Assembly (NCBI RefSeq): GCF_026212465.1
Contig: NC_080050.1
Location: 29,360,070-29,424,069 of the forward strand
From: Amaranthus tricolor
Taxonomy: Eukaryota > Streptophyta > Magnoliopsida > Caryophyllales > Amaranthaceae
DNA: 64,000 nucleotides
Direction of reading: 5' to 3'
Made by a program: the position numbers and the translations under genes. Position 1 is the first letter of the stretch; every line of letters begins with the position of its first letter. The notes below the pieces were generated by a model. That model had not been told where the DNA came from and did not search any database. It worked only from the letters and a program-made list of their open reading frames with translations. This document shows, piece after piece, positions 1-64,000 of the stretch.

Positions 1-1400
1 TTCATTGCCCATTTGGTACGGTATGGTGTGGTGTGGAACGCAAAGTACTAATCGTTTGAGACCCGCGGACCCATCATTGAGCACATATTATATATCTAGC
101 TAAACATAATGGCAATATCTAGGTGAGCTTCCGCATGGAAGCTCTATCCATGTAGGTCATGATTAAGTTTTTTTTTTCCTGGAGTTCTATAATCGAAGTT
201 TTTCATTGATCGTATCATCTTGATGAGACTCGGGCCATAGTGACAATGTAAACACAAATTAACGTGAGAGATTTGTACTTCACTTGCCACCTGATCTAAT
301 ACTATATCATACAACTTAATATTAGTAAATTGAAATTAACGTGAGAGATTTGTACTTCACTTGCCACCCTATCTAATACCATATCATGCAACTTAATATT
401 AGTGAATCGATATCTTTTCTTGTTTCTTTTCTCCAATTTTATCCTATATTATGTCCACTTATCCATCTTAGTATTCATCTTACCCATGGAATAAAAACTC
501 GACCCGTTATGTAACTTGTTTGAGAGTTGTCACGACGTTCAGTCTCGTCATATAAGATATAACGGTGCATGAATTTTCATGGTCAAAACTTCGCGTTGAT
601 CGTTAGTTCGTTAGGTAACGTGTAACGATCAATATGTCAACTGTTGTAATGTTTGTTGGAAAGAGATTATAGAATAATATCTTCCAATATCTCCCTTTAT
701 TGTATATAGAAGTTCTTAATAAGTTATAACATCTCCCCTTGATATTTTCACTAATATCCCATGAACTTTAATTATTGACGATCATTTTAACTATAGTTAC
801 TCGTAATTTTGATCATTAAACAATATAATTAAGTAATAAAGTTAATTAACTATCCACTAAAAGTACCTCAAATAGTGCACTTATAATATATTTTTTGGTA
901 ATATAGTGCAATCATAATAGTTATGAGCGTATTAAACAAACTTCAAAATTCCCCTTATGTGTAATTTTTTTTCAAAAATTCACACCACGTCAACCACAAT
1001 TCACGCATACTCCGTTATAGTCGTTTCCGCAAACACATCTGCTATCGCGTTGTTTTTCCATTATCTCACTTACCCTCATCTTTCTATAACGATGTCTTTT
1101 GAAAAGCCCATATTTTTACTCATAGTAGTGTTGACCTTTTGACAATCCCGTAGAAATTCCTCTTTAAGCTTAGTGGCACACATCAGTCACATAATATTTT
1201 AGTTGTACCTTTCCATTTTAGGCATCCACTTTGTATCCTATGCTTCACATCTTATTCGGTATCTCCATTCTTGTGAACTTATAATTGAAATCACTTGAAA
1301 CAGTCACTCGGTTAAGATCATTTGTGCCAAAATGACATTTCATATACTCCATCTTTATACAAGTTTAGTAATTTGGTTTCGGTGCATCTTATTTTGACAG
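1..1400. other. AT-rich non-coding stretch upstream of HAK exon
   Basis: No conserved coding segment is visible on either strand. The last ~70 bases before 1401 are pyrimidine-rich and end in TTTTGACAG, a good splice acceptor, so at least the right part is probably the last intron of the potassium transporter gene. The region also contains a 77-bp tandem duplication (256-409). Confidence 0.6.
256..409. repeat. Tandem duplication, 77-bp unit x2
   Basis: Two adjacent copies begin AAATTAACGTGAGAGATTTG at 256 and 333 and run to about TTAATATTAGT. They differ at only a few positions (for example CCTGATC versus CCCTATC), so the duplication is fairly young. No function can be read from it. Confidence 0.85.
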
Positions 1401-2449
1401 GTACAGCAGTTGTGATCGTCATGTTAGCCACCACATTCCTAATGATTTTAATCATGCTGTTGGTTTGGCGGTGGCATTGGATACTCGTCCTAATCTTCAC
1501 TGCTTTGTCTTTACTTGTGGAGCTAACGTACTTCTCGGCCGTACTCTTTAAAGTTGATCAAGGTGGATGGGTCCCACTTGTGATCGCAGCGGCCTTTCTC
1601 GTAGTCATGGTGGTTTGGCACTATGGAACCGTGAAACGCTATGAATTTGAAATGCATAGTAAAGTTTCGATGGCATGGATTCTCGGCCTCGGCCCAAGCT
1701 TAGGGCTCGTAAGGGTGCCAGGAATAGGTCTTGTGTACACCGAGCTAGCTGGTGGTGTCCCAAGCATTTTTTCTCATTTCATCACAAACTTGCCTGCCAT
1801 TCATTCAGTGGTCGTTTTTGTGTGCGTAAAATACCTTCCGGTATATACCGTCCCAGAAGACGAGCGCTTTCTTGTAAAACGAATAGGACCCAAGAACTTC
1901 CATATGTTCCGTTGTGTTGCGAGGTACGGTTACAAAGACCTCCATAAGAAAGACGATGATTTCGAGAAGAAGCTATTTCATAACCTCTTCATTTTCGTTC
2001 GACTCGAGTCTATGATGGAAGGTTGTACTGATTCTGAAGAATACAGTCTCTACGGTCAACAAACTGTCGAATCAAGAGAGTGCTTGTTGGATAACGGAAA
2101 TGAAAACACTATGTCCGAGTTCGAACACGCAATTGAGTCGACAGAGGATTCGATCGTGCCCGCCAATTCTCCCTTACGATACTTGAATTTTAAGCCAAGG
2201 TCGTCGGGTCAGACAAGCAGTCAGAACGAAATCGATGAATTAGAGTTCTTGAATAGTTGTAGAGATGCAGGGGTGGTGCATATTATGGGCAATACTGTAA
2301 TCAAAGCCAGAAAAGATTCAAGCGTGTATAAAAAGATTGCAGTTGATTATATATATGCATTTCTTAGGAAGATTTGTAGAGAACATAGTGTCATCTTTAA
2401 TGTCCCTCATGAGAGCCTATTAAATGTAGGACAGGTATTTTATGTATAA
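1401..2449 (+). CDS. HAK5-like potassium transporter, last exon (3'-terminal part only)
   Basis: This exon encodes about 349 C-terminal residues of a KUP/HAK/KT transporter, a plasma-membrane K+ uptake protein (H+-coupled in the family). It starts after the acceptor TTTTGACAG at 1400 with two bases of a split codon. Three hydrophobic segments come first (around 1410-1475, 1485-1555, 1565-1620), followed by the conserved [18 protein letters not shown] and [12 protein letters not shown] blocks, the [20 protein letters not shown] block of the cytosolic tail, and the family C-terminus ending NVGQVFYV. The wording of these blocks resembles group I HAK5 (high-affinity uptake). The selectivity-filter half of the protein would lie in upstream exons, which are not found in bases 1-1400. 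Either a long intron runs past the window edge or this is a detached exon. The exon itself is open and undamaged. Confidence 0.88.
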
Positions 2450-3082
2450 CCCAACATTATTTTATATTTTTTATCATTAATAAAATAATAAGGAAAATAA
2501 GATTTTTAATAAACTTGTGCACTTTGGGTTCATATGTGTTCATAGTCATAGTTTTTATAAGCGGGAAGCAGGATAAACTGGGTACTTTAGTTTGAAGCTA
2601 TTAATGGGAGATTTCTTGTATGAAAGCTCAACCGTTCTTCACCCTCGCAATAATAGGGGTGTCATATGGAGCTTCACCTTAGTAAAAAAAAGAAAGAGCC
2701 GAAGCATGAAAAAGCACATGCTTTGCACTAGCCACTATGACTCCAAACGACTCAGATCATATCTTTGCGAAGCATTCTGCAGGTGTGAAATGCAACATCA
2801 TTCATAAAATGCCATTTACATCTTACAGCAAAAAAATTCCTGTCATTGTACGAGAGTAACATAAATTAACAAAATACGTATAAAAATACAAATCCAAAAC
2901 AGTCGAACAAGAGAAAGCTGCACTATGCTGAAAATAAACATTCAGCTATGAATATGCTGAAAATGAAAATTTCTGACCCAGAGTCGTGACTTGTGAGCAT
3001 AGAGTGAATGCATACGTATATTGTCACGTGTCAAAAAAATATAGAGCAATCGCCTTAGATGCAAATATGCAACTTTGTGTGC
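2450..3082. other. Convergent 3' spacer between HAK exon and HGPT
   Basis: The two genes converge here, so this should hold both 3' UTRs. AATAAA-like sequences occur on the + side (ATTAATAAAATAATAAGG near 2476). No further coding potential was recognised. Confidence 0.5.
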
Positions 3083-5735
3083 TCAGTTCTTCGGATGTTC
3101 CTCCTTGATTCCATTGTAGCATCTGGGCTTCAAAATGCCCACATAGGGCAGGTTTCTGTAGAGCTCAGCAACATCCATTCCGTAGCCCACAACAAAGTGA
3201 TCTGGACACTGCTAAAACTAGGACTGTTAGACATAACAACCAATACATTCTAAGCAGGTAAAAATTTAACTACTAATCATATAATGACCAATCAAAAATA
3301 ATTTACTACATGAATAAATATAAAGTTCATCAAATTCAAAGAATTGGTGCAGCATCATGTCAACACTTAGCAATTAACATATCCAAGCATCTCGAAAACC
3401 TATACTGGTTTTCACCATGAATAACAAAGGCAAGCATCAAAATAAATGATCATTCAAGTCTACAGATTTGATTTTCATGCTTACAGTGCATTGGACTGAA
3501 TCAGCAAACTTTCTCAGAGCTTATATGGCCGATTCAAACTATTAAAACTAAGTTCAATAAAAACCCAAAATAAACAATGACCTTAACTTACTTCCACCAA
3601 ACAAGAGACTAGTATCTTTACATCAAAAAATGAAGCACAACTTTAAGCATTTGAAGTTCACAAAGGAAAATGATAATCAGCACGCTATTTTGTTATATGT
3701 TATTGTTTAAAAATCTTCATAGAACAAAGCACAATAAAATTCCGAAACACTACAATCAGGCAAAAGACAGAACTATAATTTCAAGATGTTAGCTTTGAAT
3801 TACGATCATGCTTGAATTGTGGTAACTTAAACTAGACAGAAGGTGATTAACATTTTAAGAGAGGGGATGAAGTAGAGGTGGAATGAGTAGGAGGAAGCAA
3901 TGTATGATTTTTCACCCATTTTAGAAGTGATATTTACCCAAAAGAGGGCAAGTGTTTTATCAAAAAAAAAAAAAAAAAAAAACCCAACTTAGTAAAAATA
4001 ACTCCCCCATTTCTCATTCCTCTTCATGGCACCGCCAATTAGGGTCGTCCCTAAGTTTTTTTAGGCCCTAGGCGAAATGTTAAAATGGGGCCCTTTTACC
4101 GACTATTGAAAACCATTAAAAATAACCCACTTGGCACTTATACTACGGAAGTACAAATTTCACAAGTAACATCATCATTGCCACTTAATTAAGCATGATA
4201 AGTCATGCCATATGCAAAGGACAATCGCATAAAAGCAGCAAACTTTAGAGATGGACATGATCAACAACAAATCATATAGTCTTATCAAGTCATATTTCTA
4301 ATTTGTAATCAAATGTCATATCGTTTTAATAGTAATTCAAAGAAAGTCAGCGAAATATAAAAAAGACACATAATGAATGAAGGGAGAGACGTACGTGCTA
4401 GTAGAAACATACGTACACAAGAATAAAATCAGCGAAATATAAAAAATACACGGAATAAAAGAAAATCAAAACATAGTCATATTTCTGATTTTAGGCCCCC
4501 TCACATCCTTTTTTTGCTTTCTCAAATAGGGACCAGGGCGTTGTCAAAACTACCCTCAATGCCGGGCCTGCCGCCACACATTTTAAGTCTTTAGCATAAA
4601 AATATTTTAATTTTATATATCTGTATTTTTTTCATAATGTCTCTTATTTGGACGAGGCCAAATATGTTTAGTTCATTCATCTCGAAGTATAATAGATTAT
4701 ATTAAAATGAGTCATTTAAATCATATTGATGTGCAATATCTATTTATGTGAACCTGTGTATGATATTTGTTACAAAAATCAATCAAAAACAACCTCTTTA
4801 TTATGTTTGTTCCTTTAAACCAGCGCCTAGGTGGATCCACTACATGGCTGATAAAACTGGGTTAATTAAAAGTTGTCTTGTAGGTTTAGTGTACCAAATT
4901 AATTGAAGTTGGACCATGCCATAGGAAATAGTAAAACAACATAATTCATCAACCGCAATTTTCCAATAAAGTCAGGAAAAAGAAAATAAGGCAAAGTTAT
5001 TTTTCACCTCAAATCCTCGATAGAACTTTCCTTTCCCCACAAGCTCAAACGAAACCTTCCGCCTTGACGGCTTATCAAGGAAGGTGCACACTGATACAGA
5101 AGATGCTCCCTTTAACTTCAAATGCTCAATGAGCTTTGATAAGGTGTTTCCTGTATCCACAATATCCTCAACCTAATTCCAATTAAAGAATGCAGAACAA
5201 ATCACAATCAGTAATACTTATTAAAATCAGTTCTAAAACTAGTTTCATATTAAAATTCTAGTTCACTATTAGACTAACAAAATATATTATTCATAAAATT
5301 TAAAAACCAAAAATCAATGGTGGAACCCTAAAGAATTGTTGAATTTTGTTTGTCTTAGTATCAAGTTGACGAAATAAAATCTTGACGAAACACAAAATTC
5401 AATTGAAAGAAAAGTTAAAAAAGAATTACCAAAACAACGTGTTTATCGGAAACGTCGAGCTTTAAGTCGGAGGAGATAGAAGGGGAGCCATTAGAGACAG
5501 TACCGACACTATATGAGCTAACACGAATTAAATCAATAGAAAAAGGGAAATTTAAATGTCGGACTAAATCTGCTAAAAATACGAAAGCGCCGGTAGCAAC
5601 TCCAACAAACACCGGTAAAGAAAGCGGCGAGAGAAATGCGTCGGAAAAGTCATGATTGAGTTCGGCGGCGAGTTCGGTAACTCGGTTGGATATTTGGTCA
5701 GAACTCCATAGCACTCTCTCTATGTCATCCTCCAT
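3083..5735 (-). CDS. HGPT: Hypoxanthine-guanine phosphoribosyltransferase
   Basis: Three exons read on the minus strand: 5735-5430, 5172-5008 and 3208-3083, all with GT/AG borders and phase-0 joins, giving 198 residues against roughly 188 in the Arabidopsis protein as remembered. The enzyme salvages hypoxanthine and guanine to IMP and GMP using PRPP in the cytosol. The diagnostic PRPP-binding loop [14 protein letters not shown] spans the exon 1/2 junction (about residues 100-113), followed by [11 protein letters not shown] and, in the last exon, [19 protein letters not shown], the base-binding region. The ATG at 5735 was chosen because it opens the family N-terminus ([11 protein letters not shown]); an in-frame ATG at 5816 would add 27 unconserved residues. 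Intron 2 is 1.8 kb and contains an hAT-like remnant. The gene is divergent from the MRNIP homologue and nothing in it looks broken. Confidence 0.92.
4033..4580. mobile_element. hAT-like non-autonomous remnant in HGPT intron 2
   Basis: The left side reads GGGTCGTCCCTAAG followed by TTTAGGCCCTAGGCGAAATG, and the right side, reverse-complemented, reads GGCCCGGCATTGAGGG with a later CAACGCCCTGGTCCC. These GC-rich ends, enclosing AT-rich filler, resemble the termini of plant hAT elements that carry zinc-finger MYM-type transposases. No transposase coding sequence is present. The exact ends and any target duplication were not resolved. Confidence 0.4.
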
Positions 5736-7272
5736 TCGGAGCCAACCTCTACGTGCTTTTTTTGTGGTATGGAGGAAGGAAAAGAGTCTTAGAGAAAACG
5801 CAATAGACAAGGGCAATTACAACTAATGCATTATACTTCACTAAATACCCTTGCACAAATTCTAAAAATAGATCATTTTTATTGGATTGATCATGTAAAT
5901 TTAATGTGATAAATTAATTTATTATAATTTTTAAGTAATTAGTTAAAAAAATAATTATATAGATCCGTCTTATAGTAAAATGGGCATATAAAAACGAGTT
6001 ATAAACAAAATAAATAATCCAATAACAATCATTTTTAATTAGTAAGGATTAGTTTTAATAAACAAAAATAAGTTATAATCAGTAACATAAAAATCAGTTT
6101 AATCAATACAGTTTAATTTATAACTTAAAAAAGTTTTCAATCAATTTTTATCAGTAATATCAATTATAATCTTAAAAAGTTAAATTAAATCAACAAAAAT
6201 CAACTAAATTAGTAAAAAGCAAGATGAATTAAGCATAACCTAATTAAAATATATACTTTGATACTTAAAACACTCACTTTATAATTATTTAATATTTAAA
6301 TTTAACCCATAACTTTAGATTTGTCTCACCACGAATGATATCATACAAGAGTTAGAATCATAAAATCCAAAATATAATCAAAAGGCCCAAAGACTAATTA
6401 ACGTTAGCAACTAACAACTGCTCCTTTCAATAAGATATTCACATAAGGAATATTCAATAGAAATTAAGAAAAATAGATTTTCTAGATAGTAGATTTATTA
6501 TTTTATTGATAATAAATTTGATAAGGAAAAATGGAGACCATAAGCACTAAAAAAATTGATGGAAAAAATATTGGAATCATAATTATTAAAAAATGATTCA
6601 ACAAAGTTAATTGAAAACATACGAAGACTGTAAGCAATAAAAAACTGTAAAAAAATAGGTATTGGAAAATATATGAAGACCGTTATCATTATTTCCAAAA
6701 TTTGTTAATATACTCCTGAATAAAAAATTCTTTAACGAAAAAATAAATAATATAATAAAAAACTGACAAATGCGAACACACAAAAACTTGTATGAAGCCG
6801 TCTCACGCGTGTGACCAAACAAATTTTATACTTGCCGAATTCAAGCCTTAAAACACTTATTTCAAGACTTAAAAAGCCAAATCTAACACTTAATAACCAT
6901 ACACCAAACCCCAATCTTTCTTCTCAGAAGACTTAATTTAATTTTTTAGCTATGGACTTCAATCTCTAAAACACACATTTCATCACTTAAAATGCCAATT
7001 CTAACGTTAAAACCCCTTCTCCAACGTTTAATTTAATAATTTATTAATCTACTTCAACTGTAAAATATTTATTTCAAAACTTATAATGTGTATTTCAATG
7101 GTTGATATATGCGACCGTCTCGCAAGAGATTTGCTAGGCGAACAACTTAAAAAAATTGAGAATAGTTAATAATCTCCAAACACAAATAAAAATGGCGCCA
7201 GAATAATTCACAATTTTCAATTTCAGAAACCCTTCCAATTTCGGAAAATCGCTACTGCGAACTGCAACTACA
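5736..7272. other. Divergent intergenic region HGPT / MRNIP homologue
   Basis: This is the shared upstream region of two divergent genes. Bases 5830-6780 are very AT-rich with no gene. Two copies of a CCGTCTC motif (about 6790 and 7112) bracket a stretch with several imperfect repeats of the kind CTTAAAACACTTATTTCA; the motif recurs elsewhere in the window and is probably part of a MITE family. No confident TATA box was assigned. Confidence 0.4.
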
Positions 7273-8592
7273 ATGTCGAAATCCACGCTCTTCATCGCCG
7301 TCCAATGCTGCGAGTGCTCCACCATGCAGGCATCTTACTCTCTCTCTCTCTCTCCTTGTCTCTCAATCTTTCAATCCTCAATCTTCTTCCATCTTTATCA
7401 ATTGAAATTTTTGCGATAATTGAGATTTCTGTAAGCAGGTGAAGCAGCAGAAAAAGAGCAGCAGTAAATGGAATTGTGTAATCTGCAATCAAAAGCAATC
7501 TGTTACCAAGATCTACGCTCAAAGTTATCAAGCTAAGGATATCCGAAAAGTCGTTCAATCCTTTAACATGTCTCGCAAATTTCATGATGAAATGCAGCAA
7601 CCGGAACAGGAACAATCTCCTAATGGTGGTGATTCGGAGATTGAGGAGATTACGGTCAAACGACGTACTGATTGGAGCGAGTTTATGGAAGATGATAATA
7701 TTTCAGAACCTCATTATTTGAAATCAAAATTAGGTTGGCTAATTTTTAATTGATTTAATAATTTATTTTAAAATTTCTATCTAATTTAGATTTCAATTTT
7801 AGTTAACAATGCAGAGAATAATATGGATGCCGAGCCAAGAGGTTTGAATTTAAAATTTTTAATATTCATCTAAATTTTCTCTACAATATTTGTTTGAAAT
7901 TTAGTTAACAATACAGAGAAAAATATAGTACCGGAGCCAAGAGTTGTCACTGAGCTTCCTGAGGATTTAATGTTTAAGAAACCGAAATTGAAGGGTAAAT
8001 TTGGTGGTGGTTCCTTTGGCATTGATAAAAATCATTGTTACAAGCCAATTGTTTCAAAAAGAGGTAACCGAAATTGACAAATGATCAATTGCTTGTGTAT
8101 TATATATTTCTATAATTTCAATTTTTGAGATATTTACACACTGCTAAAGTAATTTCAGCGATTCTTCTGATTTGAGCAGGAATTTCAACAAAAATCATCA
8201 TGAAAACTCAGCAAAGCACTTCGAATCCAAGATCTGGATCAGTATGTGATGAATGCATGGTGGATGACAATGATCTTATCAGAGGTAACAGGGAACAGTG
8301 TGAGCAACAGCAACGAGACACGGGTTCAATAATGAGGATCAAAGGTGCAGCTAGACATTTAGAGCAGTGGCGGCAGCAGCAGCTACAGCACACGAATATG
8401 TGCAAGGAAGTGAAGCAACCAGGTGCCTCCAAATGGAGTAAGTACATGACAGAACATGAAGATGTTGATAATATTGACAAAGGGTTGAGACCTGCTTTTG
8501 CTGATGATTTCAGATTGATGCGTGGTTATAAACTTGAAAAGGAAGGTATTGATCAACCTGTTGAGGAAGATATCCACCCAGATTTCTTGTAG
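7273..8592 (+). CDS. MRN complex-interacting protein (MRNIP) homologue
   Basis: Five exons (7273-7329, 7439-7733, 7803-7841, 7905-8063, 8180-8592) join in frame to 320 residues. The N-terminus matches the MRNIP/C5orf45 family: a small zinc-ribbon made by a CxxC at residues 12-15 (CCEC) and a second CxxC at 32-35 (WNCVICNQKQS), then a conserved helix (AQSYQAKDIRKVVQSFNMSRK) and a low-complexity acidic/Gln-rich tail. In animals MRNIP binds the MRE11-RAD50-NBS1 complex in double-strand-break repair; the plant function is inferred only. Intron 1 appears to use a GC donor (CAG|GCATCT), because splicing there restores the conserved STMQVKQ junction. Exon 3 is a 39-nt microexon that is nearly repeated as the start of exon 4. 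A W-S-E-F/Y motif occurs twice (RTDWSEFMEDD, ASKWSKYMTE). Confidence 0.85.
7803..7943 (+). repeat. Duplicated microexon (13 codons) with its intron edge
   Basis: Exon 3 (7803-7841) and the first 39 nt of exon 4 (7905-7943) both start TTAACAATxCAGAGAA and end GAGCCAAGAG. They encode VNNAENNMDAEPR and VNNTEKNIVPEPR. Both are preceded by an acceptor of the form AATTTTAG or AAATTTAG and the flanking intron sequence is also similar, which points to a local tandem duplication of exon plus intron. Confidence 0.85.
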
Positions 8593-8872
8593 TTCCTAAG
8601 TGCAAAATCGATATATCGGTGAAAATTTCTTCCCATTTTCAGAGATTTTGATAACTTGCTATACTCTGATTCATACTTTGGTTATTAGTTTCAATAAAGG
8701 GCCTTTGAATTGCATTTGAAAATTGAAAGTCAATTGGTTCTAAATATGATATTTCTAGTACTCTAAAATCAGATCATCAATTATATGAGATACAGAAAAA
8801 ATCAGCATTTTAGGACAAGTAATTTGACTGTGCATCTAACAGTATTATTTGACACTGCATCATGAATAAGCT
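8593..8872. other. Convergent 3' spacer between MRNIP homologue and PABP
   Basis: Short AT-rich spacer holding the two 3' UTRs. An AATAAA signal for the + gene lies at about 8693 (TTCAATAAAGGG). No other feature was seen. Confidence 0.5.
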
Positions 8873-11800
8873 TTACTGTTCCGTATGCGAGAGCGAGCTA
8901 CTCTGATCACAAACTTCAGGATTTAAGGTAGCTGAACGAAGAACTTTCAGGGCCTCGTCAACTTTCATTTTGAGAGAATCTGGAAACTCAATCAGATGTA
9001 GTACTTCTGTTTGATCCATCTCAAGCAGCATGCCAGTGATTTTTCTTGCATTTTCAGGCGCAATTTGCTCCACCAGTGGATATAGTTGTTCTCCGAGCAT
9101 CTGTTAGTGTCTTAATGTTATTGTGATTTATGAGCAATAATACAATATAAAAGAATCACTGAAGGGGAAAACAGAAAAAGTTCAAGGTAAGGCTATATTT
9201 GCAAAATTGAGTGAGCAGAAACAGATTCTAATCAATGGTGTCACAATCCACTCTGAAAGAGTTGGGTAAGTTTTTCATTATGGCCGTGAACACAATAAAA
9301 TGTGTGTTTGAGTATGTTCTATAAAGTTGTTTCTACCGAGTGTGTTTGTAAAATGACTTTTTTGTTGGTTTTTGATTTGTCTTTTAGAGTCGGTCAAATA
9401 GTAAAAAGTGTTAAGTAAATGGTTTTGAGTCAAAATCAACTAACTAGTTTTTACCAAACATCTTCGCAAGAGCCAGCTGAAACGGCTAACAAATAAGTCA
9501 ATTCTCGATAATTCCTGCTAGTCAAACTAGCCAACTATTTCCCGATGAGTCCCAATATATTATTCCAAGTAAATATCATAACTTATAACATGTGTGGCTA
9601 GAAACTATACCATGCATTGGCTGTTAGGAGATGCAACAGGCTGGGCGGAAGCAAGTGCAGACACAGACTGTGGACCAGATCTTGCAACATCAACAGCAGT
9701 CGAGGGCATTGGCATCATTAGTCTCACCTGCTCTTGATGAAGCACAGATGGATCATAACAATTTCTTGCGTTAGACATAAATTGCGAATTCTGCGCACCA
9801 CTGTGCTGCTGCTGGAGCTGACCATTACTGCTTCTCCTATCACGTAAATGCAACCCAAGTTGTCCTTGCCTTTGAAAGGAAAAAGGCATCATAAAGTTTG
9901 GGGTAACTCCTGGACGAATCCTTGATATAATCGAATGTTGTTGGTCTCCATACCTTGCATAATGAGGGGGAAGCATACCTGGAGCACCTTGGCCAAAAAA
10001 TAGCCGTTGAGGAGCAGCCGTATGTTCTCCAGGATATAAACCATGCATCCCAATAGGTAATTGTGTCACCCCTCCCTGTAGTCGAGCTTGAGAAAAGTGA
10101 GCCTGCATATAGATCAGTTCAAGTAGGCCTTGCTTGAGCAAAGGTCAAGACAATCAAACTAAAAGTAACTGCTAAATCAACAACAATCCTAGCCATTATA
10201 ATGTAAATAGATGGCAAGCCTAAAAATTTACCTATAGGAATCATCAAAATTGACTATGATAATTACACGTAAAAAATTCAGTGTGAGTTCCTTTCATCTT
10301 GGGACCTAGGCACCTTCAAGCCCTTACATAGGTCTCCCACTTATTGTGTACGTAATCTATGATAAATTTGGGCTTGTACTTAACCAACATAAGAGAAGAG
10401 GTGACTGCACACAAACCCAATGAGGTTTCATCCTAAAACTAATTAGTATTTAGAGAATTAACTCATAAAGTATATATGTTAGCAAGGTGACCGCACACAA
10501 ACCCAATGAGGTTTCATCTGATGTGGGATCACATGTAGGTGTTTTTTCAACAAGCTAAAGCAAGGTTTTGATTCGAATAATTTGAAGTATATACTTATAT
10601 TATATTCTAATGATGTGTGCATTAGCAAGACATTCATTAACATTGTTCGGTAAACCCCATTTACCTGCAATTTTACTTTCCGTTCTTCTTTGCGTTGGGC
10701 AATAGCAACATATATAGGCTTGTTTGCAATCATTTTACCATTCATTTCACTTAACTGCAATGAGATAAAATCTATTAAACCATCCAACTTTTGCCATTAA
10801 ATAAAGTTTATTGGAAAGGTTAAAATAATTTACTGCTCGATTTGCTTCTTCTGGAGTTGAAAAAGCTACAAAACCATAACCCTTGCTAACTCCTTGAGGA
10901 TTAACCATGACCTACGAAACAATGCATGTTATGTTACTTAAATGTAATGTCATTGAATCAACTCAATCAAAAACTTAAGCTAATAATTGAAGTTTAAAGA
11001 TATGTTATATACTTTATTAGACTCTTTCGTATAAAAGCTTTTTGGTCTAGAAGTATGGATACAATACTAGTTTTCGCATACACGACTTTTATATTCCACT
11101 TGAAAGTCAGAGGTGTATAATATTCTAATACGTGACCTTTTGTCATATTGACTTTTGATACTATATCAATAAATTAATTTAGCCAAAAGATTAAGTTTAT
11201 GGTTGAAACTCTAAGATATGTTATATATACTTTAATATCCAGTCATAAAACTTTAACCATCAATTTAAGTTGTTTAAGTTGATTCTTTCATATGTAACAA
11301 TCCATGTATACCGTTAACTTAAAAATACCTTGCAAGATGTTATAGTTCCAAACTCAGAAAACAATTCTTCCAAATTTTCTTCATTTATGCTATCGTCAAG
11401 ATTTTTCAAATATAGATTAGCCGCTTGTAACTTTTCATAATGACTAAGCCTTTTTTGTTCGAACTTAGCCTTCAACTCTGCTTCTCTTTCCGCTTTCTTT
11501 TGAGCCCTCCCTACGTACAAAACCTTGTCATCATGAATAGTTCCATTTAATTTTTCAATAGCTTTCGCTGCATTTTTATCACTTTCAAAGTTAACGAAAC
11601 CAAAGCATTTCGACTTCTCATTTGTATCCTTCATCACAACAGCACTAGTAATAGAACCATAAGAACCAAATATACGTTTGATATCTTCATCAGTAAACAA
11701 TTCAGGTAGATTTTTCACATACACATTAGTAAATTTAGACGATCCATTAACTCCATATCTTTCTTCACGTCGAATGAAACGTCCAACAAAAATTTCCTTG

Positions 11801-14566
11801 TCCTTTAACACCATGCCATTCAAACTATTAATGGCATTTTTTGCATCATTTTCTTGATCAAATTGCACAAAACCATACCCTTTTGAGCTACCATTTTCAT
11901 TAAGGGCAACTTTGCAAGAAAGTATAGTGCCAAAAGTAGCAAAAAGGTCATACAATGCTTTGTTATCAATGGAGGAGTCTAAGTTTTTGATAAAAACGTT
12001 AGCATGTCCAATTTTTCTAAGATAAGGATCCCTATGAGAATACATAATCCGAATTAGTCTTCCGTTGATAGGCGTAAAATTTAGACGCTCCATGGCAATT
12101 GCAGCTGCACAAACAAATTCCAATTAAAAGCATGCATGCACAATTTTTAAAAAAATTATTCGAGAATAGACCCGAGAAAATCTACAAGTAAGGAGAAATT
12201 AAAAATTTAATCAAATGGTAAGAATTCAAAGCTCAAGGGTGAAAGAGATAACTTTTGTTTGGCAAACAACTGTTAGCTGAAATTGTAGATTGTATGACAG
12301 GTAAAAAGTATTGGCCGAAAAGCAACTGTTTAAGCTAGCTGTTTAAGCCTGTTGTTATGGAGAAGTTTGGTAAAAAAATTTGTTTGTAATCGACTGATTA
12401 TTAAAGAAAAAGTTGACAAAAAGCCACAAAATTGATAAAAAAAAAACTAAAAGGCTACCATGAGTAGCTTTCCTTTTTATTTTTGCTTAAAAGCTAGCTT
12501 TTCATCTGACTTAAAATCCATTTACCAAATTTTTTTATGATTTTTTGATTAACTAAAATGTCAAAAGCCAAAAATTAACCTTAAAACCAATATAAAAAAC
12601 TACAAACATCCAAATCCTCAATCAATAGGCTAAATTTTCAAGTATATATTTTAAAAAAAAAAACAATTTTGGTGCTAGTAGTGAGCCCTCTCATTTGTGG
12701 CCTAAAGTGAGATATATTATAATTATTATAAAAAAATAAAGTAATAAAAATTAAGAGCAGTAAAAATTCAATAGGTAGGGTTTATATTTTAAAAGAAAAG
12801 GTTGAAACTGATGGAATTTGAAAAAGTGAATCGCATAAATAGTCGTACAACAACCTTACAACTTCAAAATTAACATGTGCTAACGTTTTATGTGTAATAA
12901 GGTCACGGTGGAACAATTTGATAAACCTCGGGATTACCGTGTGGATTTTTTAAAAGTTTTGGTTACCACGTGAAAAACCCAAAACCTCAGAATTACCACG
13001 TGAAATTTTTCTTAAAAATATTTTTTAATTTCATTTAAAAAAGATCAAGTCAAATTTAGATTGTTGGAAATTTGTGAATTTAGTTTTTAATCCAACATTT
13101 CAATGAAGATAATTATGGTGAAATATTCCTTTTAATTAGATTCCCTTAAATGGCATTGCAATTATAACCCTTTAAATGGGATATTAACATTGCATTCATC
13201 AACAATGTTCAACACCTTAAATGTCATTAAAAATACAACTAGTCGTTTTATTAAAATTAATGTCTATTCTTACTTTATATTTTTCTTTATGAGTCAACCC
13301 CATTAAAAGTATTCTTTCAAAGAAACCGCCTCTTATAAAAATTTGTATTAAAAATATAATAGACACGGCTAAATCTTTATGCTATATGAACCCGTACTCT
13401 ACGATGAAATGGTATTAAAAAAACTGCTCTTTTCTCTTATATTCTCTAAGAAATTGAGCATTATTTTATAGTAATATATTGTGCAAACTATTAATTTTAT
13501 GAAAGACTATTTTATTCTGAAAACTCAATTTGTAGTACTGTAAAAATATTCTAACAGGGTGACATAGTCTATGACTCAGCTAAAATTAGATAAAAGTATT
13601 TAGTTATATATTTACAATTATAAATATTTTAATTAAAGTTATAGGTATATATATATTAATTATAAATAGTAATACAGAGTGTAACACTTGCACATAATTA
13701 TATTTTTATAACAAAAATTAGATTTAAATAATTATTATTTTCAAAATAAAAAAATAAATTTTATGATATCATCAATGAATACTATAAATAAGATAACAAA
13801 TAAATAAATCATCAATTTAATTTATTTTATTACAAATAGATAGATAATGTGATTGAATTATGATGATGTATTGTAAATAGTTGGATGATATGGTTAAATA
13901 CTTAAATGTCACATTACGAATAGATTTATGAATATCAACTTACGCAACAAACAAAACATAAATTGCAACAACATCAAATGCCACATAAAAATACAACATA
14001 AATATAAACACAAATACTACAAAATAATACTTCATCTATTTCTTTTTGTTTGTCCATTTTACTTTTTCACGTATTTCAAAGTAAATTTTGAGTTTCGATA
14101 TCTCATAGTACGCATAATAAAAATTGTAAAAATTATATATTAAAATTCGTTGCATCAAGAAGAATCTAACAAGATCTTATATGAATATATTTTGTGTTGA
14201 ATATATACTTTAAAAATTAAATTTAAATTTCTCTCTTATAAAATGAAAAAACTTAAAGTGGACAAACAAAAAAAACAGATGAAATATTAAATAAAAAAAA
14301 TATTTCTTTCTGAATAAAAGAGGAGATAAAAAAAACAAACCATCTTGAGAATTAAAGAAATTGACATAGGCATATGAAAGGGAAGAATGTTGAATAAGAT
14401 CTCTACAAAGTTTAATAGAGGCAATTGGAGCAACTTGACTAAATACATCAAACAATTGATTTTCATTGACATTGGCATCTAAATCCCCAACATAGAGTGT
14501 CAATTTTCCAATTAATCCATCACTATTATTTGTTGTAGATGTCATATATTGTTGTGTAACCTCCAT
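8873..14566 (-). CDS. Cytoplasmic poly(A)-binding protein
   Basis: Six exons on the minus strand (14566-14341, 12104-11329, 10911-10834, 10754-10665, 10102-9611, 9100-8873) join in frame to 629 residues, the normal PABP length. Four RRMs follow in order, with RNP2/RNP1 cores LYVGDL/LSYAYVNF (from about residue 24), VFIKNL/KGYGFVQF (from 111), VYVKNL/KCFGFVNF (from 202) and LYLKNL/KGYGFVAF (from 305, split across exons 2 and 3). A Gly/Pro/Gln-rich linker follows, then a C-terminal MLLE domain in the last exon ([28 protein letters not shown] cut here to its key residues: [16 protein letters not shown]). The protein binds mRNA poly(A) tails and, through MLLE, PAM2-motif partners. It is divergent from housekeeping PABPs and may belong to the reproductive PAB3/PAB5 type; that is inference. 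Introns 1, 2 and 4 hold repeats. Confidence 0.92.
10399..10552. repeat. 34-bp direct repeat, probable LTR debris in PABP intron 4
   Basis: AGGTGACTGCACACAAACCC and the bases after it to TTTCATC occur at 10399-10432 and, with one change (ACCGC), at 10485-10518. The second copy sits in a stretch starting TGTTAGC (10477) and ending TTCAACA (10552) that includes GATGTGGGATC, the style of a plant LTR end. No clean target duplication was found. Confidence 0.6.
10948..11240 (-). mobile_element. TRIM-like element in PABP intron 2
   Basis: Two related ~70-bp terminal repeats lie at about 10948-11018 and 11165-11235, both containing AGATATGTTATATA and an AACTTAAG/GATTAAG run. Between them is a short non-coding body containing TATTCCACTTG, the reverse complement of a block shared with the copies at 39.2-39.5 kb and 57.9-58.2 kb. 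A further LTR-like piece in opposite orientation follows to about 11300. Orientation is opposite to the copy at 57.9 kb. Confidence 0.55.
12366..12535. mobile_element. Small hAT-type MITE candidate
   Basis: The left end GTTTGGTAAAAAAATTTG is answered on the right by CCATTTACCAAATTTTTTT, whose complement is AAATTTGGTAAATGG. The ends make an imperfect terminal inverted repeat of about 18 bp. No target duplication was resolved. Confidence 0.35.
14025..14289. mobile_element. Tc1/mariner-like MITE in PABP intron 1
   Basis: The left end TAATACTTCATCTATTTCTT runs into TTTGTTTGTCCATTTTACTTTT. The right end, reverse-complemented, gives TAATATTTCATCTGTTTTTT running into TTTGTTTGTCCACTTTAAG. The ~40-bp terminal inverted repeats start at TA dinucleotides, the usual target of this superfamily. 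It has no coding capacity. Confidence 0.6.
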
Positions 14567-14914
14567 TAAATTTCTATAAACAAGAAGGAATTTTTATAGG
14601 ATTAAAGTGAAAAAACTTAGATCAAAGAAGAATAAAAAGTGAGGGTTTGAAGAATAAACAAGTTAGAGGTATAAGTGGAGTATGTGTGGTTATTTTTAGG
14701 TAATAATGTCTTATGGATCCTTCTTGTTGGGATCTCAATTTTCATTTTTTGTAAATGGGATTGTTTTATATTCTTTTATTAGATGATAGGCTGAGAAAAA
14801 ATAACGAGTATTTAAAAATTGAATTTATAATTTTACTTTGAAAAGTGATATATATGCTCTTTAATTAAATAAATCTCGATATTTCAAATAAGAAGAGAAA
14901 GTGAGAATTTGATA

Positions 14915-15087
14915 TTCCCTCTGTTTTCTTTTGTTAGTCTACTTTAAGCAAAGGACAAAGAAATTTAAATTGAATTTTCGAAATATATAGAAGATAAAAA
15001 CCTTATTTGATTTTTAATATATAATAATATATAATTTTGTATGATCCATACTCAGAGAGAGTAGGACAACAAAAGGTAACGGGAGAG
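14915..15087. mobile_element. Stowaway-like MITE
   Basis: Left end TTCCCTCTGTTTTCTTTTGT continues TAGTCTACTTT. The right end, reverse-complemented, is CTCTCCCGTTACCTTTTGTT continuing GTCCTACTCT. Both ends are flanked by TA (14913-14914 and 15088-15089), the target-site duplication typical of Stowaway elements. Length is about 173 bp. Confidence 0.65.
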
Positions 15088-16432
15088 TAGATCATCTGCT
15101 CGTAGTTGATCAATTACGATCTATTAATTAATTTAAAAATTGATCATAATTGTTAGATTAATCCAGTAAAATAATTTTAATTAATGGTTGAAATGATTGA
15201 TGGTCCAAAATTAATCCTAAGCTAAACCTATCTAGCTCATAAATAAGGTTTTGATCAATGACTAATTAAACATTATTTAATGTATGATCAAATTGGTGAG
15301 ATTTTTAAGAAAGTTAAATATATACAAGACTCACAAATTGATATAATTTAAAATATAATACTTAAAACTCATTTGAACATCTTAAACTTTCCAAATGTAC
15401 AAATTGAATGAGATATAATACTAACTCCTATTCAATCATTAGTCTCACTTGTCAAGATAACATTTTAACCCTTAATATCTCTAATCGCTCTTAATTAAAA
15501 ATTATAAAAAGTTGATATTAATAATTCTTGTATTGGGACGAACCAAACAAGATCCCATTTAGCTATGTTTTAACTTATAGATTAAAAATAAAATACAAGT
15601 TAAGAGTGATAAATAAATAATGATAAATAAATAATGACAAAAAATAAATGATACTAATGGAAAGAGTAAGAGGGAGTAATTATTTATAAAAGCTCCAATA
15701 ATTATTTTTTATTTAAATTAAAATTAGCAAATAGCTACTTATTTGATGTTTGTTGTCTTTACAAATTGTTAAAGGAAAGGTTTTTTTTTAAAAAAATGTT
15801 ACAATCTAACTTAGTCGGAGGTTTGAGAATCCGAGTCCGAGTAAAGTTAGAGGACATGAAATCCGAATCGGAGGTGGAGGTGAAAAAAGTTTAACTAATA
15901 TTCTAAGCAAAGTCGAAGCATGCATAATCTTATGAATAATATAATTTTCTAGACATATTTAATTTGATCACATTTTTTATTATAGTTTTTTTTTAATCAA
16001 GTACCCACTAAAAAGTGGAAAATAAAAAAGTACAAACACTTCAAAATGATTATATTGAAATTGTGTTGATTCTTTCATGATTTGTTAGTGTAAACCTACT
16101 ATTTAAGCTTTGGATGACTTGAGTCTAGTAGCATTAATTACACATTTACACTACAATAGATATTAGGTATGATATGAGAATATCTTGTCTCAGTTTGAAA
16201 GTAAATATCATTTTTCAGATAAGCTTTTAAATTTGATTTTCACTTAATCTTCTTTTTCTCTCACCTATCCAATAATAAAAAAAGAAAATATTTGATCTAA
16301 TACGATTGTTGTGAAATTAAGTACGAGACAATGACCACATCGAGAGCATAACTAGATATACTTAGATAAAGAATCTGCACTTGTCATAATTACATTAAAT
16401 TTTTTTGGCCACAAAATTTAAAAGTGTAACCA

Positions 16433-16606
16433 ACAAATATTCAATTTGTTTGTTTCTATTAATGTTAACCAAAATAGTTTTCAACAAATACATAAAAATA
16501 TCATATGTCAAATATATAAACAAATATTCAATTTGTTTGTTTCTATTAATGTTAAGCAAAATAGTTTTCAACAAATACATAAAAATATCATACGTCAAAT
16601 ATATAT
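16433..16606. repeat. Tandem duplication, 87-bp unit x2
   Basis: Two head-to-tail copies start ACAAATATTCAATTTGTTTG at 16433 and 16520. They differ at only about two bases (AACC/AAGC and TATGTC/TACGTC). The duplication is recent. Small ORFs here on both strands are by-products. Confidence 0.9.
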
Positions 16607-17032
16607 TCAAATCAATGGGCAATGATAAATTTACCTCAAATATTAATTATAATAATCCATATAAATATATACAAAGATATTTCTCGAAATTTGCCCTTAA
16701 TGGATGACAAAGTTAAGAGTCTTACTCAATTTGTCCGAATTAATTTATTTTAGTTTTTAATCCTTTCTATAAATTATACTACTATTTATATTTTTGGCCA
16801 TATCTTATACTTTGTATGTAATAATCATCTATGCAAATAACCCATATTTTCATCTTATCAATGCATTACTTTACAATAAAATATAGGAGTACCTTTTTAT
16901 AAATTTTAAAAAAATTAGTTCTGAATAATCTTATTTATTCTCCATCTGCTATGAATAATTTTTTTTTTTTATTTTTTATTTTTTATTTCTTAATAATCCA
17001 ATATTTGTATATTTTTTATGACATCATCTGTT

Positions 17033-17166
17033 GTCGCATTTTAACCGGCTATTGTAGGTACCTATAGCCGTTACGCTCACTTATTTTTCCTCATTATGTT
17101 TCTTCGTTAGTCCTACCTATATACCTTTTTGTGGTAAATACCCATAGTAGTCGGTTAAAATGTGAC
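17033..17166. repeat. Foldback (inverted repeat) upstream of RPP3
   Basis: The arm GTCGCATTTTAACCGGCTAT (17033 onward, 28 bp) is repeated in inverse orientation at 17139-17166 as GTCACATTTTAACCGACTAC, with about five mismatches and a ~78-base loop. It may be a small MITE. It lies about 320 bp upstream of the RPP3 start codon. Confidence 0.75.
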
Positions 17167-17351
17167 AAGGAAAGCTGTCAGCGATAAATATATAAATATT
17201 AAATTATTTAAAAACAATCGTTAATAGAAATTATTCACAATAGACGAATAATATGTGAAATTATTGAGGAAAATTAATTTCAGTAAATTTTATTTATTTT
17301 TATCCTTATTTGTAATTGATGCGATTTCTTTAGATAAATGGATTGTGAACC

Positions 17352-17380
17352 TAGGGTTTAGTTCCACCACATAAATACGC
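17352..17380 (+). promoter_or_regulatory. RPP3 core promoter: telo-box and TATA-like box
   Basis: TAGGGTTT at 17352-17359 is the reverse complement of the telo-box AAACCCTA, which is characteristic of plant ribosomal-protein and translation-factor promoters. A TATA-like CATAAATAC follows at about 17370-17378. The downstream leader begins with a pyrimidine-rich tract (CTCCTCC, then TTCTCT), in keeping with a highly translated mRNA. Confidence 0.6.
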
Positions 17381-17487
17381 ACTCCTCCTTTAATTTGTTC
17401 TCTGTAGAAGCCGCATCAGAGAAACTCTCGAGTTCTTCCGATCTCTCTCGCTTCCATCAGATTATCGCAAGTTAGAGTAAGGAAACA

Positions 17488-18790
17488 ATGGGAGTATACA
17501 CCTTTGTGTGCAAGAAATCTGGCGATGAATGGACCGCTAAGCAGTACTCTGGCGATCTAGAAGCTTCTGCTGATTGCACCTTTTCTCTTCAAAGGAAACT
17601 CGTTCAAACCGCTCTTAGTTCTGGCGATTCTGGCTCTATTCAATCTTCTTTCTCTTACATCACTCCTTCCTCTGCGGTTGCTCAGGTTTGTCTTTTTAAT
17701 TTCGTTTTTTAGGGTTTTTTTGTGCTTCTTGCTCATTTCAATTCAGATTTCTGGTTTTTGTCCCCTTTAAATTGTTTATAATGGAATCCTTTAATGGATT
17801 ATTGTGCGCTATGGAATTTAATCAAAGAGTTGAGGAACTTTTGGTTAAATATGAATTGATGTTAGGGATGAAACTACTACGTAATATTGATCTGGTTTCT
17901 ATCCAACCAATCTGATTTTGGTCTTGCCCATACTTGGCTAATCACGGCCCGATTGCAGGAAAACCCAATTTGAGTTTGACTTACCTAATGCTCATTACCT
18001 TTCGGCCATCGATTAATTCTATTGTATAGGAGTATGTAGGAGTACAGGGATACTGCAAAAATACATATCAGTTTATCGAGGCAGTGTTATACATTTTCTA
18101 AAAATTTGGGTCCAAAACCAGCCCTAATTTAGGCGGTCTTGTGCAATTACATATTTTGCATATGGTTGGTTCCACCGCCATATGTTCAAATCATATCTTT
18201 CAATTTTTAAAATTTTGGGTAAGGATCATAAAGCAAAAAAACGGTCATAAAACAGGTGGCGTACACTGATGCAACATTGTTTTTGCGCTATTCATGTGTA
18301 GAACTAATTTATTGGTTCATGTAGCCATTACCAATATTTTGTGATTAAGGTTTTGTTATCATTGTTATCGGAAAATAAAGGCAAGGGAAAAGGAAAACTG
18401 ATTTTTGTAGGCGAGGAGAATTGAACTAACTTTCATAATGTGGAAGAGAAAACATTTAACAACTTGTTTAACCCGTGATTCTCATATATCTATTATTAGT
18501 TTCTAGATTTTCGATGACAGAGAAAAAAGTTATGAAGAGTTTACTTATATGTTACTGGCTTACTGCATCAGTTTTCTCAAAACCTGTTATTGGTTATTTT
18601 TCAACTCAATGCCTTGGACATATTCCAGGTAATCATTGGTGGAGCTGTTGCTGCCGCATACGTAGGTGGTGGAGCAGCAGCTGCAGATCTGGCTGGTGGA
18701 GCAGCTGCTGCAGAGCCTGCCAAGGAAGAGAAAAAGCCTGAGAAGGAAGAAAGTGAGGATGAAGATATGGGTTTCTCACTGTTTGATTAG
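17488..18790 (+). CDS. RPP3: 60S acidic ribosomal protein P3 (plant-specific stalk protein)
   Basis: Two exons (17488-17685 and 18629-18790) joined by a GT/AG intron of 943 bp at phase 0 give 119 residues, the usual P3 size. P3 is a stalk component of the large ribosomal subunit found only in plants; with P1/P2 and P0 it recruits translation factors. The N-terminal half is MGVYTFVCKKSGDEW followed by a helical dimerisation domain. After the junction comes the Ala/Gly-rich hinge (VIIGGAVAAA onward), an acidic Lys/Glu stretch and the universal stalk tail EDEDMGFSLFD that contacts elongation factors. The context AAACAATGGGAG is a good plant start. The telo-box promoter fits a ribosomal-protein gene. 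Nothing is unusual in the protein. Confidence 0.95.
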
Positions 18791-19780
18791 TGTGTTACTA
18801 TCATCATGGCATGATTTGGTCTCATTTTTGGCTTGTTAATTGATAGGATTTTGTGTAGAACTTGAGATAATACCAGACATATAAAGTTATTGTGTTGGAA
18901 GTTGGAACTGGTGAATGCCATTCTTTTCAAAATAGTACTGTAATGTCTAAAATTTTGGTGTGAATTCTTGTTTTTTGTTTTCCTAGTTGAGATTTCTGGT
19001 TAAAATTTATGTCATGCCTTCAATGTGATTGTCATGCTGAGTTTAATGGGCATATATTGTCTCAACTCAGTGGCTTTAGTTGCTTCAAATTGGTCAATTG
19101 TTTCATTATTATCGATTATAATCATATATAGTGTATCCTGCTTATAGAAATTATAATGAGTTATGTGGAGCGATGAAAGATGATAAACTATACTCTTAGA
19201 GGAGGATGCAACTAAAGAGTCTCTCGAATTGAGAAAAACCCGTTAAGAAAAGCAAAGAACCGAGTGTTTCAAACAAAGTTGAAGACTCTACATAAACTAT
19301 TCAAGAAACCTACCATTAGACTTCCACTTGGGCTACGACTTTGGCTTGGTGATGAGGATTAATTTTTTCGGTTAGTTTGGTTTGGTTTAAATTTTTCCTT
19401 AGTTATATCAAATTCAAAGTTGGCTAGGGAAGTTTTCAAGGATAAGGAAGTTTGCCTTGATATACTTGAACGGGCCACCTATGGCTCGAACCAATATAGG
19501 GATGCTCAACGAGACAAAGTTTCAATATCGAGCAAACCTGTGCTTTTGTGCATTATTTCATTTACCCCTTTGTCTATGCATACTAGCCAATGTTGGACGT
19601 TGTAATTAAGCCAAGCCAAGCAAAAGGTTTTGAGCTTCATGTGTGTCTCAATTCTCCATCATTTTTAATTTGTAATTCTCTCTGTATGCTTATCTTTCAC
19701 CTCTTATATTATCTTCAAGTTTGTAATACTTTCATTGTATTATTGTTTATCATTTATTTTTAGTTTAGAGAAAGACTTTT
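18791..19780. other. 3' flank of RPP3 and spacer
   Basis: This holds the RPP3 3' UTR followed by unassigned AT-rich DNA. A 61-codon ORF at 19420-19605 has no recognised similarity and is probably chance or part of the adjoining LINE insertion. Confidence 0.45.
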
Positions 19781-20240
19781 GACGCCCTTGTGAGGAGGGT
19801 AAAAAGCATTATAGTAGAGGGTAAGAGGAGTCGAGGAAGACTCAAGGAAACTTGGGATGAGCAAATAAAAGTTGACTTGTATAAGTTAAATCTCTTTGAG
19901 GGCCTGACTAGAGATATGGGTAGTTAGAGGCGCCATATCCATGTTTTAGACTACTGATGTCCTCTTAAATTATCTTTTGGTGTTCTTACCCTCTTGCTTC
20001 TCTCGTTTCTTTATTAGTTTTTTTGTTTTCTTTTTCGTAGTTGGTTCTACTTATTTATTTTATTTATAGGCATTTAATTTATCTTTCCCGTGTAGTTACG
20101 TCTCTTTATCTTTCTCGAGCCGGGGGACTCGTTTGGCAGCGCTTTTCATTATGGGTATGAGTTGCCGCCGTCCTTCCCTCCCCAGACTCTTTCCATAGTT
20201 TTTCTATGAGCGGAATACACTGGGTAAGATGATGATGATT
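19780..20240 (+). mobile_element. 5'-truncated RTE-type LINE (3' end)
   Basis: At 19814-19957 one frame reads a degraded reverse-transcriptase C-terminus of the plant RTE LINE type: RGRLKETWDEQIKVDLYK, then GLTRDMGS, an in-frame TAG where W is usual, and RRHIHVLDY followed by a stop. The 3' end at 20110-20240 has the family's CT-rich segment, GCGGAATACACTGGGTAAG, and a GATGATGAT tail. Only the 3' part is present, as expected for abortive target-primed reverse transcription. The 5' junction was not located. Confidence 0.75.
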
Positions 20241-20436
20241 TTTTTTATTTCACTTTTTATTTTAATTTCATTTAACTTTGTATATTTCTAACCATTTCAT
20301 CTTCTAACCACTTGGTGAAAGCTTATATTCTCACAGTTTATATTAATTAGATTATTTTGATTAATATTTGAACGTGTTTCGGAGTGAAAGCACCTCATAC
20401 AACAATTTGTATTTATCTTTTGATCCATGTTCATGT

Positions 20437-20924
20437 GGGAAATTTTGAAGAAAATAAGCTTATTTGGGAAAAAAAACTCCCAAAATAAGCTTTCCAAAAT
20501 AAGAGCCTTCCAATCCAATGTTCGGATTTGGTTGTGTTTGTTGTTGCTATTTGCGGACGATTACTTAAACCGAGTTAAAAAAGTCAGTCAAGTAATCGTC
20601 CGCTCTTACTACGAGGGGGCAATTGGATTGACTTTTGTTGACTGTCGTTGACTTTGAATGTTAGTAACAACTGATGATTGTTTTCCCATATACCTTAATC
20701 TAAGCTTTTATTCGTATATGGTATGTTATTACTAACAGTAGGCGATTCTTTGTTTGACTTTTGTTGATTCAGTTTAAGTAATAGCTAGCTGTTAGTAACA
20801 ACGAACACAACTAAACCTTAGTATTAGACTAAAAGGCACTTATTTTGGAAAATAAATTTTCCTAAAGCTTATTTTAAATTTTTTTTTTTCTAAATAAGCT
20901 TATTTTCTTCAAATTTTTCTTCCC
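20437..20924. mobile_element. Long-terminal-inverted-repeat element (~490 bp)
   Basis: The left arm GGGAAATTTTGAAGAAAATA, then AGCTTATTTGGG and CCAAAATAAG, is mirrored on the right, where the complement reads GGGAAGAAAAATTTGAAGAA, then AATAAGCTTATTT and CCAAAATAAG. Symmetry continues inward: GGTTGTGTTTGTTGTTGCTA on the left against GTTGTGTTCGTTGTTACTAA on the right complement, and ATTACTTAAAC on both. The arms together exceed 100 bp, so the whole unit can fold back. No coding sequence; class not established. Confidence 0.65.
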
Positions 20925-23900
20925 GTGGCGTAGGTTGGCGCTAGTAAGGATATGAAGCCCAATTAACCATGGTCGATCAAGCCCACTTAGACGCTATGGA
21001 GCGCTAGTAAGAATTTGTGATACTTTATTTCATGGGGCTTAAAATCTAATTGACTAATGTTCATAACAAATTCTTATGAGATATGAGACGGTCTTATGAG
21101 GTGAGTCTCATATAAAAATTAAATTGCCTAACGAATACAAATTATTAGCATATGAATTTTTTATTTTGAACTCATTTTATCAAGAAACGGTCTTTTACAA
21201 ATGTAGTTCAATGTTTATTTATTATCAAATTTCTATAGAAAGAATACCTTTTTTTTTGAGTTATCTTTCTACAAATCGCTTTTATTGAATTTTTTAAAAG
21301 AATAGAATTTCTTGAACTAAATTTTATAAAGATTTTTGAGAAATAAAAAATATTAAAGTTCATTTGTTTTTTTTACTTGCATCAAATTAAGTTTGTATTG
21401 TTTATTATTTTATGATATTTTATATATTGTGACTATTACATGAGAAAAAAATAGTCCTGTGGAATTTTATTTTATTTGTCTCGTCGCATATTTTCATAAT
21501 ATCAAGTTTTTATAATTTTAAGTTGTGTATAACTCTAGATATAAACAATTCGTCAAACACATATGACTGCGTAAAGGTGTTCGGTTTCAAGTAAAAAGCC
21601 GGAGGAAATATATTGTTTGGACTTTGGTCCATTGACTAATAAAAAGTAGTACATAATAAGTTTGTGTCTTTAACTTTTATTTATTATTATTTTTTTACTT
21701 TGTTTGAAACTTAAGATTCTTATAATATGTAATTAAACTAAATTAACAATAATGTAAACTAATATTGAATGTCTCATAATTTATGAAGCCCAGTAATACA
21801 CTTTCTATATGCCCATAGCCCTGTTCCATCCATAGAGTAAGAATATACAATAATATTAATTAAGGAAAATTATAAAAAATAATTCTAATTAATGCCCATT
21901 AATTCAAAATAATGCTCATATGACTTGTGACCTGATAAATCGGTTAATAATTTTTATTTTTAAAATTGGAATATACAGAAATAAGTTTTTGTTTCTTTTA
22001 AAACTCTACTATCATAAGTAATTTTTTATCCACATTTATTTTGAAAAGAACTCTATACTAGAAATTATTTTGAAAATATCCAATAATAAGGTTTATTTTA
22101 AGCTAATGTACAAAATAATTTTATTCTTATAAAATTATTAGTACAAGAATAATAATAATCATAACAATTAAGAATAAGGAATATCATTGACTACTTCCTC
22201 CATCATCTAACACAAAAGTACCATAAACTATCATGTATCATGTTGGTAGATGTAGGCAACCTAACAAAATGTACATACATGGATTCTTTCCCTGCACATG
22301 TAATGCTTCCTAAATTCCTTTTTTTTGGCTCTATCTCATTTTATATATTCCCACCGATTCTAATTAAATGTTTTATTTGATTTTTTACCTTTGTCGATGT
22401 ATTATTTCAATCCTAAAAATTATAAAGAATTTAATATCAATAAAATTTACATTAAAACGAATCGAATAAGATTTCACTGTACTAATATGTTAACTTATAT
22501 ATTGATAATAAAATACAAATTAAAAGTGATCGATGAATAATATATAAAAAAAAAATTACAATGAATGATTAGATGACCATCTAAATCTGATTATATAGTT
22601 TGTAACTTAGTATAATTGCAACCGTCTTGATCATAGGCCATCGTACTATTATTAGTCGTTCATGCATGGTTGAACCATAGGTGTGTTTGACATACCTTTT
22701 TTGGTTGATTTTTAATTACTTAAACAAGTAAAAAATATTTGATTATTGGTTTTTAAGCATACTAAAAAGTTGATTATTAGGATAAAATAAAAATGTTACT
22801 ATTAAATAGCCAACGACTAAATTAAATCAAACATTTCTATAACAATAGATGACTCAAAGTTATCAAATAAGTCTATACTTTTGGTCGATCAAATTAACTA
22901 AATACTCCGGCCAACAACCATCTACACATTATTTGAGGTATAATAAGAGTGTCAAGTAAAAATTCTTTATTTGATATGATAATTTATGAATTGTATATTT
23001 TAATTAGTGATTTGGGGTTTTCTCTTTTACCATTGAGACATGAGTTCAAATCTCACCATAGAAATAAAAGATTAATTTTCTCTCTTCTATTCTGTAGAAA
23101 ATTAGAGATTATCAATATCCACTGAATTTATATCCATAACTACCCAATGGGACAGATGTATATAAATCTAAAATTGTACTAGCCCGACATCCTTAATATT
23201 AAATGAACACAAATTCTTAAATGTGACAGTTTTATGGTGAAACTAATTTTATTGGGCTGATTTATAAACATTAAGTTTATTAAAGTAATAATCACTTATA
23301 ATTTTAAAGTGATCAATTAAAGAAATACATTTCATAATGAGACTATCTCATAGAAGACTACGAGTTGTTAAATGGAAATCTATATTTAATCTTTTGCTTG
23401 ACATCTGGGAGGACATGTGTTGGTGGTATGCAGTTAATTAACATAATGATAGTTTCTATAATGATTAATATATTATTTAATATACTCGTATTATGTATAC
23501 ATAATTTTAAAGTAAATAATAAGACAAGATTAAATTATGAATTACGAGTTAGATTCAATATTTATGGTGGTAATATGAAGACAAAACACAGCTTTCAGCA
23601 ATGTTAATTTAATTTATGATCGTCAGTACGCATGGATTGAAGATAATGATCATCATTAAATATTTATGATTAGAGATTAAATGACGCACCACCATTGGAT
23701 GCATATCAACCACTTTTTTCTCTTTGAATTCATCCTAAATTGCTTAATGATTCTTTTCACCAATTACAAAGATTTACATTAATTTTATTACTCTATCATT
23801 CTTCCCTACTACTTTTTTTTTTTCTGATTGCACTTTTCTTTATGGATATGTAATATAATATCGTCTTCCTTTTCTCCCCATATTCTAATTATAATTTTCT

Positions 23901-26900
23901 ATAAGTGAAATATAATAAGTAAGATGATGATGATGATGATAATTACTTTCTCTGTTCTATAAAAATCATCTCATTAGTAATTTTTAATTTTTTTTATTGG
24001 ACCGTAATTTTAAATTTATAAAGGGGAGAAAAAAGTACTCTCACTAATTCAAATCAAATGTCCCATTTAAAATTTGTACAAATATTAAGACATGAACACA
24101 ATGAAAAGGTGTTGCATCCACAAATTAGGATGAAACCACAATTAAAAGATTTTCCACAATTAAAACTGTCCCATGTACAAAGGAGGGTACCACAACAAAA
24201 TGCGTCCATATAAATAAAAAAAAATTATTATTTAAAAATAAAAATGAGTCAATTAATTAAGGTGAATTAGCCTAAAAAAAAAATAAAACACTAATATTAA
24301 ATTGAAAGAAACACTTTTTTCATTTTGAAATACTTACACAACTAACATATTATGTGAGAAAATATTATTATCATTAGCAAGTTTAATAAAACAGGGAAAG
24401 TATAAAATATTTGATCATTAAAAAGGAAATGGGCCCACTATTGAGATAGTATTGACTTTGATTAGATGAATCAAGTGTTGAGATGGGAGTTATAAATGGT
24501 TTTGAGAATCCAAAGACAAGAAAAAGAGGGAGACAAGAGTATCAATAACACTATTACGTGGCACCATTTGCAACTGTTTGAGATTAACCCCTAATAATAA
24601 CTAATAATTAAATAAGTCAAACTATTACTATTAATTAATTAATTAATTAATTATTAGTGAAAAAGATGATCCATTTTCATTTTCTAACTACAGTTTTCTG
24701 ATTAACAGATCATCACTAATTTTCAGGTATTCTTCTCAGAGCTTCAACTGATCATCTCTAGCTTAATTCGATCATTAATCATTTCACATCACTCCATCAG
24801 GTTTTTCATTTTCTTTATGCTTTTATTTTTTTTAATTTAAATAAGTTTTAGCTGAATTCTTTCTATTTTTTGAGAAATTCTTGTAAATGCTCCATTGATT
24901 TAAATTCTTTTAATCTCTTCTATTCTTTAATCACATAAACAACTACGCTAGCTTAAGTTGGTATTAGATGTACTTTGATTAATGGTAAACTGCCTTATAT
25001 CAAACACTTTAATGCTTGCAAACAGAGCCATTTCTGACCATAGGTAAGGACTATGGTAAATATTTGCCTGAAGTTTAGAGTTAGAAAGGGTCTGACATAT
25101 AAAAATTTTTTAATTAATAAAGTAGACACTTAAAAATTTTCAATTTATGATTAATTATTTTGTCAATTAAAAAGTATATGACATATCTATATTTATAATG
25201 ATAATTATGATATATAGGGTTCGTCTCTGTTATTTTTCTAAACACTGGTCAAAGTTCAAATCGACCCTCCACAAAAAAGGTCTATTTTTTTTAGTTTGTT
25301 TAGGGCAATGCTTGCAAATGGTCTTGTTTTATTAATGCACCTTCAAACTATAATTACGACATTTCTTGGGCATCTTGGTTCATCGCTTCCACTCTTGTTT
25401 GGGCTCCCTAACATGGTGGACTAGGATAAGCATTTAGATTGACCGATTTAGGAAATTAAACCAGGGGCGGGGCAAAAATTTAAAAAGCTTTTGAAGATTC
25501 TGTATTATTTTAAAAATTATGATATTTTTCTAATAATTTTGTATCTTTAAATATTAAATATATACTATTTAATTTAATATTAAGACCTTGATTTTTCAAA
25601 ATCTATACGATTTAACATGTTGAACATGCACAAAATTTCTATAGACATCATTTTGGGAAGAGGAAAACAAGAATAAAGTCAAGCTAGTGTCGTAACAATG
25701 ACCGGCATGGTGTACAACCAACATGACACATGGTTCAACATCTTATTATTACCGCATCACTTCATTTTAAATCAATAAAAGTATCTCAATTATGAATGAA
25801 TAGTGATTATCAATTGTCAATTGGTATCTAATTTTATGAGTAGGATACTAACCGGGTATGATGATGAACATAATTGGAGTCGAGTAGTTAAATTATTTAA
25901 TGTTAGTGTTTGATAAATTAACTGGTTAAAACAGCTTATCATGAAATAACTTATTTATAATAAGTTGCTTACACTAGCTCGTTCAAAAGTAATTAGTCTA
26001 ATTAGTGGATAAAATCAACCATCCTAATCATCTATAATCTATTTTCCTATTAGCAAAATAATAGAAACATAAGGTGGGCTGTGGATAGTAATATCTATTC
26101 AGTCTCTCTTATGACATTTGTCTCAATTTTTTAATCGATGTTATAAATTTGTCTTATTTTTAATTTTGACAATAACTTAAAATTTTATTTAATTCCCATT
26201 TACTTATTTTTTTCCTTACCTAAAAAAATTTAATTATTTCCTTTTTCTCGACTTTTCCATCAAATACCTATAAAATAAATATAGTGAGACGGATGGAAAA
26301 GAATACATGCTTATTTGAGTATAGTTTTGGCCCAACAAAATGAGCCCCCACATTTATGTTCTTAAGAGTAGCTTTATTTGGCTTGTTATTTATAGCTCGA
26401 CGTACCCGACAAATATTTCTAAAAGTATACTTCTTCTGTTTCTTTTTATTTTTTCACTTTAAATTTATCTATTTAAGAGAGAAAAATTTTAATTAAAATT
26501 TTAAAGTATATATTGAAGATAAAATATATTCATGTGAGATCTTGTTAGATTTGTCTTAATGTAAAGTTTTTTAATATATAATTTTCATAATTTTTTATGA
26601 TGCATACTTGGAGATATTAAGGCTTAAAATTTACTAAAAAATATGTACAAAACGTAAAATTTATGCATTTATCAGTTAGATTGATTGATAATTGTTACTA
26701 TAGCGTACTTCTATGTAAAACGTTTTTCTAGTTATCAATATTAAGTGGGTATAATACAATACTTTATTTTAATTTTCTTTTTTTTTTGCAGAGAAAATAT
26801 ATATATATATATATATATATTTAAATTTTCTTTTTTTTTATGCAGACAAATATACATATATTTTAAGCTATATACGTAAACTTTTGAATTTTAAACTTTG

Positions 26901-28082
26901 GTGGAAGGTAAAACAACTAGCTCCACATGATGAATTGTTGATGGTTTTATTAAACAAAATTGATTAAAATAATTAAAATCGCTAATTAGTGTTTTTATGC
27001 AATCTTTAAATGCAATATGAACACTTACGACGGTGTAAGATGTTAATGTCGTTACTTGTTTATGGAAGGCTCAAGCATATTGCTTGGCTCTACTACAATG
27101 TACAAAGGAGTGTTCTACTTAAATAACCAAATGTAGGGTTCAAAAATTTTTGAACAAAAATGCATCGTTAAGCGAATAGGAGCTGCTCATCTGGCGTGGT
27201 CGTTCAAGTACTAAACCAACTCGTCCGAGCAATCATGTTCTAGGGTTCATTGCCTTATGCTAACCTTTGAGGATTTAATATTCTTCTACTCTACCATGTC
27301 ATATAACCATAACAAATCTCAAATCACAGTCATTTAATTTCAATTACCGTAAATACAGATATACTAGACAGAGTGGTGCCAAAAGCATGACATAGCCCAA
27401 TCTCAATGTCCAATATCATTTGTGAATTCAAAATGGGCAATAGCCAATAGCCACAAGTATATCAAAAATTAATGCAAGTAGTACTTTATAAATTAATAAA
27501 ACTATGTATAGGTTGAGATTTTGAGATGGCAACTCAAAAGGGTGAGTCCCACTTGTATTAATGGCGCGTGGACCCCACTCATGTTTCTTTGTGGTGATAA
27601 ACTCACAACTCAATAACGAAATCCCCATCCACTTTTTTTTTAATCTTGACTCATTTATAAGAAATATATATAATAATTATAATTGATAGTGACTTTTTTA
27701 TACAATATGTCTTTATTATTCGTGACAAATGTAGATTAATCGTGACAAATGTAGAACGAAGGTAATACATAGTTTTACATTTATAGAGTATGTAAAAAAT
27801 TTCATAGTTCGAAAGAGAAACTTGTATATGATTTTTTATAGATATCAATAAGTTAAATTAAACTTATGGGAAAATTTGTTAAATTTGTCTCCACGTATAA
27901 AATTTTATTAATAAATATTAAGTCTTGAATACAATTTTTGAAAATGGTGAAAAAAAAAATGAGAAAATTAAATAAAAGCGAAAAAAATTAAATCTTAAGT
28001 CTGAAGTAGTATACTACGAAAAGAAATTAAAGCATAAATCAGTTAATTTGGAAAGTGAAGGTGGTTAATGGTTATCTCCCTC
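20925..28082. other. Gene-poor AT-rich region (7 kb)
   Basis: No coding exon was recognised on either strand. Small features include an (AT)n run at about 26797-26821, a GATGATGATGATGAT run near 23925-23940, a TTAA-rich run near 24630 and fragments of hAT-type MITE ends (GTGTTTGACA near 22683, GTGTTTGATAAAT near 25907). Bases 24540-24800 contain ATTACGTGGCACC and CT-rich leader-like sequence that could be a distant promoter or 5' exon of the phosphatase gene, but no splice link could be shown. Confidence 0.5.
26797..26821. repeat. (AT)n microsatellite
   Basis: An uninterrupted AT dinucleotide run of about 24 bases, framed by two poly-T tracts that both precede GCAGA. Confidence 0.9.
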
Positions 28083-28147
28083 CATTATAAACCCCTCTCT
28101 CTCATCCCTCTAAAATCTAACATAGATGACTGCTGATTTCCAGGATG
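28083..28147 (+). promoter_or_regulatory. Candidate IP5P core promoter and short leader with upstream AUG
   Basis: A TATA-like CATTATAAACCCC at about 28083 is followed by CTCTCTCTCATCCC and a short leader. An ATG at 28126 lies 19 bases before the ATG at 28145 that opens the phosphatase frame, in a different frame and overlapping it. If transcription starts upstream of 28126, ribosomes would meet this AUG first. Confidence 0.4.
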
Positions 28148-31100
28148 CAGCCACGCCATACTCGCCGTCGATCACTCGAGGTACTTCTTCTCTCTCCTCC
28201 TCTTTAATGGAGCTCAATTTTGTTTTTTTAAAATTATGCGGGTAATTAACAAAACCATTGAGAAATTTCCTAATAAAATAGAGTGAAAAAATAAATTTAA
28301 TAAAAAAAAGGGAAAATTTGATGATGATATTGAAAAACTGTAGAGAAATGAAGAAAGAAGTACAAGTGGTAGTGAAACTGGTAATTGTATGAGTTGGGCT
28401 GAATTATGTTGTTTGGGTTGCACCTGCCTGCAGCTGTTATGGCCTAGGGTCGTTCTTCGAAAATGGCTTAATATTTCTACTAAGGATTCTGATTTCAGTG
28501 CTGATACTGATAATGATGACTTCACTGATGATGAAAATGACAATAACAGCAATTTTGATGCTCAAACTTTTGTTGATTCTGATGTTGATGCTCAAGGTAT
28601 TTTTTACTCCCTCCTCTATTTCTATTTGTGTTTTTGGAAGGGTTATTTGATCTTGTAGATTTCATCAAATTCAATAAATATAGAAGTGGGTTTGTTTTGA
28701 TTGTATATGATATGATCACTTATGATGCATTGATTGCAAGTCAAACACTGATTCTCTGGGGTTAATTTCTTATATTTATATGCATTTAACTGATTTTTTT
28801 CTGATTATGAATTTATACTAAATGGGTATTTTTGTTTTTAAGATGAGGTGAATATTGTCTTACATTATGTGGATTTTGATTAATTGGAGCATATTTGCTC
28901 CATTTTTTGCATAAGACTCTATAGGATCAATTGGCTGTTCTCGCCCTAATCTCCATAAGTGTCATCGTAACTGAATATCTAAGACAGATATGCCAACACT
29001 TTTTCCATTTTTTCGCTATTATCCATGGTAGGTTTTCTAAAGTTAGCCTCCCTAATATAAGGTTCAAGTTGTCTTGAAGGCATTTTTGGAATAAGGATGA
29101 TACTTATTGGCAAATGCATCTAAATGGAAAACGATATAAAAATGTGATGTTCCTTAGTTGTGTTTTCTGATGTTGTTGATATACTGGGTTTTCGGACTGA
29201 GGGAGTATACTTCAAGGAACTTTCCCTATGATTACTAGCCCTAGTGTTTCAAGGTGTAAAATATGTCTAACAAGGGCACACGGTAAATAGGAGATTCTGG
29301 TGAACAAATAGGAAACATAATCATATTTAGTTCATTATGATTGCATCATACGGCTAAGTTACGGATCTGGTCTCGACAATGGATGCAAATCGCTTTCGTG
29401 GTCTATGGGGATGGTTTTGTAGTTGTCGCTGCCTAAATTGCAGTTGCGATAAACAAGTGTAACATGATTCGTCAGTTAATTCACTTTTTGAATTCGTGAT
29501 TCGCTCAAAATCACCATAAAATAGTCCAACATTGACCATAATTCGCTTTTTTATTCGCGATTCGGAAGTACATTAGTGAATCATGTGACAGTGCGCTAAA
29601 TTCTAACTGTTGCAAATTGCAATACGCTCATGATGGCGTTGATGCAGACTATATTTTGCACTATAGTGTGTTGATCTATTTATTATAACATAACTTTGTA
29701 TGAACTGGTTGTATAAACCTTACCTTGTTATGTTTTTTTTTGATGGTGTAAATGCGTTTCCATTCGTTCCTTTCATATCTTCTCATACTATCTTCTCATA
29801 CATCAGCACCTTTAAATTTCAGACAATCTACCACGATTGAGACGGCGAAACTCTGAAACTTTCAGGGCTCAATACATTCATAGAAAGGAAATCAAGTATG
29901 TGATTCATCTTGGATAACTCAACCAACAGTTCCTTTTTCTGAGCATCGTTTGTTAAAATCTTTCTTTTTGGCTTGTAGAGTATGTGTTGGGACATGGAAC
30001 GTCGGTGGAAAACTTCCACCTGATGATCTGGATATTGAGGAATGGATAAACGTCAATGACCCTGCTGACATCTATGTACTCGGGTAATTTCTGCAGTGTA
30101 GCTTTTAAGCGTAAACCTATCAGTTCTCAATTTTCTTTTTCTCATTGTATACTAACGGCCTGTTTGTTAAGTGGTAATGAACGGTGGTAATGAGAATGAA
30201 AACTAGTGTAACTTTGGTTGAGAAATCTCTTGGCTACCTTGATAACCGTGCTTGTCCAACTTAATCATCTCATCTTCTTCATAAAATTTATTCCAATGCA
30301 TTAACATTAGAAGATGTGGTATTCGGTGCTAATGGAAATTTGTAAACAAAATCATCACCATGGGAATGAAATGAACTTTTGATGAAATTGTACACTATAA
30401 ATCATTCCCATTACCACCATTTAGTACCACTAACCAAATGACCCGTAACGTGCCTAGTAATTTGGCTTGCCTCCTTGATTTAATAGTGTCTTGTACATCT
30501 TTCTCAACACGTTCTTAAAATTCGTTCAAGAACATTATGATCATTACTCTTGGCTTGCTGTTTTATATTATCCCGGATTAATCATCTATTTCAATCTGCT
30601 ATTGATTTCAAAAGTATTTTTTGATAAACAGTCTCCAGGAAATTGTTCCACTGAATGCTGGAAATATATTTGGGGCAGAAGACAATCGACCAGTCTTACA
30701 ATGGGAAAATATCATACGAGACGCACTTTGTAGAGTGCCAGCTAAAAAGAGCTACAAAAGCTACAGCGATCCCCCTTCTCCGTCAAAGTTCAAGCCTAAA
30801 GAAGATGATCCTGACTTAGAGGATGAGTTATCACTTGATTCTGATAGTGGAGGGGAAGAGGAAGTGTATCCTTTGGACGAGGAGCCTGCTGGATTTTATG
30901 AAGTTAAGGACAAAATGGTCTGCAATGAGGGAATATATAAGGACCATGAAGTTTTAAATAGTGACGAGATTCCATATTCAGCTTTTCAAGGAGAAAAAGG
31001 GTTTTTGAAACGGATCTCTTCTCAAAAGAGGTTGGAAAGATGGCATAGCTTCCAGTCAAATATTCAGAAAGTAGGTGATGAATCTGTGACCAAGCCGGTG

Positions 31101-34100
31101 TCTTCAAAGTTAAATAGAACTCTAAGTGGAACCGAAAGGATTGGTTTGAGCTGGCCTGAGCCACCCTTAGATTTGCTAGCTCAACGAGTTTTGGAGAGAC
31201 CGACTTGTTTTAAGTCAGCAAAATCTTTTAAGATGTCCAAATCTTTTAAGGCATACAATTCTTTCAAGATTACTGGTGACCGCAGGGCATTGTCAGATGC
31301 TTCAGTACTTGCAGAACTTGATCTTGAATCACTCATACAGCGGAGAAGAAGACCAGAGTATGTGAGGATAGCAAGTAAGCAAATGGTTGGAATTTTTCTT
31401 ACAATATGGGTTCGTAAGGGCTTGCGCAAACGCATTCAGAATCTTAAGGTGTCTACTGTTGGTGTTGGTGTTATGGGCTATATCGGTAACAAGGTCTGTC
31501 TCCTTTCTTTTCTTATTCCTTCTTGGTGCTTTGAACCTCATATAATTATCTTATATTCCTTAGGTTATGCTATAGGAAGTGTCGTCCTGTCATTGGAAAT
31601 GTCTAACGGTACTTATTCTTAACTGTGTGCGGCTTCCATGTGAGGTCGGACCTGAAACTATGGCGATTTGCTTTCCTTTAAGAATTTCGGGACTATATTC
31701 TGCTTATAGCTATCTTTGCACGTAAAACTCTATTGATTGTTAAAAAAGGGACCTTTAACTTATTTCACTATCTTTATGTTAGTGTAAATAGAAGTGTAAA
31801 TCAGCTACTCTTTCTGAATAATAATTTTGAATCTTCTGGACGTTACCTTCCCTCTCCCCCAAATTCCAGGGAGCAGTTTCTATCAGCATGTCTATATACC
31901 AGACCCTTTTCTGCTTCATCTGTACTCATCTAACATCTGGGGAAAAGGAATGTGACCAGCTAAAACGAAATGCTGATGTAAATGAAATACACAAGAGGAC
32001 TTTTTTTCGCTCTGATTCAGGTCTGGGAGTTCCGAAAAGCATTTATGACCATGAGTAAGTTGTATTATTCGCATTTCTTGACTTAAATTTTCAGAAAATG
32101 GGATTTTCTTTCTTCAATAGTTCCACGCTTCCATATTGATGCACACACATCGAGATCTGTGCATTGCTGTTAAAATTTTTTTGGTGGCGCTGATAGATGG
32201 GATTTGTTTTTTGTGTTACAGAAGAATAATTTGGCTGGGTGATTTGAACTATCGAATCAACCTGTCATATGAAGAGACACGGAAGCTAATATCCCAAAAG
32301 AAGTTGTCTAAATTGGTTGAGTTTGATCAGGTATCAGCTTATATTAAATACTATTTACCCTTCTTATCCCTAGCATGTTGCAAAAACTTCTGTCATGATA
32401 TGTAGGTATGTCTACATTGTATAGTTTATCCTTCATGTGATTGTCCCACGTTTGTAATCATCACGCAATGTAAAGTGGAAATGCAATACATGTTTCACAT
32501 TATGATCTAAAGGAACAATGATGTAATTCCTGATGTTGTTTATCTTACTTGTCTTGAGTTACTATTGTGTCAAAAGGTGGTCCGTTTTACTGTCAAATGT
32601 ATTTTTATGGAGACACTTGCAACTGCAGCTTGTGAGAGAGTTGAGAAAAGGCCGTGTGTTTGATGGATGGTCCGAAGGTAGATTAAATTTTCCTCCGACC
32701 TACAAGTATGAGATGAATTCCGATACTTATTATGGAGAGGATCCAAAAGTCGGGAGGCGTACTCCAGCATGGTAAGCAATTGACTTCCCTACAAATAATT
32801 GGTGCCTCTAATTTCTGGCTGATTTTTTTCATTTTCTTTTCTTTTCTTCCTCGCCTCACCTTTTTGACTGAACATCCATTTCCTCCCTTTTTTCCTTCTG
32901 TTGACGTTGCCTTGTTCCACTTTTTTGACTGAACATCTGTAAAATAGTTGAGTCAGACACTTGAACAATACCTGCCTTTGACACAACTACCCTGGTGTGA
33001 GATCTTTACTACAAGTATTATTACGCATAGAGGTGTTTAATGGGCTGGACCCCCATTTTGAGTCCTTATCCAGCCCATTTTTAGAAGGGCTTTATAAGAA
33101 CGGGGCTGAAAAAGGGTTTTACTATAATTAAAATGAAGCGGACTATAAAAGAACTCAATAAGAGTCAAAAACGGGCCTTTTCAAATAGTGTAATTACTTT
33201 ATAATTTAAATATTATAAATGACAATGTCAATTGGAATTATTAATATTTTTTCAAATTAATTAATATAAATGATTATTTAATTGTTATAAATTGATAAAT
33301 GGGAATAAAATTTATTTTCATTAATGAAAATGGGCCGGGTTGGGCCAGAAAGCCTGGGCCAATTAAATCCCCTATTATGATTAAAGGGCCCTTATCCAAT
33401 TCGGCCCATATTTAATTGAACCCTGCTTCCCATTGAAGACCCCTAAGTCACTTTATTTAGCCCTATCTTTGATACTAATATACAATTAAAAACATTTATT
33501 CCAATGATCAACCCCTTATATTCTCCAACTCCATTCATTATTTGTACACTGTCGTACAATAAAATACATCCGAAATGTTTTAATGTCTTACTTGGTTTAT
33601 GTAATGTCCATTTCCGATAGAGCCAAAGGTTTATTTGGTTTTCGATTATGATGAACTCGAGTAAAATGACTCATTTAAGTTTATACAACTCTTATTTAAG
33701 TGAAATTGCAAATGATGTTTTGTAATCTATGATCATTGAAATAACCGGTAAAGTTGTGTATATCCAGCCTCCTCCTATGTCGATCTGGTAGAACCCAGCA
33801 CTGAAATACTGTAATGTTGTTGTGCACAAGGTTAAGACAACTATCTCACAAGTTGGGTCGACCCACCTATATATATAATATCATATAAAAATAAATAAAA
33901 CAAAAAATGGTAAAAAAAATTTCGTAACCAATTCCTATAATTATTCGACCCGGCCCTGCCTTGCCAACCCTTCACACCAAGGACCGTTAATAGCCCAACC
34001 CATTATTGACTCGATCTGTAAATGACACGTTAAAAATTTGACCCGACCTTGAACCGTTGGGTTGACCTGCCCCGTTAAACACCTCTACTCACAACAGAAA

Positions 34101-34607
34101 ATTCTCGGTGCATTACCTTCTATACATCTGATTTGATTCCAGCCCTTGCAATTTTCCCTCCAACCGGAAAAGGGTCTTCCCTGTTGCTAGACGCCATTAT
34201 CTTAGGATAGAATAGTTTCATAGTAGGTTATTGAATGCTGATGCTCTTCCTTTCAGGTGTGACCGCATTCTCTCATATGGAAAAGGATTGAAGCTTATCA
34301 ACTACAGAAGATCTGAACTCAAGTTGTCTGATCATCGACCTGTTACTGCGATATATGATGTTGAAGTCGAGGTTTTCTCTCCTAGAAAGTTACAGCGAGC
34401 ACTTACATTTACAGACGCAGAAGTGGAAAACGAAGAGATTGTGATCGACAACAGAATGAATGCGGCATTGAGCCAATTGAGACTGGAAGAGGCAAGTAAC
34501 ATTTCTGTGGTTCGATTTTTCATACCGTCTTAACTCTCAAGTCTCAATTCCCGATATTTTACTCTTGTTATGTTCAGATGCAGGACATGGCTAAATGGGG
34601 CCGCTAA
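28145..34607 (+). CDS. Type I inositol polyphosphate 5-phosphatase (CVP2/5PTase-like)
   Basis: Ten exons (28145-28180, 28434-28596, 29823-29895, 29979-30083, 30632-31493, 31870-32054, 32222-32330, 32629-32771, 34257-34491, 34578-34607) give about 646 residues, typical of plant type I 5PTases. The enzyme removes the 5-phosphate from inositol phosphates and phosphoinositides. The start is a basic leader plus LLWPRVVLRKWLNIS and an acidic stretch. The catalytic core begins at KVCVGTWNVGGKLPPDDLDI and continues LQEIVPLNAGNIFGAEDNRP; a long charged, Ser/Lys-rich insert fills exon 5. Motif I (IIWLGDLNYR, about residues 477-486) and motif II (PAWCDRILSYG, from about 557) are both intact. The last intron appears to use a GC donor (GAG|GCAAGT), leading to MAKWGR and a stop; if unspliced, the frame would end at 34533 instead. 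The final acceptor (34578 or 34584) is also ambiguous. Confidence 0.9.
30154..30450. mobile_element. TIR element (MITE) in IP5P intron 4
   Basis: Left end GGCCTGTTTGTTAAGTGGTA, then ATGAACGGTGGTAATGAGAA. The right end, reverse-complemented, gives GGGTCATTTGGTTAGTGGTA followed by AATGGTGGTAATGGGAA. The inverted repeats are about 40 bp, and TAACG stands outside both ends as a possible target duplication. No coding capacity. Confidence 0.6.
33028..34087. repeat. Element with AGAGGTGTTTAA termini in IP5P intron 8
   Basis: The left edge TAGAGGTGTTTAATGGGC is mirrored by CCCGTTAAACACCTCTA at 34071-34087. The ends are rich in GGGC/GCCC words (GGCTGGACCCCC, GGCCGGGTTGGGCC, GACCCGACC). An internal symmetry near 33031-33450 suggests two nested or adjacent copies. 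It occupies most of the 1.49-kb intron between the PAW|CDR halves of catalytic motif II. Confidence 0.5.
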
Positions 34608-35711
34608 CTTTGGCTGTTTAAGGATCGATTATATCACATGTCATTTCTTTAGCCGTGTGGTTTAATTCATTCATCAACACTATATTGTAGATTGCGGTTA
34701 GCGTGGATCATCTTTCGTACTTTGTACAGGTTTTGGCATATAGATAGAAGTTTGAGTACATCCATTCTTTTAACCGCCAAGTCGACGAAATTATACATTC
34801 AAGGAACAACCAACCAAAGGAATTTGGGTTATTGGTATATTTTTGTTTGTAATTGGTGATAAATCTAATGCTCAAATATTGCAGAAGTTTTCAATACTTT
34901 TGCAGTTGGTGATGTATTTTTTTGTTTGTAATTTGATGGAGTATTTTGTATTTGACATAACATTTGATATGCCTGTAAACTAACATTCGATGTCTGTAAA
35001 CAATGAATCGGTTAACATATATTGCACCCGGATCATAGTGCAAAAACAGGTCATATTGTATTATATGATTTGATTCTAATAAAACTCCATTAAACCTAAA
35101 TCCATGTCACTCGCATCGTAACTAGGGCGGTTGAAGAGACATCTCATGATTTGGCATGGTACCCACATCACTGTGACTATTACTGCAACTAGAGGTGTTC
35201 AATAGGGCGGGTCGACCCAACAGATCAAAAGTCGGATCACATTTTAACGGATCATTAACGGGTTTGTTCAATAACGGATAGAGTCATTAACGCGCCTTGG
35301 TGTAAAGGGTCCGGTGGGTCAAGTCAAATAGGAATTGGTTGCAAAAAAATTTTAACACTTTAAAATATTTTTATACAATATTATTATATGCATAGGGACG
35401 TCAACCCAAAAAGCCATAAAGTAGAATAGAAAAAACTATTTTATAAACTTTTAAAAACGAGTCAAAGTCAGTTAGATTTAAACGAAATTTGACTTGCCCA
35501 GGCCTGTTTAGCATTTGACATAACCCGCCCTAATGCAATCTATTTAAATTACGACCCGACCCGCCCTGACCTAGCCCGTTCAACACCTTTAACCGCAACC
35601 AAAACTATCTTTTACAAAGATCAAAGTTTTGTATGTCAATTGCCAACATTCTTGGTGTATAGTCTATACAAGCCTTCAAAAAATGTGAAATGCAATTTTT
35701 TGATTTATCGT
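34608..35711. other. Convergent spacer between IP5P and DHRS12-like gene
   Basis: Contains the IP5P 3' UTR, one TIR element (35190-35592) and the dehydrogenase 3' UTR. No other gene seen. Confidence 0.5.
35190..35592. mobile_element. TIR element with AGAGGTGTTCAA ends, ~400 bp
   Basis: Left end TAGAGGTGTTCAATAGGGCG then GGTCGACCC. The right end, reverse-complemented, reads TAAAGGTGTTGAACGGGCTA followed by GGGCGGGTCGGGTC. The terminal motif is shared with the element in the last-but-one intron of the phosphatase gene (33028-34087), so the two are probably relatives. Confidence 0.55.
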
Positions 35712-38700
35712 TTATGATGCGATTCCTGTTAATGAACAAAGGTTTTTAATGATGGAATCAATAACAGCATGAGAACCAGCAGTGGCTGCAAACGGCAAAT
35801 GCTTGGGTGCTTCCGATCTATCAAAGTAAAATCCACCGGAGACTAATTTCTGTTTCGGTTGTAAAGCCAACCATATTATCGTATCAGCACCTTCTTCCCA
35901 CGTTCGTAATTTCCCAGCAAGCCTAGCAGATAACAAGAGTATTAGTAAGTCAATCTATCAGCCGGAAATTCGATAAGTCAGACCTAATGATCCAGCATCT
36001 TAGCATCAAACTGCCTTTTGATAGAGGGAATTGCAGCAAATTTGGCCCAGATCTGAATGGATAGCATAGAAATAGTTCATCCTCACAACCATCAGGTTTC
36101 AACATAACCATCTCATCTCGAGTTTATGTGTATAAAGACGTACATAACGTACATATTTTTATCAAGGTAAGGTGAATCCTTCCAGTAGGTGGCGAGAATC
36201 CAGGTTTTGGTTCCTCGTTTTTTAAGGGTAGCCGCTGGGCAAGTCCAAAGCATTCCACGGTATATTTCAACAGTGGATGATGTGTTTAATTTACGTTTTT
36301 TTCATAAATCATGACTATATTCGAAGATTCAAGCTTTACTACAAGAATTATTCTGTACTATTTGTATTCTGCTATGTATATCATGTGCTACTATTTGTGT
36401 CTACAGAAGTACTACCAGGTACGGGCTTCTACGACTCTTCTATATTACTATTCGCAGTCAGTTGACCTTAAGATAAGCTTCGCATTTAGAGAGTCGATCA
36501 ATGATCAGGTCCGAGTCAGGCGGGAACTAAATATTCGTACAAGTACAAAAACAACAAACTACTCAAACCGAAGATGGTACCGGAAAAAGAGATCAAGGTA
36601 ACATTAGTTCGGTTACAGTGTCACACCACTCTTGATTATAAACCATTTAATTAAAGAACAACTGAATACCAAGAAAGAAAAAAACCCAAGAAAGTTTAGC
36701 TTACCTTTCAGAAAATCCAGGCAAACTTTTTGCAACTCCTGGCGTCTCGGACCAACCAGGATGCATTGCATAGAATCCAATTTCCTTATCTTTGTATATT
36801 TCGGCCCATCTTTCAGTTAATGCGACCTAGGACAGACGAATGAAGTATGTATCAATGTCCTAATCTTATGTGACCGAGCCACAAGTTACGGAGAAAATTC
36901 CAAGCCTATCTGAATACGACCTGATTGACTCATAATTTTCTATATATCTTGATTCTTTATTATAACTATCAATCTCAAAGCACCCAGAAGAGGACAATGA
37001 CATTCATTTACATAAAGTAGCACCTTGAGCTACAAATACAAAAAAGTGATCAAAGTCGGATGTATATTAAATGACCTGAACTCGCTTGTTTCGAGCGTAC
37101 TGCATCACCCCGTTAAAGTCTTTGTCACTGAACTTCATTACAAAGAAACTGTCACAAACTATAATAGGTTCAAATTTAAACAAATGAATCTGGTTGTCTT
37201 AAAGATCACTCACCTGTAAATCTTCGGTCAAAGGAGCAGAGTACATCCCACCTGAAGAAACTGTAATAACCCGTGCATCAGGTGCAGCCTTTTCTAATAG
37301 AGGCAACATCGTCTCTGTCAAAACATAAGTTCCCAATACGTTTACCGCAAAATTCAGTTCGAAGCTGGAACAAATTTTTAAAAATGCATCTGTTAAGAGA
37401 TGAAATGATCTGTACAGATTAGAATGACATCAGGTAACCATAAGATTTACCCTTCAGAAGTTACGACACGATTATTCTCGATAATGCCAGCGTTGTTGAC
37501 CTACAGAGGTAAGCAGATCAGACACCTAACTTTCAGTCGGGTAATACAAGTTAAAAATGAACGTTACAGGAAAATAGTATAAACTCTAGATGATGCAACA
37601 AAAGGAAAATCGCATAAACACAAGGTTACCAAAACATGAAGAGGCACATCCTTTGAAGAAAACCTTGCAGCGAACGACTTGATTTCACTCACAGAAGAGA
37701 GATCACATACCTATGTGTGTAATATAGAAGACAAAGGCAATTAGCAGAATAAACTACGGTTGTGCACTTCACAAATTAAAAAGTCCGCAGAGGAAACATA
37801 AAGAGAACAATCTATTTGAAAGAAGTTAATCTATTGGCTCTAGACTACCCCGAAAACTCGTCTTTGAAGATGATTCATACCTCCAAGTAAACATTCTGGT
37901 TTCCAGTTTTAGTTTGGATTTTAGAAAGAGCGGTTTCTCCCCTCTCTTTACTGCGGCACAACAAGTACACTGATGCCCCTCTGTAGACAATCATCATCAT
38001 CATCATCATTGACTCAACATCATGCTCGAAAACATGGTCCGGGTGAGGGAAGGTAACTGACAATCTATACTCGTATCCCCTCCAAAGAGAGGACTAGAGG
38101 AATATGGTCAAATTTACCCCCTCTGTAGACAATGGAAGATATATATTAGCCCAAAAGAGTTGTTAGTTTCCATTGAGTAATGCTAAGTGTTGAAAGCATA
38201 GACAATACCTTGATGCAAGGTCCTCAGCAGTTGCAAACCCAATCCCAGAATTTGCCCCAGTAACAATACAATTCTTTCCATCCATTCTTGCTTGCATATC
38301 TTCAGCTTTAAAGTTCTTAGAGTGTTCCCTAAATGAGAAATGGAGTTCTATTACTCGATGGAGAAATCATTCCAACAAAACAAAAATTAAAATGCAACTT
38401 TTTGGATAATCAAAAAGTTATATTTACGGCATCTGAATTCTGAACTAAAGGAACTTGATCCTACTTTGGTCCCTTTTGTTGAATTTAAGGGGAAGAACAA
38501 TCAGAGACCGCGCAACAGAGTCATTCAGAGTCATCAACCCAGTATACCGCACAACAAATGCTGTTAAAAGTTGCTTAAGTTATGAGGGTATTTGTATTCA
38601 AGCATTGTGCACTTTCTATGCTGGTGTATACCTTTCTGTAATCTGATCGAAATCTTAACAAATCAATTTTCACCGTTTGTTGGCTTATTTAGGAAAATCT

Positions 38701-41700
38701 TTTCCGGTGTGGAATGAAACTCCTACTGCTTCGTCATCTTCCAGGTCGTATTCTAACAACTATTAGATTAGGCCATTTATTACATTGTCCATACAAATGT
38801 CACTCAGAAGTAAATAATGAGGTCCAAATGAATGTCTACTAACAAGTGAATAAGATATATGATGGGAATTGAGATCAATCGATAATTTTACTACCATGGA
38901 TCAAAACAGTCGTGTATATAATTCCTCACTTGTCCCAGAATTTCAAATATAAGATCATTCCCTCATATAATGACAATATTTATCTCCCTTGTGTCTCCCT
39001 TCTTCCACTCAATAGTCTTGATAGTACACCATTTGAACTATACAAGTAGTTCTATTAATATATTGGAAAATATTGAGGAACCCTTGCACAAACCCTTTCA
39101 CTCTAGAATCACTAATTCAACTTACTTTAACTTACAAACTACCAAGGGCGTGATTTCAATTTTTTAAATGTCACCACATACATGCACCCAATGAGAATAG
39201 TGTAAACCAACTCGCGAAATAGTTGAAGCCTTGTGATATGTTATATACTATATCACGTCACCTCACACAAGAGCTCTTTTAGCTAGAAATATAGATACAA
39301 CAAATGCATTTTTCATGGTTGGGGTTAAAAATTCCACATAAAATGAGGGATGAATGAGATTCAAACTCATAACTTCCCGTCATGTTAGCTTGTGAGTTTT
39401 GATAAATCTCAAGAAAGCAGCTCAACGAAACACTAAAATTGATATTAAAACCCCATAATATGCTATATAATCTACAAAATAGATTCCTTGACGGAGGTAA
39501 CCAACATCAGTATATTGTACCACCCAAGCCACCAATTATAAAGACATATCAAAGAAGGGGCAAAAGTGGAGAGTAGGTGATATGTTAGTCGCGTAAGCTG
39601 GCAAAAATATTTAGAAATAAATCTTTTCGGTTGTTTTTTTGTTATCTTTTATTTTCTTGTGTTTGCTCTTTTGGGCTTTTGTATCTTAGGCTTGGGGTCT
39701 AAAAATAGGGACTCCTTATCATTGTAAAGGGTTGTATTGTCTTTTGAATAAGAAAATTCAGAAACAAAGGAGTTTACACAACACTCGAAGTTGTATGGGA
39801 GTTTGCGCAGCACTCAAAGCTGTGTGTTCATTCTTTTGTGTATCTTTTTTGTTCTCTTGTGTGTGTGTTTGGAGATTACATAACTGGGTGTGTTACATAG
39901 GTATCAAAGCGATTCAATTTTCTTTCCCAAAGGAAATAATGGAAACTTCTAGTACTCAAGAAAGGATGGTTTGTTTGGAACAAGAATTGGAGAAATTGAA
40001 AGAGGTTTCGGCCACCGTGGAGCAGATTGCCAAGAAACAAGACAAAACTTATTAAGTCTTGGCTAAACTGATGGAAGCGCAAGCCAAGTTATTAGAGATG
40101 GGCACCCATTATAATAATAATCTGAGAAAACAGACCCAAAACAGAAATATGGGGTATGATGGACAGAATTTGGAATGGATTTGTCAAAATGAAAGTGGTT
40201 CACGGCATTCCCAAAACAAAGAACGAAATCAAGAAAGATTGAATTGGAAGGCAAAGAGGCTGGAATTACCGCCATTTAATGTTCAAGATCCTGATGAATG
40301 AATATTGAAAGCAAAAAAGTACTTTACCTTTTACCAACTCAATGAAAAAGAAGAGGTAGAATCGTCAGTAGTGAGTTTCGAAGGGGAAGCAATGATGTGG
40401 TACCGGTGGATGAATCAAAGAACGTCATTAAAACGATGGGAAGACTTAAAGATGCTGATCTTGGAACATTTTCATTCCGGTGAGGATGGAGATCTCTACA
40501 ACCAATGGATGTCGGTGGAGCAAACAGGAACTGTGGCTGAATATCGAAAGGAGTTTGTGACGAGGCTGACTTAATTGGATCCAGTAGATCAACCGGTGAT
40601 GCTCGGTGCTTTTTTGAGAGGATTACGGGATGAAGTCAAGGCTGAGCTTCGAATCTTGGGGCCGAAAAATTTGGGACAGGCCATGGCGTGGTCAGATAAA
40701 ATTGATAAGAAATTAGCAGGTACTTGGTTGCGCAATTACCCTTTTGCCCCTCAAAAATATCAGAATCCAATGATATACCCAAATAACCCTCCACCCCCAA
40801 ATTACCTGTCAAAACCCAAAATACCCTAACCCTGAATCCAAGGCGCAGAATCCATAAAATCCAGCAAGAAGCCGTTATCCACCAGTGAATTCAGGTACGG
40901 GGCGAGCCGGCGGCAAGGAAAGACGGCTTTCAGATCAAGAATATCGGAAAAAAGAGCCAAAGGGTTGTGTTTTCAATGTGATGAAAAATGGTCCCTTAAT
41001 CATGTTTGTAGTAAAAAGGAGATCAGTGTATTGATTGGCACTATGGAGGACGACGAAGCAAAGGGTGAAGAATTACATATTGAAGAAATTATAGAGGAGG
41101 AAGAGCTGGAGGTAATTAACAGCTCCTTGAATTCTGTGGTGGGAATTACGAATCCCAAGACTATGAAGTTACTGGGAAAAATTGGGGAACATGAATTAAT
41201 TGTGATGATTGATCTGAGGGCAACCAACAACTTTACTTCGAATCAGGCGGTACAGACCTTGGGAATTAAGTGTGAAGAGTGTGATAAATTTGGGGTCAGA
41301 CTCGGCAATGGGGAAGAAATCTTGGGCAAAGGTGTGTGTAGGCAGGGGACACAGATGATGCAATTCACATGGCAAGGGCAGAAAATAATTTTGATAGGAG
41401 ATCCGTCATTGAAGCGTTCGAAGATTTCCTTGAAAGTCATGCTTAAGGTGTTACGCAAGAAAAGTGGAGGCATTCTAGTAGAGTTTAACGGGATCGAAAA
41501 CTGCATCAAGGGAGCTACTGTACCTGCTGAATTACAGGAATTATTCGACTCATACTCAGACATTTTTCAATCCCAAACTCCAATTACCCCCACATAGGAC
41601 CCAAGATCATGTAATCACCCTCAAGGAGGGAACCAATCCCATAAACGTCCGTCCCTATCGGTATCCGCATAGTCAAAAGAACGAGATCGAGAGGTTGGTC

Positions 41701-44700
41701 CATAACATGCTCAAAGCTGGAATCATACTACCCTCAATTAGCCCATTCTCTAGTCTAGTCATCTTGGTCAAAAAGAGACGGATCTTGGCGATTTTGCATG
41801 GACTATAGGGCCTTGAATAAGGCGAAAGTTCCGAATAAATATCCCATTCTGATGATCGATGAGTTACTTGATGAGTTAAATGAAGCAACGGTGTTCACCA
41901 AACTGGATCTTAAATCGGGGTACCATCAGATTAGAATGAAGGCGCAAGATGTTCATAAAACTGCGTTTAGGACTCATGTGGGTCACTATGAGTTTCTCGT
42001 TATGCCCTTCGGTTAAACGAATGCCCCGTCGATATTTCAAGCTCTAATGAGTGAAATCTTCCGACCTTGTCTTAGGAAATTTGTATTGGTTTTCTTTGAT
42101 GATAGTCTGATATATAGCAAAGAAAAATCAAAGCATCGACGTCATGTGGAACAAGTGTTTCAATGCCTAAGGAAGAATGAGTAGGTGGTAAATGGCGGAA
42201 AATGTGAATTTGGAGTGGATCGAGTTGCTTATCTGGGACATATATTATCTGCAAAAGACGTATCGGTGGATGAAGAAAAAATAGCGGTAATGCAATCTTG
42301 GCGATCACCAAAAAATCTTTAAGAATAGAGGGGATTCTTAGGACTTACGGGGTACTACCGAAGGTTTGTGAAAGGGTATGCCCAACTAACAAGAGTTCTC
42401 ACTAATCAACTCAAGAAAGACGCGTTCGCATAGAATATGGAAGCCGAGCATGTTTAACATCTCAAGACCATCATGAACACGGTACCAGTTCTAGCTATGT
42501 CAAATTATCAAAAATGTTTTGTAGTTGAGACTGATGCATCCCAACATGGGTTAGGGGCCGTTTTGATGCAAGAAAAACATCCGATTGCATACTATAGCAA
42601 GACTTTGGGGATCCGAGCTAGTAACAAACCAATTTATGAGAAAGAACTCATGGCCATTGTGTTTGCTGTTTTGAAGTGGAAGCACTACTTGCTTGGGAGG
42701 CACTTCGTGGTGAGAACCGACCAAAGGAGTTTGCGGCATTTTTTGGTGCAAAGGGAGGTCAATGGGGACTACCAAAAATGGATGATGAAATTAATGGGAT
42801 TCGACTTCACCATTGAATATAACCCGGGAAATAAAAATACAGTGGTAGATGCATTATCAAGAGTATCTCAAGGAGCAATAGAATTGGGAGCTTTGTTGAG
42901 TTCCAATGGCATAAACTAGAAATTGTTGCAAGGTGAAGTAAAGAAAGATGCTGCTTTGGTTCGGATTAGAGAGGCTGTCAACAAAAGGGGAGCACGTCCC
43001 TACTGGTTTCACTTTAAATAACGATAGGCTGCTTTACAAGGGCAGGTACGTATTGGCTCGCTCTTCTCCTTTCATTCCAGTTTTGCTTCATGAATATCAT
43101 GATTCTCCTTTGGGCGGTCACGCGGGGGAATTGAAGACATATCTCCAGTTGGCAGCCGAATAGTTTTGGGAGGGCATGAGACGGCAGGTCACTAATTATG
43201 TCAGGGGCTGTTCCGTGTGCCAAAAAGCCAAGGCTTCAACTCAAAGTCCGGCTACCCATTCCGGCTCATGTTTGGGAACATGTCACTATGGATTTCATTG
43301 AGGGACTACCTAAGTCAGAGGGGGTTGATACTATCTTAGTGGTGGCTGATCGGCTGACCAAGTACGGACATTTTATTGCTCTCAAGCACCCCTATACGGC
43401 TCTTAGCGTGGCAGCCTAAGTTCGTGAAGAAGTGGTACGACTACATAGTTTTCCTACTTCAATTGTGTCCGATAGAGACAAGGTCTTAATGAGTATCTTT
43501 TGGAGACAAATGTTTCGGCTACAACAAACGCAATTACTTCGAAGCAGGCCTTCCATCCACAAACCGACGGCCAAACTGAAATTGTGAACAAAGTTGTGGA
43601 GAAATACCTTTGTTGCTTCGCCAATGAACAACCAAAGAAATGGGCAAAGCGGCTCCATTGGGCTGAGTTTAGTTACAATACCTCGCCACACCTTTCCATC
43701 AAAATGGCACCCTTTCAAGCTCTATATGGGAAGGTGTCACCACAAGTAGCCCGGATCAGCCATCAACAAACAGCAGTAGACTCACTGGAGCATTTGTTAC
43801 AAGAGCGAGACGCGATGTAGGAGGAATTACAATTTAATAAAGGCACAACAACAGATGAAACTGTATGCTGATAAAAAAAGAAGAGAAATGTCATATGAAG
43901 AAGGGGAGTGGGTGTACCTTAAGGTACGGCCATATCGTCAGAAGACCTTGGCTAACCGAATAAACGAGAAGTTGGGTTTACGCTTCTATGGTCCATATAA
44001 AATCTTACAGAAGTTAGGCCAAGCAGCTTACAAGCTAGACTTACCCAAAGACTGCCAAATACACCCGGTCTTTCGTGTCTCTCAACTAAAAAAAGCAGAA
44101 GGTGTGGGAAATTTGAACAATATGGCTGCTGCTCCACCATTGACAGCAGACTTGGAAATCTTGATGACTCCAGCAGATATTCTTCAAGTGCGGCAGCAAG
44201 GGTCTAAACCAAGAGAAGTGTTGGTTCTATGGAAAGGAATAGATGAATCTGAAGCTACTTGGGAGGATGCCGCAAAATTCTTCGCTACCTTTCCAGATAC
44301 ACACCTAGAGGACAAGGTGCTTAATTGGGTCGGGGGTATTGTAACACCCAAGCCACCAATTATAAAGACATATCAGAGAAGGGGCAAAAGTGGAGAGTAG
44401 GTGATATGTAAGTCACGTGAGCTGGCGAAAAAATTTAGAAATAAATATTTTCGGTTGTTTTTTTTGTTATCTTTTATTTTCTTGTGTTTGCTATTTTGGG
44501 CTTTTGTATCTTAGGCTCGGGGTCTATAAATAGGGACTCCTTATCATTGTAAAGGGTTGTCTTGTATTTTGAATAAGAAAATTCAGAAATAAAGGAGTTT
44601 ACAGAACACTCGAAGTTGTGTGGGAGTTTGTGCACCACTCAAAGCTGTGTGTTTATTCTTTTGTGTATCTTTTTTGTTCTCTTGTGTGTGTATTTGGAGA

Positions 44701-46211
44701 TTACGTAACTGGGTGTGTTACATATATATATGCACACTAATATTATACAAACAGGTATATATGACTTCAAAGAAAAAAAGGTAATTGGAAAGTGTTGGGA
44801 TCATCCTCAATATCATAAGATATCTACCCTAAAACTGAATAAGGCTACAGGAAGTTGCACTTGTGTATCATATTCTAGATATTAAGGATTGTTTGCTTTA
44901 ATATCCATGTCGCAAACCCTTTAGGCTTTGGCTTTGTTTTGCATGTCTTATGCAAATTAAGTTCATATAAGTTTAGATAAGGAACAATAAGTTCAAGTTA
45001 AGCATGCTTGGCGAACAATAATTTTAGGATGGGTTCCTGGTAAGTGGTAAGTTCTCAATATGCGCACGAGTTAAGATAAAGTGTGTCAAGAAAAGAGTTA
45101 TGTTGGTTTGTGAGGCTAGTCTACAACTCTCATGAGTAGTGTGATAGTGTTGCCAACTCGGATGAGGCCAAGCTAATCAGTTTAAATACAGTCTAATAAG
45201 TCTAGATAAGGATCAATAAGGTGTATCTCTCATATGTTTGAGTTAATAACTTCAACTCAGGTCATATAGCCGTACACTACATTTGGATAAGAATTTAGAC
45301 GAGAAAGGAAAGGAAAGGAAAGGAAAGGAAGGGGAGGGAAGGAAACTAAGCAAATATCTCTTGTTTATTTAGGAAAGAATGCAAATGAGAGGAAGAGAAA
45401 TATCATTTTCCTTCTGAATCTTTTAAATTTAGTTACCAAATCATTCCCCTCCAAAACTAGCATCCAAACAAAAAAATTATACACCTTCGAATCCCTCCAA
45501 CTTCTTTCTCTTTCCTTCCCAACAAACCCTTAAATTCATATACACTCAAATAAGCCATATCCAACAGCATTCATCTTAAGTTCAGCATAAAGCAATCAAA
45601 AAATTATCCAGTGCAATTCTTCTCTATAAATAACTGGTTCAGGACAGTTGACATTTACAGAAGAAAATAAAATGTAGGGTAAGGATTACATCTCCTTAGG
45701 ATACCCCATATCCTTATCCAAATCCCAAAATAACATATTCCTCAATTTAATCACTGCCCTTCTTCATGATTACATTCACCACCAGTCCACAACAGTTCAT
45801 TATGACTATCGAATAAACACAGAATGGCACAATTCTTTGTTATCACAAAGTAAGGTTGCGTACATCTAAATTCCGACCCAATAACATTAGGGAAATGAAT
45901 TAAAAATCAAACTCCAACAAAACCCAACTCATTCTAAATACCTATTTATTAATCAACAACAATAACAACATTCCATTACCCCATTGCAAATTAGTGGGTC
46001 CCACTAAGTTACGGTTTGGAGTAAGATGTCGTAATTTTAGCCTTGATAACAAAAACATAGAAATCGCTTCCGATTGACCTAGGGTTAGTTAAAATTGAAA
46101 GTAGGACTTACAAGAACCCAGCTTTAGTGAAATTGAGGTACCCATAAACGCCAAATGCAACCGTTCTCCATGCCTTATAAGAAATTGACGAAGGATTAGT
46201 GTAAGTTTGAG
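35712..46211 (-). CDS. DHRS12-like short-chain dehydrogenase/reductase
   Basis: Nine exons on the minus strand: 46211-46112, 38328-38209, 37980-37881, 37710-37630, 37500-37451, 37364-37214, 37132-37076, 36826-36705 and 35922-35712, all joined in frame. The product is an NAD(P)-dependent SDR of the plant DHRS12-like group, substrate unknown. Exon 1 gives [20 protein letters not shown], exon 2 the Rossmann glycine motif TGANSGIG, exon 5 the NNAG motif, exon 6 the catalytic-Ser strand ([13 protein letters not shown]), exon 7 YARNK, the catalytic YxxxK, and exon 8 [11 protein letters not shown]. The C-terminus [20 protein letters not shown] followed by [11 protein letters not shown] is diagnostic. 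Intron 1 is 7.8 kb because of a Ty3 element and a TRIM. Exon 3's acceptor is duplicated by a LINE insertion. No in-frame ATG lies in exon 1; the nearest in-frame one is at 46439 if an upstream exon ends at 46271, so the true start is unresolved. Confidence 0.87.
37976..38133 (-). mobile_element. RTE LINE 3' tail with 16-bp target duplication at a splice acceptor
   Basis: CCCCTCTGTAGACAAT occurs at 37976-37991 and again at 38118-38133. Between them, read on the minus strand, lie 126 bases that resemble the 3' end of the LINE at 20.1 kb: GATACGAGTATAG, a CTTCCCTC segment, CGAGCATGATGTTGAGT and an (ATG)n tail adjoining the second copy. This is a heavily 5'-truncated LINE. The duplicated target contains the AG acceptor and the first six bases of dehydrogenase exon 3, so two copies of the splice site now exist. 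Confidence 0.85.
38329..39199. other. DHRS12-like intron 1, exon-proximal part
   Basis: Ordinary AT-rich intron sequence between exon 2 and the TRIM. No recognisable coding or repeat structure. Short ORFs here are not conserved-looking. Confidence 0.5.
39200..39474 (-). mobile_element. TRIM-like element in DHRS12-like intron 1
   Basis: Read on the minus strand, a ~65-bp LTR-like unit (39474 to about 39411) contains ATATAGCATATTATGGGG and TGAGCTGCTTTCTTGA. It is followed by a TTTATCAAAACTCAC primer-site-like stretch, a short body with GAATCTCATTCATCCCTC and TTTTATGTGGAATTT, and a second LTR-like unit (about 39262-39200) with AGTATATAACATATCAC and CTTCAACTAT. The same order of blocks occurs at 57923-58181. 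It ends 37 bp from the chromovirus target duplication. Confidence 0.6.
39516..39897 (+). repeat. 5' LTR of the chromovirus
   Basis: Begins TGTACCACCC and ends GGGTGTGTTACA. TAAAAATAGGG at about 39701 corresponds to TATAAATAGGG in the 3' LTR, so the TATA box has been lost by one change in this copy. AATAAG (39747) lies downstream as a likely polyadenylation signal. Confidence 0.92.
39898..39913 (+). promoter_or_regulatory. Primer-binding site, initiator-tRNA-Met type
   Basis: TAGGTATCAAAGCGA follows the 5' LTR directly. It resembles TGGTATCAGAGC, the usual plant retrotransposon site complementary to initiator tRNA-Met, with a few changes. Confidence 0.7.
39939..41020 (+). pseudogene. Chromovirus gag region (disrupted)
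   Basis: The ATG at 39939 opens a coiled-coil-like N-terminus ([12 protein letters not shown]), then the gag core around 40240-40720 with [12 protein letters not shown] and [18 protein letters not shown] zinc knuckle of the CFQC...H.C form occurs at about 40964-41005. Stops interrupt the frame at about 40053, 40299, 40572 and 40827. The protein would have packaged the element's RNA; it cannot be made from this copy. Confidence 0.85.
41021..44400 (+). pseudogene. Chromovirus pol region: protease, RT, RNase H, integrase, chromodomain (disrupted)
   Basis: A protease-like segment at about 41165-41300 has its catalytic D-S-G core altered (IDLRATNNF). The reverse transcriptase begins near 41640, with [15 protein letters not shown] and the polymerase FFDD box at about 42095. 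RNase H ([15 protein letters not shown]) starts near 42530. The integrase shows [10 protein letters not shown] with a CSVC zinc-finger end (to ~43225), MDFIEGLP, a VSDRD and a [11 protein letters not shown] site. A C-terminal chromodomain ([15 protein letters not shown]) is at about 44225-44265. Stops lie at, among others, 41596, 42014, 42181, 42319, 42434, 43161, 43417 and 43818, and the frame shifts near 43500. Non-functional. Confidence 0.88.
44340..44722 (+). repeat. 3' LTR of the chromovirus
   Basis: Begins TGTAACACCC and ends GGGTGTGTTACA. A G-rich polypurine-like tract (GGGTCGGGGGT) precedes it at 44327-44338. This copy keeps an intact TATAAATAGGG box, so it could still act as a promoter reading toward 45 kb, antisense to the host gene. 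Confidence 0.92.
44728..46111. other. DHRS12-like intron 1, promoter-proximal part
   Basis: No gene. It contains an (AAAGG)n purine tract at about 45303-45345 inside a possible inverted-repeat element: TTTGGATAAGAA near 45288 with GGAAAGGAAA, against CTTTCTCTTTCCTTCC near 45508. The same style of element recurs at 61.1-61.3 kb. A pyrimidine-rich 5' part adjoins exon 1. Confidence 0.45.
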
Positions 46212-46439
46212 CTATAAGAGAAAAAATATGAGTAAATATGAATGAATCAATTGAAAAGAATAAAGGGTACCTTGATGAGAAACATGATGCAATCTGTGAG
46301 AGAAATATGAGATTGGATTTGAATTTTGATCATTGATAGAATTTTCATAACGTATATGATCATCAACTTCTACATTCGACCAAGTGAAACAGAGAAAATT
46401 TGGCTTCAGAAAGAGCCACGTATATACAATATCCACCAC

Positions 46440-48723
46440 TATCTTTCATTTTCAGTAAGTATCCCATTCACAAAAGTGCCATTAACATCATCAATTAATC
46501 ATAACTCGAATTTTTTAAATAATTAAGTTTATTTTAATCAAAAAAACAAAATTTAAAATAAGCTTTGTTTTATTTTACTATAAGATAAGATGAAATACTC
46601 GGCTGATAAACCATATATTGTATACTGGAACAAATATAAGCAAGTATTGAAACTCCAAAATATATTTTATGAAAAATTACCTAATAATCTAATTTTTTTT
46701 ATAATTTTCCTACACTAATTCCACCTATTGATTAAACATGAATAATTTTAATTTTAAAGGGTATTTTCCTAGAGTAAATTCATTAACTTGATGACTTGCA
46801 ATAGTTAGTTTTACTTTTTTTAAAAAAAGATAAATTAAAATAAAATGTTAAAAAAAATATAAAAATACATACTATAACAGATCATCAGGTTATCCAAATT
46901 TACTTCATCTAAGTTATTCAATTTACTCTAGATACATACCCCTTAAAATTAGAATTATTTATGGTTAATTAATAATTAAGATTATTATAGAAAAATCATA
47001 AAAAAAAATTGAATTATTCTAGATAATTTTTTCTTTATTTTATATCTAACACTATAAACTTACTTTTACGGCAAGTTATATAGGAGTATTAGTCTAACAA
47101 ACACCATCTTTCTTCAACTTTTGACTTTTTCTCAATATGCATAAAACAGCCCAAACTAATGTAACAGTATAATAATACTGTCTATAAAGTACAGCGGAAA
47201 ACTTATAGAAGTCTGGGCCGAATTTGACCTGTGGCTAATAGTCACAACAAACCAATATCAGAGTATTTAAAAACTTTTTACATAACAAAACATTTTGAAA
47301 TTAATACAATTTAATTTACAAATATCTAATTTACATTATGTATTTCAAAAAGAAGTCATCGCCTCGCACGTAACACATATACAAGTAGGCATCGTCTCCA
47401 CAGCAGAGCTAACATGAAAATGGATCTATGGGATAGGCCCCATCAAAGACTGTCAACAATTGAATTATTAAGTAATCCAACGAACTATTACAATTATATA
47501 CAAGTCATTAACAAACATCTCCAATTTAATCTTTTTGCTCATTTGGTATTAACTCCTTACAAAACATTAATATATCAAAACCAGAACTCTTTTAAAACAT
47601 CGTTTGGTATCAACATCAATAAAGCTAAGAACCTTTAGTTCAAAGCGAATTAAAACACGACTATAACTTTACAAGTTAATACCGAAAATCAAAATGCAGC
47701 TATTGCTTTACAAGGCAATAGCGAAACAATACGGCAAATAAAACATATTATTTCATTTACAAACACAAACAAAACTTTATATACCAAACGTATTTATTCA
47801 AAACTCATATTAAAACAATAATATAACATCACTTTAAAACGTGAGAATATATGGACCGTCAGGAAGTAGGCTAGATCTAAATCCTGAGAACACGGGTGAT
47901 CGTCATCACCAAAAATATGGCTCTTGCAAGAATGAAACGGGATCGAGGGCTCAAGACCAATCAGAATAACTAGTACTTATTATCAAGCTATAGGATTTCA
48001 CAATAATCCGAATATAAATATCCGTTGCTTATTACCAAAAACGGACATTTTTCAATGTCTAACATTTCAACATAAAACGAATCAATAAATCACTTGATTT
48101 TCTTTAAAATCAATAATCATAACTCATTTTCATAGTACAATATTTCAAGATTCATATTTTGTAAGGAAATAACATACAAAACATGCTTTTAATTGAAGAC
48201 TAGAAAACAAGGTCAAACAAGTCAAACCCAATCCTGAACTGGACTCGCAAGTCACACGGATCCTCGCGATACTTGATCACAGTTTAGACCCAGTTCTGAA
48301 CTCAACTGGAACCCAGAATTTCGGGTATCCACATTTTTTTATATGATTTTGTCCCAAACAATCAACGGCAAAATAATACTTATAAAACATGAATTAACTT
48401 GAATTTAATTATAAAAGATAACAGTGTTTGTAGGACTACCTTTATGAGTAAATTCTTCAACCAAAAATCAGATTAGAAAACCAAAGAACTTCATTGATGC
48501 ATTTGAACAAACACCTTGTGTGCATCAACTTCTAATTCCAAAAGATAACAATCAAAGCTCCCTTTTTGCATCACCATCAATGATACTCAACGAGTCCATA
48601 CCATCAATAATTACCCAACAAAGAAACATAAAATAATCCTAAATACTTGATTAAAGGAATACCCAAATGAAATCCCAATTCGAAAAATTAATCTCATAAA
48701 TAATTATTCTCGATTAAAGGAAT
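46440..48723. other. Unassigned intergenic sequence
   Basis: 46440-47100 is AT-rich and featureless. 47100-48723 has a somewhat different texture (ACAGCGGAAAACTTATAGAA, GGACCCAG-like and CAGTTCTGAACT motifs near 48260-48320) and could be the non-coding part of an older retroelement, but no terminus or coding domain was identified. Confidence 0.4.
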
Positions 48724-50293
48724 ACACTAACGTCTGTGAGCTGCAAGTTGTCTTTGTCTATGTCACCTCAAATTGAGGAGGAGTTGGCATATATGTCTAG
48801 GGTCCCTTATGCCAACACGATTGGTTGTTTGATGTATGCTATGGTCTATACTAGACCAGATATTGTGCACTCTGTTAGTGTTGTAAGTAGGTTCATGGCT
48901 CAACCTGGGAGAGAACATTGGCATGAGGTGAAAAGGATTTTTCGCTACTTGAGAAGGACAACAGATATTAGTCTTGTGTATGGGAATGGTAAGGAGTGTT
49001 TGGTAACTAGGTATAGTGATTCTGATTATGCAGTGGATGTGGATACCAGGAGGTCGATGACCGGATATGTGTTTACTTGGGGTGGTTTCGTGATTAGTTG
49101 GAAGTCTACATTGTAGTCTTCAGTTACGTTGTCTACTACTGAAGCTGAGTACATGACTTTAACTTCTGCAACTAAGGAGTCTATATGGCTCAAAGACCTT
49201 GTGAGTGAACTGGGTATTGCACAGGAGTTTGCTACGGTGTATTGTGATAGTCTAAGTGTCGTTTGCTTAGCTAAAGATCAAGTGCACCATATGATTGGAC
49301 CAAATACATTGATGTCAGGTATCATTTCTTGCGTACTGACAAGAGGGTAAAGGTAAAAAAGATTGGGACCACTGACAACCCAAGTGATTTCTTTACTAAG
49401 TTTGTTCTATTTAGTAAGTTTAAACATTGCTTAGACTTGCTAAATATTGATTACTATGTGATGTAGTAGGCCCTTAGGGGCGGTGTTGGGAAGCTCATGT
49501 TGTAGGCGTGTTGGCCTTAAGGTGGAGCTTGCCCGGGACTTTTGATACAGGTGGAGCTTATGAGTTGTTATACTTGGTGACGAGTATGTGATGAGTCTTG
49601 GTTGAAGACTTGTCGGGATGGGTCTTGGTTGGAGACTTATCGAGATGTATGGCTAATGCATGAGTCTTACATCGGGTTTTGGCTTTAGATATGTTCACTA
49701 TGTGTTGATGAGATCGTTTGCTGAATACGAGTTTTTGTCAAGGTGGAGATTGTTGTTAATGGTGACTCAAACTTGCAAGTGCCATCGAAGAAGAAGAATC
49801 AAGAAGATAGGTCAAAAAGAAGGTGCACAGGGCGTGGAGCCCCTGCTGTCTTGGTGCACGGGGCGCGGAGTGCGTTCTTTTTTCAAGTCGCGGCTCGCGA
49901 AGTTGTACTTGGCTCGCGAGTGACGGTTATTTCTCACGTGGAGCAGTTTCCTTTTTTCTTAGTCGGTTATTTGTGGATACTTAGAGCCCAAGTTTTCTTT
50001 ATTTTGGTTTTATTATATATATACCACCTCTTATTAGTACTAGGGTTCATTATTCACAAATTGAGAGAGATCACAAGAGAGCCATTATTATTTGTGAGCG
50101 TTATTGAGATTCATCTTGTAAATTCTTTGCGATCATAGCGAAATTATTTGATCTCGGTGCTGGTGGACGTAGCTATCACATTGATAATGAACCACGTTAA
50201 ATCTCTCATGTCATTTTCTTATTGTTTGCATTGAATTTCTTAATTTATTGTTTCATTATTGTTCATCGATCTTGCTTCCACTGTCGCAAAACA
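48724..50293 (+). mobile_element. 5'-truncated Ty1/copia retrotransposon: RNase H end plus 3' LTR
   Basis: 48736-49350 encodes the end of a copia polyprotein: YANTIGCLMYAMVYTRPDI, then SRFMAQPG, YSDSDYAVDVDTRRSMTGYV and the RNase H core STTEAEYMTLTSATKE, broken by a TAG at 49114-49116 and a disrupted frame near 49350. The polypurine tract AAGGTGGAGAT precedes the LTR. The sequence to the left of 48724 is not copia-like, so everything 5' of this point has been lost by truncation or rearrangement. Confidence 0.85.
49751..50293 (+). repeat. Copia 3' LTR
   Basis: Starts TGTTGTTAATGG directly after the polypurine tract and ends CGCAAAACA, the usual TG...CA borders. A TATA-like TTATATATATACC occurs at about 50011 and AATTATTTGATC-type sequence follows. 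No 5' partner is in the window. Confidence 0.75.
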
Positions 50294-52598
50294 TAGGTTG
50301 AGTAAAGAGGTTAAATTAAGCGATACATTGCATCGTTTTTAGTTAAAGATCTAGAAATTTTTTACATAATTGTAACTAAAATTTAACACAAATTGTACTA
50401 TGAGATAGTCTCATTATAAATATATATTTAAAGATCGTCTCATCGAGAGATGGCCTCTCACAAAATAGCTTCTATGAAAAAGGTATATAGTAAATATGAT
50501 GATAATGATGATTCTATGACAAACACAAATGGAAAATTGTGATCTTTATTTACTTTTCAATATTCTAAATTACTACATTATATATTAAAATTTTATAAAA
50601 ATTTACTTAAGGAATCAATTGATCCATTATTGAATTATGAAGATATTTATGTAGCATTAAGTGTTGTTTGGTATGTGGATTAGTGGAATATCAGTTAGGA
50701 GTTAGGACTACTAATCAACTCTTGTAATTTCTCTTATCACTTCCTGCCTTTATAATTACAAGATTCATGAGATTAAATAAATAATTATTTATCCTTATCT
50801 CCACCTTTTATTTTATGTCATTATCACTATAAATAAATACACATTTCACCCCTCATATTGTTCTCCCTTATCCCTATCTTTACTCTCTTATCTATTTATC
50901 ACAACTTGTTGCTCTCATTATGAGTTCAACTTAGACTATCCATAAATATAATACAAGCTCTCTTATATAGAAAGACGATTTTACTATAAAATATGTTTCT
51001 GATTTAAATTATAATAATTTAATTAATATAAGTTATTAACATATAAGTTTTATGGTTTGAGGTCATTTTAACGAGAAATTAACAATCTCTAACAAGAGTT
51101 GTTCATCCATAAATTAAAGTCAAAGTCGTTTGAACATTTTAAAAGTTTTTTGCATGACATATTTTGAGCAATTTTTGTAGGTGATCAACTTATTTATATC
51201 GAACTAACGCATCACGTTTTTTATTTTCATATATACATATTTTAACTCTTCTTTAATATAATCTTTACTATTTTAAATTGTAGTTTAATATACATATATA
51301 GTCATTTGGATTTCCAAAATGAAAAATCTACTTTCTCTATCTTATTGGTTTCATTCCAAATATAGATAGTGTAAAGATATAGAACTTATTATGAAATATG
51401 TATTAAGATAAAATAAAATACTATTATTTAATTATGTTTTATATAAACATAGAAAAATATATGTCAAATAAAATTAATTAATAAACATTAATTGCTACAG
51501 TAACTATAGTAACTATTAAAACTAAAAGTAATATTATAAAAGTATTTTTTATAATAAAGGAGGAACAAATGAGACAAAAAAACCTTGTACAAATTAGAGG
51601 GTGTGAGAGACCAATAGGACTATCAATAGCAAATTGCGCAAGTGTGTAGTATTTTCCTTTTTTATAAATTTATCTTATTTTTTATTTTAGTTTGTTTTAA
51701 GAAATTCGTTACTTTTATTTTTAAATATGATTTTACAGCTTTTCAATTCATATCTAATTCTTATTGGTAAATATTTTATATTTTTATTTATTATATTTAA
51801 TTTATTAATCTCAATATATTTTACTACTTTTTACAAATGAGGCAAACTAAATAAGAGAGAGTAAACGTGAACACGTAAATAACAGCTCACATAGAATTGA
51901 ATTAAATAATCAAAATTTAAAAAATAAAGGAAATATAGAGATTTGAATGGATAAGGTCAAATCCAGTGGCCATTCTCGTAATCTCCCAACCGACAACTCT
52001 CACTACTTAAGTGTCGTAACCGCCAAATAATATCTCACTTGCAACACACTATTTTAGATCATACAGACAAAGAGAAGGAAAAATAAATTTTTTATATAAG
52101 TGATTAAAATTAAATTACAAAGATAAAAGGCTCTTCAACCATTAGATTAACCTCAAAACTATGATTTTGACATCTAGAATTGGAAAATTAGTTGAGTTAT
52201 TTAGTTCAAATTTATAAGTTTTTTTAGGTGAGATTGTATATAAAATTTATTGTGTATTTTTAATTTCACGTTGATATTTTTCTTTTCACAAATTCTCAAA
52301 CTAAACAGTTTAGTGGTGAAATTATTTTTATTGGGTTGATTCAATATACACTTATTGTCTTAAAATAATTACTTATAACACTAAAATAATTAATATTTAT
52401 AAGTTTATATTAATCAGAAAAATATGTTAATTATGTAGACTCGCTTCGCAACAAGGCACTTCTAATACAACATTTATTTTCTTATCACAAATTCTTGTGA
52501 GAGACCATATAAGATTGGGTCGGCCCATAAAACAAAATATATGATAAGAGTAGGCATTAAGCTCTAATGATACCTTTAAGGTCAAAGTTGATAATTAA
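50294..52598. other. AT-rich intergenic DNA
   Basis: No gene or clear element. Fragments of the recurrent GAGACGGTCTC-type repeat occur near 50400-50470 (TGAGATAGTCTCATTATAAA, ATCGTCTCATCGAGAGATGG) and again near 52495-52515. Confidence 0.45.
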
Positions 52599-52599
52599 C

Positions 52600-52636
<37 letters not shown>

Positions 52637-52851
52637 GTAATAACAATAATAATAAAAGTAAAAATAACATTTTTATTTTTTTTTAAAACAAATTAAACCC
52701 GTGACTCACGCGCGACTCAGCCGCGGTTCAGTCGCACAAAACCCGCGACTCGGCCGTGGTTCAGTCGCATAAAACGTGGCTCAGTCGCGGGTTTTGTGCG
52801 ACTCAACCCTTTAATTTATTTTTTTTAATTGTTTTTAAAATATTATTATTA

Positions 52852-52925
<74 letters not shown>

Positions 52926-52941
52926 ATTATTATTATAACGT

Positions 52942-52975
<34 letters not shown>

Positions 52976-53295
52976 TTTTAAAAAAAAAAAATTTTTAAAT
53001 TTAAAGGCGAGAGTCGCACAAAATCTGCGACTCGGCCGCGGCTCAGTCGCACGTTTTGAGGCCGAGTCGTGGGTTTTGTGCGATTGAACCACGGCTGAGT
53101 TGCGGGTTTAATTTTTTTTAATATTATTTTTATTATTATTATTTTTTAAATATTATTTTTATTTTTATTATCATTATTATTTTTTTTATTATAATAATAA
53201 CAATAATAATAATAATAATAATAATAATAATTATTATTATTATTATTATTATTTATTTTTTTAAATATTGTTATTATTATTATTATTATTATTAG
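52599..53295. repeat. Large foldback: GC-rich blocks framed by (AAT)n/(ATT)n arrays
   Basis: The order is (AAT)n at 52599-52660, a GC-rich block at 52697-52808, (ATT)n then (AAT)n at 52840-52977, a GC-rich block at 53005-53112, and (ATT)n and (AAT)n arrays at 53120-53295. The two GC blocks are inverted: the first has GACTCAGCCGCGGTTCAGTC and CGCACAAAACCCGCGACTCG, and the complement of the second has AACTCAGCCGTGGTTCAATC and CGCACAAAACCCACGACTCG. Inside each block the unit GACTC(A/G)GCCG(C/T)GG(T/C)TCAGTCGCA is itself repeated. Confidence 0.85.
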
Positions 53296-53700
53296 TACTC
53301 CCTCCGTTTTTTTTATCTTCCACATTACTATAACGGGTAGTTTCAAAAGTTCTTCCACCTTAGAATACTTTCTATTTTTATAAAGTTTTTATTCCACTTT
53401 TACCCCTTAAACCCCTCCCCCCATTTTTTTAATGTAGTTTCAATACAATCATTAATTCACACCACTATTTAATTAAAATAATACCACTACAACCTCATAC
53501 TTCCAATAAAATCATTACTTCATACTACTATTTAATTAAAATAATACTCACTACAACCTCATACTTCCAATACAATCATTACTTCACATTACTATTTAAT
53601 TAAAATAATACACATTATAACCCAAAAATTTTATCTTCCTTAATATGTGTGAAAAACCCAAAATAAAAAATAAAATAAAAAAGAAAAATGTATCATTTTA
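53296..53700. mobile_element. Stowaway-type MITE, one end recognised
   Basis: TACTCCCTCCGTTTTTTTTA starts at 53296, directly against the (ATT)n array. It continues with sequence repeated internally: CATACTTCCAATA(C/A)AATCATTACTTCA and ACTATTTAATTAAAATAATA occur in near-identical copies around 53460-53610. The opposite terminus was not found, so the copy may be truncated. Confidence 0.5.
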
Positions 53701-54009
53701 ACTTTAAAAATATTTTCGTCGTTTCATTAATATAGGCTTCATGACAAAGTAAAAAGAATCGGAATGTTTAACTAACACCCTAAAATATACTCGCCCAGGC
53801 TTTGTATTAAGTTGCGGTCTATGAGGCCGAAAACCAACTTTAGAAGTTACAACCCAATCCATCTCACGTCTTTACCGCCTTTTTTACGTGGCAGTTTTCT
53901 ATTCGCTATTCCACTTTCACGCGTTGAAAATACGTGTGCAAAATAAGTAATAAATTATTTAACTTTAATTAAATAACTAAATTAAAAAAAACCCACATGG
54001 ATAAATTTC

Positions 54010-54120
54010 ACAATAAATAGCTCTGCTACTACATTTCATTTCTTCCCAATTATGTCATTGCAAATATCCATCCAACATTTCCATTTTTTCTCTCAATTTC
54101 TTATTATTGGTAAGTTGAAA
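54010..54120 (+). promoter_or_regulatory. Choline kinase core promoter and non-coding first exon
   Basis: CAATAAATAGC at about 54011 is a TATA-like box. It is followed by a CT-rich leader and a consensus donor TTGGTAAGTTG at about 54109. A pyrimidine-rich acceptor TTTTTAG|GTAC near 54882 would splice this leader to the exon carrying the start codon. The 5' UTR intron is an inference from splice signals only. Confidence 0.45.
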
Positions 54121-54942
54121 TTTCAAAAAAATAATTCCTTTTCAGGGTAGTTTTGTAGAAAGATGGGTTTTTCTTCTTTGATTCATATAATTGATTGTTG
54201 GCTTCTCAAGAAATTGTTAAAATTATGTAATTTAGGGTATTTTTCCCCAAAAGATTACTCACTTTCTAGGGTTCTTCTCAATTTGAGATACTTTTTTTTG
54301 CATTATTGATCATTTTTATAAGAATCAAAGCAATGGCTACAATTGAAAGGGGTGTTTTAGATGATATTTTTTGAGTCAAAATATTCATTAGCCACTTTGG
54401 ATGATCTTAAATTTATTGCTCTTTCTTGTGATCAAATCACTAACAAAGAATCATATCCTTTTTTTATGATTTTTTTCCTTATTATTAGGATTCTATTAAA
54501 GCTTGAAATTCAAGTTTAATGGGTATATTGTAGTTCAAACTTAGTATGAAGTTAAATTAGTATTAAAATATGATATCAAAGAATATTAAAAAGGTGTAAA
54601 TTTCCACAAAAAGAAGATCTCAAAGTCATTGCCATTATTGCTTTTAGCATAAAAGATTGAATTACTTGTTCAACATAAAAATTTCAAATTTGACCAAGTT
54701 ACTTATTATATTTCTATCCTCTTCGAATTGCTACAATTTTATTAGTTATACGACATCTTTTAGAGAAATGTAGCAATCTGATTGACATAAACGTGTATCC
54801 GTCTTAGTCAAATGTAAGACTTTTTTGCCCTTTCCAACCCTATATAACACCACCCCTAATGTTTGGTTTTCCCATGTTTTTAGGTACTATACTCAACACA
54901 AACCAATCAACATATAGAGAATTCTTTCTTGAAAAAAACAAG

Positions 54943-57900
54943 ATGGCAATTAAGACAAATGGGTTTTTGGAGGGATCATTACCAGAAGAATTGATGCAAC
55001 TTCTTGTAACATTAGCATCAAGATGGGAAGATGTGAATGACCCAAATGAAATTCAAGTAAAGAGATTAAGTGGGGCCATGACTAATGAAGTTTTTCAAAT
55101 AAAATGGGCAAATGAGAAAGATGATCTTCATAGGAAAGTTTTGGTAAGAATATATGGTGAAGGAGTTGATGTTTTCTTCAATAGAGATGATGAAATTAAG
55201 ACTTTTGAGTGTTTGTCTCACCATGGTCAAGGCCCTCGTCTTCTTGGCCGTTTCTCCGATGGCCGTGTTGAAGAATTCCTACATGCTAGGGTATGCACTT
55301 CTTTACTCTTATTATTTATCACAAATTGTCGTATGAAACGATCTTACCGAAAGCGCGCCTAATATATAAGTTAAATAGCCTATTTTATACATATTATAAG
55401 AATATAAGCTTTTTATTTAAGGTCATTTCACCGAGAAACGATTTTTCATAAGAGTAGCTTATATTCATAATTTTTATTTTGGGATGAGGCCGGTATATAA
55501 GACAATAAACAGAGTTCGGTCATAAGCGTGAAAGAGAAAGGCTTTAAATCAATAAACTCATAATCTCAATATTTATAACTTTTAACTATGCTATGCTATT
55601 TTTTACAGAAAAATTTGAGTTTGATTCTCGTCTTCACATGATTAATCACTTAGGAGTATTACTAATTAGTGTCATGATTTTTATGTGTCTTTTCTTTGTT
55701 TTTAATTAGGTGGATTGGGAAAAGAAAGCTTGCTTCTAGTTTGTTTCCATGTTGTGTTTATTCAAGTTTGACTTTTTGTGTTTTCTCATTGTGATCTTTT
55801 TGTTATTTAAGTATTGGGTAGATAAATGTAACAATCTTGTGGATACTCTATAATTCTTTATTATTGAGCATTGCCCACTTGTTATTGTTAGTTAATTGGC
55901 ATGCTAATCTCACGAAAAGGGTAACAATTACTATTTCTTATTTGACTAAATGTAACAAAATTGACTTTATCAATTCACACTTTTTCCACATAAGCTAAAA
56001 TAGAATGTTCAATTCTCACCATGGGTGAACTTATGACTTAACCTCATAATAGCATAGTCGTTTAATTAAAAATCTTATTAATATTCAATTTTATAACATA
56101 TAACACAGAAAAATGATTACATAATTAGTTTAGATACTCATAAATATGAACATATGACTCATCCTATGTTATTATGCTGGATTCGCCCCTAATTAAAATG
56201 AAAATAATTATAATGAAAAGAGTTGTACAAAGTTATCTATGGGAGAAATCGGGGAAATTATAGCCCGAAAGGACCTAGTGAGACCCACCTAAGCTGGCTC
56301 GTGGCATTTGATTAAAAACTCATTAACACAGTGTAACGTGCAGAGATGTGTTTACTATTCGGCCATCCTATATCAGTATCGTTAATTTGCCCCTAGGTGA
56401 ACTTGTGTTATAGTTAAGATTTAAATAGTTATTCATAGATTTTTGTTGGCTTTTGGAATGCAGACTCTATCAGCAGAAGATCTAAGGGACCCAGAAATAT
56501 CAGGCCTAATAGCAGGAAAGATGAGAGAGTTTCACAAGCTTGAAATGCCAGGCACTAAAACAGTGGTCTTATGGACAAGACTCCGTCGTTGGCTGAGGAA
56601 AGCGAAGAGTTTATGTTCGTTAGCAGACATCAAAGAGTTTGGATTAGATCATTTAGACGATGAAATCCAGCTGTTAGAGAAGGAACTCACTCAACATGAT
56701 CAAGAACTTGGGTTTTGCCACAATGATTTGCAATATGGCAATATCATGATGGATGAAGAGACTAAATTTGTCACTCTTATTGTAATCACTTCTCTTAAAA
56801 CTTTACTTGATTTATGTTAGGCCGTAACAATTTGTCATATAATCACCTCGTGAGCCCAATTATGTGGAAATACCCGCCAATAGGCCCGTGGGCTCAGGCT
56901 CATAAACTCATGGGTAATGAGTGTTAACAACATAAACTTGATGAGGTTCACTCTTTCTCAAAATCATATGATATTACGAGAATTACCCATCTAATATTAT
57001 ATGCAAGTCTGCAATTTAATCATTTAGTGATGTGGGATCTTTCTCACCTAGGAGAATTTCCAACAATTTACTTGTATGTTACAGTTCTAATGCATTATTC
57101 TTTACATTTTTATGCAGGATTATGAATATGCAAGCTATAATCCCATTGCCTATGATATTGCTAATCACTTTTCAGAAATGGCTGCCAATTATCATACTGA
57201 TCAACCTCATATTTTGGATTACACTAAATACCCAGGTTTGTTCACCAAATTCAACTACAAGTCTATATCGACAACCATTTGCCAAATAAACCTTAATATA
57301 ACTATCGGGATAGTATGTTTAAAGGTGGTGTGCACATTAAAACGTTACTTCTATAAATCTTTGGCTCCATCGAGAATCAGTACTAACATTTTGTTTTACG
57401 TCCTACGATAATCGACAGATGAAGAGGAACGTCGAAGATTTATCCAGGCATATTTGAGCTCATCAGGTTAGTCTTCAAATTTAATGTTGTGGCCTTTTCA
57501 AGTTGTTGGGAAGCAATTATTTGTTCAAATTGGGCCAATTCACGAATCTGACCAAAAACAATGTTAACTCATAGCTGGATCTGACTAGGAACAAATTGAC
57601 ATTTCTATCTACTAAGATTTTTCAACCTGATATTTCATGTCTGATTCCTCTGTCAATCGAATCAATTTCTTTGGAATTTAGCATATATTCTTGTCAGAGA
57701 CTAAGAGGTGTTCAAAATAGAACTTACAATCTGATATTTTGTTTGAACTTGTAATCGATCCTGATTTAAAAATGGATTTGTAATTATGTGAAAATTAATG
57801 TGGATACAAGGCAATTACTCCAAAATATTTGATTCGAAATCCACTTGATGACCAAAATAAACATTTTTATTCCTTTTTTCTCTGAGTTTGCAATCATATG

Positions 57901-58607
57901 GTGCAAACTCAAAGGGATTAGTTGTTAGAGTATATAACATATCATGGGGCCTCAACCATCAACTTAAGCTTTTGGTTGAGTTTGTTCCTTGACATGGTAT
58001 GAAAAGGCAATGTGACAAGAGGTTTTAGGTTCGAATCTCAACCATCCCTGATTTAATGTGGAATATTTAGAGCCAGGATCCACACTCCTAATGGGCTCTC
58101 ATGTGAAGGAGCGTTTTAGAGTATATAATATATTTGGAGTCTTAACTATTTAAAGTTTTTAGTTGAATTGGTTCCTTAACAATATTCATTACTTGTACAT
58201 CACATTTAGAATCAAATTGATTTGTATTGTTTCCCAATCAATAAATTTATTGATGTATTATCCTACGGTTCACAGGAGACGACCTTAGTGATAGTGAAGT
58301 TGAAAACTTGCTAAAAGATGTTGACAAATACTCTCTTGCAAATCATCTCTTTTGGGGCTTATGGGGCATCATTTCGGTACGCATTTTTGTCGTCCAACAT
58401 GCTATTTTGCCAAATACCTTAATATGTATACGAGTGAAAGTATAGTAAGGTATTGACATCAATTTTTGATGACAGGCCTACGTGAATAATATCGATTTCG
58501 ATTACAAGGAATATGCAAGACAGAGGTTGGAACAATATTGGTTAAAGAAGTCTCAAGTCCTTAGTCCCTATGCAGTTTGTCGTGATGATGGCGAAAATGG
58601 TTTCTAA
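54943..58607 (+). CDS. Choline kinase (choline/ethanolamine kinase family)
   Basis: Six exons (54943-55290, 56464-56781, 57118-57235, 57419-57466, 58276-58376, 58476-58607) join in frame to 354 residues, the usual plant choline kinase size. The enzyme phosphorylates choline with ATP, the first step of CDP-choline synthesis of phosphatidylcholine, in the cytosol. The N-lobe has the ATP-loop region [15 protein letters not shown] and [12 protein letters not shown]. The catalytic Brenner motif is [13 protein letters not shown] (Asp about residue 204, Asn about 209). The metal-binding choline kinase motif [18 protein letters not shown] begins exactly at exon 3 (Asp about 223). The C-lobe [14 protein letters not shown] is also conserved. 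The start MAIKTNG was preferred over an in-frame ATG at 54859, which lies before the likely UTR-intron acceptor. Introns 2 and 4 carry a solo LTR and a TRIM. Confidence 0.93.
56230..56420. repeat. Dispersed repeat in choline kinase intron 1
   Basis: The block GTAACGTGCAGAGATGTGTT, then TATTCGGCCATCCTATATCA, resembles TATAACATGCATAGAGATGA, then TTCGGTCTATCCTATACTAA, at about 60157-60205. Both are preceded by a TTAAC/CTCATT-type stretch ending in ATTAA. They are diverged copies of one unidentified repeat. Confidence 0.5.
56815..57065. mobile_element. Solo LTR in choline kinase intron 2
   Basis: A 251-bp unit begins TGTTAGGCCG and ends TTTCCAACA. It is flanked on both sides by the 5-bp duplication ATTTA (56810-56814 and 57066-57070). 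GATGTGGGATC near its end is common in plant LTRs. No internal domain is present, so it is a solo LTR (or a single-repeat TRIM remnant). Confidence 0.75.
57923..58181 (+). mobile_element. TRIM element in choline kinase intron 4
   Basis: Short LTRs at 57923-57994 and 58114-58181 share TAGAGTATATAA(C/T)ATAT, an (A/T)AACTT/TTAAAGTT segment, and TTGGTTCCTTGACA-type ends. The first is followed at once by TGGTATGAAAAGGC, a diverged initiator-tRNA-Met primer site, then a ~120-bp body with no coding capacity and a GTGAAGGAG purine tract. This is the layout of a terminal-repeat retrotransposon in miniature. No target duplication is clear. Confidence 0.75.
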
Positions 58608-61100
58608 ATTTGAAAGCGTGCAAAATCAATTAAGTTAGTGATCTAAGTCACAAAAATTTTGTAAATTTTTGGGTCTTTGTAAAATATAATATATATTTTC
58701 TTCGTTTTGAAATACATGCTCACTTAGGCTTTTTTGATAATGGTTTTGTAAATTGTAGGAGTAAACTACAAGTACCTTGTCAACTTTGTCAAAGTATGTA
58801 ATGTATTCCCATGAATGAATCGCAGTTTCTTCAACAAAATATTTATTTGTTGACTCATGTTTTTTAAATTAACTAGCCTAAATTCCCCAAAAATATAGCC
58901 CTGGATAACATTAAGGTGTTTGTTAAGTTGTTGGCTCGTTTTATTGACGTATTTGACCGACTGATAGAAACAGTTTTTTGTTAATTGTATAAGTTAAATT
59001 GTAAGATGTTTGGTTAAAATTAGATGTTAGCAAAAATGATGAATATATGTCTAAATTTAATTTTAACTCAAAAATAATTTACCAAAAATAATTTTTATTT
59101 ATTTTGATTGATAAAAAGTAAAAACCCAAAAGACATTCAATCAAAGAGCTAGATGAACCTACATATGATAAAGAGTACGGACACCCATGAAATGATCAAA
59201 TTATTGAAATGTCAAGTGGCCAATACATGAGATGGAAACTAATATTGTTGAAAAGAGAAACAAGGATACTCTTATAGTCTTATCTTGTGAATGACAAATA
59301 TAATTGATGCATTATTGGGTCATATCATATCATTTGACTTTTAAATTATTAGTCTTTTTAAATTTGTAGCATATGATTTTGAAAAGTTTAGTAAATTCAA
59401 AAAGACGATCAGATCATACTAAAATCTAAACTTCAAACAATGCAAGTGGAATTGAAATTGTAAAAAGCCACCCTTAATATGTAATTAAGTTTTTGCTGTC
59501 TAATCTGCCAGATACCAACTAAGAAGGATTTAATTTGTGTAACTTTAATTAGGAGAATAAGATTCTCCATAAAATCTTCTATAAAAGAAACTTAAACTGT
59601 TCAATTGAATTGGCTATATATGATCTCGCTATTTAAATTTTCTGTCCAAATATGCTCTCCTTTTAAAAGTGATTCTCATTCTCGTTAATCCTCGTGAACA
59701 CATTTTTATATTCTTTTTATATCATCTATAAATTGCAATTTTCATATCTTTTTATCCGTCAACCCAAATTTATTATTAATAAAAAGATGGATTTAGAGTA
59801 TAACAATTTTAATGAGACTAAAAACTGGGGAATATCAACTTTTTCGATAAAACAACTTAATAATGTGGTTAAGGTTCAAATTGGCAAAACCATAACCTTG
59901 ATCATGAGCCGATATTAAGATAGTAAAATGAATTATAAGCAAGTTTGATTCCCACCTCCTACCAAAAGCATTATTTCGCATTCTCCCTTTGCTTGTAAGG
60001 ACCAACTCGCACCACGGTCCATAATTGATTCGTAATTAACCAAAGCACCATGTTTTCGGGGGCATCCAATTGCTTCTCTAACACAAAATTAGTGGGAGAA
60101 TTTAAATTCGCACCTGCCTAGGCTACAACTCATGTTACTTAACTAAAAGCCCTATTAATGTATAACATGCATAGAGATGATTGTTCGGTCTATCCTATAC
60201 TAATATTTAAAATTCACATTGTGAGATGCGACCACCATCTTACAAAATTATTTAAACAAATCTCCAAGGAAACACATAGAAAGAATATGCACTCCTTAAG
60301 ACAGAATCTTCAACATTTGGTAGACCCAAAAATATTCGAAAAAGGCTTAGCGTAAATTATCATAATCAAGATAATAAGAGGTTGAAAATTCAGACCCAAA
60401 ACTCTATTACTAGAAAAGAATGATCTAGTTCATCAGACCTTGTCTATGGAAACTCCAAGGCATACTCCATCCCTCATCTCGGTCTAAAGGAAGAAGAATG
60501 CCACGGCAAAGAGACATTAGATGGTTATGTCTACCCTTGGCCAACACGTTAGACATTCGACTATGAAAACTGAGACAAAAAGCTCCATCGGAAAGGGTAT
60601 TCGTGCGTATCTTATACAGATCCGCCGACAACTATAACAGTTTTTTTTACGATGATACGAATCAACACTCAATCTTATGCGGAAACATCACTGGTGTGGC
60701 AAATCCCACGATTACTCGACTCCATACACACTCTTATCAGCCACCAGTGAAGCAGCAGGGAAATACTAGGACATAACCAATAATCCTACGATGAAACCCG
60801 ACTTCAGATCACAGAAGCACAGCCAAGAATTAATCTCGACTCCTGTGGGGAAAACAGTCCTACCGATAGTACGGTGTCTGTAGGGCTGACCACTGTAATA
60901 CAGTTCAGTAATAATATTTTTGTTTCATTCTTTTTTGCAATTCTACTGTTTTATTACTGCTTCACCTTATTTCAAGGAATAATGTGTACTGAAACTAATA
61001 TTTGAATTTCAAAGTGTTAACAAAAATATCATGAGATTCACAATAAAAAAAATGCTTTTTGAATATAAAAATTTATATTACACAATTTCTTTCGTTACTA
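58608..61100. other. Intergenic region after choline kinase
   Basis: 58608-59690 is the 3' UTR and AT-rich DNA with a GTGTTTGTTAAG MITE-like end near 58917. 60080-60240 has the dispersed repeat shared with the kinase intron. 60420-60900 is a patch of distinctly higher GC on which a 68-codon minus-strand ORF (60631-60425) sits; it matches no family I recognise. Confidence 0.45.
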
Positions 61101-61300
61101 GAATGTTTGGATAACATTTACGGAAGATAAAGAAAGGAATGTAAGAGAAAGGAGGGAAAGTGAGGGGAAAGCAGATTGATGTGTTCCCTTCCAAATTCTC
61201 CGATGTAAAAAAGATTTGTTTAGTATAAGATATTAAGAAAATCTCCCCTCCGATTCCTTCCCTTCATTTCCTTCCCCTTTCATTCTTATTATCCAAATGA
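61101..61300. mobile_element. Purine-rich TIR element near the carboxypeptidase 3' end
   Basis: Left end TTTGGATAACATTTACGGAA with GAAAGGAATG and GGAGGGAAAGTGAGGGG. The right end, reverse-complemented, gives TTTGGATAATAAGAATGAAA with GGGGAAGGAAATGAAGGGAA. The arms form an imperfect inverted repeat of about 60 bp. A similar unit lies at about 45.28-45.53 kb. Confidence 0.5.
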
Positions 61301-61393
61301 AGGACATGACATACATTCATTCCCCAACCTTTCTATTCTCTCCGTTTCCTCCTATTCGCACATAGCATAGAGAAAAAGAAGGAAAGGAAGAGA

Positions 61394-63983
61394 TCATACC
61401 ACAGTCGGTCTTTTTGATCCTAAGGCTTGTCTATGCTTTGGGAAGCTCAAACAGAGTTTTCTTCTATACAATAACAAAAGAAATGCTAGTGCCACAATAA
61501 TGACCATAGAAATCTCCATTTGAGGGTGAGCAAGAATATCAACCATTTCCAGCCTATTTTTGTAGTTGCCAGAACAATCACAGCCAGACCCTACTATTTT
61601 GCCCGCGTTGTTCGTTTCTGGCTCAAGAATAAAATCTGCAGTCGTGGCTTCTTCCACAAGAAATATAGTGGTGGATTTTGATTTGTAACCCGGACTGGAA
61701 GCCGTAACTGTCATGGAAACAATAAGGTAAAACTTCAGTCGCTTGACGCTTTGACAACACATGAACAGGAAAAAAGGGTCAGAAGAAAAACAGAACGATA
61801 AGTTTCATTTTCATTATGATTTTGATATGATCATAAGTTTGCATGATGCTTATATTAGAGTTATCTTTTTAAATCCACCCGAATATTAGATTATCAGGTT
61901 ATCCGCAAGAGTATTATAGTGAAGCTTCTATACTTGCTCCATTCCATAACCACTATGTTCTTTACACTTTCCTTTTTAGGTACTCCCTATTGATCCTCAT
62001 TCCTGATTCCACTCTCTTTGTTACTATATCTAGCTTTCATTCTCTCTTCCTTATTTACTTATCATTTTCCCCGCACTCCGAACGCTATTGTAAATCTCAA
62101 GAACATGGGATGTAGAGAGTATAAGATCAACACAACATTCCATCACCCCAATGCCATCAAGTAGCTCCCATGTAAGCGTGAGGTTAAGAGGGTTGAATGT
62201 ATGCAACCTTACCCTTGTTAGTGATAAATTAGCGGTTATCGCTGCAATTGCGGTAACAGTCGTGATGTCAAGGACGCGGCATGACTCATTTATCGGACAA
62301 TCGCAATGTGAATTGTTAGCTTTTTTTTCGGAAAGTTACATATATAAAACTCCACCTTGCTAAATCAATGCTCCTTTCACTATTTGCTCCAGAAACTTAG
62401 CCAATTAACCTTAATCATTTTCTATGAGCTCATCAGGCTTCCAATATTCAAAAATCTAGTATCACTATCACCACTCACCAGATTCTTGGATTTAATGTTT
62501 TTCATTATTAACTGATTTATATATAAAAAAAATTATTATATACATTTTCTAATAGCCAATTTATATTACCATATTCATATCTTTTAACTATGATTAATTG
62601 ATTACTATATGATCATATATATTATAGATGATATATCTATAAATATTTTCAACCTTTTGTAGGCAACCATCCTTATAGTAATGTGGTGATTGTTGAAAAT
62701 CGGAGAGGTGATAATGCTTTGTTCAACGAATTCAAGCAGAAGATTATAAAAACAAAAAGTAAAAACTACAAATGATACCAAATAGGCCCTAAGAAAACAG
62801 CTTTTACTGTTATAAGCTCCCATAGTTTATAAAAGGAAAAATGCATTAAGAAAATGGTTCAGTTTTCGAGCTATTTGTTTGCTTTTATACAAAAGTGACT
62901 TTGCTCTTTTCAGTGAGGTGACAATGGCCCGTGAAACTATTTTAGGGATACAAGGACAGCATAATGGTTCGAGATGTAATACCTTGGTATTTTACCCCAG
63001 GTACAAGTAAACGATGATAATCAGCAAAAAGGCGTCCAGCTTTTACCTGTGGTGAAATCAAAAGGGACACAAAGCACCATTACATATTCTCAGAAGATTA
63101 AAGAGGGACAGCAAATGATATGATCAATCAGTATATGCTTATGTAAAACATATCAGAAGAAGAATATGAAGTACAAAACCAAGAACCAATACGAAAACTG
63201 TCCCGATAAAACCTAAAATAATTGCTTTCCTATCAGTACAAGACTGGAATGGAAGGAAGCCAGAGGCAAAGACAAAAAACAAATGCCAGTACTCATCCTT
63301 CAAAATTCAGAGGACGAGGGTTTTTGGCTGTTGAAGACAAATTGGACAAAGCTTTTATAGCATGAGCAAATGAAACAGAACATATTGAACTATAGATCAC
63401 AAACAAACATCATTTTCTATTTTGAAAAACCAATAATCTGAATACTAAATCAAAATCACATAGACCAAACTTTTTAGGAAACTGAACATAACGTTAACTT
63501 CAATAAACAACGAAAACAACCACCTAATATGAGACCACAGACGATGTGAGTTGATGCATCCATTCCATTGAATTTTCCACACTTGCATTTATAATGTGAG
63601 AGTTTTCTATAGCATATGTAGTAAATTCAAGGCGACAGAGGCAGTAACATTCCAAGTATCCCTAACTATTCAAACTGCCATTATTGAAATAGTAGAGATG
63701 ATGTATCTAAATGATTGAAAAGAAAGGAGACGAAAAACCCCCCCCAAAACAGAATTATCTAGTAAAAGTTTCAGAAATCACTTACAAAAAAAATACAGGA
63801 AAAGAAGAGGATATTAAAAATTAAGAATAAAAAAAATCCCCTATATTATCTAAAAAGTATTTTAAAGGGTATTTACAAGACAGTCAGCAAGGAACTCACC
63901 GACTTATTTATTCCATTGATATCAATAATGGCTGGCAGGGGCGTCCTGGTATCCACTGAGAAAACCCTTCCATGAACTCCAGT
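61394..63983 (-). CDS. SOL1/carboxypeptidase D-type metallocarboxypeptidase, C-terminal part
   Basis: Three 3'-terminal exons are visible on the minus strand (63983-63900, 63046-62983, 61707-61394), joined in frame; upstream exons with the M14 zinc-peptidase domain lie beyond the window end. The visible part is the transthyretin-like domain that follows the catalytic domain in CPD/SOL1 proteins: TGVHGRVFSVDTRTPLPAII, ADYHRLLVPGVKYQVTASSP, GYKSKSTT and ATTADFILEP. A Cys pair (GCDCSG), one transmembrane helix (ISMVIIVALAFLLLLY) and a short basic cytosolic tail ending RPTVV follow. In Arabidopsis SOL1 trims C-terminal Arg/Lys from CLE-type peptide precursors in endosomes; the same role here is inferred. 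It is the last gene in the window and is not damaged in the visible part. Confidence 0.85.
61708..62982. other. Last intron of the carboxypeptidase gene
   Basis: The 1.27-kb intron has GT/AG ends. It contains a GC-richer stretch around 62150-62300 (TTAGCGGTTATCGCTGCAAT and GACGCGGCATGACTC) that vaguely resembles 29.35-29.46 kb in the phosphatase intron and could be a shared repeat. No coding exon was recognised. Confidence 0.4.
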
Positions 63984-64000
63984 CTGTCAAATGAAAAACA

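What the first reader, a model, noticed from the sequence alone, without database searches (positions are those of the whole stretch)
37976..38133. LINE insertion duplicated a 3' splice site in the DHRS12-like gene
The 16-bp target duplication CCCCTCTGTAGACAAT includes the acceptor AG and the first six exon bases of dehydrogenase exon 3. After insertion of the ~126-bp LINE tail, two identical acceptors flank the element. Using the downstream one keeps the frame, although its upstream context is now an (ATG)n tail instead of the original pyrimidine-bearing intron. Using the upstream (original-context) one would exonise the LINE and soon meet an in-frame TAG. This is a natural splice-site-choice experiment and a possible source of unproductive transcripts.
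Basis: partly seen in the sequence, partly recalled or inferred. Interest (0 to 1): 0.75.

Follow-up and report, generated by a model that had tools for sequence, protein, structure and literature searches.

The report
LINE insertion duplicating a splice acceptor
In an amaranth gene, a short piece of a jumping element landed exactly on the end of an intron and copied the splicing signal, so the cell now has two identical signals to choose from; only one gives a normal protein, and which one is used has not been measured.

Summary
In a minus-strand DHRS12-like gene of an amaranth (probably Amaranthus tricolor), identical 16-bp copies (37976-37991, 38118-38133) flank a 126-bp insert. The insert belongs to a dispersed family (40 hits reported in this genome, itself included; a lower bound) with (ATG)n tails, 5' truncations and, at 12 of 30 fetched loci, 12-18 bp target duplications beside the tail. 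Longer copies reach coding remnants that I recognise, from recall, as an RTE-type LINE; Pfam gave no match. The duplication holds 11 intron and 5 (not 6) exon bases. Splicing to the downstream copy (37980) gives the normal protein; splicing to the upstream copy (38122) adds 142 nt and a TAG. The upstream copy keeps CTAAT 24 nt before it and is the first AG after it. The downstream copy has the lowest pyrimidine fraction of 16 acceptors compared (its uridine fraction is within range) and five TGAT motifs from the tail. The gene is intact and shows no excess of residue changes over A. hypochondriacus, so productive splicing probably persists, perhaps with wasted transcripts. No RNA evidence was available. 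The kind is known (dog merle SINE): a neat, ordinary example.

The parts
38118..38133 (-). Upstream (original-context) copy of the target duplication ATTGTCTACAG|AGGGG; acceptor with first exon base 38122
   Evidence: identical to 37976-37991; CTAAT at -24 and pyrimidine run of 6
37992..38117 (-). 5'-truncated LINE 3' end, 126 bp, sense to the gene, starting GTAAAT and ending in the (ATG)n tail
   Evidence: family hits in own genome; copies aligned; exact length
37990..38009 (-). (ATG)n tail, 6.7 perfect units as called by TRF (its last two bases overlap the downstream copy); reads as repeated TGAT just upstream of the downstream acceptor
   Evidence: TRF; motif positions -14 to -26
37976..37991 (-). 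Downstream copy of the target duplication; acceptor with first exon base 37980
38134..38208 (-). Rest of the original intron 3, holding CTAAT and TCTTCC; the intron is 86 nt to the upstream acceptor and 228 nt to the downstream one
38209..38328 (-). Exon 3 (EHSKNF...LASR), donor GTATTG
37881..37980 (-). Exon 4 (GASVYLLC...VYLE)
38065..38067 (-). In-frame TAG met if the upstream acceptor is used; six introns lie downstream of exon 4 in the model
   Evidence: position counted; exons
38116..38117 (-). GT of a donor-like GTAAAT directly after the upstream copy (possible nested 137-nt intron leaving a 5-nt microexon)
35712..46285 (-). DHRS12-like gene, coding exons 46285-46271, 46173-46112, 38328-38209, 37980-37881, 37710-37630, 37500-37451, 37364-37214, 37132-37076, 36826-36705, 35922-35712 (my model; the start codon could lie further upstream)
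   Evidence: 98% identity over 100% of the query to an A. hypochondriacus protein

Best explanation
Shown from sequence: a 5'-truncated copy of a LINE-like family inserted across the intron 3/exon 4 boundary of a DHRS12-like gene and left a 12-16 bp target duplication holding the whole 3' splice-site core, so two identical acceptors 142 nt apart now flank the element. Inferred: it got there by target-primed reverse transcription; the gene stays functional because enough transcripts skip the first acceptor and splice to the second, with branch formation at TGAT motifs supplied by the AG-free (ATG)n tail. A fraction splices to the first acceptor, includes the LINE piece, meets TAG and is probably destroyed by nonsense-mediated decay.
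For: Identical flanking copies; 0 such repeats in each of 20 simulations. Dispersed family with the same tail. Target duplications of 12-18 bp beside the tail at 12 of 30 fetched loci including the window's own, judged by eye from a best-repeat scan. Intact coding frame through the downstream acceptor. Of 8 residue differences from A. hypochondriacus in 322, 3 look derived in the window, 3 in A. hypochondriacus and 2 are unclear, judged against four close outgroups. The downstream acceptor has TGAT at -14, -17, -20, -23 and -26 inside a 32-nt AG-free stretch, and its uridine fraction (0.37) lies within the reference range 0.30-0.59. Intron-retained ORFs P0124 and P0125 imply orthologous introns of about 126 and 93 nt without a LINE-coded stretch.
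Against: No transcript data. The downstream acceptor has the lowest pyrimidine fraction (0.41; the 14 reference acceptors span 0.52-0.78) and shortest pyrimidine run (3; references 4-15) of 16, and no CTRAY motif at -14 to -60 (7 of 14 references have one). The upstream acceptor is the first AG after CTAAT, and the scanning model in PMC1431707 (passages read; mammalian) favours the first AG. If the insertion is recent, coding integrity says little about present splicing. Whether A. hypochondriacus carries the insertion is unknown, so the residue comparison is weak. In the duplication scan 18 of the 29 other loci had no convincing pair beside the tail, and exact pairs of up to 13 bp (L014) and 17 bp (L026) turned up away from it. 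No reverse transcriptase domain was reached.
Confidence: 0.66

Rival explanations
1. The upstream acceptor is the main site: the original branch point CTAAT commits splicing to the first AG, most transcripts carry the LINE piece and a premature stop, and this allele is a hypomorph or an early pseudogene.
For: CTAAT at -24, UCUUCC tract and a 60-nt AG-free zone at the upstream site; low pyrimidine context downstream. Scanning model passages in PMC1431707.
Against: All ten modelled coding exons are open and flanked by GT/AG, and residue changes are not in excess on the window side. A search for the 84-aa truncated product gave 7 hits, none with the LINE-coded end; this is weak, because such transcripts may not be held.
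Confidence: 0.27
2. Nested-intron (introner-like) splicing: the upstream acceptor is used first, then GTAAAT at 38117 pairs with the downstream acceptor, leaving a 5-nt AGGGG microexon and a frameshift.
For: GTAAAT lies directly after the upstream copy and the downstream copy supplies CAG; the 137-nt interval is GT-AG.
Against: The donor lacks G at +5, a 5-nt exon is very short, and the product is out of frame.
Confidence: 0.03
3. The two copies arose by chance or by another local duplication, not by retrotransposition.
For: Four other high-complexity local repeats exist in the window.
Against: The interval between the copies is a dispersed repeat with a family-typical tail ending at the downstream copy.
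Confidence: 0.02

Closest known systems
Canine merle SINE in PMEL (PMC7349775, passages read)
   Same: A retroposon inserted at an intron/exon boundary; a 15-bp target duplication contains the original acceptor; the tail is a microsatellite next to the splicing signals.
   Different: There the SINE is antisense, its tail gives poly(T), and the competing cryptic acceptor lies inside the SINE. Here the LINE piece is sense, the tail is (ATG)n, and the two competing acceptors are the duplication copies themselves. The merle splice outcome and phenotype are described in that paper; here they are unknown.
Introners that recruit splice sites from target duplications (PMC9860276, passages read)
   Same: A target duplication supplies a splice site so that the insert can be removed.
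   Different: Introners create new introns in exons; here an existing intron is lengthened and no intron is gained.
TRIM insertion near the start of exon 2 of AUX/IAA16 in Bassia scoparia (PMC12277486, passages read)
   Same: Transposable element near an exon start in a plant (same family, from recall), changing splicing, with target duplications.
   Different: An LTR-type TRIM with a measured altered transcript; in the passages I read the splice site itself was not said to be duplicated.

Membership tests
LINE (non-LTR retrotransposon) insertion | Dispersed copies sharing the 3' end with variable 5' truncation | tested here: met
   matches start at different query positions and seven loci (L010, L011, L015, L016, L019, L020, L022) share roughly 200-720 bp more upstream sequence
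LINE (non-LTR retrotransposon) insertion | Variable-length target duplications beside a 3' tail | tested here: met
   16 bp here; 12-18 bp, with 0-1 mismatch, at 11 of the 29 other loci by a best-repeat scan read by eye; 18 without a convincing pair beside the tail; no null run
LINE (non-LTR retrotransposon) insertion | Reverse-transcriptase coding region in longer copies | tested here: inconclusive
   two of four extended loci (L031, L032) clearly have ORF pieces upstream of the shared 3' end that I recognise from recall as an RTE ORF C-terminus; Pfam had no significant match to the two pieces tested; no RT domain was reached
RTE clade | Short tandem-repeat 3' end instead of poly(A) (recalled) | tested here: met
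   (ATG)n tail in the window copy and in most of the 28 copies aligned
RTE clade | RT phylogeny places it in RTE | not tested
   no RT sequence obtained; plant LINEs fall in the L1 or RTE clade (PMC11288735, passages)
SINE sharing a LINE 3' end | tRNA/7SL/5S-derived head | not tested
   the window copy is truncated inside the shared 3' end, so it alone cannot tell
DHRS12-like SDR | High identity to named DHRS12 proteins over the full length | tested here: met
   98% to an A. hypochondriacus protein (unnamed product), 84% over 99% of the query to Chenopodium quinoa DHRS12
Introner | New intron created inside an exon | tested here: not met
   an intron already lies at this position in orthologous ORFs P0124 and P0125

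The most novel reading that the evidence does not exclude
The LINE's (ATG)n tail acts as a replacement branch-site array: five evenly spaced TGAT motifs in an AG-free stretch let the duplicated acceptor work without a pyrimidine tract. Tail length, a slippage-prone microsatellite, then sets the ratio of productive to unproductive transcripts, making the locus a tunable expression control that varies between amaranth lines.
Probability: 0.15. Interest if true: 0.62.

Novelty: new member of a known kind. Interest (0 to 1): 0.36.

Why it matters
Two identical acceptor cores in one intron, differing in upstream context, form a natural test of what branch-site and pyrimidine context contribute in a plant. 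It would also show how an insertion at a splice site can be tolerated because the target duplication regenerates the site. Outside that it is one allele of one gene.

Tried and rejected
Chance origin of the repeat was rejected. A search for the truncated isoform (84 aa, exons plus LINE-coded end) returned 7 hits: none carries the LINE end, and several read on into the intron. A search for an ORF reading from the LINE tail into exon 4 found no candidates. Neither negative says much about expression. The within-genome search for a gene paralogue without the insertion did not complete. A DNA search with 541 bases around the site returned itself plus 39 hits confined to the LINE part and no gene paralogue, but the list was full at 40. 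Dating was inconclusive: 17 of 131 columns differ from the majority state of 27 other copies, 4 of them states seen in no other copy (of the 30 loci, L009 and L014 were left out as near duplicates of L008 and L023). Pfam gave nothing significant for the two LINE ORF pieces tested. Eight literature searches showed part of what they found (rows listed of papers held: 20 of 353, 15 of 48, 2 of 2, 12 of 41, 6 of 454, 8 of 564, 5 of 5, 12 of 371). No listed title or displayed abstract describes this locus; I did not search by gene name, so this is no claim that it is unpublished.

Full report
What is there. The 16-mers at 37976-37991 and 38118-38133 are identical and enclose 126 bp. Complex exact 16-bp repeats within 300 bp occur at 5 places in the window, this one included, and in none of 20 simulated windows. 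The gene lies on the minus strand. Its ten modelled coding exons give an open frame of 322 residues from the MFLIK start, 98% identical to an Amaranthus hypochondriacus protein and 84% to Chenopodium quinoa DHRS12. Exon assignments are mine, from frame, GT-AG sites and homologues, not from transcripts. The genome has 519.85 Mb in 45 contigs, with a contig of 45.4 Mb. The published A. tricolor assembly has 520 Mb, 17 chromosomes and a longest of 45 Mb (PMC9847342, passages). A. tricolor is therefore the likely source; this is an inference.

The insert. The own-genome search scored 40 of 219 candidates and listed 40 hits including the window itself; the other 39 are 77-86% identical. Most copies share a sequence from about GGGGTAAAAT to an (ATG)n tail. 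Seven loci share roughly 200-720 bp more upstream. In two of four loci extended to 8 kb, ORF pieces upstream look, from recall, like the C-terminus of an RTE-type LINE ORF. Pfam gave no significant match to the two pieces tested, and no reverse transcriptase domain was reached, so the clade name is provisional and even the name LINE rests on anatomy plus recall. A best-repeat scan of 30 loci, read by eye, gave target duplications of 12-18 bp beside the tail at 12 (the window, L003, L006, L007, L012, L013, L017, L019, L027, L028, L029, L030); all but the window, L007 and L030 have one mismatch. The other 18 had no convincing pair beside the tail; some had exact pairs elsewhere (13 bp in L014, 17 bp in L026), so short pairs alone prove little, and no null was run. 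L013 and L027 are truncated within a few bases of the same GGGGTAAAAT point as the window copy. Because that GGGG also belongs to the family, 4 bp of the 16 may be junction microhomology.

Consequences for splicing. The duplication holds 11 intron bases and 5 exon bases. From donor 38208, the intron is 86 nt to the upstream acceptor and 228 nt to the downstream one. Downstream use gives the normal protein. Upstream use adds 142 nt (1 modulo 3) and reads GGKFDHIPLVLSLEGIRV then TAG; six introns lie downstream of exon 4 in the model, so decay of such transcripts is likely by the usual rule (recalled). I compared both sites with 14 acceptors of this gene and the neighbouring 5-phosphatase gene (assigned by me). 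The upstream site is ordinary: pyrimidine fraction 0.59, CTAAT at -24, 60 nt without AG. The downstream site has the lowest pyrimidine fraction (0.41; references 0.52-0.78), the shortest run (3; references 4-15) and no CTRAY, though 7 of the 14 references also lack CTRAY. Its uridine fraction (0.37) lies within the reference range (0.30-0.59), and it has TGAT at -14, -17, -20, -23 and -26 inside a 32-nt AG-free stretch. Scanning from the original branch point would meet the upstream AG first (model described in PMC1431707, passages; mammalian work).

Orthologues and constraint. Two ORFs that read through the orthologous intron, P0124 (exon sequence matching Beta vulgaris P0003) and P0125, imply introns of about 126 and 93 nt with no LINE-coded stretch. 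P0123, whose exon 3 residues equal the window's, stops before the insertion point. Of the 8 residue differences between the window and A. hypochondriacus, 3 look derived on each side and 2 are unclear against four close outgroups. The gene shows no sign of decay, which favours continued productive splicing. It is not known whether A. hypochondriacus shares the insertion, nor how old it is.

What I could not do. There is no RNA evidence. The search for a truncated product found none (7 hits, none with the LINE end), and the tail-to-exon ORF search had no candidates. The own-genome paralogue search stayed unanswered, and no other plant DNA could be read.

Comparison. The closest documented case that I found is the dog merle SINE, which sits at an intron/exon boundary with a 15-bp target duplication containing the acceptor, and whose tail length shifts splicing (PMC7349775, passages). 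Introners show target duplications supplying splice sites for new introns (PMC9860276, passages). The present case is a new member of a known kind: a sense LINE piece with an (ATG)n tail between two identical acceptors. Its most novel reading, the tail as a tunable branch-site array, is untested.

Noticed in passing
window 39513-44724: Gypsy-like LTR retrotransposon (named from recall) on the + strand inside intron 2 of the DHRS12-like gene (46111-38329, about 7.8 kb); LTRs 94.3% identical over 388 aligned columns.
   Followed up: partly
window 29900-34600: Type I inositol polyphosphate 5-phosphatase-like gene on the + strand, tail to tail with the DHRS12-like gene (named from recall of the family).
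   Followed up: no
window 38116-38117: The LINE fragment begins GTAAAT directly after the upstream copy, so element plus the intron part of the downstream copy is formally a GT-AG intron.
   Followed up: partly
window 37976-38009: The (ATG)n tail is in frame with exon 4, so genomic DNA reads MMMMMMIVYRGASV: a possible internal start for a shortened product.
   Followed up: no
L013 and L027, near 1490-1505: Two other family members are truncated within a few bases of the same GGGGTAAAAT point as the window copy, hinting at a reverse-transcription stop or a microhomology hotspot.
   Followed up: no
L008/L009 and L014/L023: Pairs of loci about 96-97% alike over some 3 kb: segmental copies carrying the element along with its flanks.
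   Followed up: no
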